Assembly (NCBI RefSeq): GCF_002155915.1 | Contig: NZ_MUME01000011.1 | Location: 1 to 64,000, forward strand | DNA: 64,000 bases | Reading direction: 5' to 3' | Origin: Streptomyces thermovulgaris | Lineage (GTDB): Bacteria > Actinomycetota > Actinomycetes > Streptomycetales > Streptomycetaceae | Position numbers and translations under genes: made by a program | Notes under the pieces: model-generated | What the model was told of the DNA's origin: nothing | Databases searched by the model: none | Seen by the model: only the letters and a program-made list of their open reading frames with translations | Shown: piece after piece, positions 1-64,000 of the stretch | Numbering within the stretch: the stretch's first letter is position 1 | How the letters are laid out: each line of letters opens with the position of its first letter

Positions 1-198
1 CTCTACACCGACGGCCTGGTCGAGAGCCGGAACGAGCCCATCGACCGGCGTCTGGAGACCTTCCTCGGCCTCCTCGACGACCCGAAGCGCCCCCTGGAGG
101 AGACCTGCGACCGGCTCCTGCACACCCTGCGCCGCCCCGACGACCACGACGACGTCGCCCTGCTCGTCGCCCGGGCCCGCCCCCTCTCCGACGGCTGA
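1..198 (+). CDS. C-terminal fragment of SpoIIE/PP2C-type serine phosphatase
   Basis: The frame is open from base 1 and ends at TGA 196-198, so only the last 65 residues are present. It starts LYTDGLVESR, the conserved metal-binding motif near the end of SpoIIE-type PP2C phosphatases, and ends with a DDHDDVALLVAR tail, also typical of the family. These enzymes dephosphorylate anti-anti-sigma factors in partner-switching cascades. The same LYTDGLVE signature occurs in the complete phosphatase at 28367-30475. The sensory N-terminus lies outside the window, so the input signal cannot be judged. A family call is safe; a specific role is not. Confidence 0.88.
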   Translation, partial: LYTDGLVESRNEPIDRRLETFLGLLDDPKRPLEETCDRLLHTLRRPDDHDDVALLVARARPLSDG

Positions 199-437
199 GC
201 GCCACGGGCCTGCGGGGGCGGGGCGCGCCTTCGGCGACCGGCCCCTGCGACCGCTCCCGTCCGGCCGTTCCCGTTCCCACCGCTCCCGTCCCGGCCCTTC
301 CCGCTCCGGTCGTTCCGGCGTCACGGCGCGGTCGTCCCCGCTCCCCTCCCGGACCGCGCGCCGGTGACGGGCGACGGGTCAGGCCCCGGCCGTGTGGAAC
401 CCGGCACAGCACAGGACGCACGAAGGGAGGCACATCC

Positions 438-1580
438 GTGGTGAAGGCGACCTTCTCGCTCGGGCGTGTGGCAGGCATCCGGGTCGGAGTGCACTGGAGC
501 GTCCTGTTCATCGTCGTCGTGCTCGCCGTGGGCCTCGCGAGCCGGTTCCCCGACGTCCACCCCGGCCGGCCGCCCTGGCAGTACTGGCTCTCCGGGATCC
601 TGGGAGCCGTCGTCTTCATCCTGTCCCTGCTGGCCCACGAGCTCAGCCACGCCCTCGTGGCCCGTCGCAACGGCGTGGAGGTCGACGACATCACACTGTG
701 GCTCCTGGGCGGCGTCGCCCGGCTGAAGAGCGAGGCCCCCACCCCCGCCTCCGAGGTCCGCATCGCCGGGGTCGGCCCGCTGGTCAGCCTGCTGCTCGGC
801 GTGCTCTTCGGAGCTCTCGCGGCGCTGTTCGGCACCCTGTACGGTGCCGGGCCGGCCGTCGAGACCCTCGCATGGCTCGCGGGCATCAACATCCTGCTGG
901 CCGTCTTCAACGCCCTGCCCGCCGCCCCTCTGGACGGCGGACGGCTGCTGCGGGCCCTGGTGTGGCACAAAACGGGCAGTCCGCTGCGCGCGACCGAGGT
1001 GGCGACCGGCGCGGGACGCGCGCTGGGCTGGCTCCTGACCGGCGCCGGGCTCTACCTCGTCCTGGCCGGCGCGGTCTTCAACGGCTTCTGGCTCGTCGTC
1101 GTCGGCTGGTTCATCATCGCCATGGCGAGCGCGGAAGGCGGTCAGGCGAAGCTGCGGGAGCTGCTGAGCGGCGTCCCGGTGCGCCATGCGATGAGCCCCG
1201 ACCCCGTGACCGTGCCCGCCTCCCTCACCGTGGCCCAGTTCCTCACGGCTCCCGAGTTCCGCTACCGGCACTCCGCCTTTCCCGTCGTCGACGAGGAGCA
1301 GCGTCCCGTCGGGCTGGTGCAGGTGAGGACCGCCGCCGGCGTTCCGGACGTGGAGCGGGACTCCCCCGTCACCTCGGTGATGATCCCGGTCGGGGACATT
1401 CCCACCCCCCGCCCCGACGATCCGCTGGTGCACCTCCTGCCCGCGCTGGACAGCAGTCCGGCGCACCGTGCCCTCGTGGTCGAGAACGGCCGGGTCGTGG
1501 GCGTGGTCACCAGCTCCGACATCAGCCGGGTCACCTCCTGGCTGGCGTCCTTCCCCGCCGGGCGCGGCCGGGCCTCCTGA
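438..1580 (+). CDS. Site-2 protease family metalloprotease with C-terminal CBS domains
   Basis: This 380-residue membrane protein is an M50 intramembrane zinc protease. HELSH at residues 67-71 is the zinc-binding HExxH motif inside a hydrophobic helix, and NALPAAPLDGG near residues 158-168 supplies the third ligand, Asp166. Several transmembrane segments fill residues 17-225. The soluble C-terminus from about residue 240 contains two CBS-like segments (HAMSPDPVTVPASLT... and VTSVMIPVGDIPTPRPDD...), the usual layout of the SpoIVFB/Rv2625c-like subgroup. CBS domains in such proteases are thought to sense nucleotides. GTG 438 is chosen because GAAGGGAGG lies 8 nt upstream. It converges on the WYL regulator with 14 bp between them. 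The substrate is unknown. Confidence 0.9.
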   Translation: MVKATFSLGRVAGIRVGVHWSVLFIVVVLAVGLASRFPDVHPGRPPWQYWLSGILGAVVFILSLLAHELSHALVARRNGVEVDDITLWLLGGVARLKSEAPTPASEVRIAGVGPLVSLLLGVLFGALAALFGTLYGAGPAVETLAWLAGINILLAVFNALPAAPLDGGRLLRALVWHKTGSPLRATEVATGAGRALGWLLTGAGLYLVLAGAVFNGFWLVVVGWFIIAMASAEGGQAKLRELLSGVPVRHAMSPDPVTVPASLTVAQFLTAPEFRYRHSAFPVVDEEQRPVGLVQVRTAAGVPDVERDSPVTSVMIPVGDIPTPRPDDPLVHLLPALDSSPAHRALVVENGRVVGVVTSSDISRVTSWLASFPAGRGRAS

Positions 1581-1594
1581 CCCGTCCGCAAACG

Positions 1595-2548
1595 TCACAG
1601 GCAGCGCAGAAGGCGTGCGCCGAAGGCCCGGAGGGCGTCCCGCAGTCCGGGCGGTTCTCGGACGGTGAAGTCGGCGTCCAGGAACGCCAGGGCCAGCAGC
1701 AGCCACTGCCAGGTGTCCGTCCTCAGCACCACTTCGGTCCGCCGGCCGTCCAGGGCCACGATCTCGGCCTCCTGGTACTTGAACGCGTCGACGACGGCGG
1801 ACAGGGGCGCGTCCACGGTGAGCACGACACGCACCCGGTCCTTGTTGAGTCCCTGGCGCAGGTAGTCGAGTGCGGTGCCGGCGGGCAGGGGCCGCGGTGC
1901 GTAGGTGGTGGTGGTCGTGTGCAGGCGGGCGATGCGGTCGATGCGGAAGACACGCCAGTCGTCCTTGCCGGTGTCCCAGGCCAGCAGGTACCAGCGCAGG
2001 TTGTGGTGGACGTGGCGGTGGGGCTCGACGCGGCGGGACGTGACCGTGCCGTCCCGGCCGGTGTAGTCGAAAGTGATGACCCGGCGGTGCTGGACGGCCT
2101 CGGCCAGGGCGGTCAGGACCTCGGTGCTGGTGCTCGGGGCGGGAGTGGTGCCGGTCTCCAGGCTCGCGCGGAGATGGGCGGCGCGATGACGCAGCCGCTT
2201 GGGGAGGAGCTGGTCGACCTTGCCGTAGGCCCGGGTGGCGGCCTCGTCCAGGCTGCCCTCGGCGGCGCTGCCGGTGGCGGCGAGGGTGGCCAGCCCGAGG
2301 AGGGTCGCGATCGCCTCGTCGTCGTCGAGCGCGAGCGGCGGCATGGCGGTGCCGGCGGCGAGGCGGTAGTGGCCGCCGGGACCGGGCCGGGCCCTGACCG
2401 GATAGCCGTAGCCGCGCAGCCGGTCGATGTCACGGCGCAGCGTCCGGGGGCTGACGTCGAGCCGGGCGGCGAGTTCGTCGCTGCTGAAGGACCGCCCGGT
2501 CTGGAGGGTGGCCAGCAGGGCGAGGATGCGCTGGGTGACGTCCGCCAT
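1595..2548 (-). CDS. YafY-type transcriptional regulator (HTH_11 plus WYL domain)
   Basis: 317 residues. The N-terminus (residues 1-60, with LDVSPRTLRRDIDRLRGYGYPV) is a winged helix-turn-helix of the HTH_11/DeoR-like type. The middle and C-terminus form a WYL domain, with residues such as RRVITFDYTGRDG and HHNLRWYLLAWD; WYL domains bind ligands or nucleic acid and often regulate DNA-damage or defence genes. It is transcribed divergently from the UvrA-like gene at 2650, with 101 bp between the starts, so that ATPase gene is a plausible target along with itself. No clear operator was seen in the pyrimidine-rich spacer. The target is inference; the family call is firm. Confidence 0.9.
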   Translation of the reverse strand: MADVTQRILALLATLQTGRSFSSDELAARLDVSPRTLRRDIDRLRGYGYPVRARPGPGGHYRLAAGTAMPPLALDDDEAIATLLGLATLAATGSAAEGSLDEAATRAYGKVDQLLPKRLRHRAAHLRASLETGTTPAPSTSTEVLTALAEAVQHRRVITFDYTGRDGTVTSRRVEPHRHVHHNLRWYLLAWDTGKDDWRVFRIDRIARLHTTTTTYAPRPLPAGTALDYLRQGLNKDRVRVVLTVDAPLSAVVDAFKYQEAEIVALDGRRTEVVLRTDTWQWLLLALAFLDADFTVREPPGLRDALRAFGARLLRCL

Positions 2549-2649
2549 GTGCCCGGTCCCGCTCCCGTCCCGTTTCCGTTCCCTCTGTTCCGTCTGTTCC
2601 GCCGCCGTTGCGGTCAGAAACCGGCCGCATCTGCTCCTAGCCTCGCCGC

Positions 2650-4881
2650 ATGCTAGAGCGCGTGATCCGCATCCGGGGTGCCCGGACCCACAATCTGAAG
2701 AGTCTGGACGTGGACATCCCGCGCGGCCGGCTGGTCGTGTTCGTCGGGGTGTCCGGGTCGGGCAAGTCGTCGCTGGTGTTCGACACGATCGCGGCGGAGG
2801 CCGGTCATCAGCTCAACGAGACCTGTCCGCCGTTCGTCCGCAACCGGCTGCCGAAGTGGACACGTCCCGAGGCCGAGAGGATCGAGGGGCTCTCACCGGT
2901 GGTGGTGATCGATCAGCGCAGGATCGGCGGGAACGCCCGGTCCACGGTGGGAACGGTCACCGACGCCTGGACCCATCTGCGGCTGCTGTTCTCCCGCATC
3001 GGCACGCCGTACGTGGGCGAGTCGAACCACTTCTCCTTCAACGACCCCGCCGGCATGTGCCCGACCTGCTCCGGGCTCGGCGAGGTCGTGGTGAGCGCCG
3101 TCGAGCGGTTCCTGGACCTGGACAAGTCCCTTGCCCAGGGGGCGATCCTGCTGCCCGGCTTCGGCAACGGCGGCTACTGGTACTCCCAGTACGCCGACAT
3201 CGGTCTCTTCGACGCCGACACGCCGCTGCGCGACTGGACGGAGGCCGAGCGCCAGGCCCTGCTCCACGGCGGCGAGCACGCCGCGCGTCTGGGGACCAGA
3301 CCGCCCAAGGACTACGAGGGCGTCGTGGAGCGGTTCGAGCGGATCCACCTGCGTACGGCCGACGAGCTCTCCGACCGCAAGAGGGAGGTCATCGACCGGT
3401 TCACCCGTTCCGAGACCTGCCCCGAGTGCCACGGCGACCGTCTGAAGGAGGCCAGTCGCACCGCCACCGTCCTGGGCCGCACCATCGGTGAGATGGCCCG
3501 TATGGAGATCACTGAACTCGCCGGTCTCCTGGAACAGGTGACCGACCCCGCCGTCGCCCCGGTCGTGGCCGCTCTCCGGGACCGGCTGCAGGCCATGATC
3601 ACCATCGGGCTCGGGTACCTGCACCTCGGCCGCGCCACCACCAGCCTGTCCGGCGGGGAGTCGCAGCGGATCAAGACCGTCAAGCACCTCGGCAGCAGCC
3701 TCGTCGAGATGCTCTACGTCTTCGACGAGCCCACCGTCGGCCTCCACCCGCAGGACGTCGCCTCCATGACCGCCCTGCTGCGGCAGCTGCGCGACAAGGG
3801 CAACACCGTCCTCGTCGTCGAGCACGACCCCGCCGTCATGGCGATCGCCGACCAGATCATCGAGATCGGGCCCGACGCGGGTGCCGGCGGAGGGCAGCTG
3901 GTCTTCCAGGGCACCTTCGACGAGCTCCGGGCGGCACGGACGGCCACGTCCGCCGCTCTGGACGAACGTGCGCCGGTCACCACCGGCCCGCGGACGGCCA
4001 CCGGCACGGTCACGGTGGTGAACGCCACTCGCAACAACCTCAGAAACCTGACCGTCGACATACCCACCGGAGTCCTCACCGTCCTCACCGGAGTCGCCGG
4101 ATCGGGCAAGTCCAGCCTCGCGGCGGAACTGGTCGACCAGCACGACGCGGTCGTGATCGACCAGAGGCCGGTCGGCACCAACCGCCGTTCCACCCCTTTG
4201 ACCTACACCGGTGCCGCCCCCGCCGTCCGCAGGCTCTTCGCCCGGCGCAGCGGCCTGCCGGCCGGCCTGTTCAGCGCCAACTCCGAGGGCGCCTGCCCCG
4301 ACTGCAAGGGGCTGGGCGTCGTCTACACGGACCTCGCCTTCATGGACGGCCAGGAGACCGTCTGCGAGACCTGCCGGGGACGGCGGTTCACCGACGAGGT
4401 GCTCCGCCACCGGGTCGACGGGCTGTCCATCGCGGACATCGACGGCCTGACCGTCACCGACGCCCTCGAGCGGCTGCCGGACCGGCGGATCCACGAGGCG
4501 CTTCTTCCCCTGCGGCGGGTCGGGCTCGGCTACCTCCGCCTCGGCCAGCCGCTCACCACGCTGTCCGGCGACGAGTGCCAGCGTCTCAAGACGGCCAGGG
4601 AGCTGCGCGAGGCCACCGCACCGACGCTCTACGTCCTCGACGAACCCACCACGGGCCTGCACCCGCGCGACATCGCCGTCCTGCTCGACGTCCTCGGCCA
4701 CCTGCTGGACCGGCGCCACACCGTGGTCGTCATCGAGCACAACCTCGACGTCGTCCGGCGCGCGGACTGGCTCATCGACCTCGGCCCGGGCCCCGGCCGG
4801 CACGGCGGCCGGATCCTCTACCAGGGACCGGTCGCCGGGATCGAGGGCACCGCCACCGCCGCCGCCCTGAAGGGCTCATGA
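2650..4881 (+). CDS. UvrA-like ABC ATPase (short UvrA paralogue)
   Basis: 743 residues with two UvrA-type ABC modules. The first Walker A is GVSGSGKSS at residues 33-41, and a second, GVAGSGKSS, lies near residue 480. Zinc-finger pairs are visible (CPTCSG, CPECHG, CPDCKG, CETCRG). The first signature is canonical LSGGESQR, but the second reads LSGDECQR, with Asp replacing the second Gly. Full UvrA is about 950 residues; this one lacks room for a UvrB-binding insert. Such short paralogues are annotated as excinuclease subunit A-like and are linked to DNA-damage or drug tolerance rather than core repair. It has almost no leader: CTCCTAG lies just upstream of the ATG. The stop overlaps the MerR stop in the palindrome TCATGA. 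Confidence 0.88.
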   Translation: MLERVIRIRGARTHNLKSLDVDIPRGRLVVFVGVSGSGKSSLVFDTIAAEAGHQLNETCPPFVRNRLPKWTRPEAERIEGLSPVVVIDQRRIGGNARSTVGTVTDAWTHLRLLFSRIGTPYVGESNHFSFNDPAGMCPTCSGLGEVVVSAVERFLDLDKSLAQGAILLPGFGNGGYWYSQYADIGLFDADTPLRDWTEAERQALLHGGEHAARLGTRPPKDYEGVVERFERIHLRTADELSDRKREVIDRFTRSETCPECHGDRLKEASRTATVLGRTIGEMARMEITELAGLLEQVTDPAVAPVVAALRDRLQAMITIGLGYLHLGRATTSLSGGESQRIKTVKHLGSSLVEMLYVFDEPTVGLHPQDVASMTALLRQLRDKGNTVLVVEHDPAVMAIADQIIEIGPDAGAGGGQLVFQGTFDELRAARTATSAALDERAPVTTGPRTATGTVTVVNATRNNLRNLTVDIPTGVLTVLTGVAGSGKSSLAAELVDQHDAVVIDQRPVGTNRRSTPLTYTGAAPAVRRLFARRSGLPAGLFSANSEGACPDCKGLGVVYTDLAFMDGQETVCETCRGRRFTDEVLRHRVDGLSIADIDGLTVTDALERLPDRRIHEALLPLRRVGLGYLRLGQPLTTLSGDECQRLKTARELREATAPTLYVLDEPTTGLHPRDIAVLLDVLGHLLDRRHTVVVIEHNLDVVRRADWLIDLGPGPGRHGGRILYQGPVAGIEGTATAAALKGS

Positions 4882-6009
4882 GGGCCGCCTCCGCGGGCCG
4901 GGGCGCCGCGGCATCCCGGCCCGCGTGCCCTCAGGATCCCTCCGCCTGCCCCGGGGGTCCTCCGCCTGCCCTTGGGAGTCCTCGCCGGCCCCGTCCTCGG
5001 GGGAGCGCTCGTCCAGGACTGCGGCGAAGGCCGAGGCGACGAGGGCGACAGCACGGTCGTCGTCGTGGGCCAGACGTCGCAGGACCTCCCGCGCGGCGGT
5101 CCCCGGCAGCTCGACCAGTGCCTGGGTCAGCCGTATCCGTGTCGCACGGTCCGCGGTGGGCGCGGCGAGTTCACCGGTCAGCGCGGCCAGAACCCGGTCC
5201 GCGCACCCGGGGTCCTGGGACAGCGTTCCCAGGGCCTCCGCCGCGTCGACGTCGTGAAGGCCCTCGACCACCATGGCGACGAGTGCCGGCACGGCCTCGG
5301 TCCTCCCCCGCCTGCCCAGGGCCAGGGCGGCATGTCCGCGCACCGTCGCATCGGGGTCCTCGAGCGCGTCCGCCAGCACCGCGGTCGTCTCCGGGGTCTC
5401 GGGCAGCTCGGCGATCGCCAGCACCGCGCGCCGCCGGGTCCCGGCGTCCTCCGAACGCATGCCGGCGGCCAGTTCCGCCGCGCCGTCGCCGCCCGACCGG
5501 GCCAGCGCCCAGCGCAGCGCGCCCGCGACATGGGGGTCGGTTTCGCGCAGGACCGCCTCGGCCAGCAGCCCGGCGGGGGCCGACGCGCCCTCCGGGCGGG
5601 TCAGGACGGCCTGCTGCCTGCGCGCGGCGCTGGCCGAACCGAGCCCCTGCATGAGCGCGACGATGCGCAGGACGTCCTGCCAGTCGGCGGGCCCGGACGC
5701 ATCGATCGCGCGGAGCCGCTCGAGCAGCTCCCGTTCCCGTTCCAGGCGCTCCTCCGTCCACCGGATGAGGTCGCCGACCAGGGCGGACGGGGTGAAGTCC
5801 GGGTCCTCCAGCGCACGCCCGATCTGTTTGAGCGAGAGCCCGAGGGAGCGCAGGCTCTCCACGTGGAAGATCCTTCGGACGTCCTCGGCGGAGTACTCGC
5901 GGTAGCCGCCCGCGGTGCGGCCGGTCGGCCGCACCAGGCCGAGAGCGTCGTAGTGCCGGAGCATCCGTGCGCTCACTCCCGAGCGGCGGGCCACCTCGCC
6001 GATCAGCAT
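4876..6009 (-). CDS. MerR-family regulator fused to HEAT repeats
   Basis: 377 residues. Residues 1-70 are a classic MerR winged helix (MLIGEVARRSGVSARMLRHY, then GGYREYSAEDVRRI) followed by the dimerisation helix (LRSLGLSLKQIGRAL). From about residue 140 the protein is an alpha-solenoid of HEAT/PBS-lyase-type repeats (DPHVAGALRWALARS, DAGTRRRAVLAIAELP, DPDATVRGHAALALGRRG). This replaces the usual small effector domain, so the signal is probably a protein partner. The partner candidate is the HEAT protein encoded 12 bp upstream in the same operon. The extreme C-terminus is Arg/Glu/Pro-rich and likely disordered. The final codons overlap the convergent UvrA-like gene by 6 bp. Confidence 0.88.
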   Translation of the reverse strand: MLIGEVARRSGVSARMLRHYDALGLVRPTGRTAGGYREYSAEDVRRIFHVESLRSLGLSLKQIGRALEDPDFTPSALVGDLIRWTEERLERERELLERLRAIDASGPADWQDVLRIVALMQGLGSASAARRQQAVLTRPEGASAPAGLLAEAVLRETDPHVAGALRWALARSGGDGAAELAAGMRSEDAGTRRRAVLAIAELPETPETTAVLADALEDPDATVRGHAALALGRRGRTEAVPALVAMVVEGLHDVDAAEALGTLSQDPGCADRVLAALTGELAAPTADRATRIRLTQALVELPGTAAREVLRRLAHDDDRAVALVASAFAAVLDERSPEDGAGEDSQGQAEDPRGRRRDPEGTRAGMPRRPGPRRRPS

Positions 6010-6021
6010 GCCACGACCTCC

Positions 6022-6774
6022 TCAGCCGCCTCGTTCTCCCTCCTCCACCTTCGCAGCCTCCGCCGGCCTGGTGGTCCCTGCGGCCGCGGCGGCGTCGGCG
6101 GCAGCGGCACGCTCCGGACCGAGGGCGACGATGCGCCTCGCCTCGTCGACGGCCGCGTCGAAACCGGCCTCCGGGTCCTTGCGCAGCAGCTCGGTGGCCC
6201 GGGCGTGCTCGGCCACCACCGGGTCGGGGCTCCTCATGGCCCGCTCCAGGACGGGCCTGGCCACCTCACCGAGGTCGACGAGGGCCCGGCTCAGGCTCAG
6301 CCGCACCTCCCGGTCGCCCCGGCCGAGCTGTGCGACCAGTTCACCGGCCAGGTCCTTCCTCGCCTCCTCGGGTGCGAGAACGACCGCGACGCGCCACGCG
6401 GTCCGCGCGATCTCGTCGTCGGCGTCGCGCAGCATGTCACGGGTGATCCAGGCCCACGCCCTCCTGTCGCCGATCTTGGAGAGCGTGTGCAGCGCCTGGC
6501 TGCGGGCCTGAGCGCACGCGGAGTCGAGCTCCCGGCGGATCCGGGGCAGGGTGATCTCCGGCGGGAGACGGGTCAGCGCCCAGGAGAGCATGTCCCGCAC
6601 GAAGAAGTCCGGCTCGACCGCGCACCGCTCGACGAGGGGCTCCAGGAAGCCTGGGTCGGGGTCCGAGCCGGCCGCCAGGGCCGCCCGAAGCCGGACCGAC
6701 GAGTTCTCGGCGCCCAGGGCGTCGAGCACGCGGGCACGCTGCGGGGTTCCGTTGACCGGTTTGATCGCAACCAC
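6022..6774 (-). CDS. HEAT-repeat protein upstream of the MerR-HEAT regulator
   Basis: About 250 residues made almost entirely of HEAT repeats (ARVLDALGAENSSVRLRAALAAG, FFVRDMLSWALTRLPPE, ARSQALHTLSKIGDRRAW, GDREVRLSLSRALVDLG). No catalytic motif is seen, so it is likely a protein-binding scaffold. It is first in a two-gene operon with the MerR-HEAT regulator. The start is uncertain: the GTG at 6774 overlaps an AGGAGG (6779-6774) that would normally act as a ribosome site. The next codons GTT GCG ATC offer no standard start at ideal distance, so either a short-leader GTG or a non-canonical start is used. Confidence 0.82.
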   Translation of the reverse strand: MVAIKPVNGTPQRARVLDALGAENSSVRLRAALAAGSDPDPGFLEPLVERCAVEPDFFVRDMLSWALTRLPPEITLPRIRRELDSACAQARSQALHTLSKIGDRRAWAWITRDMLRDADDEIARTAWRVAVVLAPEEARKDLAGELVAQLGRGDREVRLSLSRALVDLGEVARPVLERAMRSPDPVVAEHARATELLRKDPEAGFDAAVDEARRIVALGPERAAAADAAAAAGTTRPAEAAKVEEGERGG

Positions 6775-7366
6775 CTCCTGCGCCCAGGGGACACCTTGTC
6801 ACCGTGTCAAGGTCAAGCCCGTGACCTGCGGGAGGGAGAAGGGATCCGGGGGCGGGAGAAAAGATCCAGAGGAAGAAGATCCATGAAGGGAAGATCCACC
6901 GGCCCAGAACGCAGCTCGCCCGTCCCGAGCCCCCTGGGTGACGCTGCCGGGACACCGGGGAGAAGCGCGCAGAAGGCGCCGGAGACGATCGCCTCCCGGT
7001 CCCCCTTGCCTCCGACGGCCGGTGGCCCAGGCGTTGGTGGAGCAGTCCGCGCGCATCAGCAGGCCGGCACGCCGTGCGCAGTCCCCTGACAGAGCTGGTG
7101 GAGTGCGGCCAAAAGCCGGTGGGCCAAGATCAGCCGACCGCCCCGCCGGGCGCCTACGGCCCACTTCCGGGACCAGGGCACAAGCCCTGCCGGTGTCAGT
7201 CGCGCCACACCGGGACCACCTCAGCGACGAGTTCATTGCCACCTTGGGCAACAGGCCTGTGCTCCTCCGGCCACTGGCGCTCGCTGCCCAGGGCGCCTTC
7301 CCCGCCGCCCGGCCACGAGCGGCGGTCAGGAGCCCGACGCCTCACCACCTGCCGTGCACGAGCTGG
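6775..7366. other. Intergenic region without a convincing gene
   Basis: About 590 bp separate the HEAT/MerR operon start from the 3' end of the lasso exporter gene. It contains the MerR operator (6793-6813). It also has three copies of AAGATCCA at 6861, 6876 and 6891, exactly 15 bp apart, with purine-rich filler. Open frames here have no recognisable motif or ribosome site and codon use unlike the neighbours. No clear terminator hairpin for the exporter gene was identified. Confidence 0.55.
6793..6813 (-). promoter_or_regulatory. MerR-type operator within the HEAT/MerR-HEAT promoter
   Basis: An imperfect 21-bp dyad has arms ACCTTG-n-CAC and GTG-n-CAAGGT around a central base; only three positions break symmetry. 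On the minus strand TTGACC (6816-6811) forms a -35, and the dyad fills the long spacer towards the start at 6774. That is the classical MerR arrangement in which the regulator untwists an over-long spacer. It should be the autoregulatory site of the operon. Confidence 0.72.
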
Positions 7367-9169
7367 TCAGACGAGCAGTTGAGTGGCCGCGAGGCGCCGG
7401 TACAGGGCGTCCCGGACAAGCAGTTCCTCGTGGGTGCCGGTGGTTCGTACCCTGCCGGACTCCATGACCACGATGCGGTCGGCCGTCGTCACGGTGGACA
7501 GGCGGTGCGCGATGACAAGCACCGTCGTCTGCCGTGCCACTTCCAGGATGACGTCGCGCAGGGCCTGTTCGTTGACTGCGTCGAGGTGGGACGTGGCCTC
7601 GTCCAGGAGGAGCAGCCGGGGTCCACGCAGCAGGGCACGCGCGATGGCGACACGCTGGCGTTCACCGCCGGACAGCCTGGCTCCCCGGTGTCCGACGTGG
7701 GTATCGAGTCCCCTCGGCAGGGATCGTACGAACGCGTCGAGACGTGTGCGGACGAGTACGTCATGGAGTTCCTCGTCGGTGACATCGGGCGCGGCGAGCA
7801 GGAGGTTGTCGCGCAGACTGCCGGAGAGTACGGGGGCGTCCTGCTCGATGTAGCCGATGTCAGCGCGGAGTTCCGGCAAGGGGATGTCCAGGATGTCCCG
7901 GCCGTCGAGGAGCACTCTGCCCGAGGTGGGCTCGTGGAAGCGTTCCAGCAGGGCGAAGAGGGTGGACTTCCCCGCACCCGAAGGTCCGACGACGGCGGTC
8001 ATCCCTTTGCCGGGCACCGTGAAGTCGACACCGCGGTGGACGTCGGGCAGGTCAGGGCGGTAGCGGAAGACGACTTTCTCGAAAACGACGGTGGCCGGGG
8101 GCCTGGTCGGAGCAGTTGTGGTCGTCCCGCGCCGCACCGCCGGAGCGTCGTCCTCCGTCTCCAGCAGATCCACCTCCCGCAACCGGGCGACGGCCGCCGC
8201 CCCCACCTGGAACTGGGTGGTGGCCTGAATGAGCTGGGAGACAGGCTCCGTCAGGTAGAAGAGGAAGAGCAGGAAGGCGACGAGGGTGGACACGTCGATG
8301 GCACCCGATGCGACCCGGGCTCCCCCGGCTCCCAGTACGGACAGGAACGACAACTGGACCGAGAGCCCTGCCGATGTACCCATCAGCGCCTGCCATCTGG
8401 CCGCTTGTATGCCGTGCCGCCACGCCTCGTCGGCCGCTCGGCGGACGGCGGCGGTCTCGCGTTCCTCCGCCCCCGACGCCTTCACTGTCCTCAGTGCCCC
8501 CAGAGCACGTTCGAGTGTCGCGCCCATGGCACCCACCGACGCCTGCGCCCGGACAGTGGCGCGGGAGATGCGTGGCATGGCGGTGGTGACCACCACGCTG
8601 ACCAGGACGGTCACCCCGACGGAGACGCACAGCAGCACGGGGTCGAGCAGACCCATCATGACCAGCACCCCGACAATGGTGAGAATGCCGTTGGCCGCCG
8701 AGACCACCGACTGGGTGGTGACCTGCCGCAGCAGTGTGGTGTCCGAGGTGACGCGTGCCAGGAGGTCCCCGGGTTCCATGCCCTCGAAGACGGGCATCTT
8801 CAGACGCAGCAGCCTGCCGATGAGCCGATGGCGGGCACGCAGCACCACCGACTCGGCAGCGTACGCGAGGACGTACTGGCTGAGCGCCTTGAGCGCGGCA
8901 CCCAGCAGAACGAGCCCGGACAAAAGGGCCAGCGTGCCCGCGACACGGTCGTGTCGTGAGAGGTCCTCGATCAGTTCCTTCGCCGCAAGCGGCTGGAGAA
9001 GGACTGCCGCCGCCCCCGCCAGCCCGAGCAACCCGCCCAGAGCTATCCGGCGGCGGTGCGGACGCATGTGCGCCAGCAGAACACGGCCGGTCGAGCGGAA
9101 CGGTACGGGCGACGGTTCCGTCACCGCCCTCCTGGTGCGGGGGCCCGTGCCACGCGCTCGTGTGAGCAT
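7367..9169 (-). CDS. lasD: ABC exporter, fused permease/ATPase, of the lasso cluster
   Basis: 600 residues: a six-helix type I exporter membrane domain (about residues 35-320), then a nucleotide-binding domain. The latter has Walker A GPSGAGKST, signature LSGGERQRVAIARALL, Walker B RLLLLDEATSHLD and the H-loop VIAHRLSTV. Lasso-peptide D proteins have this architecture and pump the mature peptide out, giving export and self-immunity. It is the last gene of the minus-strand operon running from 13025, and starts 13 nt after the oxidoreductase stop. No N-terminal C39 peptidase domain is present, consistent with leader removal by the separate B2 protease. The assignment to export of this peptide is inferred from position. 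Confidence 0.88.
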   Translation of the reverse strand: MLTRARGTGPRTRRAVTEPSPVPFRSTGRVLLAHMRPHRRRIALGGLLGLAGAAAVLLQPLAAKELIEDLSRHDRVAGTLALLSGLVLLGAALKALSQYVLAYAAESVVLRARHRLIGRLLRLKMPVFEGMEPGDLLARVTSDTTLLRQVTTQSVVSAANGILTIVGVLVMMGLLDPVLLCVSVGVTVLVSVVVTTAMPRISRATVRAQASVGAMGATLERALGALRTVKASGAEERETAAVRRAADEAWRHGIQAARWQALMGTSAGLSVQLSFLSVLGAGGARVASGAIDVSTLVAFLLFLFYLTEPVSQLIQATTQFQVGAAAVARLREVDLLETEDDAPAVRRGTTTTAPTRPPATVVFEKVVFRYRPDLPDVHRGVDFTVPGKGMTAVVGPSGAGKSTLFALLERFHEPTSGRVLLDGRDILDIPLPELRADIGYIEQDAPVLSGSLRDNLLLAAPDVTDEELHDVLVRTRLDAFVRSLPRGLDTHVGHRGARLSGGERQRVAIARALLRGPRLLLLDEATSHLDAVNEQALRDVILEVARQTTVLVIAHRLSTVTTADRIVVMESGRVRTTGTHEELLVRDALYRRLAATQLLV

Positions 9170-9182
9170 GGCGGAGCAGCCC

Positions 9183-10250
9183 TCAGACCGCGATCCGGGC
9201 AGAGGCCGCGCCGAGCCTGTGCCGTACGAGGGGGAAAACCTCGGTGGCGAGCCGCTCCAGGTTGCGCAGCACGTCGTCGGTGTCTGCCTCGGCCTCCACC
9301 TGGCACATCACCCGTGTGCAGCCGGAAGTGCGGATGTGGTGCGTCAGCCGTTCGGCACACGTCTCGACGGATCCGACGGGGTGCGTCGCCATAAGCCTGT
9401 CCGCGAGGAGTCCGACGTTCGCCGCGGAAACCGGTGGCGGTGCCGAGACGGTATCCCTCAGAAGGCGGCTGGGGTGGTTGTTGAGGGAAAGGATGAACCG
9501 CGCGCGGTCGTGCATGAGCCGCCTGGCATCCTCGGGGTCGTCACAGACCTGCGCGAACACGGCGAACGCGTGGCCCATCGCCGGCTCCGGCCGCCCGCCG
9601 CGCAACCGGTGGCGTTCGTAGAGGGCCACCATCTCCGCCTTGGCCTCGGCGCTCTTGTCGACGAACAGCATGAGGGGCAGCCCCCGGTCGGCGGCGAGCT
9701 CGATCGACGCGGGAGAACCGGCGGCCACGTACACCGGCGGGCCGGGCGGGTTCCGTACGGGCGGCGTGAGCCGGACGGCGGAGAGGGCCGGATCCGCGGA
9801 CACCTCGCCGCGCAGCGCAGCCAGGAGGCGATCCAGCGGTTCGGCCAGCCCGGCTCGCCAAGCCGCGAGCCCGGAACCCAGCAGGTCGTACTCGACGCCG
9901 GGGAAGCCGCGCCCTACGCCGAGAAGAAACCTGCCGCCCGACAACTGGTCCAGCAAGGCCGTTTGTTCCGCCGTGTGCACCGGCGAGTGCAACGGCAGCA
10001 CCGTCACCGCGGTGCCCACATGCAGGCTCTCGGTCTTCGCCAGCAGGTACGCGGCGAGAGTGAGCGCCGAGGGGTTGACAGCGGTGTCGAGGAAGTGGTG
10101 CTCGGTCACCCACACGTCGTCCAGACCCAGCTCCTCCGCCCGCCGTGCCACCTCCACGGTGCGGGCCAGGACATCCGCCACCCCCTGGCCCGGGTGGCGG
10201 TCAGTGGCCAGCATGACGCCGAACCTGAGGTCTTCCTCCCTCGCCTTCAT
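9183..10250 (-). CDS. LLM-class (luciferase-like) flavin/F420-dependent oxidoreductase in the lasso operon
   Basis: 355 residues of the bacterial-luciferase TIM-barrel fold: VADVLARTVEVARRAEELGLDDVWVTEHHF near the N-terminus, then LHVGTAVTVLPLHSPV and LSGGRFLLGVGRGFPG, all hallmark segments. Members use FMNH2 or F420 for mono-oxygenation or hydride transfer. The start is the ATG at 10250, which overlaps the lasB2 stop (ATGA) and follows GGAGGGACTC. That position between protease and exporter implies translation with the core lasso genes. Core lasso biosynthesis needs only A, B, C and usually D, so this is a candidate tailoring enzyme acting on the peptide, or less likely a detoxifying passenger. 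Cofactor and substrate cannot be read from sequence. Confidence 0.87.
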   Translation of the reverse strand: MKAREEDLRFGVMLATDRHPGQGVADVLARTVEVARRAEELGLDDVWVTEHHFLDTAVNPSALTLAAYLLAKTESLHVGTAVTVLPLHSPVHTAEQTALLDQLSGGRFLLGVGRGFPGVEYDLLGSGLAAWRAGLAEPLDRLLAALRGEVSADPALSAVRLTPPVRNPPGPPVYVAAGSPASIELAADRGLPLMLFVDKSAEAKAEMVALYERHRLRGGRPEPAMGHAFAVFAQVCDDPEDARRLMHDRARFILSLNNHPSRLLRDTVSAPPPVSAANVGLLADRLMATHPVGSVETCAERLTHHIRTSGCTRVMCQVEAEADTDDVLRNLERLATEVFPLVRHRLGAASARIAV

Positions 10251-10681
10251 GAGTCCCTCCGGTCTCCGGTCGCGGCGGGCACCCGCATGAGCGTCTGAAA
10301 GTACTGAACGTCCTCGCCCTCGCCGACGGGGCAGCCGGCCACTTCGACCCAGGCATGGGCACGGAACGGCTGCGTCCGTACACCTGTGCACCAGTCCGGC
10401 CAGTGCCCTCTGGCACGGCACAGCAGCACGGTGGCCACGGAGCGCTGCAGACAGCCCTGGCCCGCGCACTTGCTGCTCACCGACACCACCGCTCGGCGGC
10501 TGCGCAGGGCCTCCGCCCGGGTGGCGGGGCGCGCACCGCGCGCGACAACGCTCAGGACGCGACGGAGTCTGGCAGGCGGGAGCCTGATGAGGAACCATGC
10601 CGCAGTCACAGCGGCTCGGGCGAGCAGACGTGTGGCGAACGGAACGTGCGTCCGCCGCTCCGGCACGACGGGGAAGCTCAC
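10247..10681 (-). CDS. lasB2: Lasso peptide B2 leader peptidase (transglutaminase-like)
   Basis: 144 residues. The fold is the transglutaminase-like cysteine protease of lasso clusters: a basic, hydrophobic N-terminus, a segment with nucleophile Cys77 (GCLQRSVATVLLCR), and PFRAHAWVEV with catalytic His109. B2 removes the leader from the precursor so that the new N-terminus can be cyclised. The third triad residue is not confidently assigned; acidic residues follow at 121-124. The start is GTG 10681, overlapping the lasB1 stop (GTGA); the stop overlaps the oxidoreductase start. It must work with the RRE protein from the preceding gene, since B1 and B2 are split here as in most actinobacterial lasso clusters. 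Confidence 0.9.
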   Translation of the reverse strand: MSFPVVPERRTHVPFATRLLARAAVTAAWFLIRLPPARLRRVLSVVARGARPATRAEALRSRRAVVSVSSKCAGQGCLQRSVATVLLCRARGHWPDWCTGVRTQPFRAHAWVEVAGCPVGEGEDVQYFQTLMRVPAATGDRRDS

Positions 10682-10935
10682 CTCGTCACCAGCCCGGCCT
10701 CAGTGAGACGCTTCAGAAGCGCATCGACATCGGCGGTCACGCGCGTGATGTCCAGTGAGAAGCGGGCACTGAGTTCGTCGACGATCTCCGCAACCTCCTT
10801 GCCCTGCCGCAGGGACCGTACGACCGCGGCGCCGGTGGTGTTGAGCATCCAGTAGCGGCCGGTGGTTTCGTGGAGCAGCACCATGCCGTCGTCGGTTTCG
10901 GCCGCCGCTACATGAGGGGCGAGTGAGTAGCTCAT
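10678..10935 (-). CDS. lasB1: Lasso peptide B1 / PqqD-like RiPP recognition element
   Basis: 85 residues with a PqqD-like winged-helix fold: HVAAAETDDGMVLLHETTGRYW (beta hairpin), LNTTGAAVVRSL, then EIVDELSARFSLDITRVTADVDALLKRL. B1 proteins bind the YxxPxL leader motif of the precursor and deliver it to the B2 protease. The ATG at 10935 overlaps the cyclase stop (ATGA) and follows AGGAAGGAG at good spacing, so it is preferred to the upstream in-frame start 57 bp earlier. The gene is downstream of the cyclase and upstream of B2, the standard A-C-B1-B2-D order of Streptomyces lasso operons. Confidence 0.92.
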   Translation of the reverse strand: MSYSLAPHVAAAETDDGMVLLHETTGRYWMLNTTGAAVVRSLRQGKEVAEIVDELSARFSLDITRVTADVDALLKRLTEAGLVTR

Positions 10936-12764
10936 GCGGCTCCTTCCTGTTGGCGCATACGTGTCCGCGCCGCTTCGACCGAGCGCAGCCACACTTCGCA
11001 GGCGAGTGTGGTGACCACAGGGATGAACGTCCGTGAGACGGGATGCGGTGCCAGGAGTGCGGCGCGGACGGCGGTGTCGTCCACCAGGCCCAAGCGGGCC
11101 AGGCGCATGTCCTCGGTGAGTGCGAGCAGTTCAGCCTTGTGGTGTCGCGCCCCGGCGTACACCTCGGCGCTGGCCTCGCCCTTGGTGGTGCGGTCCAGTA
11201 GCGCGTCCGGCACGATCTCCCTCATGGCAGTCGCCAGAACCGGCTTGGTGCGCTCGGCTTCGACGCGGTCGGCGAGGCGCACGGAAAGGGCGGCGCTCAC
11301 TACCTGGTCGTCCAGGTAGGGAGCGTGGTATGCCACCCCGAACCGGGAAGTGAGACGATTGGTGAGGCGAATCTTCGTCCCGCATTGGCGCACGGCCTGA
11401 AGGACTTCGTGCTGCGCGGCCTCGGGAGAGTGGGGCGGGGTTCCCCGGGCGGCCGCCTCGCGAAGGAGCCCGGCGCACATCTCGACCGCCTCGGGGGTTG
11501 CCCAAGGCGGCAGCCTGGGGTGGGCTCCCCAGCCGGTGAAGGGCTCGGTGGGCCCGCCGACGGGCTTGGTCAGAGACATGGACGCCGTGATGAGCCACTG
11601 GCGGTAGGACGGTTTGCGGAGCAAGTTGCTCAACATCGCACCGAGCGGCCAGCGGTACATGCTGCGGGCGACCCGCAGATCTCGCACAGACCGGAGCCCC
11701 TCGCTGTGGGCAAGGGCGTGGTAGAAGGAGGGCGCCGGGCTGAAGAGTTCGTCGCCTCCGTGACCGGTGAGCTGGAGAGGCACGGCGCGGGCGGCCAACT
11801 GCCGGGCGACACAAGCCACGACTGCTTTCACCCGGCTCCAGGGATATGGGGCCTCCAGGTCTTCGTCATAGGCGAGTTGGTCAGTGAACGAGAGGGGAAG
11901 CCCCGCACTCGGCAGTACGACGAACTCGGCGCCGGGAAGGAATGCGGCGGCGCGCAGCGCCCACTGGGCGTCGTCGTGGGCAGGGTCCACGGCCTCCCTG
12001 CGTATCGTCACCAGCCGCCGGCAGCCCTTTTGCCGACTGGCGAGGAAGGCGAGACTCGTGGAGTCCATGCCGCCGGAGAAGTCGCAACCGAGGGCCGGAG
12101 TGTTCCTCGCCCGTGCAGCAACCGCGTCGTCGAGCGCATTCCGCACCCGGCGCGCGCCTTCCGCGAGCGTCAGCTCGGCGGACGGAGGGCTCCACCACCG
12201 GACGGCGCGATGGGCACCGTCGGGCCGTATCCGGAGGTAGTGGCCGGGGGCGAGGCATTCGACACCCCGCCACACCGTGTATCCGCTCAGCGGCCAGGGC
12301 TGCTGCGACAGCAGGTGCCCCACCAATGCCTGCGCGTCGATGTCGCCGCCGATCCTGGCAGCAAGTGTGTCCGGACGGTCGGCCGCGCACGTCACCCCGC
12401 CGACCGTGGCGTGGAAGACCTCGTGAACGCCGGACAGGGAGCCCTGCACACGCACCTCACCGTCGAAGGAGACGATCGCGTGATAGCTTCCGGGCACGGA
12501 CCGGAGGAAGGCATCCAGTGCAGCGACGTCTCCGCTGCCCGAGAGCGCGCGGAGCAGCTCCGCCGAGGTCGTTCCGAAACAGCCGAGCAATGCCAGGCGT
12601 TTCCGGCCCACTGAGGCCGTCAGCATCTCCCCGGCATTCCACGCACCCACGATCCATGGGCGCCCGGAGGCATGGGGGATCACCTGCGTCTGTTCAAGGC
12701 CCGGGCTCGTCGCGCGAGCCACCGCCGCGCCGTCCTGGTTGTCGGGAAGAACGAGGAACCCCAC
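10932..12764 (-). CDS. lasC: Lasso cyclase (asparagine synthetase homologue)
   Basis: 610 residues. The N-terminal third (VGFLVLPDN...) is a glutamine-amidotransferase-like domain. The C-terminal part is an ATP-pyrophosphatase fold with PP-loop SGGMDSTSLAFLAS. Lasso cyclases adenylate the side-chain carboxylate of an Asp/Glu in the core and join it to the core N-terminus, making the macrolactam ring around the tail. GTG 12764 is chosen because homologues begin with this short strand and a G-rich Shine-Dalgarno-like run precedes it. An in-frame start 81 bp upstream would add 27 residues of no family similarity. It lies 135 bp after the precursor gene, separated by a hairpin, and overlaps lasB1 by 4 bp. 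Confidence 0.92.
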   Translation of the reverse strand: MGFLVLPDNQDGAAVARATSPGLEQTQVIPHASGRPWIVGAWNAGEMLTASVGRKRLALLGCFGTTSAELLRALSGSGDVAALDAFLRSVPGSYHAIVSFDGEVRVQGSLSGVHEVFHATVGGVTCAADRPDTLAARIGGDIDAQALVGHLLSQQPWPLSGYTVWRGVECLAPGHYLRIRPDGAHRAVRWWSPPSAELTLAEGARRVRNALDDAVAARARNTPALGCDFSGGMDSTSLAFLASRQKGCRRLVTIRREAVDPAHDDAQWALRAAAFLPGAEFVVLPSAGLPLSFTDQLAYDEDLEAPYPWSRVKAVVACVARQLAARAVPLQLTGHGGDELFSPAPSFYHALAHSEGLRSVRDLRVARSMYRWPLGAMLSNLLRKPSYRQWLITASMSLTKPVGGPTEPFTGWGAHPRLPPWATPEAVEMCAGLLREAAARGTPPHSPEAAQHEVLQAVRQCGTKIRLTNRLTSRFGVAYHAPYLDDQVVSAALSVRLADRVEAERTKPVLATAMREIVPDALLDRTTKGEASAEVYAGARHHKAELLALTEDMRLARLGLVDDTAVRAALLAPHPVSRTFIPVVTTLACEVWLRSVEAARTRMRQQEGAA

Positions 12765-12859
12765 TTGCCCCCCCACTGGCCGGATGGACGGAATTCGTCC
12801 AGGAACTCTGTGTGTGCCGGGCGGCGTGCGCCACCGGGCACACACGACGCCTCCCCCAG

Positions 12860-12878
12860 CTGCCGTCAGCGACGGCAG
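12860..12878 (-). terminator. Hairpin between lasso precursor and cyclase genes
   Basis: CTGCCGTC and GACGGCAG form a perfect 8-bp stem with a 3-nt loop. It lies between the lasA stop (12900) and the lasC start (12764) and has no U-tract. Such hairpins in RiPP operons commonly act as leaky terminators or 3' stabilisers, raising precursor transcript over enzyme transcript. That role is inferred here. Confidence 0.6.
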
Positions 12879-12899
12879 AAGGGGATCCTCATCACGGGA

Positions 12900-13025
12900 T
12901 CAGCAGCCCAGGAACCAGCACTCGTTGTAGTCGTCCCAGCCCCAGGTGCCACGGCTCAGCGTGAGTTCCGCGAAGTCCCCGATCTCGACCAGGGCGGGGG
13001 GCTCGTAGACCGTCTCGTCCTTCAT
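12900..13025 (-). CDS. lasA: Lasso peptide precursor, predicted class IV (LP2006-like)
   Basis: 41 residues. ATG 13025-13023 follows GAAGGGA and the stop is TGA 12902-12900. The leader (residues 1-23) carries Y7-x2-P10-x-L12-x3-G16-x-F18, the canonical B1-recognition motif. Thr22 sits at the -2 position expected for lasso leaders, so cleavage after Leu23 gives the core SRGTWGWDDYNECWFLGC (18 residues). Ser1 would link to Asp8 (8-residue ring) or Asp9. Cys13 and Cys18 both lie in the tail, which matches class IV. LP2006 (GRPNWGFENDWSCVRVC) has R2, W5, G6, an acidic residue at 8 and Cys13 in the same places. Cutting before Gly26 with a 7-residue ring is a weaker alternative, because it would place Ser at -2. 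The precursor is first in the operon. Confidence 0.93.
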   Translation of the reverse strand: MKDETVYEPPALVEIGDFAELTLSRGTWGWDDYNECWFLGC

Positions 13026-13262
13026 GACGTTCCCTTCTTCTCGGCATCTGTGCGAAAACGCCGCCGGACACGCCACGATCAGCGCTTCGGCGGACAGAAG
13101 TGAATCTATGGACTCAGGGGTCCCGGATGCCTGAGTCCGTGGTCCCGCTCATGTCCCGGTTCTGTTCTCGGCGTGGACAGGGTGCGAGCGTCGATCACAG
13201 CATGGCAGCAGTGGCCGACGGGTCGCCCTCACTGTCCTCCGGACCGAAAGGACGGGCCTTTC
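13026..13262. promoter_or_regulatory. Divergent promoter region lasA / Tat protein
   Basis: This 237-bp region separates the lasso precursor gene (minus) from a Tat-exported protein gene (plus). It contains an inverted repeat with arms GGACTCAGG (13110-13118) and CCTGAGTCC (13130-13138). Their centres are 20 bp apart, about two helical turns, which suits a dimeric regulator such as the LuxR-type response regulator at 14922. The -10/-35 boxes are not clear enough to place. Confidence 0.55.
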
Positions 13263-14090
13263 ATGGATGCTGCGCGACGGAACGGGTACGGGCGCAGGCA
13301 GGCACTGCGCGGTGCGCTCGGTATCGTGGGCGCAGCCGGACTGATGCTGCCGGCTTCCAGCCGGCTCGCCCGGGCGGCGGACTTCCGACCGGATGTCCAC
13401 GGCCTTCCTCCTGTCCCCGGGATGCTCGGGGACCGTCTGGCCAACGAGTTCTGGTACCAGTTCGACGAGGCCACGTACTTCCGGCAGACGCCGCAACTCG
13501 CGGACGCCTATGCGGCGGTTGCCGCCCATGTCGGCGGGAATCCGTTGAAAGGCGTCCGCGATGCCTGGGTGCGCACAGGGACGGCTGCCGGGTATCCGGA
13601 GACCTACGCCGCCTTTCTGCGGCCGGTCCGTGAGCCACTGCGCGTGATTTCCGAGGTGCAGGTAGAGGTCTTCCGCTTCTACTACGGCCACCGCTACGAC
13701 CGGATCCTCACGGCCATGTCCTACTTCGCTCAGGGTGTGCTCTTCGACCCTCGTCGGGCACCGGTCCAGTCGGAGGTGCACACCATGGACGGGGACCCGC
13801 CCCTCGCCTACCACACGTGGCACGCCTACCAGTTCGCAAGTGTGCTGCTCGACATCGACCGGCGGTTCTGGAGGGCGATGATCCCCATCAACGGCTTCGC
13901 CTGGGCACTCCAGTTGATCGCCAGGCCGAATACCCGGAAGGTCAACCCGCCCCTCCCGCGGGAGACGGTGGCACGGGTGGCGGCGTCCTGGCTCCCGAAG
14001 AGCGTCCGGCGTGTCGACGCCGACCTCCTGGAGCTGTACCGTCCCGGGACATCGCCACGCACGGACGCCGCTTCGGGACAGCTCGGCTGA
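13263..14090 (+). CDS. Tat-exported protein of unknown function, paralogue A beside the lasso cluster
   Basis: 275 residues. The N-terminus RRQALRGALGIVGAAGLMLPA followed by ARAAD is a twin-arginine signal peptide with a likely cleavage site. ATG 13263 is preferred because AAAGGA lies about 10 nt upstream and the Tat motif follows at the right distance. The mature part shares many blocks with the protein encoded at 14095-14883: VPGMxGDRxANExWYQF, YAAFxxPVxxxLR, FxQGxLFDPR, VHTMD, YHTW, FAWAxQ and NPPLPxxTxxRxA. I do not recognise the family, and no catalytic motif is evident. Conserved Trp, Tyr and His residues suggest an enzyme or ligand-binding fold. It is divergent from lasA. Confidence 0.78.
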   Translation: MDAARRNGYGRRQALRGALGIVGAAGLMLPASSRLARAADFRPDVHGLPPVPGMLGDRLANEFWYQFDEATYFRQTPQLADAYAAVAAHVGGNPLKGVRDAWVRTGTAAGYPETYAAFLRPVREPLRVISEVQVEVFRFYYGHRYDRILTAMSYFAQGVLFDPRRAPVQSEVHTMDGDPPLAYHTWHAYQFASVLLDIDRRFWRAMIPINGFAWALQLIARPNTRKVNPPLPRETVARVAASWLPKSVRRVDADLLELYRPGTSPRTDAASGQLG

Positions 14091-14094
14091 CGGA

Positions 14095-14883
14095 TCAGCG
14101 GCGCGGCACCGTGTCCGGCGGAGCGGGAAACGACTGGAAAGCCGCATCGAGCTGCCGGGTGTTCGTCGGTAGCCAGGTACATGCCAAACGTCGCAGGGTG
14201 TCCGCGGGCAGTGGGGGGTTGATCTCGTCCATGGCCGGAAGGGCCGTGTTCTGAACCGCCCATGCGAACGCCAGCAGCGGAGCCATCCTCCGCCAACGGT
14301 CGGTGTCGATGCCGAGCAGCATCATCGCACGCATGAAGAGGTACCAGGTGTGGTACGCCGTCGGCGCCTCGCCCGGGCGGGCGTCCATGGTGTGCACTCT
14401 GAGCCCTACGCGTTCCCTCGGGTCGAACAGGGTTCCCTGACCGAAGAACGAGAACGCCTCCACCAGCCGCCGCCTTATCGGGTAGTACGTGTCGAAAACT
14501 TCCAATTGCACCCGCGAGAGGGTCCGCAGCGCCCGTGTCACCGGGGCCATAAAAGCGGCATAGTTACGGGGGTAATCGGGTTCCCTGTACATGGCGAACC
14601 AGTTTTCGCGCAGGGTCACCGGAAGGTTTCCGCCGAAGTGGCCGTTGATCTGCGCGTAGGCCTCCCTGACGTCAGCCGACTGCTCGTAAAGCGTCGCCAC
14701 GTTGAACTGATACCAGAGTTCGTTCGCCCGGCGGTCACCAGACATTCCAGGGACCTCGGGAAACTCTTCTCCGCGACGGTCCGCAGCGAAGGCGGTCGCA
14801 CCGCCCGCCGTGTACCCGGAGAGAACGAAGGCCCCCAGAGCGATCTGAAGAGCACGCCGCCTGCTGTGGTCCTGCACTGCCAT
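14095..14883 (-). CDS. Tat-exported protein of unknown function, paralogue B beside the lasso cluster
   Basis: 262 residues. ATG 14883 follows AGGAGGAAGA. The signal peptide has SRRRALQIALGAFVLSG and an AFAAD cleavage region, again Tat-like. It is clearly paralogous to the protein at 13263-14090 along the whole mature length, roughly one residue in three being identical, and the two genes are convergent with only 4 bp between their stop codons. It lies 38 bp downstream of the LuxR-type response regulator gene on the same strand and may be co-transcribed with it. Retention of two copies facing each other next to a lasso cluster suggests a paired or heteromeric extracytoplasmic function. The actual activity is unknown. 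Confidence 0.78.
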   Translation of the reverse strand: MAVQDHSRRRALQIALGAFVLSGYTAGGATAFAADRRGEEFPEVPGMSGDRRANELWYQFNVATLYEQSADVREAYAQINGHFGGNLPVTLRENWFAMYREPDYPRNYAAFMAPVTRALRTLSRVQLEVFDTYYPIRRRLVEAFSFFGQGTLFDPRERVGLRVHTMDARPGEAPTAYHTWYLFMRAMMLLGIDTDRWRRMAPLLAFAWAVQNTALPAMDEINPPLPADTLRRLACTWLPTNTRQLDAAFQSFPAPPDTVPRR

Positions 14884-14921
14884 TCTTCCTCCTCTGGTAC
14901 GTCTGCACCGGGAAAACGGAA

Positions 14922-15608
14922 TCACTTCCCCATTCCCGCTCTCCGAGCCCGGACCACCGCCATCGCCCTGTCGTGCACCTGGAGTTTTGCGAAGATGTGC
15001 GTCACATGATTGCGGACGGTCTTCTCCGAGAGAAAGAGATTCCGGGCGATTTCCCGGTTCCCCCAGCCTCGCGCCAGCAGGTCGAGAACTTCCCTCTCCC
15101 GTGAGGTGAGTTGCGGGAAAGCGAACTGCCCGCGCAGGTCGCGCACGCTGGAGAAGTACGCCCGCATTCGTGCCGCGACGACCGGACCGAACACCACCCC
15201 TCCGGCCGCCACCAGCCGGATCGCCCTCATCAGCTCGTCCCACGGTGTCGTCTTCTCCAGGAATCCGTGAGCGCCGGCACTCATGGCGGTGATCACGGAC
15301 TCGTCGGTCTCTTCCCCGGAGAGGACCAGGAGGCGCATGGGGCGGCCGCCCGACAACTCACCAGCAGCCTGCAGGAAATCACCTTCGGTCATACCGGATG
15401 ACTGCAAGTCCGCAAGGATCACGTCGGGGCGCATCCGAGGATTCTCCTCCAGCATGCGCAGCGCTTCTTCACCGGTCGACGCCTCACCGGTCAGTTCCAT
15501 GTCGGATTCGTTCCTCACTCCAACCCGAATTCCGGCCCGGAAGACCGGATACCCGTCCACGAGGAAAACCCGTACGACCGAGCGACGCTCCCGTACGTCA
15601 CACAGCAC
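14922..15608 (-). CDS. LuxR/NarL-type response regulator with degenerate receiver pocket
   Basis: About 228 residues. The receiver has VRVFLVDGYPVFRAG, where the usual Asp-Asp pair reads Asp-Gly, the phospho-acceptor-like Asp in VILADLQSSG, and Lys in FLEKTTPWDELMRAI. The C-terminus LTSREREVLDLLARGWGNREIARNLFLSEKTVRNHVTHIFAKL is a full LuxR helix-turn-helix. The start is uncertain: GTG 15608 begins close to the receiver, whereas ATG 15752 would add 48 residues with A/T-rich third positions that look non-coding. No sensor kinase gene is adjacent. Its place beside the lasso genes makes it a candidate pathway regulator. The altered acidic pocket suggests weak or no phosphorylation control. Confidence 0.82.
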   Translation of the reverse strand: MLCDVRERRSVVRVFLVDGYPVFRAGIRVGVRNESDMELTGEASTGEEALRMLEENPRMRPDVILADLQSSGMTEGDFLQAAGELSGGRPMRLLVLSGEETDESVITAMSAGAHGFLEKTTPWDELMRAIRLVAAGGVVFGPVVAARMRAYFSSVRDLRGQFAFPQLTSREREVLDLLARGWGNREIARNLFLSEKTVRNHVTHIFAKLQVHDRAMAVVRARRAGMGK

Positions 15609-17216
15609 ACCGCGGTCACACCGTGAATTTACCGCCAGGCCGAATTCGCCATTTCTCCGATAACGTCCGGCCGAATCAATGTGACGCACTGTTGCGGAAT
15701 CCTGCGCACTACCGCACCCTCGCTCCCCCTGCCGCATCTCTAATTCATTCATGGTATGGATGTTAGTACAGCGACTCAACAACAACAGGGATCAATACCG
15801 GCCAAGCTTCCCACCCGGATGCTTGACTCCGCTTGCCGGCCGGTACGGGTTCACGTACGCCTACTGCTGACCGGGCTCACCGGTCATGCGCTGGAGGTTT
15901 CCATGATTCAGCCGCGACTTCACGACCTTTCCCGGGAGACATTCCCGTGTTCCCTTTTCCGGCCGGCCCGCATCCCCGAGACGGGATTTCTACCGCCCTA
16001 TGGCCCTTCCCCTGGCGGAGCGGGACGCATGGAACCGTCAACCCCGTGCAGAACGGTCCGGCCCCCGCAAACCTCCCGGCTGAAGATCCTGTCCGTCCTT
16101 TGGCAGGCTGCTCGAGCAGACGAGTGGGCAATGCCGGTGCCCTGCTCGTTCACTCACCCGGCTGGTTGTCCCATTCATTCCCTGAACTCTTCTGAGATAC
16201 GGGCAGGGCAGGTCGGAGTGCGAGCCGGCAGTTCCGGGCGAGGTCGTTGTCTTTGATGCCCCGTGAGGAACTTGAAGCGTTGCGTGTGTTGTGAGGGGTT
16301 GCAGAAGAAGGGCGCCTGAGCACGGCGGACGTCCGCCAGATGCTCTGCGCGGCGTATGTCTGGGCAGTGAACCGGAGCACTGCCTCGCTCCCGATGCCTC
16401 CCCCACCAGCGCTCCCGCCCCGACCAGTAGTTCCGGTGTATTTCCGGGTCAGGACGTTCTCCGGGCACCCCTCGCATCGCCCGGCGGCTCCCCCAGCGCC
16501 GCGTGGACACCTTGATCAAAGCCGCTGGCCCAGTTGTGCGCTTCGGCCGGGAACTTGGCGCAGCCGCGGGAGAAGAGCCGGTGCTCTGCCCGGATCGGCG
16601 CGCGCACTCCGGAGGATCGACGCCGAAAGCCGACCGGAACGAGATGCCGGCAGGCACAGGCCGCAGGGGCGCTGTATCGGACAACCTCCCGCAGACCGAT
16701 CCGGTCCTCCCGGGGCCTGCTCCAGCGAAGTGCTCAGCCTCGGCTGCTGGTCCGGGCCTGAACGTGTCCGTCTGGGCATGCCCCCCCCACCTGGCCCGCC
16801 TCGATGCGACAGCCGTGCGAGTCGCGTATGCAGCAGTGCGACTCGGCGCGACGGTCGAGGCTGCCGGGGCCACGTCCCGGGCTCAGGTGAGCGCGCGATG
16901 CGTGCGCGACCGTCATACCTTGACCGTAGGGGCACCCGGAGCGGCCCTTCGTGCCCCTCAGGAGGTGTATGCGCGGCGTGACCGGCCCCGAGGCGGTCCG
17001 ATGCTCCCCTCTATGAGGGGTGCGGCCGTTCGGAACAGCCCCTGGCCTCACGGCGATCTCAGGAATCGCCGATGACGGAGGTCCATGACGAGAACGGAAT
17101 CCCACGGTGACAGGGGTGCTCTCCCCGCAAGCCGGTTCGCGACCGGGCCGGCGAGTCCTGGATGCAGCGCCACCGCACAACCGCGGTCCTCACCTCTTGA
17201 CACGGAGGACAGCCTC
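15609..17216. other. 1.6-kb region without a convincing gene
   Basis: Between the response regulator and the SDR gene no frame shows a recognisable domain, good ribosome site and consistent codon use. Composition is less G/C-biased at third positions than the neighbours, and several overlapping frames look degenerate, as in decayed genes. One inverted repeat is visible: AGGGGCAC (16928-16935) and GTGCCCCT (16951-16958). It marks the edge of the lasso region and may be scar sequence from acquisition, but I could not identify an insertion sequence or attachment site. Confidence 0.5.
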
Positions 17217-17969
17217 ATGGGTGCTCTTGAACTGACCGGGCGCGTGGCCCTGGTGACCGGGGCGACCAGCGGCATCGGCGCCGCGACCGCGGTGCTGCTG
17301 GCCCAGCGGGGCGCCCATGTCCTGGTCCACGGCCGCAACGGCTCCCGCGGCGAGTCCGTGGTCGCGGCCGTCCGCGACCACGGCGGCAAGGCCGACTTCG
17401 TCGCCGCGGATCTGCGCGAGGCACCGTCGGTGCGGCAGCTGGCGCGGCGGGCCGTGGACCTGGGGGGCGGCCGGGTCGACCTCCTGGTGAACAACGCGGG
17501 CATCTACCCGCTCGGGCCCACCGAAAGGACGACGGAGAACGAGATCGACGCCGTCCACGCGGTGAATGTGAAGGCGCCGTTCCTCCTGGTGGCGGACCTC
17601 GCGCCGGCGATGGCCGAACGGGGCAGCGGTGCGATCGTCAACGTGAGCACCATGGTCGCCGCCTTCGGTATGGCGGACACGGCCCTGTACGGGTCGAGCA
17701 AGGCGGCCGTGGAGCTGCTGACCAAGGCATGGGCCGCGGAGTACGGCCCGCGCGGGGTGCGGGTCAACGCCGTCCGTCCCGGGCCCACCCGCACCGAGGG
17801 CACGGCCGGCATGAGCGAGGCCCTCGACGCCCTGGCCGCCCGGGCCCCGGCCGGCCGGCCGGCCGATCCGAAGGAGATCGCCGAGGCGATCGCCTACCTG
17901 GCCAGCGACGCGGCAAGCTTCGTCCAGGGCGCCGTGCTCTCCGTGGACGGCGGCCGCACCGCCGTCTGA
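17217..17969 (+). CDS. Classical short-chain dehydrogenase/reductase
   Basis: 250 residues with Rossmann cofactor motif TGATSGIG (residues 14-21), NNAG after strand four, the catalytic Ser in VNVSTM, Tyr-x3-Lys in YGSSK, and the C-terminal segment YLASDAASFVQGAVLSVDGG. These are the marks of the FabG-like classical SDR family, NAD(P)(H)-dependent oxidoreductases of alcohols or ketones. ATG 17217 is chosen from GGAGGA 8 nt upstream; the frame extends 44 codons further without family similarity. The gene stands alone after a gene-poor stretch, so the substrate cannot be inferred. Arg residues after the first loop (HGRNGSRG) favour NADP(H). Confidence 0.9.
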   Translation: MGALELTGRVALVTGATSGIGAATAVLLAQRGAHVLVHGRNGSRGESVVAAVRDHGGKADFVAADLREAPSVRQLARRAVDLGGGRVDLLVNNAGIYPLGPTERTTENEIDAVHAVNVKAPFLLVADLAPAMAERGSGAIVNVSTMVAAFGMADTALYGSSKAAVELLTKAWAAEYGPRGVRVNAVRPGPTRTEGTAGMSEALDALAARAPAGRPADPKEIAEAIAYLASDAASFVQGAVLSVDGGRTAV

Positions 17970-18144
17970 CGGCGCGGAGTCCGCCGGCCGCTCCGCCGGC
18001 CGGGACCGTCCGGGCGGGCGGGGTCGCCCGGCGCGGTGCGCGTGCACCGGCACGGCGGGCCGTGCCGGTGCACGCGCACGAACGAGCCCCTGGACCACGG
18101 GACGTGACGGGGCGATGTCAGTGGCGGCTGACAGCATCGGCCGC

Positions 18145-20034
18145 ATGGCGGACACCACGGCATTCGACTGGCGCTCCTTCCTGCTCAGGTGGAGCGAGGA
18201 GTGGGCGGACTCCCTGTCCGCCGACGAGACGCGGAGCGAGGACGACGAGGCCGCGCGGCGGGCGCGGTGGCTGGGGTTCCCGCCCGCGTCCGAGGAGCGG
18301 ATCACGGCCCTGGAGGAGCGCCTCGGCCGACGGCTGCCCCCGTCGTACCGGGAGTTCCTCAAGGTCAGCGACGGATGGCGGCACGCGGGCGGGTTCGTGC
18401 GGCTGCTGGCGGGGACGGAGGACGCGCACTGGCACAACAACGCGTCGGGGCTCGCGGGGGTCTTCGAGGACCACCGGGGCGAGGACGCCGGGTCCGAGGA
18501 GCGGCGGCAGACGAGCCTGTGGTGGCGCGGGCTGCAGCTCGATGTGGAGTCCGACGTCACCTACGTCCTGCTGGACCCCGGGGACGTGGACGAGGACGGC
18601 GAGTGGGCCGTCTACACATGGTCGAGCTGGCTGGCCGCCCCTCCCGAGCGGCATGCGAACTTCCGTGAGTTCATGCGGGACATGTACCGGGAGTTCCACA
18701 GCCTGCGGGCGAACCGGGACGACGGGAAGCCGTTCGTCAACGACACGACGCGCACGCTGGACGCCCTGGTGGAGGAGGCCCGGCTGGAGGCCCTGCGCGG
18801 CGGCTGGGAACGGGCCCGAAGGGCGCTGGACGAGGCCAGGGGATACGGCAGACCGCGGGCGGCGGGGCTGGGCGACCAGATACGCCGTCTGCTCGGGCAG
18901 ACCTCCATGGTGTACTTCGACGGGCTGCTGACGGACCCGCGGTACGCGTCCGAGCTGCTGCCGCCGCTGGTCGCCGAGCACGCGGCGCACTCGTACCGCG
19001 ACGACTCCGCGCTGACGCTCCATCTGCGGGGCGCCGACGACGCTCTGGTGACGCTGGCCCGCACGCTGCTGGACCAGGTGAGGAACGGCACGTACCGGTA
19101 CACGGCGACCGGACCGTTCGGGGAGGCGGTCGAGCAGGCGCGGGAGCTGGCGCGGTGGGGGGACACCGACGGGGCGTGGCGGGCGCTGATGAACGCTCTG
19201 CCCCTGTGGGAGCCGCTGGGACCGGACCACCTGGCGCCGCTGGGTTGGGTGGCCGACCCGCTGCTCGGGCCGCTGCTGACTCCGGAGCGGGGGCGCGAGC
19301 TGCTGTCCACCCCGCGGGGCGGGCAGACGGGCAGGGCGCCGGCTCCGTCCGCCGGACTCGACCCGGACGGCCTGGCATGGCTCGCGGAGCCGGATCCGGG
19401 CAACAAGCGCACGTCCTACCGGTTCGTCCTGGTGGAGGGCGTGGGGCCGGAGGAGCTGCCCGGACGTCTCGCGGACGGGGACGGCACCGTGCTGAGCGAA
19501 CCCATGACCTTCTGGGAGGCGCACCACAAGAAGCTGGACGGCCGAAGGGAGTTCTCGTCCTACGAGGACAGGGCTCTCATGGCGGTCGGCCGGGCCGGCG
19601 ACGGCTGGAGTTTCGCCTTCGACGGGGATCCGGCCCCGTTCCTCCGGCAGCGGTTCGTCTCCCCGGCCGTGGCCGCCAGCGCGGGCACCCGCGCGGTGGT
19701 GGTGTGGTCCGGTCTGAGGTCGTGGTACGGAGAGCCGTTCTTCCACCTCTCGGTGGCGCAGGACGGTGCCGAGCAGTACGCGTTCACCTACGCGGACGGG
19801 GAGATCCAGAAGAGCGGGGAGATACCGCGGGCCCTGGACCCGGACCGGTTCTTCGCCGGCCCGGAGGGCGGCACCGACGCGGAACGCCCGCTGCTGGAGG
19901 CGGTGACCGAGGAGTTCGGCGTCCGTCTGCCGCGTCACGCGATCGTGCGCGGGCGGCTGCACACGTTCACCACCCGCTCCTGGACGCGGCCGCCGGGGGA
20001 GGGCGAGACCTACGCGGTGCTCCGCATGCTCTAG
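18145..20034 (+). CDS. Large SMI1/KNR4-family protein
   Basis: 629 residues. The N-terminal domain has the SUKH/SMI1 core: ITALEERLGRRLPPSYREFLKVSDGWRHAG, then WAVYTWSSW. The rest (about residues 230-620) holds repetitive helical sequence and a second globular part with LPRHAIVRGRLHTFTTRSW. SUKH proteins often serve as immunity proteins against polymorphic toxins, but the large Streptomyces versions are uncharacterised. The start is ambiguous: ATG 18145 (MADTTAFDW) matches the beginning I recall for similar proteins, while ATG 18115, with a G-rich stretch upstream, would add ten residues. No toxin gene is adjacent, so an immunity role is unsupported here. Confidence 0.85.
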   Translation: MADTTAFDWRSFLLRWSEEWADSLSADETRSEDDEAARRARWLGFPPASEERITALEERLGRRLPPSYREFLKVSDGWRHAGGFVRLLAGTEDAHWHNNASGLAGVFEDHRGEDAGSEERRQTSLWWRGLQLDVESDVTYVLLDPGDVDEDGEWAVYTWSSWLAAPPERHANFREFMRDMYREFHSLRANRDDGKPFVNDTTRTLDALVEEARLEALRGGWERARRALDEARGYGRPRAAGLGDQIRRLLGQTSMVYFDGLLTDPRYASELLPPLVAEHAAHSYRDDSALTLHLRGADDALVTLARTLLDQVRNGTYRYTATGPFGEAVEQARELARWGDTDGAWRALMNALPLWEPLGPDHLAPLGWVADPLLGPLLTPERGRELLSTPRGGQTGRAPAPSAGLDPDGLAWLAEPDPGNKRTSYRFVLVEGVGPEELPGRLADGDGTVLSEPMTFWEAHHKKLDGRREFSSYEDRALMAVGRAGDGWSFAFDGDPAPFLRQRFVSPAVAASAGTRAVVVWSGLRSWYGEPFFHLSVAQDGAEQYAFTYADGEIQKSGEIPRALDPDRFFAGPEGGTDAERPLLEAVTEEFGVRLPRHAIVRGRLHTFTTRSWTRPPGEGETYAVLRML

Positions 20035-20224
20035 AAGCCGCCCGGCGGACGTGCGGCCGGCGGGGCCGTCGCCCGACTGGGTCACCGGGCGCGCACCCGC
20101 GCACACGGCCCGGCACAGTTGGAGTACAGCCGTCGACGAGCGCGGAACACCGTCAGCGCCTGCCCCGCGGCAGGGGACTCATCGGCCGGGAGAACGTCAC
20201 CGCAGCGGTCCGCCGGGAGGATCC

Positions 20225-20884
20225 ATGCACGACAAGCCGCTCAGCAAGCTCGCCGGTCACCTCCTGAACCGGCGGGCGGGCGCGTCACGCCCCGCGCGGC
20301 ACCGCGTCGCACCCGACGCGTTCGGCCTGGAGGAGGCGAAGGTCCTCCGCTTCACCGACGGCACGCTGGACGCCGCAGGGGAGCAGCGCCTCGCGGAGGA
20401 GGTCGCCGAGATCCTTCCCCTGAACTGGTCCTTGACGTACAGGGGCAAGGAGCGGCTGCACGCGGTCGTCGAGCACCTCGGCGGTGAGTCCGGGCTGCTG
20501 CGCTGGCTGGACCGCCACCCCGGCCTTCCGCGTCTGACCGCACGGCTGGTCGCGCTCACGAGCACCCTCGACCGGTACAGCGAGGACGCGGACGTCGTCG
20601 AGGCGCTGTGCTCGTTGCGTGCCCAGAATCCGCCTCCCGCCGAGCTGGAGGGCGTTCTGCCGCCGGACACCGACGCGGAGACGCTCAGTGCCGTCTCCTA
20701 CCGCGTCGAGGAGCTCCTCTTCGAGCGGCACCCGCAGGACGCGGCGCGGCTCGCCCTGGCGGCGACGGACTGGCTGCGGAACATCGCCCGGCAGGCGACG
20801 TCCGCGTCCGGCCAGGTCGGTGAGATGGGCGACCTGATGGCCCATCTGCACCGGGACATCGACGAGGCCGGCGCGGAGACGTAG
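20225..20884 (+). CDS. Hypothetical protein, 219 residues
   Basis: ATG 20225 follows GGGAGGATCC, a strong ribosome site. The protein is helical and acidic with no signal peptide or membrane segment. Notable segments are LPLNWSLTYRGKERLHAVVEHLGG and FERHPQDAARLALAATDWLRNIARQ. I do not recognise a named family. It follows the SMI1/KNR4 gene after 190 bp on the same strand but is not tightly coupled to it. Codon use matches neighbouring real genes, and the frame is fully open, so it is very likely expressed. Function unknown. Confidence 0.78.
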   Translation: MHDKPLSKLAGHLLNRRAGASRPARHRVAPDAFGLEEAKVLRFTDGTLDAAGEQRLAEEVAEILPLNWSLTYRGKERLHAVVEHLGGESGLLRWLDRHPGLPRLTARLVALTSTLDRYSEDADVVEALCSLRAQNPPPAELEGVLPPDTDAETLSAVSYRVEELLFERHPQDAARLALAATDWLRNIARQATSASGQVGEMGDLMAHLHRDIDEAGAET

Positions 20885-21379
20885 CCGGCGCGCACAGCGC
20901 ATGGGATGCCGGCTGCCGAGAGGGCCGGAGCAACGACGGCCGGGGCGGCGGATCGGCCAAGAGGCCCCTTCACGCCGCTGCCCGGGCAGGTACGGCTCGT
21001 CGCCTGCGCCGAGTGCCAGGGGTGGGGGAAGCTGCTGAGGAAGTGCCGGTACGCGTCGCCCGTCGGGCCGGGCCGGACGATCTCCCACTACGAGGGCCGG
21101 TACCGGGTGCGGGTTCCGGAGGCACGTACCGGGCGCCCGCCCGGCACGCACAGCATGGCCGGGCGGACCTCTGTCACCTGCACGCCCTTCGTCAGGGGTG
21201 GCCCCGACAGCGAGGTGGTGGAGCCGCCGGACGACGCCGTTCCGCGAACGTTTCCGAGGCCGTACGCGCGCGATGGGAAGCCCTGGGCCCGGGCGCGGCC
21301 ACGCATGATCGGATCGGTTCGCAGCGGTCGGGCCCGGCCAGGGGGTCCGCTGCCAGAGTTGAGGGCGAAAGGAGGCCTC
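20885..21379. other. Intergenic region before AraC-GyrI gene
   Basis: No confident gene. The frame of the AraC-type gene stays open through this 495-bp stretch and encodes CAECQGWGKLLRKC near its beginning, a Cys-rich DnaJ-like fragment. There is no good start for a separate gene. It could be a decayed small zinc-finger gene. Confidence 0.45.
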
Positions 21380-22249
21380 ATGATCTCGGCGCTCAACCGG
21401 CTCGTCGATCTCGTCGAGGAACGCCTCACCGAGGAGCTCGACCTCGAAGAACTGGCCGCGGGACTCGGGACCACCGAGTACCACCTGCGCCGGATGTTCT
21501 CGTCGCTGGCCGGCATGCCGCTGTCGGAGTACGTGCGGCGGCGGCGCATGACCGTCGCCGCCGGTGACGTCGTCCGGGGCGAGGAGGACCTGCTGGAGAT
21601 CGCCGTCCGGCACGGGTACGGCTCGCGGGAGGCGTTCGGACGTGCGTTCCGGGCGGTTCACGGCGCCGGTCCCGCCCAGGTGCGCCGCGACGGAGGCCCC
21701 TTGCGTACACAACCGCAGCTCAGGTTCCGCCTGACCGTCGAAGGGAGCAGTCCCATGGACACCCGTCTCGTCGACCGCCCCGCGTTCCGCCTGGTCGGAC
21801 ACTCCGCCCGGGTCCCGCTCATTCATCACGGAGTCAACCCGCACATCCAGCAGCACATCGCCTCCATCCCGCAGGAGGAGCACCAGCGTCTGAAGGCCCT
21901 CGGCGACACCGAGCCGGCCGGCCTGCTCCAGGTCAGCGACGGCGTCGACCCCGACGGGCGGGAGGGCACCGAGCTGACCTATCTGCACGGGGTCGCCATC
22001 GGCCGGGACACGCCGGTCCCGGACGGGCTCGACGTCATCGAGGCGCCGGCGGGCATGTGGGCGGTGTTCCGCTCCAGCGGTCCGCACCCGCAGGCCCTGC
22101 AGACCGTCTGGGCGGCCACCGCGACCGAGTGGTTCCCCTCCAACCCGTGGCGGCTGCGGCCGGGGCCCTCGATCGTCGCGGTCCTCGAGCGGGCCGACGA
22201 CTTCAGCACCGCGACCTGCGAGCTGTGGCTTCCCGTCGAGTCCGCGTGA
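21380..22249 (+). CDS. AraC-type regulator with GyrI-like effector domain
   Basis: 289 residues. ATG 21380 has AAAGGAGG 7 nt upstream. Residues 1-105 form a double helix-turn-helix: LDLEELAAGLGTTEYHLRRMFSSLAGMPLSEYVRRRR and LEIAVRHGYGSREAFGRAFRAVHGAGP, the AraC/XylS signature at the N-terminus as in Rob and SoxS-like proteins. Residues 130-289 are a GyrI-like/SRPBCC-type small-molecule binding domain (VDRPAFRLVGHSARVPL, WFPSNPWRLRPGPSI). Such proteins usually sense hydrophobic or cationic drugs and activate efflux or detoxification genes. No target gene is obvious nearby; the flavoprotein gene at 22286 is convergent. Confidence 0.9.
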   Translation: MISALNRLVDLVEERLTEELDLEELAAGLGTTEYHLRRMFSSLAGMPLSEYVRRRRMTVAAGDVVRGEEDLLEIAVRHGYGSREAFGRAFRAVHGAGPAQVRRDGGPLRTQPQLRFRLTVEGSSPMDTRLVDRPAFRLVGHSARVPLIHHGVNPHIQQHIASIPQEEHQRLKALGDTEPAGLLQVSDGVDPDGREGTELTYLHGVAIGRDTPVPDGLDVIEAPAGMWAVFRSSGPHPQALQTVWAATATEWFPSNPWRLRPGPSIVAVLERADDFSTATCELWLPVESA

Positions 22250-22285
22250 CGACCCGACGGCGCGCGGTGCGCCGGCGGCGGGGCG

Positions 22286-23716
22286 TCAGCCCCGGTACGC
22301 CTCCAGCAGCCGCAGCCACACCTCGCTGATCGTCGGGTACGAGGGCACCGCGTGCCACAGCCGTTCGACGGGAACCTCCCCGGCGACGGCGATGGACGCC
22401 GAGTGGAGCAGTTCGCCGACGCCGGGGCCGACGAAGGTGACGCCGCGCAGGATCTCCTCGTCGAGGTCGACCACCATGCGGGCCCGGCCGCGGTAGCCGT
22501 CGCCGTACAGGGACGCGCCGGCGACCGAGGAGAGGTCGACGTCGACGGCACGGACGCGGTGGCCGGCCCGTTCGGCCTCGGCGAGGGAGAGGCCCACCGC
22601 GGCGGCCTCCGGGTCGGTGAAGACGACCTGGGGGACGGCGCGGTGGTCGGCGGTGGCGGAGTGCGCGCCCCAGGGGTCCGTCTCCAGCAGGGGGACGCCC
22701 GCCGCGCGGGCGCTGATGGCGTTGCCCGCGATCCGGGCCTGGTACTTGCCCTGGTGGGTGAGCAGGGCGCGGTGGTTGACGTCGCCGCACGCGTACAGCC
22801 AGGTGGTGCCCTCGACCCGCAGGGTGTCGTCCACGGAGAGCCAGGAGCCGGGTTCCAGGCCCACGGTCTCCAGGCCGATGTCGTCGGTGCGCGGGGCGCG
22901 TCCGGTGGCGAAGAGGATCTCGTCGGCCTCGAAGCGGTCCCCGGTGCCGGTCGCGGCGATCACGGTGCCGTTCTCCCGGGTCACCGACTCCACCGAGGTG
23001 CCGGTCCGGATGTCGACGCCCGCTTCGGTGAGGGCCTCGGCGACCAGTTCGCCGACGAAGGGCTCCATGCGGGCCAGCAGCCCCTCGCCGCGGACCAGGA
23101 CGGTGACCTGGGAGCCGAGGGCCTGGAAGACGGTGGCCATCTCGGTGGCGACGACACCGCCGCCGACCACGATCAGCCGCCGCGGCACCTCCTTGGCGCT
23201 GGTGGCCTCGCGGCTGGTCCACGGCCCGGCCTCGGCGAGGCCGGGCAGGTCGGGCAGGCGGGCGCGGGTCCCGGTGCAGACGGCGACGGCGTGCCGTGCG
23301 GTCAGCGTCCTGACCTCCCCGTCGGCGCCGGTGACCGTGACCGTGCGCTTTCCCGCCAGCCGGCCGTGCCCGCGGTACAGGTCGGCGCCGATGCTCTCCA
23401 CCCAGCGCACCTGCCCGTCGTCGTGCCAGTGGGAGGTGTACTCGTCCCGGCGGGCGAGGACCGCGGCGGCGTCCAGGGGGCCCCGCACCGCCTGGCTCAG
23501 ACCGGGCAGGCGGCGGGCGTCGGCCCGGGCGAGGACCGGGCGCAGCAGGGCCTTGCTGGGCATGCACGCCCAGTACGAGCACTCGCCGCCGACCAGCTCG
23601 CTCTCCACGATCGCGGTGGACAGCCCGGCCGCGCGGGTGCGGTCGGCCACGTTCTCGCCCACGGGTCCGGCGCCGAGCACCACGACGTCGTACGCGATGG
23701 TTTCCGTTTCCGTCAT
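22286..23716 (-). CDS. FAD-dependent pyridine nucleotide-disulfide oxidoreductase
   Basis: 476 residues. It has the dinucleotide motif VVVLGAGPVGENVADR for FAD and the redox pair in GGECSYWACMPSK (CxxxxC, the class I disulfide reductase arrangement). A second Rossmann segment, LIVVGGGVVATEMATVFQALGSQVTVL, binds NAD(P)H, and the FAD-ribityl segment WLYACGDVN follows. The C-terminal dimerisation domain has LWHAVPSYPTISE, matching the HxxPxxxE region of the family. Relatives include mycothione, dihydrolipoamide and mercuric reductases; lack of extra Cys or a heavy-metal domain argues against mercuric reductase. It is divergent from a thioredoxin gene with 288 bp between starts, consistent with a thiol-redox role. 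Confidence 0.9.
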   Translation of the reverse strand: MTETETIAYDVVVLGAGPVGENVADRTRAAGLSTAIVESELVGGECSYWACMPSKALLRPVLARADARRLPGLSQAVRGPLDAAAVLARRDEYTSHWHDDGQVRWVESIGADLYRGHGRLAGKRTVTVTGADGEVRTLTARHAVAVCTGTRARLPDLPGLAEAGPWTSREATSAKEVPRRLIVVGGGVVATEMATVFQALGSQVTVLVRGEGLLARMEPFVGELVAEALTEAGVDIRTGTSVESVTRENGTVIAATGTGDRFEADEILFATGRAPRTDDIGLETVGLEPGSWLSVDDTLRVEGTTWLYACGDVNHRALLTHQGKYQARIAGNAISARAAGVPLLETDPWGAHSATADHRAVPQVVFTDPEAAAVGLSLAEAERAGHRVRAVDVDLSSVAGASLYGDGYRGRARMVVDLDEEILRGVTFVGPGVGELLHSASIAVAGEVPVERLWHAVPSYPTISEVWLRLLEAYRG

Positions 23717-23816
23717 GAAGTCAGTCTGGTGGCTGGTGTGCGGGTCGGCCACACGGGTAAGCACCCGGAATACCCGTGGGGTCGGCCGTGTTGTGCGGGT
23801 GGCTTCGCACGGCGTC

Positions 23817-23990
23817 AGGTCCCCCGGAGAACCTGCGGAGGACCTCCGGAGAACCTCCGCGGACCCACCGGATCCCCGCCGGGGAGCCGGGATCCCCGCG
23901 GAAAGCCCCCGTCGGAACCCCACCGGAAACCCACCGAGACCCCAAAAGCCCACCGCGAGACCGCCGGAAACCCACCGGAAGCCCACAGGA
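23817..23990. repeat. Short degenerate direct repeats in the reductase/thioredoxin divergent region
   Basis: The spacer is built from variants of CCGGAGAACCTCC and CCGGAAACCCACC. An identical 14-mer CCGGAAACCCACCG occurs at 23923-23936 and 23964-23977. The stretch lies just upstream of trxA. It may be simple expansion or a set of regulator half-sites. Confidence 0.6.
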
Positions 23991-24004
23991 AGAGAGAACG
24001 CGAC

Positions 24005-24391
24005 ATGAGCAGCACCGTGGAGCTCACCAAGGAGAACTTCGACCGGACGGTCGCCGAGAACGACTTCGTTCTCATCGACTTCTGGGCCTCCTGGTGCGGG
24101 CCGTGCCGGCAGTTCGCCCCGGTCTACGAGAAGGCGGCCGAGGAGAATCCGGACCTGGTGTTCGGCAAGGTGGACACCGAGGCGCAGCCGGAACTGGCGG
24201 CGGCCTTCGGGATCCAGTCCATTCCGACGCTGATGATCGTCCGTGATCAGGTCGCGGTGTACGCGCAGCCGGGCGCCCTGCCCGAGGCCGCGCTCGCGGA
24301 CCTGATCGGGCAGGCCCGCAGGCTGGACATGGACGAGGTCCGCAGGGCGATCGCCGAGCAGCAGGCGCAGGGCGGCCGGCAGGAGCGGTGA
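24005..24391 (+). CDS. trxA: Thioredoxin
   Basis: 128 residues. The active site is WCGPC at residues 30-34 in the context FVLIDFWASWCGPC. The cis-proline segment is QSIPTLMIV, and the C-terminal helix region LPEAALADLIGQARRLD is typical. The protein is slightly longer than E. coli thioredoxin because of a helical tail (MDEVRRAIAEQQAQGG) seen in several actinobacterial homologues. It reduces protein disulfides in the cytoplasm; there is no signal peptide. Its divergent neighbour is a FAD disulfide reductase, but standard thioredoxin reductase has a different architecture, so direct pairing is unproven. AGAGAG about 8 nt upstream supports ATG 24005. Confidence 0.95.
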   Translation: MSSTVELTKENFDRTVAENDFVLIDFWASWCGPCRQFAPVYEKAAEENPDLVFGKVDTEAQPELAAAFGIQSIPTLMIVRDQVAVYAQPGALPEAALADLIGQARRLDMDEVRRAIAEQQAQGGRQER

Positions 24392-24422
24392 GGCCGTCCC
24401 ACGGGCCGCTCCCCGGGCCGTC

Positions 24423-25469
24423 TCAGGTGGACTCGCGGTGCACCACCCGCGCGCCCAGCGCCGGGTGTCTCTCGAGCGGGGCGCCGGGGTTCCGGACGGC
24501 GCGGTCGACCAGTTCGGCGAGGTCGCGGCCCGAGGGCAGGTCGATGTGGACGGTGCTCAGCCGGGGCCGCAGCAGCCGGCCGAGCATGAGGTCGTCGGCG
24601 CCGATCACGGCCGTCTCCTCGGGGATGCGGATGCCCGCGTCCTGCAGGGCGCGCATCAGCAGCATCGCGTACTCGTCGTCGTAGGCGAACACCGCGTCCA
24701 GGCCGAGGCCGCGCCAGCGGGCGGCGAGGCGGGCCGCGGAGTCCTCGTCGTAGCCGAGGGGCAGTTCGGTGACGCTGCCGTCGGTGCCCTCCAGGGCCCG
24801 TCGTACGCCCTCCAGGCGCGGGCGGGAGAAGATGTCCAGGCCGCTTTCCTCGGGCACGACCACACCGATGCGCCGCCGGCCCCGCTCGTACAGGTGGACG
24901 CCGGCCCGGTGGCCCACGCTCGTGTGGTCCATGAGCAGGGCGTGGGCGCCCTCCACGGCCTCCGGGCCGACGGTGACCACGGCCCGGGCGCCGGAGCGCT
25001 TGAGCACCGCGACGCCCTCGGGGCCGAGCCCCGTGCCGGGCACCAGGACGGCGACCGGCCGCAGTTCCGCCCAGGCCCGGGCGGCCTCGTCACCGGGCAG
25101 GCCGATGGTGCCGTGCTGCACGACGGTGTAGTCGAGGCGGCCGAGCGCCCACTGGAGTTCGTTCAGGAACCGGCCGTAGAGCCGGCCGGCCGGGACGGAC
25201 GGGGCGGGTATCAGGACCATGCGGCTGTGCCCCGCGCGCAGGCTGCGGGCCGCCGCGTGCGGCACGTATCCGAGTTCTCTGGCGGCCTCGTGGACGCGGC
25301 GGCGGGTGGGCTCGCTGATGCGTACGGCCCTGGTGTTGTTCAGGACGTAGGAGACGGTCGCGCGCGAGACGCCGGCCAGTCGGGCCACGTCGGCGCTCGT
25401 GGGCACCGAGCGCGGTGCGGGCGACGGGGGCGCGGCGGGTTTCGGGATCTGCACCATGACGTACCGCAT
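24423..25469 (-). CDS. LacI-family transcriptional regulator
   Basis: About 348 residues. TSADVARLAGVSRATVSYVLNNTRAVRISEPTRRRVHEAARELGYVPHAAARSLR is the LacI helix-turn-helix plus hinge helix. The remainder is a periplasmic-binding-protein-like sugar-sensor fold (MVLIPAPSVPAGRLYGRFLNEL, IRIPEETAVIGADDLMLGRLLRPRLSTV). Possible starts are ATG 25469, ATG 25457 and an upstream GTG; none has a strong ribosome site, so the first ATG is listed. It converges on trxA with 31 bp between stops. No sugar-metabolism genes adjoin, so the effector and target are unknown. Confidence 0.9.
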   Translation of the reverse strand: MRYVMVQIPKPAAPPSPAPRSVPTSADVARLAGVSRATVSYVLNNTRAVRISEPTRRRVHEAARELGYVPHAAARSLRAGHSRMVLIPAPSVPAGRLYGRFLNELQWALGRLDYTVVQHGTIGLPGDEAARAWAELRPVAVLVPGTGLGPEGVAVLKRSGARAVVTVGPEAVEGAHALLMDHTSVGHRAGVHLYERGRRRIGVVVPEESGLDIFSRPRLEGVRRALEGTDGSVTELPLGYDEDSAARLAARWRGLGLDAVFAYDDEYAMLLMRALQDAGIRIPEETAVIGADDLMLGRLLRPRLSTVHIDLPSGRDLAELVDRAVRNPGAPLERHPALGARVVHREST

Positions 25470-25556
25470 CTTGGCAGAAGCCGCGAACGACGCTTCGGGC
25501 GGGTCAACTGCCGGAAAACACACAGAAGTTGAAGCCGAAACGGTGTGCGGGTGAAG

Positions 25557-26333
25557 TCACTTCCCCGATGCGGTGCGGGTGACGCCCGATGCGGTGCGGG
25601 TGACGCCCGATGCGGTGCGGGTGACGCCCGATGCGGTGCGGGTGACGCCCGATGCGGTGCGGGTGACGCCCGATGCGGTGCGGGTGACGCGGTCGACCAG
25701 GTCGCACCAGCCGGCCTGCAGCCGTTCCATCGGCATTTGGCACTGCTGGGTCAGGTGGTGGATGAGGGCGGGCTCGAGGTATCCCATCAGCGTCTGGGCG
25801 AGGAGCTCGCTGTCCGCGTCCGGGACCGCCTGCCGCAGCAGCATCACGACATGGGCGTGACGGACCCGGCGGGCCGGCACGAGATAGCGGCGCTCCGGGC
25901 AGGGTTCGGCCGCCAGCTGCAGTTCCAGGTCGTCGGCGGCGCGGCGCAGTGCGGCGCAGCCGAACGCCCGCAGCCGCTCCACGGGCGGTGCGCCGGGGCC
26001 CATCGGGGGCTCGCCGTTGAGGAAGGCCGCCTGGAACTTCTTCTCGGAGTGGTCCAGCAGCGCGTTCAGCAGGCCGGTGCGGTCGCCGAAGCGGCGGAAG
26101 ACCGTGCCCTTGCCCACCTTGGCGGCGGCGGCCACCGCCTCCATCGTGACGCCGGCCGCGCCGTGCTCCGCCACCAGCCGCGCGGCGGCGTCCAGCAGCC
26201 GGGCGCGGTTGCGTGCCGCGTCGGCCCGCAGGGCGGGTTCGTCCTCACCGGTGCCGATGTCGAGCAACACCGGCGTCACCGCGGGGTCCTGGGGCTGTTC
26301 GGGCTCGGTGCAGCGCTGCAGGGAGCGGGACAT
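25557..26333 (-). CDS. TetR-family regulator with repeated C-terminal heptapeptide tail
   Basis: 258 residues. The helix-turn-helix is RLVAEHGAAGVTMEAVAAAAKVGKGTVFRRFGDRTGLLNALLDH, a standard TetR DNA-binding domain at residues 45-95. The ligand domain continues to about residue 215. The last part is six consecutive VTRTASG units ending in Lys-stop, encoded by a 21-bp tandem repeat, and it is unlike the rest of the family. It is divergent from an FMN reductase gene, and two palindromes between them look like its operators. The C-terminal repeat is in frame, so changes in copy number would alter tail length without inactivating the protein. ATG 26333 lacks a clear ribosome site, so the start is moderately certain. 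Confidence 0.88.
   Translation of the reverse strand: MSRSLQRCTEPEQPQDPAVTPVLLDIGTGEDEPALRADAARNRARLLDAAARLVAEHGAAGVTMEAVAAAAKVGKGTVFRRFGDRTGLLNALLDHSEKKFQAAFLNGEPPMGPGAPPVERLRAFGCAALRRAADDLELQLAAEPCPERRYLVPARRVRHAHVVMLLRQAVPDADSELLAQTLMGYLEPALIHHLTQQCQMPMERLQAGWCDLVDRVTRTASGVTRTASGVTRTASGVTRTASGVTRTASGVTRTASGK
25567..25690. repeat. 21-bp tandem repeat, 5.9 copies, in the TetR gene 3' end
   Basis: The unit GATGCGGTGCGGGTGACGCC plus C is repeated without mismatch at 25567, 25588, 25609, 25630 and 25651, with a 19-bp partial copy at 25672-25690. A period of 21 bp keeps the reading frame and encodes VTRTASG on the minus strand. Perfect identity suggests recent expansion by slippage. Confidence 0.95.
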
Positions 26334-26364
26334 GAAGACAGCGTAAAGCACGGGGAAGAAAACT

Positions 26365-26414
26365 GGACCGCGGTCCGGTTATGCTGCTAGAAAATTTAAT
26401 CGGACCCCGGTCCG
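26365..26414. promoter_or_regulatory. Two TetR-type operators between tetR and FMN reductase genes
   Basis: GGACCGCGGTCC at 26365-26376 is a perfect 12-bp palindrome. CGGACC-CC-GGTCCG at 26401-26414 has the same half-sites. Their centres are 37 bp apart and they flank an A/T-rich stretch (26389-26400) in otherwise G/C-rich DNA, consistent with a divergent promoter. Repression of both genes by the TetR protein is inferred. Confidence 0.72.
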
Positions 26415-26451
26415 CTTAAGCACGGCACTACCTCCCCAATGGAGCCCCCAC

Positions 26452-27015
26452 ATGTCTGTTCGCATTCTCGCGCTCGTCGGCAGCCTCCGCGCCGGTTCGC
26501 ACAACCGTCAGCTCGCCGAGGCCGCGGTGAAGCTCGCCCCGGCGGGCGCCGAGATCGTGCTCTACGAGGGCCTGGGCGACATCCCCTTCTACAACGAGGA
26601 CATCGACGTCGAGGGCAGCGTCCCGGCCGCCGCCGCCAAGCTGCGCGAGGCCGCCGGGACCGCCGACGCCTTCCTGCTCTTCTCGCCCGAGTACAACGGC
26701 ACCATCCCGGCCGTCCTGAAGAACGCCATCGACTGGCTGTCCCGCCCCTACGGCGCCGGTGCCCTCGCCGGCAAGCCCGTCGCCGTCATCGGCACCGCCT
26801 TCGGCCAGTACGGCGGCGTGTGGGCGCAGGACGAGGCCCGCAAGGCCGCGGGCATCGCCGGCGGCAAGGTGGTCGAGGACATCAAGCTGTCCATCCCCCA
26901 CTCCGTCACCCGCTTCGCCGAGACCCACCCGGTCGACGACGCCGAGGTCGCCGCGCAGCTCACCGAGGTCGTGACCCGGCTGCAGGGCCAGATCGGCGCC
27001 GCGACGGCCGCCTGA
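26452..27015 (+). CDS. NADPH-dependent FMN reductase family protein
   Basis: 187 residues with a flavodoxin-like fold. The FMN phosphate loop is GSLRAGSHNR at residues 10-19, and LLFSPEYNGTIPAVLKNAIDWLSRP is the second flavin-binding segment diagnostic of the NADPH-dependent FMN reductase/quinone reductase family. The enzymes reduce flavins, quinones, azo compounds or chromate using NADPH. The gene is divergent from a TetR regulator and preceded by its probable operators, a typical arrangement for an inducible detoxifying reductase. A strong terminator follows 24 bp after the stop. Confidence 0.92.
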   Translation: MSVRILALVGSLRAGSHNRQLAEAAVKLAPAGAEIVLYEGLGDIPFYNEDIDVEGSVPAAAAKLREAAGTADAFLLFSPEYNGTIPAVLKNAIDWLSRPYGAGALAGKPVAVIGTAFGQYGGVWAQDEARKAAGIAGGKVVEDIKLSIPHSVTRFAETHPVDDAEVAAQLTEVVTRLQGQIGAATAA

Positions 27016-27039
27016 GTCCCGCCCGGAGAACCGGAGCAC

Positions 27040-27069
27040 GGGGGCCGGAGCCGAAAGGCTCCGGCCCCC
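27040..27069 (+). terminator. Intrinsic-type terminator hairpin after the FMN reductase gene
   Basis: A perfect 13-bp stem GGGGGCCGGAGCC / GGCTCCGGCCCCC is closed by the tetraloop GAAA. There is no U-tract, as is normal for Streptomyces terminators. Confidence 0.85.
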
Positions 27070-27281
27070 GCCGCGTCCGCGCCACCGCACGGTGCCGGCG
27101 CCGGGCCCGGTGCGCCGCCCCTCCGGCCCGCACGGCGGCGCGCCCGGGTCCTGCTCGGCCGCCCGGCCGCCCTTGCGCCACTGGGGGTGAGCGCGCTCGT
27201 GGCCGGGGCACCGCCGTGTCCGGGGCGGGTAGACGGTGAACGGCCGCACCGGCGGCCGCTTCCCCGTACGAGGAGATGCCC

Positions 27282-28256
27282 ATGACACAACCCCCGCCCC
27301 CGTTCGACCCCGAGCTCGCCGCCGCCCTGGACGCCGCGGAGGGCATGCGGCCGGGTCTGGCCCCGCAGGACATCCCGGCCGCCCGGCAGGCCCTCGCCCT
27401 CCTCGGCCCGGCGGCCGGGCCGGACCTGACCCTGGGCGGCGCCTTCGCGGTGGAGGACCGTACGGCGCCGGGGTCCGGGGGCGCGCCCGACGTGTCCCTG
27501 CTGGTGTGCCGGCCCACCGCGCCGCCGGGCGGCGGGGCACGGCCCGTCCTGTACTACACGCACGGCGGGGGCATGGTCGTCGGGAACAACCGGCTCGGCG
27601 TGGACACGGTGCTGCCCTGGGCGCGGGAGCTGGACGCGGTCGTGGTGTCGGTGGAGTACCGGCTGGCGCCCGAGCATCCGCATCCCGCGCCGGTCGAGGA
27701 CGTACGCACGGGCCTGCTGTGGACGGCGGAGCACGCCGGGGAGCTCGGCGGCGACCCGGAGCGCATCGTCGTCGTCGGCACCAGCGCGGGCGGCGGCCTG
27801 GCCGCGGCGCTGACCCTGCTGCTGCGGGACCGCGGCGGCCCGCGGCCGCTCGGCCAGATGCTGATGAGCCCCATGCTCGACGACCGCAACGACACCCCGT
27901 CCGCCCATCAGATGACGGGCGTCGGCGTCTGGGACCGCACGGCGAACGAGACCGCGTGGACGGCGCTGCTCGGCGACCGGCGCGGCGGGCCCGGCGTGCC
28001 GCCGTACGCCGCCCCCGCCCGCGCCACGGACCTCTCCGGCCTGCCCCCGGCCTTCCTCGACGTCGGCTCCGCGGAGACCTTCCGCGACGAGGTCGTCGCC
28101 TACGCCTCGGGCATCTGGCGGGCCGGCGGCGTCGCCGAGCTCCATGTGTGGCCCGGCGCCTTCCACGGCTTCGACGCCCTCGCCCCCGAGACGGCCCTGG
28201 CCCGGGCCGCCCGCACGGCTCGACTGGACTGGTTGCGCAGACTGCTGGGACGGTAA
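27282..28256 (+). CDS. Alpha/beta-hydrolase, hormone-sensitive lipase type
   Basis: 324 residues. The oxyanion-hole motif HGGG (about residues 94-97), the nucleophile elbow GTSAGG (Ser168), the acid in LDVGSAETFRDE and the His in WPGAFHGFD form the catalytic set of the HSL/GDXG esterase family. A cap-like N-terminus precedes the core (AALDAAEGMRPGLAPQDIPAARQAL). It probably hydrolyses short-chain esters. ATG 27282 is preferred to ATG 27276 because GAGGAG abuts the latter and is 6 nt from the former. No signal peptide. The phosphatase gene follows after 110 bp on the same strand; functional linkage is not evident. Confidence 0.9.
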   Translation: MTQPPPPFDPELAAALDAAEGMRPGLAPQDIPAARQALALLGPAAGPDLTLGGAFAVEDRTAPGSGGAPDVSLLVCRPTAPPGGGARPVLYYTHGGGMVVGNNRLGVDTVLPWARELDAVVVSVEYRLAPEHPHPAPVEDVRTGLLWTAEHAGELGGDPERIVVVGTSAGGGLAAALTLLLRDRGGPRPLGQMLMSPMLDDRNDTPSAHQMTGVGVWDRTANETAWTALLGDRRGGPGVPPYAAPARATDLSGLPPAFLDVGSAETFRDEVVAYASGIWRAGGVAELHVWPGAFHGFDALAPETALARAARTARLDWLRRLLGR

Positions 28257-28366
28257 GGAGCAGACCGCCGGGGCGGCAGGGACACGCGCCGCGCGTCCGG
28301 GCCCGGACGCGGTCGCGCCCGAAGCGGGTACCCGAACCGGGCGAAGCAGGTGAGAGGGCTGCTGCC

Positions 28367-30475
28367 ATGAGCGACGTTCCGAACAGCGGCGAACCGAACA
28401 GCGACGGACCGATCACCGTTCCCGACCTGACGGTCTTCAACCCCGCGCCGGTGGGTGTGGCCCTCCTCCGCGGACCCGAGCACATCCTGGTCTATACCAA
28501 CGACACCTACCGGCACCTCTTCGGCACGCGTCAGTACGGCGTCCCCATCCGGCAGCTGTTCACCGACCTGAAGCAGCAGCAGATCCTCGACCTGCTGGAC
28601 GTCGTCTACGAGACGGGCGCGCCGGTCGTCATCGGCCCGGAGAGCCCGATGACCCTGCGGGACGAGCACGGGGTGGTCCGTGACCGTTGGTTCAGCATCA
28701 GCCTGTCCTGCTCGGCCCGGCAGACCTCGCGCGGCGATCCGGAGGGCTCCGGGGAGCACGGGGTGCTGGTGGTGGTCGTGGACGTCACCGGCGAGGTGAC
28801 CGCCAAGGAGGTCGCCCGTGAGCAGGCGGAACAGCGGCGGCGCACCCTGCTGCGCTACCAGAGCCTGGTCGCGGTCAGCGTCCAGATGGTGTGGGTGGCC
28901 GACCGCGACGGGCGCGTGCTCCAGCTCAGCTCCGGCTGGCACCGGGTCACCGGCATGCCCGAGGAGAAGCTGCTCGGATGGGGCTGGCTGGACAGCGCCC
29001 ACCCCCGGGACCGTGCCGGCCTGGCCAAGGCCTGGCGCCGGGTGGTGCGCACGGAGCCGGATTCCTTCGAGCACCGTTACCGGATACGGCGCCGGGACGG
29101 CACCTACCGGCACTGCTCGCTGCGGGTGGTGCCGATCCGTGAGCACGGCGACGTCACCGAGTGGGTGGGGGCCTGCGCCGACATCGAGGACCAATGGCTG
29201 CGCGAGCGGCGCCAGGACCTGCTCGGCCAGGCGTCGATCGCGGTGTCCGGGCCGCACCGGCCCGAGCCGGCGCTGGAGGCGGTGGGGCGTGTCCTGGTGC
29301 CCGAACCGGCGGACGCGTGCGGCATCTATCTGCTGCCCGAGGGGGTCCGCCCCCAGGCGGCCGGCCCGCTGATGACCCGGCACGTGGCCACGGTGACCGC
29401 TCCCCCTCTGCCGTCCTTCCCGTCCGGCGGGGAGCTGCGGGGCACTCCGCCGGGCAGCCTGTTCGACGAGGTGGTACGGCGCGGACGCACCGCCCTTCGG
29501 CGCGCGGGTCCCGACGGTTTCGCCGAGGCCGACATCCCGCCGGGTGCGGCCGCGTGGGCGCGGGCCGGCGGGATACGGGAGGTCGCCCTGCTGCCGGTGG
29601 TGGTGCTCGGCGAGATCCGGGCGGTCGTCGCCCTGTACGCGGCGGACCGCGAGCCCTTCAGTGCGGAGGAGATCTCGCTGGTCGAGGAGGTTCTCGACCG
29701 GACCGCGCCCGCCTTCGGCCGGCTGCTGGAGCTGCGGCGCACCCGGCGTGTCGCCCTCGCCCTGCAGGAGAGCCTTCTGGGCGCCCCTCCCGAGGTGCCC
29801 GGGCTGGACATCGTGGCCCGCTACGCGTCCAGTGCCGCCGCGAACGAGGTCGGCGGCGACTGGTACGACTCCTTCGTGACCCCCGACGGCGCCACCGCAC
29901 TGATCATCGGTGACGTCTCCGGGCACGATCTGCAGGCGTCCGTGACCATGAGCAAGATGCGCAACATGCTGCGCGGCATCATCGTCGACCGGCGGATGCC
30001 CCCGGGGGACGTCCTGCGCCGGCTCGACCGGGCCACCAGCCTGCTGGGCCCCGAGGAGGGGACGGTCACCTGCGTCTACGCCAGGATCGAGGAGACCGCG
30101 GGCGGCGGCCGGCAGCTCAGCTACAGCGTCGCCGGGCACCCGCCGCCGCTGCTGGTCACCGCCGACGGCCGGGCCCGGTTCCTGGAGGACGCCCAGGACC
30201 TCCTGCTCGGCGGGCTCAAGCCCCACGGGCTGCTGCGCGCCAGCGCCACCGAGCCCCTGGAGCCCGGCAGCACCGTTCTGCTCTACACCGACGGCCTGGT
30301 CGAGCAGCCGGCCGAGGACCTGGACCAGGGGCTCGAGCGTCTGCGCCGGCGCGCGGCCGGGCTGGCCCGTGCCCCCCTGAGCACGTTCTGCGACGAACTC
30401 CTGCAGGAGGCGTGCACGGTCAGCGGCGACGACATCGCCCTCCTCGCGGCCCGCCTGCCGCTCACCACGGGCTGA
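28367..30475 (+). CDS. PAS-PAS-GAF-SpoIIE serine phosphatase
   Basis: 702 residues. Residues 1-140 form a PAS-like sensor (FNPAPVGVALLRGPEHILVYTNDTYR). A second PAS with PAC follows at about 160-285 (VWVADRDGRVLQLSSGWHRVTGMPEE, then HRYRIRRRDGTYRHCSLRVVPI). A GAF-like domain is at about 300-450, and the C-terminal 240 residues are a SpoIIE/PP2C phosphatase (EVGGDWYDSF, IIGDVSGHDLQAS, LLYTDGLVEQP, DDIALLAARL). It has no membrane segment, so it senses a cytoplasmic signal and probably dephosphorylates an anti-anti-sigma factor. GAGAGGG precedes ATG 28367; the longer open frame upstream overlaps the esterase and is not used. Confidence 0.92.
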   Translation: MSDVPNSGEPNSDGPITVPDLTVFNPAPVGVALLRGPEHILVYTNDTYRHLFGTRQYGVPIRQLFTDLKQQQILDLLDVVYETGAPVVIGPESPMTLRDEHGVVRDRWFSISLSCSARQTSRGDPEGSGEHGVLVVVVDVTGEVTAKEVAREQAEQRRRTLLRYQSLVAVSVQMVWVADRDGRVLQLSSGWHRVTGMPEEKLLGWGWLDSAHPRDRAGLAKAWRRVVRTEPDSFEHRYRIRRRDGTYRHCSLRVVPIREHGDVTEWVGACADIEDQWLRERRQDLLGQASIAVSGPHRPEPALEAVGRVLVPEPADACGIYLLPEGVRPQAAGPLMTRHVATVTAPPLPSFPSGGELRGTPPGSLFDEVVRRGRTALRRAGPDGFAEADIPPGAAAWARAGGIREVALLPVVVLGEIRAVVALYAADREPFSAEEISLVEEVLDRTAPAFGRLLELRRTRRVALALQESLLGAPPEVPGLDIVARYASSAAANEVGGDWYDSFVTPDGATALIIGDVSGHDLQASVTMSKMRNMLRGIIVDRRMPPGDVLRRLDRATSLLGPEEGTVTCVYARIEETAGGGRQLSYSVAGHPPPLLVTADGRARFLEDAQDLLLGGLKPHGLLRASATEPLEPGSTVLLYTDGLVEQPAEDLDQGLERLRRRAAGLARAPLSTFCDELLQEACTVSGDDIALLAARLPLTTG

Positions 30476-30667
30476 ACGAACGTCCCCCTGCAGACACCGG
30501 ACACCGGGCCGGACGCCTGCGCCGGACGCCGGGCACCGACGGAGCCGCCGCCCCACCGGCTCCCCGCCGGCTCCCGCCGACTTCCCCCTCCCGTTTCCCA
30601 CGGGGGCTGTTCCCCGCCCCCTCTGGACGTTACCGTTCGGTAGACAACGCGTTCCGGAGGTGTCCGC

Positions 30668-32092
30668 ATGACGCTCGACCGTGCCGCGGGCCTGGCCGAG
30701 ACCGCCCGCGCCCTGGCCGCCGGAGAAGTGTCCTCCCGGGCGCTGGTCGAACAGGCCCTGGCCCGGATCGAGGCCACGCAGCCCTCCCTGAACGCCTTCC
30801 GCATCGTCCGTGCCTCCGCCGCGCTCGCCGAGGCCGACGCCGCGGACCGGAAGCTGGCCGCCGGGGTCCGGCTGCCGCTGCTCGGGGTGCCGGTGGCCGT
30901 GAAGGACGACATGGACGTGGCGGGCGAGCCGACCGCGTTCGGCTGCCGCGGGGACTTCCCGGCGGCGGCCGAGGACGGCGAGGCGGTACGGCGGCTGCGC
31001 GCGGCCGGAGCGGTGATCGTGGGCAAGACCAACACCTGCGAGCTCGGTCAGTGGCCCTTCACCGAGGGGCCGGCCTTCGGCACCACCCGCAACCCCTGGG
31101 CCCCCGACCGCACTCCCGGCGGCTCCTCCGGCGGGTCGGCGACGGCGGTCGCCGCCGGACTGGTCCCGGCCGCGCTCGGTTCGGACGGCGCCGGCTCGGT
31201 GCGGATCCCGGCCGCCTGGACCCATCTGGTCGGCATCAAACCCCAGCGCGGCCGGATCTCGACCTGGCCGCGCGCCGAGTCCTTCAACGGCATCACGGTC
31301 AACGGCACCCTGGCCCGTACGGTCGGCGACGCCGCCCTGCTGCTGGACGCGGCGAGCGGCAACCACCCGGACGACCCCCACCAGCCGCCCGCCGTGGACG
31401 TCGCCGCCGCCGTGGGCCGCGATCCCGGCCGGCTGCGGATCGCGCTCTCGCTCAAGCCGCCGTTCACCGCCCTGCCCGCGCGCCTGGACCCCGAGGTGCG
31501 CGACCGGGTCGTGGAACTCGCCCGAAGACTGGACGCGCTGGGGCACGAGGTGGAGGAGGCCGACCCGCCGTACGGGCAGATCGGGCTGGGCTTCGTGCCC
31601 CGCGCCGCCGCCGGGGTGGCCGAGCTGGTCCGTGAGGTCCCGGACCCGGCGCTGCTCGACCCGCGCACCCGCGCCACCGCCCGGCTGGGCCGGCTGCTCG
31701 CCGGTTTCCCGCTGCGGGCGGCCCGGCGGGCCGAGGCGGTCCTGCACCGGCGCATCGGCCGTTTCCTCGGCTCCTACGACGTGGTCCTCGCGCCCACGAC
31801 GGCCACTCCCCCGCCGCGGATCGGCGCGATGCTCGACCTCGGCGGCTGGGCCACCGACCGTGCGATGATCGCCGCCTGTCCCTACGCCTGGCCGTGGAAC
31901 GTGCTGGGCTGGCCGGGAGTCAACGTGCCCGCGGGCTTCGTCGCCGGGGGCCTTCCGGTCGGCGCCCAGCTGCTCGGCCCGGCCAACAGCGAGCCGCTGC
32001 TGGTCTCGCTGGCCGCGCAGCTGGAGGCGGAACTGCGCTGGCACGAGAAGTGGCCCGAGCAGCCGGCGCTCTCCGACTCCCCGGCCTCCTGA
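30668..32092 (+). CDS. Amidase signature family amidase
   Basis: 474 residues. The Ser-cisSer-Lys triad is visible: Lys79 in VAVKDDMDVAG, cis-Ser in TPGGSSGGSATAV (residues 153-154) and nucleophile Ser177 in GSDGAGSVRIPAAW. The family hydrolyses amides and includes GatA, but the GatA-specific segments and gatC/gatB neighbours are absent. Therefore it is a catabolic or secondary-metabolite amidase of unknown substrate. CGGAGGTG 7 nt upstream supports ATG 30668. The gene is monocistronic, with 192 bp to the upstream phosphatase gene. Confidence 0.93.
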   Translation: MTLDRAAGLAETARALAAGEVSSRALVEQALARIEATQPSLNAFRIVRASAALAEADAADRKLAAGVRLPLLGVPVAVKDDMDVAGEPTAFGCRGDFPAAAEDGEAVRRLRAAGAVIVGKTNTCELGQWPFTEGPAFGTTRNPWAPDRTPGGSSGGSATAVAAGLVPAALGSDGAGSVRIPAAWTHLVGIKPQRGRISTWPRAESFNGITVNGTLARTVGDAALLLDAASGNHPDDPHQPPAVDVAAAVGRDPGRLRIALSLKPPFTALPARLDPEVRDRVVELARRLDALGHEVEEADPPYGQIGLGFVPRAAAGVAELVREVPDPALLDPRTRATARLGRLLAGFPLRAARRAEAVLHRRIGRFLGSYDVVLAPTTATPPPRIGAMLDLGGWATDRAMIAACPYAWPWNVLGWPGVNVPAGFVAGGLPVGAQLLGPANSEPLLVSLAAQLEAELRWHEKWPEQPALSDSPAS

Positions 32093-32215
32093 CCGGCGTC
32101 GCCCCCGCACCCGGCGACGACGGCCGCGGACCGCGGCGACCGGACCGTCCCGCCGACGGCCGGTCGCACCGGCACCGGCGGACGCGCGGTCACGCCGCGG
32201 CAGGCGGGCACCCGG

Positions 32216-32647
32216 TCATGCCGCGGCGAGCACGACGCCCAGCGCGATCAGCACACCGGCCTTGACGACCTCGAGGACCACATACGCCAGATGGCCGCGG
32301 GAGCGGGGACCTTCCTCCTCCCCGGCCAGGACCCGGTCGGACCTGCGGTTCAGCCGGGGGCGGACGACGGCCAGCTGGGCGAGGAGCACCGCGGCCACGG
32401 CCGCGGTGAGCCCGAGGACCGGCGCCGGGGCCGCACCCGTGGCGACCGCGACGACCAGGACGACGGCCAGCACCGTCTCCGCCAGGTTCAGCGCCCGGAA
32501 GACCAGCCGGCCTATGCCCAGTCCGATGGGGATGGTCACGCCGGGGGCGCGGAACTTCAGCGGGGCCTCCAGGAAGGAGATGGCCAGCACCATGCCGAGC
32601 CAGACGAAGGTGGCCGCGCTCGCCACGGCGGCCGACGTGGTGTTCAT
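32216..32647 (-). CDS. Small four-helix membrane protein
   Basis: 143 residues with four predicted transmembrane helices: AAVASAATFVWLGMVLAISF, FRALNLAETVLAVVLVVAVA, VLGLTAAVAAVLLAQLAVV and AYVVLEVVKAGVLIALGVVL. A charged loop (RPRLNRRSDRVLAGEEEGPRSRG) separates helices three and four. I do not recognise a named family with a known role. It lies 108 bp downstream of the broken ArsR-like regulator on the same strand, an arrangement suggesting that the regulator once controlled it. ATG 32647 is the only reasonable start. Confidence 0.8.
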   Translation of the reverse strand: MNTTSAAVASAATFVWLGMVLAISFLEAPLKFRAPGVTIPIGLGIGRLVFRALNLAETVLAVVLVVAVATGAAPAPVLGLTAAVAAVLLAQLAVVRPRLNRRSDRVLAGEEEGPRSRGHLAYVVLEVVKAGVLIALGVVLAAA

Positions 32648-32755
32648 CGATGCGTCGCCTCTCTGCCGGATCCGTTGGTCCTGTCGGGTCTGTCGGGTCT
32701 GTCGAGGTCTTTCCGCCGGGTCCGCCGGGGCACGGGCGGCCCGCGGCCGGCCGGG

Positions 32756-33434
32756 TCACACGGCGGCGGTCCCGGCCGGGCGGGCGGCCAAGCGGGCCAG
32801 GCATGAGTCGGGTTCGGCGAACGGTTCCAGACCGGTCGCGGTCAGCGGAGCGCGCAGTCCGTCCAACGCCCCCTGCATCGGCCCCAGATGGACCGGGCAC
32901 ACCAACTGGCCGTACTCCTCCGCCAGTTCGAGGAAGGGACAGTGCCGCAGCCGGATCCGTTCCGGCGCCCTCCCGGCGCCGCCGCCCTCGGCCTCGGGGC
33001 GAAGCCCAGGGCGTCGAGCAGGGCGAGGAGCCGGGCGGCCGAGCGCTCGGCCGTCGGCGGCCGCGAGGGCGGCAGCGGGCCGACCAGGAAGCCGCCCCAG
33101 GCGCGGCCCGCCTCCGTCGCGGACTCCCGCGCCCGGGGGCCCTGGGAGGCCGGCTGCCGAGCAGGATCCGCGCCAGGAGCCGGTAGCCGCGCGTCCCCCC
33201 GCGGTCCATGCCGGGGCGGGGGGCGTGGACGGCGCGGGGACGGCCGGGTCCCGAGGGCGCCTCGGCCCGCCGTACGACCGCTCCCTCGGCCGCCAGGGCG
33301 TCCAGATGGAAGCGGACGGTGTCGGGGTGGACCCCGATCCGTTCGGCCGTCTCCGCGACGCCCAGCGGCCGGGCGGCGGCGCGCAGCACGTCCGGCACCT
33401 CACGGCGGCGAGGGCTCTCCCGGGAGACGGTCAC
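32756..33434 (-). pseudogene. ArsR-like helix-turn-helix regulator disrupted by two frameshifts
   Basis: The 5' part from GTG 33434 encodes a winged helix (VLRAAARPLGVAETAERIGVHPDTVRFHLDALAAEGAVVRR). The 3' part ends IRLRHCPFLELAEEYGQLVCPVHLGPMQGALDGL, the familiar metal/thiol-ligand region of this regulator family. These lie in different frames. The middle segment (ARESATEAGRAWGGFLVGPLPP...AARLLALLDALGF) lies in a third frame. Adding one base near 33147 and another near 32996, both beside short C/G runs, restores one product of about 225 residues. It is either a recent pseudogene or two sequencing errors. It is divergent from the cupin gene and upstream of a small membrane protein gene. Confidence 0.85.
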
Positions 33435-33549
33435 CTCCGCTCACCTCGTTTCCCCTGCGCGTTTCACCGATGCCGACCTATTTTTACGAATCCTACATGT
33501 AATAATCATGAGCCGGAACGGCCCGGACGAGGACGAAAGAGGGTGCGTC

Positions 33550-33966
33550 ATGACATCGCCTTCCGCGCACGGCACCGGCCCCGACGGCGGGGCGGAGCCG
33601 GAGCCCCGGCTCCTGTGCGACGCGCGGGCCCTGGCCGACGCCCCGCCGCTGCCGGCCGGTGTGCTGTGGAAGCTGGACGAGCCCGGACGCCAGCTCGACG
33701 CCAATGTCGTACGCCTGGCACCGGGCACGAGCGTCGCCCCGCACCGCGAACCGGACCTGGACGTCCTGCTGTTCGTCGTCGCGGGCGGCGGCGTCCTCGG
33801 CGCGGGCCGCGACGACGAGCCGCGGCAGCTGGCTCCGGGAGCGACGGTCTGGCTGCCGCACGGCTCCACACGCAGCCTCACCGCAGACCGGGAGGGCCTG
33901 ACCTGCCTCACCGTCCACCGCCGGCGTCCCGGGATGCGGATCCGCCGCCGCGACGAGGCCACCTGA
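33550..33966 (+). CDS. Cupin-domain protein
   Basis: 138 residues with a single double-stranded beta-helix. VVRLAPGTSVAPHREPDLDVLLFVVAGGGVLGAG is cupin motif 1 with a His-x3-Asp/Glu-type metal site, and LAPGATVWLPHGSTRSLTADREGLTCLTVHRR covers motif 2. These small cupins bind a metal and may be dioxygenases, isomerases or merely sensors. AAAGAGGG about 9 nt upstream supports ATG 33550; ATG 33508 would add 14 residues. The promoter region (33478-33507) is strikingly A/T-rich and shared with the divergent broken regulator, so this gene was plausibly that regulator's target. Confidence 0.82.
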   Translation: MTSPSAHGTGPDGGAEPEPRLLCDARALADAPPLPAGVLWKLDEPGRQLDANVVRLAPGTSVAPHREPDLDVLLFVVAGGGVLGAGRDDEPRQLAPGATVWLPHGSTRSLTADREGLTCLTVHRRRPGMRIRRRDEAT

Positions 33967-34077
33967 CCGGCACGGCACCCGCTCCACGGCGTGCGCAGAC
34001 CGCGCACCGCACGCCCGAAGTCCGGCGACCGTATGCCCGAAGTCGGCGTGTCCCGGGGGGCGTTCTAGGGTTCCCCC

Positions 34078-34524
34078 GTGACTGCCTTCGTCGATGAGAA
34101 CATTCCCGGCCGTTACGGCCCCACCGCCACCACCGAGGTCGACCCCCGCCGGGTCGGCCGGGTCCGCACCGAGTACTCGCCCGCCCACGACGGCGATCCC
34201 GACCCCGGGGAGATCGTCTGGACCTGGGTGCCCTTCGAGGAGAACGACGGCCGGGGCAAGGACCGGCCGGTCCTGGTGGTGGCCCGGGAGGCCGCCGGGA
34301 CGTTCCTCGCCGTGCAGCTGTCCAGCAAGGCACGCCACGGCGACCGCGAATGGGTGCCGATCGGGAACGGGCCCTGGGACCGCTCGGGCCGGGACTCCTG
34401 GGTGGACGTCGGACGGGTGCTGCGCCTCCACGAGGAGGGCATGCGCCGCGAGGCGTGCGCCCTGGACCGCATGCGCTTCAACCTCGTCATCCACCGGCTG
34501 AGGGAGCGCTACGGCTGGGAGTGA
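34078..34524 (+). CDS. PemK/MazF-like protein, stand-alone
   Basis: 148 residues. The core GEIVWTWVPFEENDGRGKDRPVLVVAREAAGTFLAVQLSSKARHGDREWVPIGNGPWDRSGRDSWVDVGRVLRL matches the PemK/MazF beta-barrel, including the Lys-Asp-Arg-Pro loop. MazF toxins cleave RNA, but family members without an antitoxin exist in actinomycetes and may not be toxins. Here no antitoxin-like small gene precedes it. GTG 34078 has no Shine-Dalgarno, and TTCTAGGGT sits about 10 nt upstream, so a leaderless transcript is likely. A strong terminator follows directly, isolating it from egtA. Confidence 0.82.
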   Translation: MTAFVDENIPGRYGPTATTEVDPRRVGRVRTEYSPAHDGDPDPGEIVWTWVPFEENDGRGKDRPVLVVAREAAGTFLAVQLSSKARHGDREWVPIGNGPWDRSGRDSWVDVGRVLRLHEEGMRREACALDRMRFNLVIHRLRERYGWE

Positions 34525-34532
34525 GCCGGGTC

Positions 34533-34571
34533 CGGAAAGGCCCCGGTGAGCCGCCCGCCGGGGCCTTTCCG
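34533..34571 (+). terminator. Terminator hairpin between PemK-like gene and egt operon
   Basis: The arms CGGAAAGGCCCCGG (34533-34546) and CCGGGGCCTTTCCG (34558-34571) pair perfectly over 14 bp, with an 11-nt loop. It begins 9 bp after the stop codon. Confidence 0.87.
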
Positions 34572-34694
34572 CACCCCCCTTGACGCCGCGGACGAGTCGC
34601 GGACGGCGGGATTCGGCGCCAGGATGGTCACGAACCGCGCCCTTGTGCGGATCGGCCGGAGGGTTTTGGCTGGGACGGTGTGCCACCGCCCCGG

Positions 34695-34715
34695 CCACCG
34701 TCCCCGGGACGGTGG
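34695..34715. promoter_or_regulatory. 21-bp palindrome upstream of egtA
   Basis: CCACCGTCCC (34695-34704) and GGGACGGTGG (34706-34715) are perfect inverted arms around one base, 27 bp upstream of the egtA start. It could be a dimeric-repressor operator or a 5'-UTR hairpin. Confidence 0.65.
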
Positions 34716-34742
34716 TGCGCCGACATCGCAGGAGGACCCGAC

Positions 34743-36044
34743 ATGTCCGATTCGGCAAGCGGCTGCACGGGCCCCCGTGCAGCCATCACCGAAGCCGAGG
34801 CCGAGGCCCTGGTCCACGGCATCTGCTTCAAGACCGGACCGCCCCGCCGCCTCGGGGTCGAACTGGAATGGCTCGTCCATGAGCTGCACGCACCGCGGCT
34901 CCCCGTGACACCCGAACGCCTCGAAGCGGCCTACGCCGCACTGCGGACCGTGCCCCTGAGGTCGGCGCTCACCGTCGAACCCGGCGGACAGCTGGAGCTG
35001 AGCTCGCCGCCCGCCGCCTCCCTGATGGAATGCATCGGCACCGTCTCCGCGGATCTCGACGCCGTCCGCGCCGTCCTGGCGGGGAACGGCCTCCGTCTCG
35101 TCGGCCTCGGCCACGATCCCTGGCACACCCCCCGCAGGTTCCTGCGCGAGCGTCGCTACGACGCCCTGGAGACCTGCCTGGACCGCGACGGCCCGGCCGG
35201 CCGGCACATGATGTGCACCTCGGCCTCCGTCCAGGTGTGCGTGGACGCCGGGCACGAGGAACCCGGGCCGCTCGGCCACGGGCGCCGCTGGTGGCTGGCG
35301 CACCAGCTGGGCGCGGTGCTGGTGGCCGCGTTCGCCAACTCCCCGCTGCTGGCCCGCAGGCCCACCGGCTGGCTCTCCACCCGGCAGCGGATGTGGACGC
35401 AGATCGGCCCCGCCCGCGCCGGCGCTCCCCCGCTGGACGGCGATCCGCGCACCGCCTGGACCCGGCACGCCCTGGACGCACCGGTGATGTGCGTACGGCG
35501 CGACGACGGCCCCTGGGAGGTGCCCGAGGGGCTGACCTTCCGGCAGTGGACCCGGCTGCGCCGTCCGAGGCCGCCGACCAGGGACGACCTCGACTACCAC
35601 CTCACCACGCTGTTCCCCCCGGTCAGACCGCGGGGCCACCTGGAACTGCGCATGATCGACGCGCAGCCCGGCGACCACGGGTGGATCGTGCCGCTCGCGG
35701 TCACCGCGGCCCTGTTCGACGACCCTCAGGCGACCGAGACCGCCTATCGGGCGGTCAAGCCGCTCGCCGAACGCGCCGGGCCCCTGCCCGCGCCGCACAA
35801 CCCGCTGTGGGCCGAGGCGGCCCGCATCGGGCTCGCCGATCCCGAACTGCACGAGATCGCCGTCGTCTGCTTCACGGCCGCCCTGGAGGCCCTGCCCCGG
35901 CTCGGTGCCGGCACCGAGGTCACGGACGCCGTCGCCGCGTTCCAGGACCGCTATGTCCGCAAGGGCCGCTGTCCCGCCGACGACCTGCTCGAGCCGTTGC
36001 GCACCACGGACGGTCGCGCGTACCGGAAGGACACAGCGACATGA
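34743..36044 (+). CDS. egtA: Glutamate-cysteine ligase of ergothioneine synthesis
   Basis: 433 residues. The GCS2-type ligase fold shows RRLGVELEWLVHEL (ATP/glutamate site), LTVEPGGQLELSSPP, RHMMCTSASVQVCVD and HLELRMIDAQPGD. EgtA makes gamma-glutamylcysteine, the sulfur donor used by EgtB. It is assigned as EgtA rather than a glutathione enzyme because egtB, egtC and egtD follow directly, with ATGA and similar overlaps. AGGAGG 7 nt upstream fixes ATG 34743. A palindrome lies 27 bp upstream. The first gene of a four-gene operon, it is cytoplasmic with no signal peptide. Confidence 0.95.
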   Translation: MSDSASGCTGPRAAITEAEAEALVHGICFKTGPPRRLGVELEWLVHELHAPRLPVTPERLEAAYAALRTVPLRSALTVEPGGQLELSSPPAASLMECIGTVSADLDAVRAVLAGNGLRLVGLGHDPWHTPRRFLRERRYDALETCLDRDGPAGRHMMCTSASVQVCVDAGHEEPGPLGHGRRWWLAHQLGAVLVAAFANSPLLARRPTGWLSTRQRMWTQIGPARAGAPPLDGDPRTAWTRHALDAPVMCVRRDDGPWEVPEGLTFRQWTRLRRPRPPTRDDLDYHLTTLFPPVRPRGHLELRMIDAQPGDHGWIVPLAVTAALFDDPQATETAYRAVKPLAERAGPLPAPHNPLWAEAARIGLADPELHEIAVVCFTAALEALPRLGAGTEVTDAVAAFQDRYVRKGRCPADDLLEPLRTTDGRAYRKDTAT

Positions 36045-37357
36045 CCGACACCGCTCCCGCCCCCGGGACGCCGCGTGAGCGGGCGCTGCGCTCGCTCACC
36101 GCGGCCCGTGACCGCACCACGCTGCTGACCACCTGCGTGGAGGACCCCGATCTCACCGCCCAGCACTCGCCGCTGATGTCCCCGCTGGTGTGGGACCTCG
36201 CCCACATCGGCAACCAGGAGGAGCAGTGGCTGCTGCGCAGGGCCGGCGGCCAGGAGGCCCTGCGCCCCGAGATCGACAGCCTCTACGACGCCTTCGAGCA
36301 CCCGCGCGCCGAACGTCCCTCGCTGCCGCTGCTGCCCCCCGACGAGGCCCGCCGCTACACGGCCGAGGTGCGCAGCCGGGTGCTGGACGTGCTGGAGTCC
36401 GCCTCCTTCCACGGCACCCGGCTGACCGAGGCCGGATTCGTCTTCGGCATGATCGCGCAGCACGAGCAGCAGCACGACGAGACCATGCTGATCACCCATC
36501 AGCTCCGCAGGGGACCGCAGGCCCTGACCGCACCCGACCCGGAGCCGGCGCCGCCGTTCACCGGTCCGTCCGAAGTCCTCGTCCCCGGCGGCCCGTTCAC
36601 CATGGGCACCTCCACCGAACCATGGGCGCTGGACAACGAACGGCCCGCGCATGTGCGCGAGGTGCCGCCGTTCTGGATCGACACCACCCCGGTGACCAAC
36701 GGCGCGTATCTCGCGTTCATCGAGGACGGCGGCTACAGCGACCCGCGCTGGTGGACCCCGGACGGCTGGGCCCACATCCGCCGGCACGAGATCACCGCGC
36801 CGCTGTACTGGCGGCGTGACGGCGGGCAGTGGCTCAGGCGCCGCTTCGGCGTCGTCGAGGCCGTCCCGCCCGACGAGCCGGTGCTGCACGTGTGCTGGTA
36901 CGAGGCCGACGCCTACGCCCGCTGGGCCGGGCGCCGGCTGCCCACCGAGGCCGAGTGGGAGAAGGCGGCCCGCCACGACCCGGCCACCGGCCGCTCGATG
37001 CGCTACCCGTGGGGCGACGCCGACCCCGCGCCCCACCACGCCAACCTCGGCCAGCGGCATCTGCGTCCGGCCCCCGCCGGCAGCTATCCGGCCGGGGCGT
37101 CCCCGCTGGGCGTACGGCAGTTGATCGGGGACGTGTGGGAGTGGACGGCGAGCGACTTCCTTCCCTACCCGGGCTTCACCGCGTTCCCGTACAAGGAGTA
37201 CTCGGAGGTGTTCTTCGGGCCGGAGTACAAGGTGCTGCGCGGCGGTTCGTTCGCCGTGGACCCGGTGGCCTGCCGGGGCACGTTCCGCAACTGGGACTAC
37301 CCGATCCGGCGGCAGATCTTCGCCGGGTTCCGCACGGCCCGCTCGGAGGACTCCTGA
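36041..37357 (+). CDS. egtB: Ergothioneine sulfoxide synthase EgtB
   Basis: 438 residues. The N-terminal DinB-like four-helix domain carries the iron ligands: WDLAHIGNQEEQW supplies His, and MIAQHEQQHDET supplies the His-x3-His pair. The C-terminal half is a formylglycine-generating-enzyme/SUMF1 fold (VPGGPFTMGTSTEPWALDNERPAH, RLPTEAEWEKAAR, GDVWEWTASDF, VLRGGSFA, GFRTA). The enzyme uses iron and oxygen to join gamma-glutamylcysteine to trimethylhistidine as a sulfoxide. Its ATG overlaps the egtA stop by 4 bp, and its stop shares one base with the egtC start (TGATG). All expected domains are intact. Confidence 0.96.
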   Translation: MTDTAPAPGTPRERALRSLTAARDRTTLLTTCVEDPDLTAQHSPLMSPLVWDLAHIGNQEEQWLLRRAGGQEALRPEIDSLYDAFEHPRAERPSLPLLPPDEARRYTAEVRSRVLDVLESASFHGTRLTEAGFVFGMIAQHEQQHDETMLITHQLRRGPQALTAPDPEPAPPFTGPSEVLVPGGPFTMGTSTEPWALDNERPAHVREVPPFWIDTTPVTNGAYLAFIEDGGYSDPRWWTPDGWAHIRRHEITAPLYWRRDGGQWLRRRFGVVEAVPPDEPVLHVCWYEADAYARWAGRRLPTEAEWEKAARHDPATGRSMRYPWGDADPAPHHANLGQRHLRPAPAGSYPAGASPLGVRQLIGDVWEWTASDFLPYPGFTAFPYKEYSEVFFGPEYKVLRGGSFAVDPVACRGTFRNWDYPIRRQIFAGFRTARSEDS

Positions 37358-38148
37358 TGTGCCGTCACCTGGCGTGCCTGGGGCCGCGGGAGCCGCTCGG
37401 CCGGTACCTCGTGGACCCGCCGCACGGCCTGTACCGGCAGGCGTGGGCCCCCCGGCACCAGCGGTACGGGACGGTCAACGCCGACGGCTTCGGGGTGGGC
37501 TGGTACGCCGAGGGCGACCCGGTGCCGGCCCGCTACCGCCGTGCCGGGCCCATCTGGGCCGACCCGTCCTTCGCCGATCTGGCCCGGGTGGTGCGCACCA
37601 CGGCGCTGCTGGCCGCGGTGCGGGACGCGACCCTCCCGGGCGCGGACGCCGAGGCCGCGGCGGCGCCGTTCGCCGCGGACCGCTGGCTGTTCAGCCACAA
37701 CGGCGCCGTCGCCGGCTGGCCGGACTCGCTCGCCGCGGTGTCCCGCACCCTTCCGCCGCGGGACCTGCTGGAGCTGGAGGCCCGCACCGACTCGGCGCTC
37801 GTCTGGGCGCTGGTGCTGGCCCGGCTGCGCACCGGCGACGGGGCGGGGCAGGCGCTCGCCGACACCGTGCTGGAGGTCGCCGCGGCGGCCCCCGGCTCGC
37901 GGCTCAACCTGCTGCTCACCGACGGCGGGACGATCACCGCGACCGCCTGGGGCGACACCCTGTGGTACCTCGCCGAGCCCGGCCGCCGCACGGTGGTGGC
38001 CTCCGAACCCTACGACGACGATCCGCGCTGGCTCCGGGTGCCCGACCGCACCCTGCTGACGGCCGACCGCACGGACGTCCTGCTCACCCCGCTCAAGGAC
38101 CTCACCGAGGACCTGGCATCCGTCCCCTTCGAGGAGCCCCGTACGTGA
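37357..38148 (+). CDS. egtC: Gamma-glutamyl hercynylcysteine sulfoxide hydrolase EgtC
   Basis: 263 residues of the class II glutamine amidotransferase fold. Cys2 directly after Met1 is the N-terminal nucleophile (MCRHLACLGP). NADGFGVGWYAEG, RWLFSHNGAVAGW and RTDSALVWALVL are the usual substrate-loop segments. EgtC removes the gamma-glutamyl group left by EgtB. It is translationally coupled to egtB by a one-base overlap and to egtD by GTGA. The length is typical of actinobacterial EgtC. Confidence 0.95.
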   Translation: MCRHLACLGPREPLGRYLVDPPHGLYRQAWAPRHQRYGTVNADGFGVGWYAEGDPVPARYRRAGPIWADPSFADLARVVRTTALLAAVRDATLPGADAEAAAAPFAADRWLFSHNGAVAGWPDSLAAVSRTLPPRDLLELEARTDSALVWALVLARLRTGDGAGQALADTVLEVAAAAPGSRLNLLLTDGGTITATAWGDTLWYLAEPGRRTVVASEPYDDDPRWLRVPDRTLLTADRTDVLLTPLKDLTEDLASVPFEEPRT

Positions 38149-39107
38149 GTGCCTTCCATGTCACCCGCATCCTGCCCGAGGACGCCGTGGCCGCCGCGCT
38201 GCGCGCCGACGTCCTGCACGGCCTGACCTCCCGTCCCAAGCAGCTGCCGCCGAAGTGGTTCTACGACGCGCACGGCAGCGAGCTGTTCGAGCGGATCACC
38301 GAGCTGCCCGAGTACTACCCGACGCGCGCCGAGCGCGAGATCCTCGCCGACCACGCCGACGAGATCGCCGCCGCGCTGCCCGCCCGCACCCTGATCGAGC
38401 TGGGCTCGGGCTCCTCGGAGAAGACCCGTCATCTGCTCGACGCGCTGACCGGCCTGCGCACCTACGTCCCCGTCGACGTCAGCGGCGCCGCGCTGGAACA
38501 GGCCGGGCGGGCGCTGGCCGCCGAGCGGCCGGGGCTGCGGGTGCACGCGCTGATCGCCGACTTCACCGCCGGCCTGACCCTGCCCGACACCGCGGGGCCG
38601 CGGCTGCTGGCGTTCCTCGGCGGCACCATCGGCAATCTGCTGCCCGCCGAACGGGCGGCGTTCCTGGCCGGGGTGCGTTCCCTGCTCTCCCCCGGCGACG
38701 CGCTGCTGCTCGGCACGGACCTGGTCAAGGACGAGGAGGTGCTGGTCAGGGCGTACGACGACGCGGCGGGGGTGACGGCCGCGTTCAACCGGAACGTCCT
38801 GAGCGTGCTCAACCGCGAGCTGGGCGCCGACTTCGAGCCGGAGGCCTTCGACCATGTGGCGCTCTGGGACGCCGGCAACGAGTGGATCGAGATGCGGCTG
38901 CGCTCGCGCACCGCGCAGACCGTGAAGGTGCCCGCGCTCGCGCTCGCCGTGGACTTCGCGGCGGGCGAGGAGCTGCGCACCGAGGTGTCGGCGAAGTTCC
39001 GCAGGGAGCGGGTGCACGAGGAGCTGGCCGCCGCCGGGCTGGAGTCGGCGCGGTGGTGGACGGACGGCGAGGGGCGCTTCGCGCTGTCGCTGAGCGTGGT
39101 GCGGTGA
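38145..39107 (+). CDS. egtD: L-histidine N-alpha-methyltransferase EgtD
   Basis: 320 residues. The SAM-binding loop is ELGSGSSEKT at residues 85-94. The conserved ITELPEYYPTRAEREIL (about 51-67) and FLGGTIGNLLPAERAAFL are diagnostic of EgtD, which trimethylates histidine to hercynine, the first committed step. GTG 38145 overlaps the egtC stop. No PLP-dependent C-S lyase gene (egtE) follows; the next gene is dodecin after 342 bp. Thus the last step must be encoded elsewhere or be done by a generic lyase. Confidence 0.96.
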   Translation: MSAFHVTRILPEDAVAAALRADVLHGLTSRPKQLPPKWFYDAHGSELFERITELPEYYPTRAEREILADHADEIAAALPARTLIELGSGSSEKTRHLLDALTGLRTYVPVDVSGAALEQAGRALAAERPGLRVHALIADFTAGLTLPDTAGPRLLAFLGGTIGNLLPAERAAFLAGVRSLLSPGDALLLGTDLVKDEEVLVRAYDDAAGVTAAFNRNVLSVLNRELGADFEPEAFDHVALWDAGNEWIEMRLRSRTAQTVKVPALALAVDFAAGEELRTEVSAKFRRERVHEELAAAGLESARWWTDGEGRFALSLSVVR

Positions 39108-39449
39108 GAGTGCGGCGGGACCGCCGCCCGGAGCGTGCGTCCCCGGGGCCCGGGGTGCCTCGGGGCCCGAGGGCCACGGGCGCTCCGGGTGCGCCGAGTG
39201 CCGCTGAACGGCTCCGGACGCTTCGGGGGCTTCGGGGGCTCCCGGGCGCGCAGGGCCCGTACGGGCGGCCGGGGCCCGGTCACGGCCCCGCGCCGGGCCG
39301 GGGCGTGTACGTCGTGCGGGTCGCACGCCTCGCGCTCCGCCTCCGCATACGGCACGGTGGGTGACGTACGCCACATGCGCGTGTGCTGTCCGCAATCCCG
39401 CGGTCCACAGCCCCAGCCGCAGTCCCAGTCCGCCGGGAGGAGCACCCTG
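39108..39449. other. G/C-rich intergenic region egtD-dodecin
   Basis: No gene is supported. The stretch is very G/C-rich and internally repetitive (variants of GGGGCCCG and GGGCTTCGGG), with potential for several hairpins that may end the egt transcript. GGGAGGAG near its end is the dodecin ribosome site. Confidence 0.5.
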
Positions 39450-39665
39450 ATGACCGAGCACACCTACCGGGTCACGGAGATCGTCGGCAGCTCGCACGAG
39501 GGCCTCGACCACGCCATCCGCAACGCCGTCGCACGCGCCTCGCAGACCCTGCGCAACCTGGACTGGTTCGAGGTGACCCAGATCAGGGGCCAGATCGAGA
39601 ACGGCCGGATCGAGCACTACCAGGTGGGCCTGAAGGTCGGCTTCCGGATCGAGGACCCCAGCTGA
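39450..39665 (+). CDS. Dodecin family flavin-binding protein
   Basis: 71 residues. The whole sequence fits dodecin: VTEIVGSSHEGLDHAIRNAVARASQTLRNLDWFEV, then GQIENGRIEHYQVGLKVGFRIED. Dodecins form hollow dodecamers that store or buffer flavins or coenzyme A; Trp in the LDWFEV segment is the residue that stacks on flavin. GGGAGGAG about 8 nt before ATG 39450 is a strong ribosome site. It is cytoplasmic and monocistronic. Confidence 0.96.
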   Translation: MTEHTYRVTEIVGSSHEGLDHAIRNAVARASQTLRNLDWFEVTQIRGQIENGRIEHYQVGLKVGFRIEDPS

Positions 39666-39687
39666 CACCGGCCGGCACCGGGACCGC

Positions 39688-40179
39688 TCAGGTCCGCCCC
39701 TCGCGTTCCTGCGCGGCCCTCAGCGCGGCCGACGGATCCGCCCAGCGGGCGCGCAGGACGCGGAACCCCGCCCGCTCCGCGTCCTCGCACACCAGCTCGT
39801 CGTCGTCCACGAGGACACGGATCTCCCGGTGGCGGGCGAGCCGGCGCAGGATCTCCAGCTTGGTGCGGCGGGCGGGCCTGCGGTCGGCGTTGCCCCGCGT
39901 GTACAGCCGCCCCTCGGGCAGCCCGTGCGCGGCGAGCCAGTCCAGCGTGTCCCGGCGGCACCGCTCGGGCCGCCCGGTGAGATAGACGATCTCGCACTCG
40001 GCCGCGCTTCTTCGGACCAGGTCGACGCCCTGCTCGAGCGGCGGGTCCGCGGGCGCCGCGGCGAAGAAGGCGTCCCAGTCGCGCGGCCGGCGTTCGAGGA
40101 ACCGCTGCCGGTGCGCGGTGTCGGCGAGGGTGTTGTCCAGGTCGAACACGGCGAGCGGCCGTTTGCTGCTGTCCGTCAC
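39688..40179 (-). CDS. HAD-superfamily acid phosphatase-like protein
   Basis: 163 residues. FDLDNTLADT near the N-terminus is HAD motif I with both catalytic Asp residues. EIVYLTGRPERCRRDT is motif II, RRTKLEIL supplies the Lys of motif III, and IRVLVDDDELVCEDA is motif IV. The pattern is like the polynucleotide 3'-phosphatase/swiss-army-knife group found in many actinomycetes. The start is GTG 40179, chosen because homology begins right after it and upstream frame shows none. It converges on the dodecin gene with 22 bp between stops. Confidence 0.85.
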   Translation of the reverse strand: MTDSSKRPLAVFDLDNTLADTAHRQRFLERRPRDWDAFFAAAPADPPLEQGVDLVRRSAAECEIVYLTGRPERCRRDTLDWLAAHGLPEGRLYTRGNADRRPARRTKLEILRRLARHREIRVLVDDDELVCEDAERAGFRVLRARWADPSAALRAAQEREGRT

Positions 40180-40270
40180 GGCCCCAGCGTAGTGCGGCCC
40201 TGTGCAGGGGTTTTCCGGGGGCGTCCCCTGTCCGGATGCGAGCCGGGAGCCCGCGCCCGATGCTGGGTAC

Positions 40271-40504
40271 ATGCCCGGATCACTGCCCGTGGTCGTGTAC
40301 CCGCCCTCCCCGACGGGCGGCCGGCGCGTGCGGGTGAACGGCGAGATCCTGGGGCTGGCCCACAGCGTCACGGACGTCGCCGAGTTCCTGCACCGCGCGG
40401 GCCTGGAGATCGAGCCGGCGCAGGTCGTGGTCTCCCCGCTCATCGACTGGCGCGGGGGCGGCCCGGACTACTGGGGCCCGGAGCCGGGAATCCCGCCCGG
40501 CTGA
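40271..40504 (+). CDS. Small hypothetical protein, 77 residues
   Basis: ATG 40271 starts MPGSLPVVVYPPSPTGGRRVRVNGEILGLAHSVTDVAEFLHRAG. The compact sequence with alternating hydrophobic strands and one helix looks like a real small globular protein. It ends LIDWRGGGPDYWGPEPG. I know similar small proteins in Streptomyces genomes but no function. No strong Shine-Dalgarno precedes it (CTGGGTAC). It lies divergent from the HAD gene, with 91 bp between starts. Confidence 0.7.
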   Translation: MPGSLPVVVYPPSPTGGRRVRVNGEILGLAHSVTDVAEFLHRAGLEIEPAQVVVSPLIDWRGGGPDYWGPEPGIPPG

Positions 40505-40545
40505 CCCCGCGGAAGAAGCACGCACGAGGTGTGCGGCGGGGGTGC

Positions 40546-41088
40546 CTACGGCCGCCGGGAGCGGTTGCGGTCGACGATGGAGGCGTTCAGGGCCGTCGCG
40601 AAGGCGCACCAGGCGGCGTAGGGGACGAGGGTCCCCGCCGCGGTCTTGTCGACGCGGCCGATCCGGCGGACGAGCCGGGCGTTGCTGAGGTCGAGCAGGA
40701 GGACGTCGGCCAGCGCCGCCCCGGGGCTGCGGCGGGCGAAGAACAGCCGGGTCCACCCCGCGTTGAGCACCAGGTTCGCCGCCAGGTCGGCGAGGAGCCG
40801 GCCGCGGTGCGGGGTTTTTGCGAGCGCGCGGCCGGCGGCGTAGGCGATGGCGGCGTAGAGCGGCGGCCACACGATGCCGAACGTCTGGGGCGGCGGCTGC
40901 CAGGGCGGCTTGCGCAAGGACGTGTACCAGCGGCTGTCCGAGTCGACGGCCCGGGCTCCTGCCACGGCCGTGGCGGCCACGGCCGCCGCGGCGGCGCCGT
41001 ACCGCAGCCAGGGGCCGGTCCGCCGGGTCCGCTCCGGGGTCCGCCGGGTCCGCTCCGGGGGGCTGTCGTGCTTGCTGATCGGTGTCAT
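40546..41088 (-). CDS. TspO/MBR family protein
   Basis: 180 residues. The TspO fold is recognisable from WYTSLRKPPWQPPPQTFGIVWPPLYAAIAYAAGRAL, the conserved Trp-x-Pro-Pro region, and later LNAGWTRLFFARRSPGAALADVLLLD plus LVPYAAWCAFATALNASI. These five-helix proteins bind porphyrins or cholesterol. The N-terminal cytosolic segment contains a duplicated ERTRRTP unit encoded by a 21-bp tandem repeat (41017-41058). Possible starts include ATG 41088, used here. It converges on the small hypothetical gene. Confidence 0.87.
   Translation of the reverse strand: MTPISKHDSPPERTRRTPERTRRTGPWLRYGAAAAAVAATAVAGARAVDSDSRWYTSLRKPPWQPPPQTFGIVWPPLYAAIAYAAGRALAKTPHRGRLLADLAANLVLNAGWTRLFFARRSPGAALADVLLLDLSNARLVRRIGRVDKTAAGTLVPYAAWCAFATALNASIVDRNRSRRP
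41017..41058. repeat. 21-bp tandem duplication in the TspO gene 5' end
   Basis: Two perfect copies of a 21-bp unit beginning GGTCCGCCGGGTCCGCTCCG lie at 41017-41037 and 41038-41058. They encode a repeated Arg-Thr-Pro-Glu-Arg-Thr-Arg in the basic N-terminus. Confidence 0.9.
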
Positions 41089-41266
41089 GCCTCCCCGTCT
41101 TCCCCGGTTCCGTCCGCTGTCACCGGAACCGGTGCGGAAACCAGGGGCGCCGGCGCGCCCGGCCGGTGCGGCTCCGCACGGCACGGGCCGAGGGCTCCGG
41201 GCCCTCGCGGGCGCACGGGCGGGGACTCCTCCGCTCGTCCGTCCGGCTCTCCGGCCGTCCGGCCGT

Positions 41267-42835
41267 TCAGCCGTGCAGGGGGAGCAGGATGCGGAAGGTG
41301 GCGCCCTCGCCCGGGGCCGTGCGGACCTCCACCCGGCCGCGATGGGCCGTCACCAGGGAGTGGACGATCGCGAGACCGAGACCGGCGCCTCCGCTCCGGG
41401 TGCGGCCGCGGGAGTCGTCCGCACGGTAGAAGCGGTCGAACACCCGGGCGGCCTGCTCCTCGGACATCCCCGGCCCCTCGTCGTGGAGCTCCAGGACCGC
41501 CAGGCCGTCCCGGGTGCCGACACCGATCCGGACCGGGGTGCCGGGCGGGGTGTGGGCCACCGCGTTGCCGACGAGGTTGGAGGTCACCTGCCGCAGCCTC
41601 TCCTCGTCGCCGAGCACCGGCGCGCCCCCGGGCGGGCCGCCGCCGGGGCCGGTGAGGGTCACGGGGCGCCCCGGATCGAGCGCACGCAGGTCGTGCAGGG
41701 CGTCGACGGCCAGGGTGCGCAGGTCCATGGGGGTGAGACGGAGCGGGAAGTCCGCGGTGGCGTCGTGCTCGTCGAGGCGGGCGAGCAGCAGCAGGTCCTC
41801 CACCAGCCGGACCAGCCGTGCCGCCTCCCGCTCGATACGGCTCATCGCGGCGTCGACGTCGGCACGCTCGGGCATGCCGCCCATCCGGTACAGCTCGCTG
41901 AACCCCTTGATGCCGAAGAGGGGGGTGCGCAGCTCATGACTGGCGTCCGCGACGAAGCGTCGCATGCGCTCGGCGGTGGCGGCCCGGGCGGCGTCCCCCG
42001 CCTCGATCCGGTCCAGCATGCCGTTGAGCACCGTGGCCAGCCGGCCCAGCTCGGTGCGGGAGGCGGCCAGCTCCGGGATCCGGCGGGAGAGGTCGCCGTC
42101 CGCGATGGCCGCCGCGGTGGCCTCGATACGGCGCAGCGGACGCAGCCCGGCCCGCACCGCGATCCAGCCGACCGCACCGAGCAGGGCGAGCACCAGGGAG
42201 TCGATCACCAGCATCCGGACGCCGAGCTGCCCGACCGTCGCCCGCACCTCGGCGAGCGACCCGGCGACGACGACACTGCCACCGTCCGCGGCCCGGCCCT
42301 CCTGCCCCGTCCGCGCCCTGTCCGGTCCGTCGAGAGGCCGGGCGATCACCCGCCAGGCCGCGCCGCCGTCGGCCGCCGGGACCTCGAAGGGCCGGCCGCG
42401 GCGCTCCCCGACCGCCGCGGCGTCGAGCACGGGCAGCTCGGGGGCACTGCGCTCGGCCTGCCGGACGACCCGCCGCACCCGGCCGTCCGGGCCGAGATAG
42501 GCCAGGTGGACGTCGGCGATCACCTGCTGTGCGGGGGTGTCGCGCATTTCTTGCGGCACCCGGTCGCGCAGGGCGTCGGACAGGTCGTCGAAGCGCGCCG
42601 CCACCGTGACGGCGGCGTGCAGCCGGTTGTCCAGCTGCTGCACCAGGTCCCGCTCGAGCAGGGTGATGAGCAGGATGTTGCTGCCGAGCAGGGCGGCCAC
42701 GAGCAGCAGCAGGGAGATCACCAGCAGCCGGACGCGCAGCGAGAGCCGGCTCCACAGCGCGAACCGGTCACGCGGCGCGGACCGGCCGCGCGGTGCGAGA
42801 CGGCCGCGCAGTCCGCGCGGGGCGGTGTCGCTCAC
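41267..42835 (-). CDS. Two-component sensor histidine kinase
   Basis: 522 residues. Two transmembrane helices (LLVISLLLLVAALLGSNILLITLL and VIDSLVLALLGAVGWIAVRAGL) flank an extracytoplasmic sensor of about 130 residues. HAMP (LRPLRRIEATAAAIADGDLSRRIPE) follows, then HisKA with the phospho-His in DASHELRTPLFGIKGFSELY, and an ATPase domain (LVGNAVAHTPPGTPV, LHDEGPGMSEEQAARVFDRFYR, GGAGLGLAIVHSLV). GTG 42835 overlaps the regulator stop (GTGA). It is the last gene of an operon of ABC ATPase, permease, regulator and kinase, so it probably senses a compound handled by that transporter. Confidence 0.94.
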   Translation of the reverse strand: MSDTAPRGLRGRLAPRGRSAPRDRFALWSRLSLRVRLLVISLLLLVAALLGSNILLITLLERDLVQQLDNRLHAAVTVAARFDDLSDALRDRVPQEMRDTPAQQVIADVHLAYLGPDGRVRRVVRQAERSAPELPVLDAAAVGERRGRPFEVPAADGGAAWRVIARPLDGPDRARTGQEGRAADGGSVVVAGSLAEVRATVGQLGVRMLVIDSLVLALLGAVGWIAVRAGLRPLRRIEATAAAIADGDLSRRIPELAASRTELGRLATVLNGMLDRIEAGDAARAATAERMRRFVADASHELRTPLFGIKGFSELYRMGGMPERADVDAAMSRIEREAARLVRLVEDLLLLARLDEHDATADFPLRLTPMDLRTLAVDALHDLRALDPGRPVTLTGPGGGPPGGAPVLGDEERLRQVTSNLVGNAVAHTPPGTPVRIGVGTRDGLAVLELHDEGPGMSEEQAARVFDRFYRADDSRGRTRSGGAGLGLAIVHSLVTAHRGRVEVRTAPGEGATFRILLPLHG

Positions 42836-43536
42836 GACCGGGGCCTGCGCAGCACATAGCCGGTGCCGCGCACCGTGTGGATCAGCCTCGGCCCGTCCTC
42901 GTCCTCCACCTTGCGCCGCAGATAGCTGATGTACGAGGTGACGATGCTGTCGTCGCCGCCGAAGTCGTACTGCCAGACCATGTCCAGAAGCTGGGCCTTC
43001 GACAGCACCTGTCCGGCGTTCTCCATCAGCACCCGCAGCAGGCTGAACTCGGTCGGGGACAGATGCACCGGGCGTCCGCCCCTGGTCACCTGATGGCTGT
43101 CGGGGTCCAGTTCCAGGTCGCCGACGACCAGCCGGCCGTCCGCCTGCCGGCCGCTGGTGCGGCGCAGAATGGCCCGGATGCGCAGGATCAGCTCCTCCAG
43201 GTTGAACGGCTTGGTGACGTAGTCGTCGCCCCCCGCCCTGAGCCCGCCGATGCGGTCCTCGGGCGCGTCACGGGCGGTGAGGAACAGCACCGGTGGATGC
43301 CCCGCCGCGGCCGGACGCCCGCCGCGCAGCCGGCGGACGACCTCGAAGCCGTCGACGTCGGGCAGCATCACGTCGAGGACGATCAGGTCGGGACGCTGCT
43401 CCCGCACCGCTTCCAGCGCCTGCGCGCCGGTCGCGACCGGGACCACGGCGAAGCCCGCGAGGCGCAGGCTGGCGGACAGCAGTTCACGCAGCGTCGGGTC
43501 GTCCTCCACCACCAGCAGCCGTTCCGGAGCCGTCAT
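42832..43536 (-). CDS. OmpR/PhoB-type response regulator
   Basis: 234 residues. Receiver: LLVVEDDPTLRELL with the acidic pair, LIVLDVMLPDVDGFEVV with the phospho-Asp, and DYVTKPFNLEEL with the Lys. The C-terminal winged helix ends YISYLRRKVEDEDGPRLIHTVRGTGYVLR. ATG 43536 follows GAGGACGGT. It lies 52 bp downstream of the ABC permease stop and overlaps the kinase gene. It would be phosphorylated by the adjacent kinase and likely controls the transporter genes upstream in its own operon. Confidence 0.95.
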   Translation of the reverse strand: MTAPERLLVVEDDPTLRELLSASLRLAGFAVVPVATGAQALEAVREQRPDLIVLDVMLPDVDGFEVVRRLRGGRPAAAGHPPVLFLTARDAPEDRIGGLRAGGDDYVTKPFNLEELILRIRAILRRTSGRQADGRLVVGDLELDPDSHQVTRGGRPVHLSPTEFSLLRVLMENAGQVLSKAQLLDMVWQYDFGGDDSIVTSYISYLRRKVEDEDGPRLIHTVRGTGYVLRRPRS

Positions 43537-43588
43537 ACCGTCCTCGATTCCGCCTCCGCCCGAGCATCCACTTCCTGCCTCCCGCCCG

Positions 43589-44527
43589 TTACGCGTCACG
43601 TTTGTGGAAGACGACGAACGCCGCGGTCAGCAGAGCCGCGACACAGCCCGCCATGACGGCGAGTCCGGCCCACGGGCCCAGCAGCGCGGGATCACGGTAA
43701 CTGGTGATGATCTGCCCGCCGGCCAGGGGCGGCCAGTACTTCACCATCCAGTCGCCGACCCCGCCGGGCAGCGCCGGCGCGAACGCCTGCACGATCAGCA
43801 GGACGCCGAACAGCGTCGTCACCGTCGCCGTCGTGCTGCGGATCATGGTGCCGAGCGCCAGCCCGAACAGTGCGGCGAGCGTCAGATAGAGTCCGCAGCC
43901 CACGATGCCACGCAGCGCCTGGGGATCGGAAAGGGCCAGGTACGGGGCGCCCTCACGGATCAGCATCGCCTGCCCGGCGACGAATCCGGTGAGGGACACC
44001 AGCAGTCCGGTGGGCAGCGCGACCAGGACGAGGACGACGGCCTTCGCCGCCAGCACCCGGACCCGGTGCGGCACGGCGGTCAGCGTGCCGACGATCGTGC
44101 GGGCCCCGTACTCGGAGGTGATCGTCAGACCGCCGAGCAGGCCGAGCGCGACCTGGGCGAGCAGATAGCCGCGCAGGCCGGTGGCCAGCGGGTCGAAGGC
44201 GGCCCGGTCGGCCGCGGACAGGGTCGCGTACTCGCTCCCGGCGGACGTGCCGCTCAGCAGGGCGAGGCCGGTGCAGAACACCAGGGTGCCGAGGACGAGG
44301 TGGAGGGTGGACCGCATGGTGCGGATCTTGATCCACTCGGCGTGGAAGCAGTGCGGGAAGGCCGTCCGCCCCGCCGCCGCTCCCGGGCGCGCCCGGTCCT
44401 TCCACGACCGCTTCCGCGGCTGCTCCTGCTGCCGGCCCTGCTGCCGGTTCTGCGGCTGGTCCTGCCGGTGATGGTGCGGTGCCTTGCCCCGCGCCGCGGT
44501 GCCCGGCCGTACGACGCTCCCGCTCAT
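43589..44527 (-). CDS. ABC-2 type transporter permease
   Basis: 312 residues. A long hydrophilic, Gln/Arg-rich N-terminus (about 55 residues) precedes the membrane part, which begins FHAEWIKIRTMRSTLHLVL, the usual first-helix context of ABC-2 permeases. Six helices follow, with ITSEYGARTIVGTLTAVPHRVRVLAAKAVVLV, the characteristic cytosolic loop. ATG 44527 overlaps the ATPase stop (ATGA). It pairs with the ATPase for export of an antibiotic, lipid or ion. The extended N-terminus is unusual and probably disordered. Confidence 0.9.
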   Translation of the reverse strand: MSGSVVRPGTAARGKAPHHHRQDQPQNRQQGRQQEQPRKRSWKDRARPGAAAGRTAFPHCFHAEWIKIRTMRSTLHLVLGTLVFCTGLALLSGTSAGSEYATLSAADRAAFDPLATGLRGYLLAQVALGLLGGLTITSEYGARTIVGTLTAVPHRVRVLAAKAVVLVLVALPTGLLVSLTGFVAGQAMLIREGAPYLALSDPQALRGIVGCGLYLTLAALFGLALGTMIRSTTATVTTLFGVLLIVQAFAPALPGGVGDWMVKYWPPLAGGQIITSYRDPALLGPWAGLAVMAGCVAALLTAAFVVFHKRDA

Positions 44528-45513
44528 CGGCTCATCCCCTTCTGCTCGTGCTCGGTGCGGTCGATGTGCTCGGTACGTCCGGTGTCCTCCGTGCTCCGCC
44601 CGCGCTCCGTGCTCTCCGCGCGGTACTGGGCGAAGTCGCGGGTCAGGTTCATGAAGGCCTGCTCCAACGAGGCCCGCCGGGGCGTCAGTTCGTGCAGCTC
44701 CACTCCCCCGGCGGCGGCCAGCGCACCGATCCTGGCGGCGTCCAGCCCGGTCACCACCAGGCCGTCCGTACCCTCCTCGCGCACCTCGGCCGCCGGTCCC
44801 AGCATCCGGCGCAGCATCCGTGTCTGCGGGCTGCGCACCAGCACCTCGCTGCTGGAGTGCGCGTCGATGAACGCCGTCATGGAGGTGTCCGCGATCAGCC
44901 GTCCGCGTCCGATGACGACGAGGTGGTCGGCGGTGAGATCCAGCTCGCTCATCAGATGGCTGGACATCAGCACGGCACGCCCCTGGGCGGCCATCCGCCG
45001 CATCAGCTCCCGCATCCAGACGATGCCCTCCGGATCGAGACCGTTGAGCGGCTCGTCGAGGATGAGCACCGGCGGATCGCCCAGCAGGGCGGCGGCGACG
45101 CCGAGCCGCTGCCGCATACCGAGCGAGAACGTCCCCGTCCTGCGGCGGGCCACGCTCTCGAGCCCCACCTCCGCCAGCACCTCCGCCACCCGGCGGCGCG
45201 GAATCCCGTTGCTCGCCGCGAGCGCCAGCAGATGGTGCCGTGCGGTGCGGCTGGGCAGGACCGCACCCGCGTCCAGCAGCGCGCCGACGGCTCTCAGCGG
45301 CGCCGGGTGCGCGGCGTACGGGCGCCCGCCGACGGTGGCGGTCCCCGACGTGGGGGCGTCCAGGCCCAGGATCATCCGCAGGGTCGTCGACTTTCCCGCG
45401 CCGTTGGGCCCGAGAAACCCGGTCACCTCCCCCGGTCGGACGGTGAACGTCAGGTCGTCGACGGCCAGCACCTCGCCGTAGCGTTTGGTCAGCCCGCGGA
45501 CTTCGATCATCAA
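44524..45513 (-). CDS. ABC transporter ATP-binding protein (drug-export type)
   Basis: 329 residues. Walker A is GPNGAGKST in EVTGFLGPNGAGKSTTLRMILGL, signature FSLGMRQRLGVAAALL, Walker B PVLILDEPLNGLDPEG, and H-loop VLMSSHLMSELDLTADHLVVI. The C-terminal accessory region (LRRMLGPAAEVREEGTDGLVVTGLDAARIGALA) is typical of daunorubicin- or CcmA-type exporter ATPases. It is the first gene of the operon; GGAG precedes ATG 45513. With the downstream two-component genes the layout resembles antibiotic or envelope-stress sensing and efflux modules. Confidence 0.94.
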   Translation of the reverse strand: MMIEVRGLTKRYGEVLAVDDLTFTVRPGEVTGFLGPNGAGKSTTLRMILGLDAPTSGTATVGGRPYAAHPAPLRAVGALLDAGAVLPSRTARHHLLALAASNGIPRRRVAEVLAEVGLESVARRRTGTFSLGMRQRLGVAAALLGDPPVLILDEPLNGLDPEGIVWMRELMRRMAAQGRAVLMSSHLMSELDLTADHLVVIGRGRLIADTSMTAFIDAHSSSEVLVRSPQTRMLRRMLGPAAEVREEGTDGLVVTGLDAARIGALAAAGGVELHELTPRRASLEQAFMNLTRDFAQYRAESTERGRSTEDTGRTEHIDRTEHEQKGMSR

Positions 45514-45699
45514 TGACTCCAGAACCGATGGTGTGGGTGGTGCGCGCCGTCCTCACGCGCGCCACTCCACGGTGATCCGCGCTTCTGAGGCGGATCTGCG
45601 CGAAGCTGAGTGCCTCCTGTGAACCGGACGCCCTCCCGGGCGGAAAACCGGCAGGTCACGGCACCCATCGGCCGGAGACTCACAGAAACTCACAGAAAA

Positions 45700-45777
45700 C
45701 AGCCGCCCCCGTCACTCGCGCACGGGGGCGGCTGATACGACGACGTCCGGGCCGGTTCACTCCCGGCCCGGACGTCG
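45700..45777. terminator. Twin terminator hairpins
   Basis: Hairpin one: 45700-45712 pairs with 45722-45734 (CAGCCGCCCCCGT / ACGGGGGCGGCTG, 13 bp, 9-nt loop). Hairpin two: 45741-45755 pairs with 45763-45777 (CGACGTCCGGGCCGG / CCGGCCCGGACGTCG, 15 bp, 7-nt loop). They are only 6 bp apart and lie downstream of the M15-like gene and upstream of the ABC operon on the minus strand. They should insulate the two units. Confidence 0.82.
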
Positions 45778-45974
45778 GGCATGGAGCAGGTGTTGCACGT
45801 CTTCTTGCCGGGCAGGCGGTCAGCGCTCGGCTCGCCGTTGTGCGTGCGGTGTCGGACCGGGGCGGTCGGACGGCGGGCGAAGCGGCACACCTGACCGACC
45901 GCCGGTCGGGCGGGACGAGGAGCTGTGACCTGCCGACGGTGGCGGCGCCGGCACGACGCCGCCACCGCTCCGCG

Positions 45975-46484
45975 TCAGCGGCTGCCGCGGTAGTAGGTGA
46001 TGTCCCAGTGCGAACCCTCGCGGGCGTAGATGTTCCCCGACGGGGCCTTGTACTGTTTCGCGTTGTCCCCCTTGCGCTTGCCCACGTAGCGGAACGTGCG
46101 GGTGATGTACGAGTTCACGCACGACGTCGGCCTGATGTCGACCTTGTAGCCGTTCCAGTGGCTGTACGTGCCGGAGGCGTGCCCCTTCTCCGTGCCACCG
46201 GTGATCGTCACGGCGCACTTGCTTGCCTTCTTGAAGTCGATCACGCCGGCGACCGTGCTCTTGTTGATCTGCTCGAAGGAGGTGCATTTGGGGTTGTTCC
46301 GGTTGCTGCACCCACCCGACGAGGTCCAGTTGATGCCTGCCCGTTTCAGCTGCTGTGCGGCGGCCGCGTGCGAGTACTTCGCGGGTGCGGCGGTGGCGGC
46401 GGGTACGGTCGCTGCCAGCATGCCTCCGGCGAGCAGTGCGGCCGAAGCGACGAGTGCGGCGGAACGGGCCGTACGTGACCTCAT
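45975..46484 (-). CDS. Secreted M15-like peptidase domain protein
   Basis: 169 residues. The signal peptide RTARSAALVASAALLAGGMLAATVPAATAAPA has a Sec-type hydrophobic core and Ala-x-Ala site. In the mature part, KGHASGTYSHWNGYKVDIRPT matches the SHxxGxxxD zinc-binding motif of M15/VanX-VanY peptidases, and REGSHWDITYY near the end matches the second ExxHW motif. This supports a zinc D,D-carboxypeptidase-like enzyme acting on peptidoglycan, though the domain is small. Four Cys residues suggest disulfides. AAAGGAG 9 nt before ATG 46484 supports the start. An alternative is a non-catalytic relative. Confidence 0.78.
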   Translation of the reverse strand: MRSRTARSAALVASAALLAGGMLAATVPAATAAPAKYSHAAAAQQLKRAGINWTSSGGCSNRNNPKCTSFEQINKSTVAGVIDFKKASKCAVTITGGTEKGHASGTYSHWNGYKVDIRPTSCVNSYITRTFRYVGKRKGDNAKQYKAPSGNIYAREGSHWDITYYRGSR

Positions 46485-46904
46485 GGGCAGAGGCTCCTTT
46501 CCGAGTGGTTCGGTTACGTCTGAGGCACTGCCCAGCAGGCATTTCTGACATTCCCTTACAAGAGGGCGCACAGTGGCACTCCGGCGCACCAAGATCCCCG
46601 TCGCGCGCGGCCCTGGAGAGCTCTCGCGCCCCAGCTGACGACGTTCGTACGGAGAGCCCTCTGCCACGGCTTCGAAAGGCGGAAGGGATCACAAAGTCCG
46701 GGTGACGGGCCCAACCCACGCGGGCACGGCGAACGGTGTGGCGAGCACGAGCGCTCCGCTTCGCACGAGAGCGGTCAGGTCGCCGCCGAACCCGGGCCGC
46801 GGGCACGGCCGGGCGGTGTCCCACCGCACCGGGCCTTCGCGAACGGCCTTGAGCGACGCCGGTTTCGGGCTCAGGTGTGTCGGTGCCGCGGGGCGTTCCC
46901 GCGG
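46485..46904. other. Intergenic region with terminator after the GntR gene
   Basis: No gene is supported in 420 bp. CCGCGGG (46886-46892) and CCCGCGG (46898-46904) form a 7-bp hairpin directly after the GntR stop, probably its terminator. The rest should contain the M15-like gene promoter; boxes were not assignable. Confidence 0.55.
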
Positions 46905-47633
46905 TCAGGCGTCTTCCCCGCGGGCGACGGAGAAGTCGACCTGGAGCGCGTAGCGGTGGGCCACGTAGGAGCTGACCGTGTATTCCAGGGGGGCGCCGTG
47001 CTGGTCGGCGATGGAACGGGTCTCGACGAGCATCGGGGTGGCGGCGTCGACGCCGAGTTCGGGGGCGTCGTCGCCGGCTGTGCGCGCGCTGAGGACGGAG
47101 GAGCCGAGGGTCGGGTGCAGACCGAGGCGGCGCAGCGCGTTGTGCAGGGAGCCGGTCTCCAGGTCCGCGCCGAGCAGGGCGTCGAGGGAGGCGGGGAAGG
47201 CGGCGTGTTCGACGGCGATGGGCAGGTCGTCGAAGAGCCTGACGCGGCTGATCCCGACCACGGTGGCGTCCTGGGCGGGGCCGCCGGGGCAGAGCGCGGC
47301 GGCCTCCTGGGGCGAGGCGGGGCGCACACCGGCCCGAAGGACGCGTGAGCGGGGAGTCCTCCCGGCCGCGAGGGCCTGGTCGTGGAAGCTCATCAGGGTT
47401 CCGACCGGGCGGGCGGCGGCGGCCCTGCGCACGAAGCTGCCCCGGCCGGGCACGCGTTCCAGCAGGCCGTCGCGTTCCAGCCGGGCCAGGGCCGCCCGCA
47501 CCGTCATCCGGGAGACACCGAACTCCGCGGCCAGGCGGGGCTCCGAGGGGAACGGGTCGCCGTCGGCGGCCGTGGCGATGCGTCGGCGCAACTGCTTCTC
47601 GATGCGTTCGTACAGCGGCTGCGGTGCGGCCAT
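46905..47633 (-). CDS. GntR/HutC-family regulator with UTRA domain
   Basis: 242 residues. The N-terminal winged helix reads PLYERIEKQLRRRIATAADGDPFPSEPRLAAEFGVSRMTVRAALARLERDGLLERVPGRGSFV, a textbook GntR domain. Residues 80-240 form a UTRA effector domain (VVGISRVRLFDDLPIAVEHAAFP, GAPLEYTVSSYVAHRYALQVDF), the HutC/FarR subfamily, which senses small metabolites. AGGAGGAAC about 11 nt upstream supports ATG 47633; upstream in-frame starts extend into the operator. It is divergent from deoC, and a 14-bp palindrome lies between them, so deoC is the likely target, with a deoxyribose phosphate or related inducer. Confidence 0.93.
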   Translation of the reverse strand: MAAPQPLYERIEKQLRRRIATAADGDPFPSEPRLAAEFGVSRMTVRAALARLERDGLLERVPGRGSFVRRAAAARPVGTLMSFHDQALAAGRTPRSRVLRAGVRPASPQEAAALCPGGPAQDATVVGISRVRLFDDLPIAVEHAAFPASLDALLGADLETGSLHNALRRLGLHPTLGSSVLSARTAGDDAPELGVDAATPMLVETRSIADQHGAPLEYTVSSYVAHRYALQVDFSVARGEDA

Positions 47634-47716
47634 GGCGAGTGCTGTTCCTCCTGGGTCGGCGCGGGTCACGGGTTCCGGCGGGATGCCCGTCGACACCGCC
47701 ATCCTCACCTGTATAG

Positions 47717-47730
47717 GCTGTCTAGACAGC
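47717..47730. promoter_or_regulatory. GntR operator in the gntR-deoC divergent promoter
   Basis: GCTGTCTAGACAGC is a perfect 14-bp palindrome. On the minus strand TATACA follows it directly as a -10-like box for the GntR gene, and it lies 25 bp upstream of the deoC start. Binding would block both promoters, consistent with autoregulation. HutC-type sites commonly have this symmetric form. Confidence 0.78.
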
Positions 47731-47755
47731 TTATGGAGGGCTGGAAGGGAAAGCC

Positions 47756-48511
47756 ATGTCTGTCGCCCCGATCGCCGCCCCGCGCTGGGACGGCCCGCTG
47801 CCCACGCTCGAGGAGGCGGCGAAGATGATCGACCACTCGCTGCTGCGGCCGGAACTGACTTTGGCCGAGGTCGCCGCCGGTCTGGAGACCGCGTTGAAGT
47901 ACCGCACGGCCTCGGTGTGCGTGCGCCCGGCCGATGTCACGACCGCGGTGGCGGCGCTCGCGGGCAGCGGGGTCGCGGTCGGTTCGGTCGTCGGCTTCCC
48001 GCACGGCGGGGCGACCACGGCGGCCAAGGTGTTCGAGACCGGTGAACTGGTCGGCCTGGGCGCGCAGGAGATCGACATGGTGATCGACATCGGCCGTCTG
48101 CGCGGCGGCGACGTCGCCTACGTCCAGGACGAGATCGCCGCGGTCGTGCAGGCGGCGCAGGGCCGCACGGTCAAGGTCATCTTCGAGAACGCGTACCTGG
48201 ACGACGAACAGAAGGTCGCCGGGTACCGCGCGGCCGAGGCGGCGGGGGCGGCCTTTGTGAAGACCAGCACCGGGTTCGCTCCGGGCGGGGCGACGGCCGC
48301 CGACATCGCCCTGATGCGGCGCACCGTCTCACCGCACGTCCAGATCAAGGCCGCGGGCGGCGTACGCACCCTCGACGCCCTGCTGGAGCTGCACCGCCTG
48401 GGCGCCACCCGCTTCGGCGCGACCGCCACCGCCGCCATCCTCGACGACCTCAGGGCCCGTCTCGCCGAGGCCGCGCCCCCGGCGGACGGCGGGCCGGAGA
48501 AGCAGGGCTAG
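47756..48511 (+). CDS. deoC: Deoxyribose-phosphate aldolase
   Basis: 251 residues, a TIM-barrel class I aldolase. Schiff-base Lys169 is in FVKTSTGF. IDHSLLRPELT at the N-terminus, SVVGFPHGG and VKVIFENAYLDDEQK are family signatures; the second Lys of the proton relay lies in VQIKAAGGVRT. It cleaves 2-deoxyribose-5-phosphate to glyceraldehyde-3-phosphate and acetaldehyde in nucleoside catabolism. GGAAGGGAAAG 4-5 nt upstream supports ATG 47756. The stop codon shares CTAG with the convergent lipoprotein gene. No deoA, deoB or cdd neighbours are present. Confidence 0.96.
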   Translation: MSVAPIAAPRWDGPLPTLEEAAKMIDHSLLRPELTLAEVAAGLETALKYRTASVCVRPADVTTAVAALAGSGVAVGSVVGFPHGGATTAAKVFETGELVGLGAQEIDMVIDIGRLRGGDVAYVQDEIAAVVQAAQGRTVKVIFENAYLDDEQKVAGYRAAEAAGAAFVKTSTGFAPGGATAADIALMRRTVSPHVQIKAAGGVRTLDALLELHRLGATRFGATATAAILDDLRARLAEAAPPADGGPEKQG

Positions 48512-49302
48512 GAACGGGCCCTGAAGCACACCAGGGTGTTGCCGCCGTCGGCGAGCAGGGACCAGTACCGAAGGGGGTCCTGGGCACTTGTGCGGCAGTG
48601 GGAGGCATTGGCGCCGGCGGGTGCCCGGTACACGGCGGCGACGACGAGGACCTGGTTGTAGGGGACGGGCACCCGGGTGGCGTAGCAGTCCGCCGCCGTG
48701 GTGGAGCCGATGGCGGTGATGGTGTTCCCGGACTGTTTGGCGAGCACGCAGTAGTTCTTCACCCAGACCCGGTTGAGGCAGAGGGTCGTGGTGCGGCCGG
48801 TGATGGCCGAGTAGTAGCTCCACCTGTCCCGCCCCACGCCCGTCGGGCATGTGATGCTGCTCGTGGCGGTATGTGTCACCTGGAAGAGTCCGGCCCGCTT
48901 GCTCCTGCAGGACACCGCGTCCGGCGGGACGGAGACATTCCAGGTGCTGCCGTTCCTGTACACCGGCAGACACGTCCCCCGGACGACCGCCCGGAACGCC
49001 TCCTCCCTCGGGTCGGTCGGGTCCGGCTGGGGCTCCGGCTCCGCCCTCCCGGCACCGTCCGAACCGCTCCCCCCACCACCGCCGCCGGTGCCGCCTCCTC
49101 CACCGCCTCCGAGTTCGATGCCGGGCACGGGCAGGTCCCCGATGCCGGGTCCGTCCGCGCCGTCGGCCTGACGGGACGCCCCCGGACGGTCGACGGAAGG
49201 GCCGTCGCGGTCGCTCACCCCTCTCCGGCTGCAGCCCGCCAGGAGCACGGGTACGAGCAGCCATACCAGCCAGGCCCAGCGTCTCAGGCTCTTGCCCCTC
49301 AT
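48508..49302 (-). CDS. Secreted lipoprotein with Gly-rich linker
   Basis: 264 residues. The lipobox LLAGC follows a basic and hydrophobic signal (MRGKSLRRWAWLVWLLVPVLLAGC). A disordered linker with runs of Gly and a Pro-rich end spans about residues 35-95. The globular C-terminus contains eight Cys residues that could form four disulfides, and segments like GTCLPVYRNGSTWNVSVP and SGNTITAIGSTTAADC. It resembles Streptomyces LppU/SCO3897-type lipoproteins of unknown role. ATG 49302 has GGGAAGAGG at proper distance; ATG 49308 abuts it. The gene is convergent with deoC with overlapping stop codons. Confidence 0.8.
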   Translation of the reverse strand: MRGKSLRRWAWLVWLLVPVLLAGCSRRGVSDRDGPSVDRPGASRQADGADGPGIGDLPVPGIELGGGGGGGTGGGGGGSGSDGAGRAEPEPQPDPTDPREEAFRAVVRGTCLPVYRNGSTWNVSVPPDAVSCRSKRAGLFQVTHTATSSITCPTGVGRDRWSYYSAITGRTTTLCLNRVWVKNYCVLAKQSGNTITAIGSTTAADCYATRVPVPYNQVLVVAAVYRAPAGANASHCRTSAQDPLRYWSLLADGGNTLVCFRARS

Positions 49303-49849
49303 CCGCATCCTCTTCCCGCTCGTCTCCTCCCGGGGTTGTGAGCGTGACACAACTGCCCGGTGACGAAACGGCATTCGGGCCCTCTAGTACGAGTTCGGGA
49401 CATTCGTCGAACAGATGTGACCGAACGTCCGCCTGTCCGCCACTCGTTCCGTGTTCAGGGGGACACGACGTCGGGCCGCACGCAGCAGTGACCCGCAGGA
49501 TGCGGGGACTTGCGGGAGATCCGTCGTGTGCGACTTCTTCCGGCGCCCTGCCCGGGACAGGACTCCGGACAGGGCAGGACGCTGTGGCTCCAGCGCACGG
49601 GGCGGCCCAAGTGCTCCGTCCCGCCGGGGCGTTCCGTTCCAGGCGAGCGCGCAGGGTGGCGGCGAAGTCCTCGGCCCGGGCCAGTTGGACCCGCAGCTTC
49701 TCCACCTGCTCGGCGGCGGCCCGCCGTGACGCTTCGCCGCCGCACATGAGCGGCCACGCCCCTGCGCAGGCCCCCGCTCCCTTCCTCTCCTGCTCTCCGG
49801 CTCCGCGTTCATGGAGCCGGAGCCGTCCGCGGGGTGCCGGCCCGGCCGG
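49303..49849. other. Intergenic region, possibly containing a decayed coiled-coil gene
   Basis: No complete gene is supported. On the minus strand from 49747 a short coiled-coil-like segment (QVEKLRVQLARAEDFAATLRARLER) is encoded, but the frame then runs on with no meaningful sequence into the antisense of the lipoprotein gene. It may be a fragment or chance. Confidence 0.45.
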
Positions 49850-51493
49850 TTACAGCAGGCCGCCCAGCGGCAGGGCGCGTTCGGAGAGTCGTCCGCGCAG
49901 CTTGTTCTCGCTGATGTCGGCTTCGGCGAGCCAGTCGGCGGTGACCAGCAGATCGGTGTGTTCGCCGATCTGCTCGGGCGTCAGGTTGGAGAACGCGGCG
50001 AGCCGGTCCAGGCGCAGCCCGCCGTCCTCCGCGTGCCCGAGCCTGCCGTCGGGGCGGATGTGGGCGGCGGTGTACAGGGCCAGGAGCCGGGTGGCGGCGC
50101 CCAGTTTCTTCCTGCGGATCTTCCGGTCGCCCACGACTCTCTGTGCCCAGCCGGAGATCCTCGAGCGGGTGGTCTTGCCGAAGGTGAACGGGCGGGGCTG
50201 CTCGGGCAGCAGCGTGGGGACGGTGAACGTGGTGGGGTTCTCGGGCCGGGAGGCCATCACCTCGGCGACGGTGCCGGGCAGGCGCAGCCAGTCGGCCTCG
50301 GCCAACTGCTGAAGCACGCGTTCGGCGTCGCCCTGGAGCCAGCCGGTGAGGTCCTGCCCGGTGACGTTCCCGCTGCCGGCGCGCGCGGCCCGCAGGGTGA
50401 GCATGAGCACCGCCAGACGTACCTCGGCCTCCGGGCGCGGGGAGTGGGCGGCGACGTGGTTCAGCACGATGCGGGCGTGCTCGGCCTGATGCCGGGTCAG
50501 GAGGCGTTCCACCACCGCTCCGCCGTCCAGGGTGCCGACCCGGTTGTGGTGCATCTCGCGGGTGGTCTGCGCGGCTTTCCCGGCCCGCTGTGCCTCCTGC
50601 CGCAGGGATTCGTCGCCGGTCACGTCGGCCCACAGGCGGAAGGCGCGGGCCTTGCGTTCGTGGAGTTCGGCGAGGTGGAGGAGATCGGGCTCGGCGCGCT
50701 TCTGGTAGGCGCGGAACGCGTCCCCGAGTTCGATGAGCTCCAGGCGCAGGACCTCGGGCTCGAGGTTGTGCGGCACGATCCGCTGTGCGATCTTCCCCCA
50801 CCGTTTCGCCCGCCGGGGCATCGCACCCGGTGAGGCGGCGCGGGCACGGGCGGCCGACGCCAGTGCGGCGACCGAGGCCGGTGAAGCGCCGACCACGGGG
50901 GAAGGGGCGGGCGCGGGGGAAGAGCCGGAGTCGGAGAACACCGCCGCCATGCCGCTGCCCACCGGGCTGCTCACGGTTTTCCGTTCCGCGTCCGTCCTTT
51001 CCGCCGTCTGGTCCGGTCCGGCCGGGGCGGTGCGCGCGGGGGGCAGGGCGGTGTCCAGGACACGGCAGCCGGGGGTGGCGGCCGCGCATCGTGCGCACAT
51101 TTCCGCGATCCGCCACAGCCTTCCGGCACGGTCCGCGTACACCGTCAGGACCACCGGGCCGCCGCAGCGCGCTCCTTCCGCCGGACGTGTGCCGCCGCGC
51201 CGTCCGGCGACGGAGTCGGGAATGTGCCAGGCGCAGTCGGCGGCGCGGCAGGCGCACCACGCCTCGCCGCGCGGTCCGCCGTCCTCGCGGATGCGGGCCA
51301 GGTGCAGGTTGACGTGCTCGATGGCGGCCTTGCGCCCTGCGGAGGTGCTGGGAAAACGCTGATCGGCGCAGGCCGGGCGGGAGCAGGAGAGCCGGACGAT
51401 GCCGGCGGAGGGGCGGCCGTCAGGGTCCAGGCGCACCGTCCATACCCGCCCCACGACGCGCTCTTCCTGGCGTGTGCCGGCTTCCACCGTCAT
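49850..51493 (-). CDS. Large hypothetical protein with N-terminal Cys/His-rich domain
   Basis: 547 residues. The first 150 residues contain several Cys/His pairs (LSCSRPACADQRF, EAWCACRAADCAWHIP, RIAEMCARCAAATPGCR) suggesting zinc-binding. An Ala/Pro/Ser-rich linker follows to about residue 215. The C-terminal 330 residues are helical, with KRWGKIAQRIVPHNLEPEVLRLELIELGDAFRAYQKRAEPDLLHLAELHERKARAFRLW. A likely winged-helix region lies near LQGDAERVLQQLAEADWLRLPG. I know similar proteins in Streptomyces but no defined function; a DNA-binding role is a guess. GAGAGG precedes ATG 51493. Upstream lies an inverted repeat (51545-51569). Confidence 0.78.
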   Translation of the reverse strand: MTVEAGTRQEERVVGRVWTVRLDPDGRPSAGIVRLSCSRPACADQRFPSTSAGRKAAIEHVNLHLARIREDGGPRGEAWCACRAADCAWHIPDSVAGRRGGTRPAEGARCGGPVVLTVYADRAGRLWRIAEMCARCAAATPGCRVLDTALPPARTAPAGPDQTAERTDAERKTVSSPVGSGMAAVFSDSGSSPAPAPSPVVGASPASVAALASAARARAASPGAMPRRAKRWGKIAQRIVPHNLEPEVLRLELIELGDAFRAYQKRAEPDLLHLAELHERKARAFRLWADVTGDESLRQEAQRAGKAAQTTREMHHNRVGTLDGGAVVERLLTRHQAEHARIVLNHVAAHSPRPEAEVRLAVLMLTLRAARAGSGNVTGQDLTGWLQGDAERVLQQLAEADWLRLPGTVAEVMASRPENPTTFTVPTLLPEQPRPFTFGKTTRSRISGWAQRVVGDRKIRRKKLGAATRLLALYTAAHIRPDGRLGHAEDGGLRLDRLAAFSNLTPEQIGEHTDLLVTADWLAEADISENKLRGRLSERALPLGGLL

Positions 51494-52334
51494 ATGCGCA
51501 CCTCTCATGCTTTTTGATCTGTTGCCCCGGGTGCTCCCCATCATCGGGGATACCGCCTCTCGATCCCCGGGGAACGGAACTTTCAGGCCGACGCGCCCTG
51601 TTGCTCACCCACCGGTCGGCATCTGCACGGCGTTTCCGGCTCTCGGTCCGGGCCGACGGGTCCCCGGGGCCCGGCGCGGATCCGGGATCAGGGCCGGCCG
51701 GCCCGTACGGCTCTTCCCGGGGCTGTGGGCGGGAGCTCTTCCGTGCTGTCCGTGTGAACGGTGAAGCACTCGCCCGGGGTTGGGGGCGGGGAGGGCGAAG
51801 AGGGCGCCCCGGGACATGAGTGCTCTGCGCGCCCGGCCGGAGACGGGGCTGCTCCCGGTGTGGTGTCCTCGGCGCCGTGGATGGCCGGTCTCCGGAGCCA
51901 CGAGCACGGCCGACTCGATTCCGGCACCTGCGCATCCATGGTCGGTCCCATGTCCGACAGTACGTGCCGGCACCCCAGGAGGTTCCGTACTCGTCGGCAA
52001 ATTCACCTGACTGGGTGATGATCGGACCTGCGCTTCCTTTCGGAATCCCTCGAGTGAGGGACAGGCTTCGACAGCACACCGGGGCACACCGCACACCAGG
52101 CCGACCGCCCCCTTCGTACGACCGACCGGCCCTGCACCCGCCTCAAGACGGGCAGGCGGGCAGAGGCATGTACGGGCACGAAAGGACGGTCGAGGAGAAC
52201 GAGGGGAGCGGGAGGAACAACGAGGGGAGCGGAAGGAACAACGAGGGGAGCGGGAGGAACGAAGACAACACTCGGCACAGGGCGCCCGCCCGCTCCATGA
52301 CGCCGGCGTACGCACCGATGCGCCGCGGCGGACG
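51494..52334. other. 840-bp region without a confident gene
   Basis: It holds the promoter of the minus-strand gene at 51493, including inverted arms CGGGGAT (51545-51551) and ATCCCCG (51563-51569), centres 18 bp apart. TCCCTC/GAGGGA with a 4-nt loop lies at 52046-52061. A 21-bp tandem repeat occupies 52198-52260. A minus-strand frame at 51688-51951 encodes an 87-residue Pro/Ser-rich peptide without recognisable features and is not called. Confidence 0.5.
52198..52260. repeat. 21-bp tandem repeat, three copies
   Basis: Units start at 52198, 52219 and 52240 and read AACGAGGGGAGCGGGAGGAA plus C, the middle copy having one G-to-A change. The repeat is purine-rich on the plus strand and lies 75 bp downstream of the DUF1990 gene's stop. 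It is intergenic as far as can be judged. Confidence 0.9.
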
Positions 52335-53117
52335 TCAGGAAGCCGGCGGCCGGGCGTCGGCGGCACGCCCGGTGGCCCGGCCGGGGGCCACGCGGCGGAT
52401 CGCCAGCGCGTCCAGGCGACGCATCCTCGCGTCGGAGGGCGCGCACACCAGGTGTCCGACACCGGCCGGGGGCCCGAGGCCCGGGTGCCCGTCGCGCAGC
52501 ACGGCCTCGACGAAACCCCGCAGACGCTCGCCGCACCGGCGGTAGAACCGCAGCTGGGTGCGGCGGCCGAACAGCCGCCACCCGAGGGAAGTGATCCGGT
52601 CCAGAGTGGGAGCGCCCTGCGAGTAGCAGGAGACCACGAACTGCACCTGCCCCGTGCTCTGCCGCTTGACCACCTCGTAGGTGGCCTTGCCGCGCTCCAG
52701 GTGCCCCTCCAGGGTCTCGTAGGCCCACCCCCAGACGCGGTCCGTGGTGTCCCGGGTCTCGTCCACCACCTCGGTGATGCGCACACCGCAGTAGAAGTGC
52801 ATGCCGTGGAAACGGGCCTCGAGCAGCATGTCGCGGCCGAGCAGCGGTGTGGTCGGGTCGTACAGGGCCCGGACGATCTCCGGCGGGGAGAACTGGTAGT
52901 CGCGGACCAGCCGGCAGGCGTGTTCCCAGGACCCTCCCGGCTCCGGAGGGCCCGGCCGCTCCCCCGGCAGCACGGTGCGGTAGGTGTCGATGTTCCAGGA
53001 CGGCCGGCGGACCTCGTCGGCCGAGTAGTTGACGCGTGCGTCCGTGAGTTCCCTCCACGCCCGTACGGTGTCGATCCGCCCGAACGTCCAGTCACCCACG
53101 GGAATCACCGGGACCAC
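52335..53117 (-). CDS. DUF1990-type protein
   Basis: 260 residues. The sequence contains YQFSPPEIVRALYDPTTPLLGRDMLLEARFHGMHFYCGVRITEVVDETRDTTDRVWGWAYETLEGHLERGKATYEVVKRQSTGQVQFVVSCYSQGAP. The WGWAYETLEGHLERGKATYEV segment is the hallmark of the DUF1990 domain, a SRPBCC-like fold of unknown function in actinomycetes and plants. The C-terminus is Arg/Ala-rich. GTG 53117 is used, and another GTG lies 9 bp inside. A second DUF1990-like gene lies at 53470 in the opposite direction, with a small membrane protein between. Confidence 0.82.
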   Translation of the reverse strand: MVPVIPVGDWTFGRIDTVRAWRELTDARVNYSADEVRRPSWNIDTYRTVLPGERPGPPEPGGSWEHACRLVRDYQFSPPEIVRALYDPTTPLLGRDMLLEARFHGMHFYCGVRITEVVDETRDTTDRVWGWAYETLEGHLERGKATYEVVKRQSTGQVQFVVSCYSQGAPTLDRITSLGWRLFGRRTQLRFYRRCGERLRGFVEAVLRDGHPGLGPPAGVGHLVCAPSDARMRRLDALAIRRVAPGRATGRAADARPPAS

Positions 53118-53133
53118 TCGGATTCACTCAGGT

Positions 53134-53394
53134 TCACTCGGAGTCCGGCAGTGACTCGCCGATCAGCCACATCGTCGGCGGCCACAGTCCCACGAAGAGC
53201 GCGCGGCGCTCGGCGTTCCCCCGCTGTTCCTGGTCGACGGTCTTCGCGCGCACCCACAGCGACACGCACAGAACGATCGCTCCGAGTGAGGAGAGGTGCA
53301 GGTGGGTGCGGCGTACGCCCACCCGATGCAGGAGCCGGACCACCATGGGGGCCTCCGGATTCGTCCGCTTGCGACGTCGCCACTTTGTCCCCAT
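53134..53394 (-). CDS. Small membrane protein
   Basis: 86 residues. A basic N-terminus (MGTKWRRRKRTNPEAPMVVRLLHRVGVRRTHLHL) precedes one membrane helix (SSLGAIVLCVSLWVRA) and a possible second near ALFVGLWPPTMWLIGESL. Similar small proteins occur in Streptomyces and I take it as real. It ends 17 bp before the DUF1990 gene on the same strand and is probably co-transcribed with it. No function is known. The start lies next to three TATACC/GGTATA elements at the divergent promoter. Confidence 0.7.
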   Translation of the reverse strand: MGTKWRRRKRTNPEAPMVVRLLHRVGVRRTHLHLSSLGAIVLCVSLWVRAKTVDQEQRGNAERRALFVGLWPPTMWLIGESLPDSE

Positions 53395-53397
53395 CGC

Positions 53398-53425
53398 TAT
53401 ACCAGGGTATACACGTGTTTATACC
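53398..53425. promoter_or_regulatory. TATACC/GGTATA cluster in divergent promoter
   Basis: TATACC at 53398-53403, GGTATA at 53406-53411 and TATACC at 53420-53425 form nested inverted repeats. The tract is A/T-rich in very G/C-rich surroundings and lies directly before the small membrane protein gene (minus), and upstream of the DUF1990-like gene (plus). They can serve as -10 elements in both directions or as regulator half-sites. Confidence 0.55.
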
Positions 53426-53469
53426 TATGTATGAAGTTTCTCCTGTTTAGCCTTCTCAAGGGGGCGCGG

Positions 53470-54324
53470 ATGTCGGAGCCCCGCTGTCCTCGCGTACTCG
53501 CCGTGCTGGGGCGGTGGCTCCTGGGCACGGTGCTGGTCACCTGGCGCTATCTCTGGGAGACCACTCCCCTCCGCCGTGGCGGCGAGTGCCGGGGCGACGA
53601 GCGGGACCGCCCGCCGCCTCTGTCCCCGGACGTGGTCGACGACCGGTTGCAGCAGCCCGAGGACGGCTGCGGCCCCCTGTACCACCGCCTCTTCCGGGTG
53701 AACATCGCCGGGGCCGGCCTCGAGGCGGACCGGCTCATCACCTGGGTCTGCCGGGACTTCAAGCACTTCGTCCCCACGGAAGTGGTCGACATCCACACGG
53801 GTGAGCTCCGCGACCACGGCCTGGACGTCGGGGACGAACTGCTGGTGGAGATGCCGGGCCCCTGGAACGGTCCCGTCAGGGTCGTGCACCGCGACGCGCA
53901 CTCCCTGCGCCTGGCGACCCTGCGCGGCCACATGGAGGCCGGGCAGGTGCAGTTCCATGCGCGGCAGGAGGGCGACCTGCTGGTGTTCGAGATCGAGCTG
54001 TGGGCCTGCCCCGGCAGCCGCCTGGTGCACCTGCTGTACTCGCACCTGCGTCTGGCGAAGGAGATCCAGCTCAACATGTGGGTCCGCTTCTGCCTGGCCG
54101 CCGTCAAGACCTCGGGCGGGCGTCTGGTCGGCGGAGTGCACATCTCCACCCGCTGGCTCGACCCTCCGGGCAAGGCGCCGGCCCGCTCGCTGCCGCGGAC
54201 CGGACAAAGCGGGCGGCCCGAGGAGAACCCTCCGGCGCGAAACGGCCCCAGGGCCCGCCATCTGGCGGGAGCGGTCCGTGAGGCGGGCATGAGGCTGGAC
54301 CGGCGGCGAAGGAACGGCCGGTGA
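53470..54324 (+). CDS. DUF1990-like protein coupled to an SDR
   Basis: 284 residues. The central region VNIAGAGLEADRLITWVCRDFKHFVPTEVVDIHTGE then LRLATLRGHMEAGQVQFHARQEGDLLVFEIELWACPGSRLVHLLYSHLRLAKEIQLNMWVRFC resembles the DUF1990 domain, with the GHxExG-type signature. The N-terminus has one hydrophobic helix (VLAVLGRWLLGTVLVTWRYLW), and the C-terminus is Arg/Pro-rich. ATG 53470 follows AAGGGGG; ATG 53431 would add 13 residues without a ribosome site. Its stop overlaps the SDR start (GTGA), so the two products probably act together. Confidence 0.8.
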   Translation: MSEPRCPRVLAVLGRWLLGTVLVTWRYLWETTPLRRGGECRGDERDRPPPLSPDVVDDRLQQPEDGCGPLYHRLFRVNIAGAGLEADRLITWVCRDFKHFVPTEVVDIHTGELRDHGLDVGDELLVEMPGPWNGPVRVVHRDAHSLRLATLRGHMEAGQVQFHARQEGDLLVFEIELWACPGSRLVHLLYSHLRLAKEIQLNMWVRFCLAAVKTSGGRLVGGVHISTRWLDPPGKAPARSLPRTGQSGRPEENPPARNGPRARHLAGAVREAGMRLDRRRRNGR

Positions 54325-55208
54325 CGGGCAGCAGCCCCCTCCGGGGCCGGACCGCCGTGGTGACCGGAGCCGCCCGCGGGCTGGGCGCGGCGCTGGCGCG
54401 CGAACTGGCCCGGCGCGGAGCACGCCTGGCACTCCTCGGCCACGAGGGGCCCGGGCTGCGCACGCTGGCGGCCTCCCTGCCCACCCCGGCGCTGGCGCTC
54501 GAAGTCGACGTCACCGACAGCACCGCGCTGGGGGATGCGGCAGACGAGGTCCGCGGACGTCTCGGCCGGCCGTCGGTGGTCGTGGCGAACGCGGGAATCG
54601 CCGAAGGGGGCCCTTTCGCGACCTCGGATGCCGCCTCGTGGCGCCGGGTCATCGACGTGAACCTGACGGGCAGCGCCCACACGGCACGGGCCTTCCTGCC
54701 CGACCTGGTGGCGACGGCCGGCTATTTCCTGCAGGTCGCCTCGCTGGCGTCGCTCGGCGCCACCCCGATGATGAGTGCTTACTGCGCCTCCAAGGCGGGC
54801 GCGGAAGCCTTCGCCCACGCACTGCGGGCGGAAGTGGCGCACCAAGGGGTCGCGGTGGGCATCGCCTATCCGGCCTGGACGGACACCGACATGATCCGCG
54901 ACGCCGAACGGTTCACCGCGATGCACGAGTTGCGCACCCGCATGCCCCCGCTCGTCCGCACCGTCCACTCGGCCGACCTGGTCGCCGCCCGCCTGGCACG
55001 CGCGGTGGAGCGCCGCCGCAGCGCCGTCTACGTACCGTCGTGGCTGCGTGTGCTCCAGGTGGCGCGTGCGGCCGTGCCTCCCGTCGTCCTCCGGATGTCC
55101 CGCCGCACACTGCCCCGCCTGGACTCCGGACGGCCCCTGCGCGCCACGGGCCGCCTCGGTGCCGGCGGACGCGCCGACCGCGCCGCGGCGGCACCGCACG
55201 ACGACTGA
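54321..55208 (+). CDS. Short-chain dehydrogenase/reductase
   Basis: 295 residues. Cofactor motif TGAARGLG is near the N-terminus, then VANAGIAEGG, the catalytic Ser in LQVASLASLG, and Tyr-x3-Lys in YCASK. After the SDR core the C-terminal 60 residues (SAVYVPSWLRVLQVARAAVPPVVLRMSRRTLPRL) contain an amphipathic or membrane-associated stretch like that in lipid-metabolising SDRs. GTG 54321 overlaps the DUF1990-like stop. Coupling suggests a joint role in lipid or polyketide-like metabolism; this is inferred. Confidence 0.9.
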   Translation: MTGSSPLRGRTAVVTGAARGLGAALARELARRGARLALLGHEGPGLRTLAASLPTPALALEVDVTDSTALGDAADEVRGRLGRPSVVVANAGIAEGGPFATSDAASWRRVIDVNLTGSAHTARAFLPDLVATAGYFLQVASLASLGATPMMSAYCASKAGAEAFAHALRAEVAHQGVAVGIAYPAWTDTDMIRDAERFTAMHELRTRMPPLVRTVHSADLVAARLARAVERRRSAVYVPSWLRVLQVARAAVPPVVLRMSRRTLPRLDSGRPLRATGRLGAGGRADRAAAAPHDD

Positions 55209-55263
55209 CCGGTGCTCACGCCCGCTCCCCGCGCCGGGCGTGTCGACGGGTGCCCTGACTGCC

Positions 55264-55311
55264 CCGGTCGTATGTGGTTCTGGTCGTACGCGGCCCTGGT
55301 CGTACGCGGCA
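55264..55311. repeat. Three 16-bp direct repeats upstream of the XRE-DUF397 pair
   Basis: Copies start at 55264, 55280 and 55296. The second and third share CTGGTCGTACGCGGC; the first is a diverged CCGGTCGTATGTGGT. Further GTAC-containing half-sites follow at once. They lie about 145-190 bp upstream of the regulator start and may be its binding sites. Confidence 0.65.
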
Positions 55312-55455
55312 TGTACGACTGCTGTACGGGGCGCTCGCCGTGCCTCGTCCCGCGAGGTCGCGTTGGGCATGTCCCCGGTGGCGTACGGATGACGAGCGCG
55401 GCCGTGGGTGAATGCGGGCGGGGTTGCACCCCTGGGGACGAAAGGGCGTGGGAGC

Positions 55456-56310
55456 GTGAAGGCACGGGACGCGCGGAACAGCCGGGTGGCGAGGACCGGG
55501 GATGAGAAGCCCGAGCTGCCGGGCGTGTGGAGGGCGTACGGTGCGCTGCTCCAGTACCTGCGGAAGCGATCGGGGATGAACCAGCAGCAACTCGGCGACG
55601 CCATCGGCTACTCACTGGAGCAGGTTGCCTCGGTCGAGCAGGGGCGGCGGCCGGCCAAGGCGGCATTCACGGTGGCGGCGGACCGGGTGCTGAACGCGGA
55701 CGGAGCCCTGGAAGCGCTTCAGGACGAGGTGGACCGGGCGAAGTTGCCCCGGTTCTTCCGCAACTTCGCCCTGTTCGAAGCAGAAGCGGTGAGTCGCTTC
55801 TCCTACGACCCGTTGCTGGTACCGGGGTTGTTGCAGACGGAGGCGTACGCACGGGCCTTGTTCGCCGGGCACTGCCCGCCCTTGAACGAGGAGATCATCG
55901 ACCAGCACACGGAGGCACGGCTGAGCCGACAGAAGCTCCTGTCGCGGATGCCGCTCGCCGAACTGTCGTTCATCATCGGCGAGGAAGCGCTGCGCAATCC
56001 GGTGGGTGACAGGGAACTCATGCGGGAACAATGGCAACACCTGCTGGACGTGGGTGCGTTGCGCAACGTCGAGATCCAGGTCATGCCTGCCGCGTGCGGT
56101 TTCCACTCCGGCCTCAACGGGCCGTTCGTGGTACTGGAAACCGGGGAACACCAGCACCTCGGGTACATCGAGTCGCAGGAAGTCGGATGCGTCGTCCACG
56201 ATCCGGCAGAAGTCAGCGCCTCCGGGTTGCGGTATGGCAAGCTGCGATCGCAGGCTCTGAACAGCACCGAGTCCGCGCGGCTCATCGAACGGCTGGTTGG
56301 GGAGACATGA
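55456..56310 (+). CDS. XRE-family regulator with DUF5753 (Scr1-type)
   Basis: 284 residues. The helix-turn-helix YLRKRSGMNQQQLGDAIGYSLEQVASVEQGRRPA lies at about residues 35-70. The rest is the DUF5753 domain: FALFEAEAVSRFSYDPLLVPGLLQTEAYARALF, EARLSRQKLL, NVEIQVMPAACGFHSGLNGPFVVLE and LGYIES. Such proteins form pairs with DUF397 peptides, as in the Scr1-Scr2 toxin-antitoxin-like pairs and the bldB/whiJ neighbourhoods of Streptomyces. GTG 55456 follows GGGAG. It overlaps the DUF397 gene by 4 bp. Confidence 0.93.
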   Translation: MKARDARNSRVARTGDEKPELPGVWRAYGALLQYLRKRSGMNQQQLGDAIGYSLEQVASVEQGRRPAKAAFTVAADRVLNADGALEALQDEVDRAKLPRFFRNFALFEAEAVSRFSYDPLLVPGLLQTEAYARALFAGHCPPLNEEIIDQHTEARLSRQKLLSRMPLAELSFIIGEEALRNPVGDRELMREQWQHLLDVGALRNVEIQVMPAACGFHSGLNGPFVVLETGEHQHLGYIESQEVGCVVHDPAEVSASGLRYGKLRSQALNSTESARLIERLVGET

Positions 56311-56513
56311 GCGTGAAGCAGGCATCCGAGCACGTCGACGAGCTGCGCTGGTTCAAGAGCAGCCACAGCGGATCGGGCGGCGGCGACTGCGTGGAAGTGG
56401 CCGTCGACTCACAGGCCGTGTACGTACGGGACTCGAAGGCCGCGGGCGGCGGGCCGGTGCTGCGGGTCGGCCGGGACGAGTGGGCGGCGTTCGTGGCACT
56501 CGCGGCGAAGTAG
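56307..56513 (+). CDS. DUF397-domain small protein
   Basis: 68 residues. LRWFKSSHSGSGGGDCVEVAVDSQAVYVRDSKAAGGGPVLRVGRDEWAAFVALA is a complete DUF397 domain. These small proteins act with the adjacent XRE-DUF5753 regulator, probably binding it and relieving DNA binding, and are linked to development or antibiotic production. The ATG overlaps the regulator stop (ATGA), so the ratio of the two is set by coupling. Confidence 0.95.
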   Translation: MSVKQASEHVDELRWFKSSHSGSGGGDCVEVAVDSQAVYVRDSKAAGGGPVLRVGRDEWAAFVALAAK

Positions 56514-56552
56514 GGCCGGAGACAGGAAAGTTCAGCGCCCTCGGGCACACGC

Positions 56553-56583
56553 AGGATGGATCATGGACTCCATGATCCATCCT
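56553..56583. promoter_or_regulatory. 31-bp perfect palindrome over the NlpC/P60 gene start
   Basis: Fifteen-base arms AGGATGGATCATGGA (56553-56567) and TCCATGATCCATCCT (56569-56583) flank a single C. The element includes the ribosome-binding AGGATGG, both candidate ATG codons and the first coding bases. It could be an operator or an mRNA hairpin that hides the start. Confidence 0.8.
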
Positions 56584-58302
56584 TCTCGTCGCGGCCTGCT
56601 CGCCGCCTTCGCCGTCTCCGCCGCCTCCGTCCCGCTCACCGGTCTGGCCGCGCCTTCGGCCCACGCCGATGCCGCCCCCGCGCCGGTCGATCCCCTCCCG
56701 GCGCCGGCCGGTCTGACCTCGGCCCGCTCCTCGGTGACTCTGGCCCCGTTGAACGCCTCGTATTTCACGCCGGTGACCCTGACCTCCCCGCTCACCACCA
56801 CGGTGCTGCCGGGGACTCCGGCCCGCACGGAGGTCACCTCGAACGGCAAGCGCGTCGCGCTGCTGACCCACGGCGCCCGGACCGTCGTCCTGCCGGGCCC
56901 GCGCAGGACGTTCACCGAGAACAAACGGCCCTTCGTGGACGACTTCCAGCGCACGCTGACGGGCTGGGGAAGCTCGCCCGGCGGCGGCAGCTGGAGCACG
57001 CTCCCCTCCAGCTCCGACAGTTACTCGGTCGTGCCGGGCACCGGTCTGGTCGTCCTCACCACCACGGGTGTCAGCCGGCACGCCAGTCTGCGGGACGACG
57101 AGATCACCGATGTCGACGTACGGTCCGTGGCCAGGTTCGACAAGGTGCCCACCGGTGACGCCTGTTCGTACGGCCTGACCTTCGGTTACCAGGACACCCA
57201 CAACAACTACCGGGCCCGGCTGTCCTTCACGACCGGCGGAGCGGTCCAGTTCCGCATCGAGAAGGAGGTCGACGACGCCGTCACCCAGCTGGCCTCGGCG
57301 CTCACGCTGGCGACGAACAACCCCGCGAACACGGACTGGACGATCCGGGTGCGCCGCGAGGGCTCCCGGATCCGGGCCAAGGCATGGCGTTCCGACGCCG
57401 CCGAGCCGTCCGCGTGGAACTTCGACATCGACGACGCGACCTTCGGCAAGGGCCGGGTGGGCCTGCGCGTCCTGGCCAACAGCGGCTGCACCAGCCTGCC
57501 GGTCACCCTGAAGGTGAGCCGCTTCGAGGTGAGCGCCGCCACCTGGCACACCCCGCCGAGCGTCACCCACGACGACTGGGTGCGAGTGCTGCCGGAGCCC
57601 TTCGACGGCACCTGGACGCCCGAGCTGGAGCAGACGATCCGCGGCTGGGCCGGCTCCACCGCGCCGGATGTGCTCGCCTGTGCGGCGATGTTCCTCGCGG
57701 GCGCCCCCGCGGTCACCGCCGGGGACGGTCCGGCGCAGGGCAAACAGGTTCTGGGCGAGGCCGGTTACGGCTATCTGGACGCGCAGGGGTACCGCCTGGA
57801 GGGTGCCGACTTCCACGAGTACATGGGCATCGGCTGGACGTTCCCCGACGGCACCTACACCGGTCCGTCGAGCAAGCAGGTCGGGAATCTCGACTGCTCC
57901 GGCTACACGCGCATGGTCTACGGCTACCACATGGGCGTGCCCATGGCCGCGAAGGCAGACACGTCGGGGACACGGATACCGCGCAAGTCCCGCGACATGG
58001 CCGACCACGCGCCCGGTGTGCTCATCGACCGGACCGACGGCACCCGTCCGCCGGCCGCCGACCTGCTCCAGCCCGGCGATCTCGTCCTGTTCAACGCCGA
58101 CTCCGGGGACGACGAGGACCAGGGGTCCGTCACGGTCGACCACGTCGGGATCTACCTCGGGCGGGATGCGGCGGGCAAGCGCCGCTTCCTGTCCAGCCGC
58201 AAGACGGTCAACGGGCCCACCATGTCCGACCTGGGCGGCCCCTCGCTGCTCGACGGCACGGGCCTGTACGCCAGGTCGCTGCACACGGTGCGCCGTATCT
58301 GA
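56563..58302 (+). CDS. Tat-exported NlpC/P60-like protein with beta-sandwich domain
   Basis: 579 residues. The N-terminus has SRRGLLAAFAVSAASVPLTGLAAPSAHADA, a twin-arginine signal peptide. Residues 120-310 look like a concanavalin/LamG-type beta-sandwich (FVDDFQRTLTGWGS, DACSYGLTFGYQDTHNNYRARLSFT, DWTIRVRREGSRIRAKAW). The C-terminal 150 residues fit an NlpC/P60 amidase: catalytic Cys in NLDCSGYTRMVYGYHMG, LLQPGDLVLFN, and His in VDHVGIYLG. Together they suggest a cell-wall or polysaccharide-associated hydrolase. Start ATG 56563 or 56572; both lie inside the 31-bp palindrome. Confidence 0.87.
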   Translation: MDSMIHPSRRGLLAAFAVSAASVPLTGLAAPSAHADAAPAPVDPLPAPAGLTSARSSVTLAPLNASYFTPVTLTSPLTTTVLPGTPARTEVTSNGKRVALLTHGARTVVLPGPRRTFTENKRPFVDDFQRTLTGWGSSPGGGSWSTLPSSSDSYSVVPGTGLVVLTTTGVSRHASLRDDEITDVDVRSVARFDKVPTGDACSYGLTFGYQDTHNNYRARLSFTTGGAVQFRIEKEVDDAVTQLASALTLATNNPANTDWTIRVRREGSRIRAKAWRSDAAEPSAWNFDIDDATFGKGRVGLRVLANSGCTSLPVTLKVSRFEVSAATWHTPPSVTHDDWVRVLPEPFDGTWTPELEQTIRGWAGSTAPDVLACAAMFLAGAPAVTAGDGPAQGKQVLGEAGYGYLDAQGYRLEGADFHEYMGIGWTFPDGTYTGPSSKQVGNLDCSGYTRMVYGYHMGVPMAAKADTSGTRIPRKSRDMADHAPGVLIDRTDGTRPPAADLLQPGDLVLFNADSGDDEDQGSVTVDHVGIYLGRDAAGKRRFLSSRKTVNGPTMSDLGGPSLLDGTGLYARSLHTVRRI

Positions 58303-58543
58303 GGCGGTGTTCCGGGGCCGGGCCGCCGGACGGCCGGCACGGCGGAACACGGCCGGTGCTCCTCCCCGCGGGCCCGGCCGCTCACGGCGCGGAGGGAGCC
58401 CGGCCCCAGTACCCCCCGGTCCACGACCACGTGCGATCGCGCCCACGGACGGCGGCACGGCGCCGGGTAGGGTGAGGCCGGAAGATGTCCGGCGGGACGA
58501 CCCGTCGGCAAGGTGACGAGCAGGGACGACCCTGCAGAACGCG

Positions 58544-59710
58544 TTGACCTCTGTGCCCACGGTTTCCGTTCTTCGCACCGTCCTCACCCCGACCGTGGTC
58601 CTCCGGCTCGCCCTCGGGTGGGGCGCGTTCCTCGCCCTTTTCCTCGCCGCCCCCTTTCTCTCCGGACGTCTGCCGGCTCCGGCGCTGTGGGCGGTGCTCG
58701 CGGGGATCGTCACGGTGATCGTCGTCTGTGCCTTCGGGGTGGTCACCCAGGCCGAGCACCTTGCGCGCCGGCTCGGAGACCCTTACGGCACCCTTGTGCT
58801 CACCCTCTCCATCGTGCTGATCGAGGTCGTCCTGATCTCGGCGGTGATGCTGGGCCCGGGTGAGCACGCCACCGTCGCCCGTGACTCCGTCATGGCGGTG
58901 TCGATGATCATCCTCGACCTCGTCATCGGCGTGGCCCTGCTCGCAGGGGGCCTGCGCCACGACGACCTCCGTCCCAACCGCGCCGGAGTCTCGGCCTACT
59001 TGGCCTTTCTCACGGTCCTCCTTGCCGTCGCGTTCGCCTTCCCCGGTCTCATCGGCACGGAAGGCACCTACACGACGGGGCAGAGGATCCCGATCGTCAT
59101 CCTCACCGTGTTCCTGTACGGGTTCTTCCTCCACCGGCAGACGGGCGCCCAGCGCATGGACTTTCAGGAAGTCGTCCCGAGCCGCGGTGGTGCGGACGCT
59201 CCGGCCCCGGAGGCCGAGCAGCAGAGGAACAGGCCCTTCGACGTGCTGATCCGCCACCGGTCGGAGGCCGTCGCCCGCACCGTGCTGCTCGTGGCGACCG
59301 TGGTCCCGATCGTGCTGCTCTCCCACGACATGGCCGCCCTTCTCGACGACGGGCTCGGCCGGGCCGGGGCACCGGTGGCGCTGTCGGGCGTCCTCATTGC
59401 GACGATCGTGTTCCTGCCCGAGACGATCACCACGATCCGCGCCGCCCTGAACGGAGAGATCCAGCGGGTGAGCAATCTCTGTCACGGTGCTCTGGTCTCC
59501 ACGGTCGGTCTGACCGTCCCCGCCGTGCTGACGATCGGGCTGATCACCGGACAGGGTGTCACCCTCGCCGAGAGTCCCGCCCATCTCGTCCTCCTCGGCC
59601 TGTCCCTGCTGCTCACTCTCATCACCTTCACGGGCCCGCGTGTGACCGCCCTCCACGGAGCGGCGCACCTGATGCTCTTCGTCCTTTACGGGCTCTCCGT
59701 GTTCTCCTGA
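58544..59710 (+). CDS. chaA: ChaA-type calcium/proton antiporter
   Basis: 388 residues with about 11 membrane helices in two homologous halves. VTQAEHLARRLGDPYGTLVLTLSIVLIEVVLISAVML is the first alpha-repeat and LPETITTIRAALNGEIQRVSNLCHGALVSTVGLTVPAVLTIGL the second, both as in the CaCA family member ChaA. It exchanges Na+/Ca2+/K+ for protons across the membrane. The start is TTG 58544 or GTG 58553; no strong ribosome site is visible. The gene is alone. Confidence 0.92.
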   Translation: MTSVPTVSVLRTVLTPTVVLRLALGWGAFLALFLAAPFLSGRLPAPALWAVLAGIVTVIVVCAFGVVTQAEHLARRLGDPYGTLVLTLSIVLIEVVLISAVMLGPGEHATVARDSVMAVSMIILDLVIGVALLAGGLRHDDLRPNRAGVSAYLAFLTVLLAVAFAFPGLIGTEGTYTTGQRIPIVILTVFLYGFFLHRQTGAQRMDFQEVVPSRGGADAPAPEAEQQRNRPFDVLIRHRSEAVARTVLLVATVVPIVLLSHDMAALLDDGLGRAGAPVALSGVLIATIVFLPETITTIRAALNGEIQRVSNLCHGALVSTVGLTVPAVLTIGLITGQGVTLAESPAHLVLLGLSLLLTLITFTGPRVTALHGAAHLMLFVLYGLSVFS

Positions 59711-59806
59711 GGGGCTGCCGATTCCGGGTGCCCCGAAGACCACCCGGGGAGCCGCCTGCGGGTCGGTCCGCGGCCGGGTGTCAGTGGTGACGCATACGCT
59801 CCGCGC

Positions 59807-60514
59807 ATGGCTGAGCAGCAGATGTGGGCGGGAGTCCGTGAGCGGGTGGCGGCGGTCGGCGTGCGTCCGCGGAGCACTGAGGTGTTCGGCGCGCACGGGC
59901 ACGGCTTTCGTCTCGAGGAACCGCTGACGGCGGCGGAACTGGCCGAGCTGGAGACGCAGATCGGCGTACGGCTGCCCGAGGACTACCGGCAGTTCCTCCT
60001 CACCGTGGGCGCCGGTGGTGCCGGTCCGGCCTACGGCGTCTTTCCGCTCCGCAGGACCGGTGCCGGCTGGCGGTGGGAGGGCGACGGAGCGGTCCTCACG
60101 GACCTGTCGCGGCTCGCCGAGCCTTTTCCCGTACAGGGGCCGGACGCGGCGGCGGTGCGGGCTCTGCTGGACGAGTGCCCGGAGGAAGAGGACTTCGACG
60201 GACCCGACGGGCTCGAGGAATTCGACGCGCGCAGGGAGGCCTGGGAGGAGCGCTGGGTCGAGCTGATGTGGAACCCGGACCGGACCGTCGGCGCCGTCGT
60301 GATCTGCCACCGCGGCTGCGCCCTGCGCGAGTGGCTGGTCCTCAGCGGGCCCGAGCGCGGCCACATATGGGCGGACGACCGGGCCGACGAGGACGGTACG
60401 GACCTGGTGCCCCGGCTCGACGCGTCGGGTGAGCCGCTGACGTTCGCCCGCTGGTATCTGGACTGGCTGGAGGCCGCCGAGCGTCTGGTCCTCGTGGGCG
60501 ACGCCGGGATCTGA
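59807..60514 (+). CDS. SMI1/KNR4-family protein
   Basis: 235 residues. The SUKH core is LTAAELAELETQIGVRLPEDYRQFLLTVGAGGAGPAYGVFPL, then GAVVICHRGCALREWLVLSGPERGHIWADDRADEDG, with FARWYLDWLEAA at the end. This is the second SUKH protein in the window, the other being the large one at 18145. These can be immunity proteins, but no toxin adjoins. The ATG lacks a Shine-Dalgarno and CATACGCT lies shortly upstream, so the mRNA may be leaderless. Confidence 0.9.
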   Translation: MAEQQMWAGVRERVAAVGVRPRSTEVFGAHGHGFRLEEPLTAAELAELETQIGVRLPEDYRQFLLTVGAGGAGPAYGVFPLRRTGAGWRWEGDGAVLTDLSRLAEPFPVQGPDAAAVRALLDECPEEEDFDGPDGLEEFDARREAWEERWVELMWNPDRTVGAVVICHRGCALREWLVLSGPERGHIWADDRADEDGTDLVPRLDASGEPLTFARWYLDWLEAAERLVLVGDAGI

Positions 60515-60582
60515 GGTTCCGTCTTCGGCGGCCGGCCGGACCCGGTCCGCAACCGTGCCGGGTGTCCGTGCTCTCCGGCTCC

Positions 60583-61404
60583 CTACGCCATCAGCGCCGC
60601 GTGCGTCCAGCCGGGTTCGGCCGTCCGGCCCTGCTGGGCCGCGCGGGCCAGGGTGCGGCGGTCCGGGTGGGTGCCCGGGGGAATGACGGGGCACACCTCG
60701 ACCTCGGCGGTCAGGCCGCGGGTCGAGGCCACCCGCCACAGGGACGCCACCAGGGAGTCGTCGCCGACGAAGGCCGCGGCGGTGCCGGTCGTTCCTCCCG
60801 GGGCGCGGTAGCGGATGCGGACCGGCTGGACCGGTGCGCCGGCGTCCAGGGCGGCCTGGAAGACGGCCCGGCGGAAACGGCCCTGGGCACGGCCGCACCA
60901 GGTGCTGCCCTCGGGGAAGGCGGCGACCGCGGCGCCCTCGCGCAGTGCCTCGGTGATGCGGGCGACCGTGTCCGGGAGGGCGCGCGGGCGGTTCCGGTCG
61001 ATGAACAGGGTTCCGCCGCGTGCCGCGAGCGCGCCCGCCACCGGCCATCGGCGGATCTCCGCCTTGGCGAGCATCCGGGCCGGGCGTACCGCGGCCAGCA
61101 GTGGGACGTCCAGCCAGGAGATGTGGTTGGCGACCAGGAGGAGGCCGCCGGTGGGCGGGGCGGTGCCGGTGATGCGGAGGCGGAGCCCCGAGGCCCGTAC
61201 GACCGCGCGGCACCAGCGCCGGATCCAGTCGGCGGGGATCCGCCGGCGCAGCGGCACCAGGGCGGCCCCGGTCAGCACCAGTGCCGTGATCAGCGTCAGC
61301 CGCAGCACGGCACGCGGTACGGCCGCCGCCGACCGTGCCGTCGACCGTGTCGTCGTCACGCACGTCCTCGGGGTGCAGGGCGCGCCGGGCAGCCAGGTGC
61401 TCAT
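60583..61404 (-). CDS. olsA: Lysophospholipid acyltransferase (OlsA-like)
   Basis: 273 residues. One or two N-terminal membrane helices (AVLRLTLITALVLTGAALV) precede the acyltransferase motifs: NHISWLD (HX4D catalytic motif), GGTLFIDRN and AAFPEGSTW (motif with Glu-Gly), then APVQPVRIRY. It transfers an acyl chain to a lyso-acceptor. Because the preceding coupled gene is OlsB-like, the most likely reaction is O-acylation of lyso-ornithine lipid to ornithine lipid. ATG 61404 overlaps the olsB stop (ATGA). Confidence 0.85.
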   Translation of the reverse strand: MSTWLPGAPCTPRTCVTTTRSTARSAAAVPRAVLRLTLITALVLTGAALVPLRRRIPADWIRRWCRAVVRASGLRLRITGTAPPTGGLLLVANHISWLDVPLLAAVRPARMLAKAEIRRWPVAGALAARGGTLFIDRNRPRALPDTVARITEALREGAAVAAFPEGSTWCGRAQGRFRRAVFQAALDAGAPVQPVRIRYRAPGGTTGTAAAFVGDDSLVASLWRVASTRGLTAEVEVCPVIPPGTHPDRRTLARAAQQGRTAEPGWTHAALMA

Positions 61405-62186
61405 CGGGCCGGCAGGAGGGAGAGGAAGTGCCGCAGATAGCGGGGGCCGACCGAGCGCATCGACAGCAGGACGTACAGGTCGGCGACCCCGAAGTCCGGG
61501 TCGTGGGCGGGCTCGCCGCAGACCCGGGCGCCGAGGCGGAGGTAGCCGCGCAGCAGGGCGGGCAGTTCGGTGGGGGCGGCGGACGCGGGCGCGGCCCGGG
61601 GGATCCACGGCCGCAGCGGGCGGACCCGGTGTTCCTGCGGGGCCAGGTGCCTGGCGCGCACCCGGTCCCAGGTGGCGGAGGCGAGCGCGCCGCCGTCGGC
61701 CAGCGGGATCGAGCAGCAGCCCGCCAGCCACTGGTGGCCGCGGTCGAGCATGTAGTGGGCCAGGCCGGCCCAGATCAGGCCGATGACCGTGCCGTCGCGG
61801 TGGTCGGGGTGCACGCAGGAGCGGCCCACCTCGACCAGGCCGGGGCGGAGCGCGTCCAGCGGGGTCAGGTCGAACTCGCTCTCCGCGTACAGCCCTCCGG
61901 CGGCCGCGACCCGCTCCGGCGGCAGCAGCCGGTAAGTGCCGACGACCTGCCCGGTGAGGGTGTCGTGCACGAGCAGGTGGTCGCAGTGGGCGTCGAAGGG
62001 GTCGATGTCGTGGCCGGGCAGCGGAGTGGACAGCCGGGCGCCCATCTCCCCGGCGAAGACGTCGTACCGCAGCCGCTGCGCGGCCCGCACCTCCGCCTCG
62101 TCCCGGGCGAGGGCGACGGTGTAACGGGCGGGCAACGGGGGCCGCGCGGGCTGCGGAGGGCTTGTGGGCCTCGTGGGGGCGGTCAT
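61401..62186 (-). CDS. olsB: Ornithine N-acyltransferase-like GNAT protein (OlsB-like)
   Basis: 261 residues of the GNAT/hemolysin-like acyltransferase family. YTVALARDEAEVRAAQRLRYDVFAGEMGA is the typical N-terminal segment, with HCDHLLVHDTLTGQVVGTYRLL, LVEVGRSCVHPDHRDGTVIGLIWAGLAHYML and LAGCCSIPLADGG following. OlsB attaches a 3-hydroxyacyl group to the alpha-amino group of ornithine, making lyso-ornithine lipid. With olsA directly downstream and overlapping, the pair forms a phosphorus-free membrane lipid pathway. GGAGAG 4 nt before ATG 62186 supports the start. Confidence 0.87.
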   Translation of the reverse strand: MTAPTRPTSPPQPARPPLPARYTVALARDEAEVRAAQRLRYDVFAGEMGARLSTPLPGHDIDPFDAHCDHLLVHDTLTGQVVGTYRLLPPERVAAAGGLYAESEFDLTPLDALRPGLVEVGRSCVHPDHRDGTVIGLIWAGLAHYMLDRGHQWLAGCCSIPLADGGALASATWDRVRARHLAPQEHRVRPLRPWIPRAAPASAAPTELPALLRGYLRLGARVCGEPAHDPDFGVADLYVLLSMRSVGPRYLRHFLSLLPAR

Positions 62187-62362
62187 GGCACTCTCCAGGT
62201 CACGGGCCGGGGGAACGAGGTGCGGGCCGGCGGTGGCGTACGGCCCGCAGGTCCTGTTCTCCCCGGGTCCGCTGACCGGAGCGTGACCGGCACGAAGAGG
62301 CCGGGTGTGAGGTTGTTGAACGGCGGGCGGGCCGGAGGCCCTCCCGCACGGTCAGCCGGGCC

Positions 62363-63388
62363 TCACCCCGCCGGCGTGCACAGGGCCGCCCACCGCTCGG
62401 TCTCCGCCGTGTCGAGGACGCGCTCCAGGACCAGGTCGCCCGTCATGCCGGGGAAGAACCGTCCCGCCGGCCAGCTCCGCTCGTACGGCGGCGGGTCGAG
62501 GACCAGCAGACGGACGCCGTCGACCACGGGGATGTCGCTGGGCGTGCCTTCGTTCCAGATCCACTCCCCGCTGGGGGCGACGAGGTTGAAGGAGCCGGTG
62601 GTGAGGACCTGGCCCGGTGCGTCACGGCACACGGCCGCCTCCTCGGCGGAGGGTGCCCGGCCGGGTATGTGCCCGCCGCCCACCAGGACGTCGGCGAGCA
62701 GCGTGTGCAGCTGGAAGTTGTCGCCGATGCCGTGCATCCGCAGCGCGTAACCAGTGCCGCTGGGACGGTGGATGACGACCAGGGGTTCGTCGTCCAGCAC
62801 CAGCAGGGCGTAGGTCAGGCACTTGAAGGGGTGCCCGGAGGCCTCCTCCACGGCGGACAGTGCGCGCAGCAGTTCCGTGCGCCGGGCGCTGTCGAGCCCG
62901 GTCCGCACCGCGGGGTGGTTCAGCATCGCCACGGACGCCGTCTCCCACTGGGGCAGGCTCCACCAGCCCGTGGCGGCCTCCCAGCCGACCCGCTCCACGA
63001 TCTCCGGTCCCGGGCCGCCCGCGTCCGGCTCGGGGAGGTCCCCTCCCCCGGTCGCCGCCCAGCGCTCGCAGAACGTCCCGGCGGCGGCGAGCGCGTCGGC
63101 GAGCCCGTCGAGGATGTGCGGTGCGCAGCGCGTGGCGTCCGCGCCGCGTTCGACGCAGGCGCCGGCCATCACGGCCACCACACCGCGCGGTCCGGGCGGC
63201 ACCTTCGGCAGCAGTGCGGCGAGCCGGGGTCCGGCCTGCGTGATCTCGTGGTCCCCCGCCTGGTCGAAGTACGTGTGCAGCTCCTGGAAGGTGTGCTGCG
63301 ACCGGTCGGCGTCCTGTGCCCGTACAGCGGCCTCGAAGCCGGTCACGGCGTCGAGGAACCGCTCCCTCCCCTGTTGTTCGAAGATCAT
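62363..63388 (-). CDS. Hypothetical protein, 341 residues
   Basis: I do not recognise a characterised family. The N-terminal 130 residues are helical (FLDAVTGFEAAVRAQDADRSQHTFQELHTYFDQAG). Residues 150-240 include WWSLPQWETASVAMLNHPAVR and GHPFKCLTYALLVLDDEPLVVIHRPSGTGYALRMHGIGDNFQLHTLLAD. The C-terminal part contains GSFNLVAPSGEWIWNEGTPSDIPVVDGVRLLVLDPP. Cytoplasmic, no signal peptide. Codon use and the ATG 63388 context support a real gene. Similar proteins occur in Streptomyces. Confidence 0.8.
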   Translation of the reverse strand: MIFEQQGRERFLDAVTGFEAAVRAQDADRSQHTFQELHTYFDQAGDHEITQAGPRLAALLPKVPPGPRGVVAVMAGACVERGADATRCAPHILDGLADALAAAGTFCERWAATGGGDLPEPDAGGPGPEIVERVGWEAATGWWSLPQWETASVAMLNHPAVRTGLDSARRTELLRALSAVEEASGHPFKCLTYALLVLDDEPLVVIHRPSGTGYALRMHGIGDNFQLHTLLADVLVGGGHIPGRAPSAEEAAVCRDAPGQVLTTGSFNLVAPSGEWIWNEGTPSDIPVVDGVRLLVLDPPPYERSWPAGRFFPGMTGDLVLERVLDTAETERWAALCTPAG

Positions 63389-63585
63389 GCGCGCACACTA
63401 CAGAGAGGGTGTGACAACGGCCGTGCTTCTCCCGGGGGCCTGCCTTCCCGGGCGTCCGTGTCCCCGGTCCTCGGAAGCCTGCCTGCTCGGTCCCCGAAGC
63501 CCGTCTTCTCGAAGGGCTGCGCCCTCGGAGGCCTGCGCTCCCGAGGGCACGCCCTCTCGGGCGGCACGTGTTCCCGACAACACGA

Positions 63586-63621
63586 GACGGGGCCGGGATG
63601 AGCACCACTCCCGGCCCCGTC
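63586..63621. terminator. Terminator hairpin downstream of sdhB
   Basis: Arms GACGGGGCCGGGA (63586-63598) and TCCCGGCCCCGTC (63609-63621) form a perfect 13-bp stem with a 10-nt loop, 47 bp past the sdhB stop. Confidence 0.84.
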
Positions 63622-63668
63622 CGTCCGCCCCCTCGGCGAACGCTCTCGAGGAACTGCGCGGCTACCGG

Positions 63669-64000
63669 TTACCGCTTGGCGGCCTTGCGGGTCGCGCGCA
63701 GCCACTCCTTGTTCATGTTGGTGATCGACGTCAGGGGGATGCCCTTCGGGCAGGCGGTGGCGCACTCCCCGGTCAGGGTGCAGCCGCCGAAGCCCTCCTC
63801 GTCCATCTGGGCCACCATGTTCAGCACGCGGGTCTCGCGCTCGGGGGCGCCCTGCGGCAGGACGTTGAGGTGGTTGATCTTGGCGGAGGTGAAGAGCATC
63901 GCCGCGCCGTTGGGGCAGGCCGCCACGCAGGCGCCGCAGCCGATGCACTCGGCGTGCTCGAAGGCGTAGTCGGCGTCCGCCTTGGGCACGGGCGTGGCGT
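63669..64000 (-). CDS. sdhB: Succinate dehydrogenase/fumarate reductase iron-sulfur subunit, C-terminal part
   Basis: 110 residues are visible; the gene continues past the right edge. CIGCGACVAACPNGAAML binds [4Fe-4S], and CTLTGECATACPKGIPL supplies the ligands of the second cluster. KINHLNVLPQGAPERETRVLNMVAQMDEEGFGGC between them is strongly conserved in the actinobacterial SdhB. It transfers electrons from the flavoprotein subunit to the membrane anchor. The first Met-like codon seen at 63989 is internal; the N-terminal [2Fe-2S] domain is outside the window. Confidence 0.93.
   Translation of the reverse strand, partial: ATPVPKADADYAFEHAECIGCGACVAACPNGAAMLFTSAKINHLNVLPQGAPERETRVLNMVAQMDEEGFGGCTLTGECATACPKGIPLTSITNMNKEWLRATRKAAKR

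Follow-up and report, generated by a model that had tools for sequence, protein, structure and literature searches.

An LLM-class flavin oxidoreductase gene takes the slot of MauE behind the B2 peptidase gene in one lineage of LP2006/felipeptin-type lasso peptide clusters

Introduction

The published cores of the felipeptins and of LP2006 have been tabulated together, and the felipeptins are entered there with a ring and a disulfide as their only modifications (PMC12427821). The felipeptin cluster encodes FilE, named a 'flavin-dependent oxidoreductase'. A link between FilE and the disulfide has been offered as speculation only, and the passages of a 2022 review that treat FilE report no test of it (PMC9266682). 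For class I lasso peptides, a disulfide oxidoreductase function is tabulated for HumE, a DoxX protein (PMC7168211), and a role of MauE in disulfide formation has been put forward as a speculation in the context of methylamine dehydrogenase (PMC7794033). In a passage of a 2026 review, the origin of lasso peptide disulfides is called unknown (PMC13352647).

Here, a lasso operon of Streptomyces thermovulgaris was investigated in a stretch of 64,000 nucleotides (contig NZ_MUME01000011.1, positions 1 to 64,000), referred to below as the window. The cluster is an additional FilE-type class IV lasso cluster bearing an LLM-class (luciferase-like) oxidoreductase gene. Clusters of this kind were already known; the new element is the alternation of the LLM gene with a MauE gene, which was not found in the open papers searched.

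Results

Layout of the operon

The operon lies on the minus strand in the order A-C-B1-B2-LLM-ABC. The precursor gene A (12900..13025, 41 aa) was recognised by the lasso leader model NF033521 (5.1e-10) and by alignment with other precursors. It is followed by the cyclase gene C (10932..12845, Asn_synthase domain), whose start codon is putative, by B1 (10678..10935, NF033530), encoding a leader-binding protein with a PqqD-like RRE, and by B2 (10247..10681, NF033537, 4.6e-33), encoding a leader peptidase of the Transglut_core3 type. Precursor, RRE, leader peptidase and cyclase genes are thus all present, which makes the locus a lasso cluster. The LLM gene comes next as an intact ORF (10250..9183, minus strand) with an ATG start and no internal stop, and its product of 355 aa matched PF00296 Bac_luciferase at 3.8e-60, with 204.3 bits against a gathering cut-off of 27.9, so that it belongs to this superfamily. 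The last gene, D (7367..9169), encodes an ABC exporter in which membrane and ATPase domains are fused according to Pfam. Coordinates and sequence revealed stop-start overlaps at C/B1, B1/B2 and B2/LLM. The first-pass annotation had placed the LLM gene between the B2 protease and the ABC exporter with an ATGA overlap at its start; ORF coordinates and the Pfam and NCBIfam matches agree with this position, and the ATGA shared with the B2 stop is seen in the sequence.

Several other genes of the neighbourhood were noted. A LuxR-type response regulator (14925-15785, minus strand) has close relatives beside the lasso clusters L009 (69%) and L018 (64%) and is a possible cluster regulator. Beyond the exporter, a protein with an ABC_tran match (2650-4878, plus strand) reads like a UvrA relative, and a MerR regulator with HEAT repeats (4879-6774, minus strand) adjoins another HEAT-repeat gene. 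Two paralogous proteins, 46% identical and with Tat-like signals by reading, are encoded at 13260-14090 (plus strand) and 14098-14868 (minus strand); they are the only two copies in the genome and both flank the lasso operon. The protein at 13260-14090 matched nothing in Pfam or NCBIfam at 1e-3 and no sequence in the PDB at 0.1, and its all-helical model (pLDDT 83.9) had no PDB fold match at 0.001. Relatives of the pair (E <= 1e-8) were found near the lasso clusters L008, L009 (two copies), L018, L199, L201 and L202, and also near L203 (two copies), which is not a class IV cluster; none were found at this threshold in the remaining lasso loci searched. The pair is possibly part of a lasso-linked family of secreted proteins.

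Precursor and predicted core

The precursor reads MKDETVYEPPALVEIGDFAELTLSRGTWGWDDYNECWFLGC. A lasso core begins two residues behind the leader Thr. From this rule, and from the same start in the felipeptin and LP2006 precursors, the core is predicted to be SRGTWGWDDYNECWFLGC. It would have Asp8 as the ring acceptor and Cys13 and Cys18 in the tail. The presence of three Trp and one Tyr, pointed out in the first-pass annotation, holds for this core, which also has the two Cys that had gone unmentioned. With two Cys in its tail, none in the ring and the Asp acceptor at position 8, the core is predicted to be of class IV and of the LP2006/felipeptin type, and it lines up with related precursors, among them the ones that contain the LP2006 and felipeptin cores.

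Thirteen cores from ten LLM-bearing clusters were compared, two each coming from L016, L200 and L204. All of them have Gly6, an aromatic residue at position 7 (W, F or Y), Asp or Glu at position 8 and both tail Cys (Cys13 with Cys17 or Cys18). Trp5 was absent from 4 of the 13, Trp14 from 6 and Tyr10 from 9. The earlier suggestion that the enzyme acts on Trp or Tyr is weakened by this comparison, since Trp5, Trp14 and Tyr10 vary while the tail Cys are kept in all 13 cores. Residue 1 of the predicted core is Ser in the window, Asp in L008 and L009, Gln in L018 and Gly in the other LLM-linked cores; it thus varies in the Streptomyces group of the window despite having to form the ring amide.

Distribution of the LLM gene

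Within the family of the window, a close LLM (E <= 1e-70) occurred in 4 of 297 genomes, the window's own included, and in all four it was beside lasso genes. Among 394 genomes of the class, two had an LLM at 1e-60, the window's own genome and G116. A contig scan matched 13 LLM loci. Five were in lasso clusters (L008, L009, L016, L017 and L018), six, about 50% identical, lacked lasso genes within the DNA read (L010-L015), and two were distant; L006 is the same stretch of Embleya DNA as L017. A search of plasmids gave no match at 1e-40.

When clusters obtained by searching two families for precursors are included, nine lasso clusters have the LLM gene immediately after B2 (the window, L008, L009, L016, L018, L051, L052, L200 and L204); their hosts are Streptomyces, Saccharothrix and further relatives. 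A tenth locus, L017, holds a precursor, B1, the LLM and a cyclase of which only part was recognised; having no recognisable B2, it appears to be a remnant and was left out of the slot count given below, its core being kept in the core comparison. In L009 of S. huasconensis the LLM gene (8001-9064) is split over two frames in the draft assembly, and one piece of it was used in the tree.

The ten lasso LLMs formed one clade with support 99/98 in a tree of 10 lasso rows and 20 other rows. Outside it fell L010-L015, L002, which is a paralogue in the window's own genome, and LLMs at a greater distance. Genes around the LLM were called roughly in three of these non-lasso sister loci (L010, L012 and L014), and no partner common to them was seen. 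The LLM gene of the window appears to be under purifying selection (dN 0.23, dS 0.66, dN/dS ~0.35 against L008 over 354 codons, NG86), and LLM divergence tracks cyclase divergence (r = 0.80 for 28 pairs from 8 clusters, L009 entering with its partial LLM). The survey of lasso clusters proposed earlier, when run, thus found the gene kept at the same place in one class IV lineage. The LLM is a conserved component of one LP2006/felipeptin-type operon lineage and is coupled to the biosynthetic genes; the same place in nine clusters bears out that it is a real accessory gene and no bystander.

LLM and MauE alternate behind B2

The control clusters came from several searches. A cyclase search in 150 relatives gave 30 genomes with a match at 1e-60, the window's own included, from which 46 other clusters were read. 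Further stretches were added from a precursor search in the 394 class genomes (40), from two families (15) and later (3); in the class precursor search, 2 of 48 rows (G315 and G538), which were weak matches within long frames, were left out. Before the last three stretches were added, C and B2 were recognised in 88 clusters, of which 9 had the LLM, 14 had MauE and 65 had neither; the 14 comprise 12 clusters of the class IV type and 2 of class I. The expectation that core lasso biosynthesis does not need such an enzyme is in line with this count, because 65 of the 88 clusters have neither the LLM nor its slot partner MauE. The stretch behind B2 was read for at least 2.5 kb in 61 of these 65.

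A total of 22 clusters of the LP2006/felipeptin type were readable behind B2, and all 22 held one of the two genes: the LLM in 9 and MauE in 13 (L129, L130, L190, L191, L193, L194, L195, L197, L198, L199, L201, L202 and L209). For 9 of these, the identification of MauE comes from Pfam PF07291, and for the other 4 from a sequence match. Two more clusters with a fitting core type, L192 and L196, are outside this count because their contigs end before B2. The 13 MauE clusters yielded no member of the lasso LLM clade, and within the DNA read none of the nine LLM clusters showed a MauE gene, the contig of L018 ending inside the LLM gene. About 4 kb past its LLM, the L017 remnant contains a stretch with weak similarity to MauE (36% over 63 aa, E 2.7e-4). 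Counted from where the B2 stop codon ends, the start codon has an offset of -3 in 6 of the 9 LLM clusters, in one of them only if TTG is taken as the start, and in 8 of the 12 MauE clusters tested. The LLM hence fills the slot that is held by the MauE membrane protein in the sister class IV lineage. On the cyclase tree, one change was enough to separate the LLM rows from the MauE rows, and the swap was accordingly taken as a single event. Independent swaps were looked for on this tree and not found, and monophyly of the LLM rows was not rejected (p-AU 0.167).

The two genes occur with cores of the same kind. The exact felipeptin A1 and A2 cores were found with the LLM in L204 and the exact LP2006 core with MauE in L197, and the cores of L017 (LLM) and L130 (MauE) are identical at 14 of 18 residues. 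According to the first-pass annotation, related clusters with the same core but lacking the gene would speak against a role of the LLM on the peptide. Near-identical class IV cores without it do exist (L130 compared with L017), but MauE fills the slot there, and the objection applies only in part. Since L204 has the exact felipeptin cores with an LLM behind B2, its LLM is almost certainly FilE, to judge from cores, position and annotation. The LLM of the window shares the clade of this felipeptin-cluster enzyme and the position directly behind B2, and it is almost certainly of the FilE type.

The exporter also differed between the groups. It was a fused ABC protein in 7 of the 9 LLM clusters by an automatic test and in L204 by Pfam, L018 being truncated; in the class IV MauE clusters an ATPase-only match was obtained in all 12 tested. 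Clusters with neither gene had 33 fused and 8 ATPase-only exporters, and in 23 none was seen.

Among the 65 clusters with neither gene, no LLM match was obtained at 1e-3, and no core of the LP2006/felipeptin type was found, 43 of them giving a precursor at 1e-3 and 22 none; precursors of that type all score 4e-11 or better with the model of that type. At least two core Cys were present in 7 of the 65. In three of these, L137, L138 and L143, the Cys pair lies in a very long, Gly-rich tail and the cores are formally class IV; L072 and L131 are class III-like, L053 has both Cys in the ring, and L134, a class I cluster, is cut by the contig end. MauE was present in the three other class I (two-disulfide) clusters, L071 and L139 (by Pfam) and L211 (by sequence match). 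For pandonodin, also of class IV, no such gene exists according to the entry in a review (PMC9266682). The clusters with paired Cys and neither gene oppose the view that every disulfide lasso peptide needs an LLM or MauE.

We noticed a second LLM gene near seven clusters with GRPxWGFE or closely related cores, namely the truncated L192 and six of the 13 MauE clusters (L193, L194, L209, L199, L201 and L202). It is divergent upstream of A in four of the seven; in the other three it lies on the opposite strand, a few kb downstream. The two of the seven that were scanned belong to the MsnO8 family (TIGR03558, about 395 bits). Lasso LLMs aside, no such gene was found in the other lasso loci at 1e-15.

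Cofactor class and fold of the enzyme

The closest solved relatives of the LLM by sequence were luciferase alpha chains (8cbb, 7.8e-42; 1brl, 1.8e-34). An AlphaFold2 model built from 14 rows (pLDDT 81.0, pTM 0.83) also had 8cbb as its best fold match (3.4e-24, TM 0.82), with F420 enzymes ranking lower. In an ungapped part of the alignment, His44, His45, Cys106 and Arg107 of LuxA correspond to His51, His52, Gly113 and Arg114 of the LLM, and His51, His52 and Arg114 were invariant in 14 aligned proteins. In LuxA, His44 is catalytic and Arg107 binds phosphate. The LLM remained below the cut-off of the F420 models among the best 25 of 29 models, TIGR03619 coming closest with 89.9 against 166.9 bits; it was also below that of the MsnO8 family TIGR03558 (125.9 against 166.95 bits) and of the NCBIfam luciferase alpha model (125.9 against 600 bits). 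A LuxA/FMN-like rather than F420-like enzyme is therefore favoured from sequence and model, and an F420 enzyme as the likelier reading was ruled out by the model scores and the fold ranking. No flavin reductase was found among the window operon genes scanned with Pfam, so that FMNH2 would come from elsewhere.

The LLM contains Cys only at 236, 298, 311 and 316 and no CxxC motif. A redox-active pair of Cys298 and Cys311 was considered and dropped, since both residues, though conserved, are also present in the five non-lasso relatives aligned and they lie at opposite ends of helix 295-309 in the model.

Discussion

The reading that we tentatively prefer, at somewhat under an even chance, is that the FMN-dependent LLM oxidises the tail cysteines and so drives or guards the disulfide, and that MauE serves the same end in the sister lineage. 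It is suggested by the LLM being kept with two-Cys tails and by the MauE redox protein in the sister slot; the nine clusters and the L017 remnant that carry the LLM all have cores with two tail Cys. By its likeness to LuxA, the LLM would be a cytosolic enzyme dependent on FMNH2 and O2, the FMNH2 being delivered by a reductase encoded elsewhere, and it would oxidise both tail Cys, thereby driving or guarding a Cys13-Cys17/18 disulfide. MauE would act to the same end at the membrane. As a possible route, a flavin hydroperoxide would transfer oxygen to one thiol, and the sulfenic acid formed would be attacked by the second thiol. The narrower proposal, in which the LLM itself makes the disulfide through the flavin hydroperoxide and replaces the MauE-type membrane redox protein in one lineage, is doubtful. 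A dithiol relay within the LLM is disfavoured by the lack of a CxxC motif.

Several observations count against oxidation of the cysteines. The cytosol is reducing, and we are aware of no LLM enzyme for which disulfide formation has been demonstrated. The LP2006 peptide carries a disulfide even though its cluster lacks the LLM. The split between LLM and MauE is a single change on the cyclase tree and the exporter type changes along with it, which weakens the case further, as do the clusters with paired Cys and neither gene, the weak MauE-like stretch of L017 and the second, MsnO8-type LLM near MauE clusters. In class I, where DoxX or thioredoxin genes were knocked out, sviceucin production survived the loss of sviF and MS-271 production that of mslE or mslF; Cys variants of stlassin gained disulfides (PMC9266682).

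A tailoring monooxygenase, rather unlikely in our estimate, would hydroxylate carbon at aromatic residue 7, at a Trp or in the Asp/Glu region of the precursor before ring closure, as with CanE and canucin. Its fold and cofactor class would be those of monooxygenases, the aromatic residue 7 is present in all 13 LLM-linked cores, and the known lasso hydroxylation and epimerisation are described as taking place on the linear precursor with the assistance of B1 (PMC9266682, in the passages on these reactions). The variable Trp5, Trp14 and Tyr10, by which a Trp/Tyr hydroxylase was set back as first choice, and the nearly identical core that occurs without the LLM speak against hydroxylation, as does the tabulation of felipeptins A1 and A2, the cores of the LLM-bearing L204, with ring and disulfide only (PMC12427821). 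It is unlikely, too, that the LLM leaves the peptide alone and serves in redox housekeeping for export by the fused exporter or in self-protection of the producer. Within the LP2006/felipeptin core type the LLM does go with the fused exporter, and according to the same review, removal of sviF, a thioredoxin gene of class I, hurt export and left the disulfides unaffected (PMC9266682); however, 33 clusters have a fused exporter and no LLM, so that the association is one of core type.

Reduction or another redox change of the peptide, comparable to what happens to dehydrated residues in lanthipeptides, appears quite improbable: LLM enzymes are tied to such reductions in the accounts of lanthipeptide and daptide clusters (PMC7794033, PMC12338566), but no dehydratase was found among the operon genes scanned, and the LLM stayed below the F420 cut-offs mentioned above. 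A chance neighbour that is merely co-transcribed is hardly credible. LLM genes are common, with ten LLM-like matches in the genome of the window; against this stand the same slot in nine clusters, the single clade with support 99/98, the purifying selection and the 65 clusters with neither gene and no LLM match, and this candidate was ruled out on the last three grounds.

The presence of either an LLM or MauE in each readable LP2006/felipeptin-type cluster turns a loose guess into a sharp and cheap question, with swaps between the lineages possible. If oxidation of the cysteines is what takes place, a chemistry would be added to the luciferase fold and lasso peptides would have a dedicated disulfide-forming enzyme. 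If the LLM is a hydroxylase instead, felipeptin-type peptides deserve re-examination.

Comparison with known systems

The LLM of the felipeptin cluster (L204) is 49% identical to that of the window, is located directly behind B2 and belongs to the same LLM clade. The window differs from the felipeptin cluster in having one precursor, a new core whose first residue is Ser, and a single fused exporter gene where the felipeptin cluster has two exporter genes. The LP2006 cluster (L197) resembles the window in core architecture and in the gene order A-C-B1-B2, but has MauE behind B2 and an ATPase-only exporter match. The class I DoxX/MauE clusters of the sviE, mslE and humE type are alike in that disulfide lasso peptides go with a dedicated redox gene; they are unlike the window in having MauE about 2 kb behind B2, an unrelated core and a cyclase of another clade.

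Beyond lasso peptides, LuxA (PDB 8cbb, 3fgc) resembles the LLM in giving, with 8cbb, the best match of both sequence and fold and in the equivalents of His44, His45 and Arg107, whereas its Cys106 is replaced by Gly113 and its substrate is an aldehyde where a peptide is expected for the LLM. LanJC, SprOR and TfDapJ of lanthipeptide and daptide clusters are likewise LLM-fold enzymes recruited to ribosomal peptide clusters, and a replacement of one enzyme type by another, of ltnJ by sprOR, is reported there too (PMC7794033, in its section on these genes). Unlike the enzyme of the window, they are linked to the reduction of dehydrated residues, and LanJC is described in the relevant passage as F420H2-dependent (PMC9266682).
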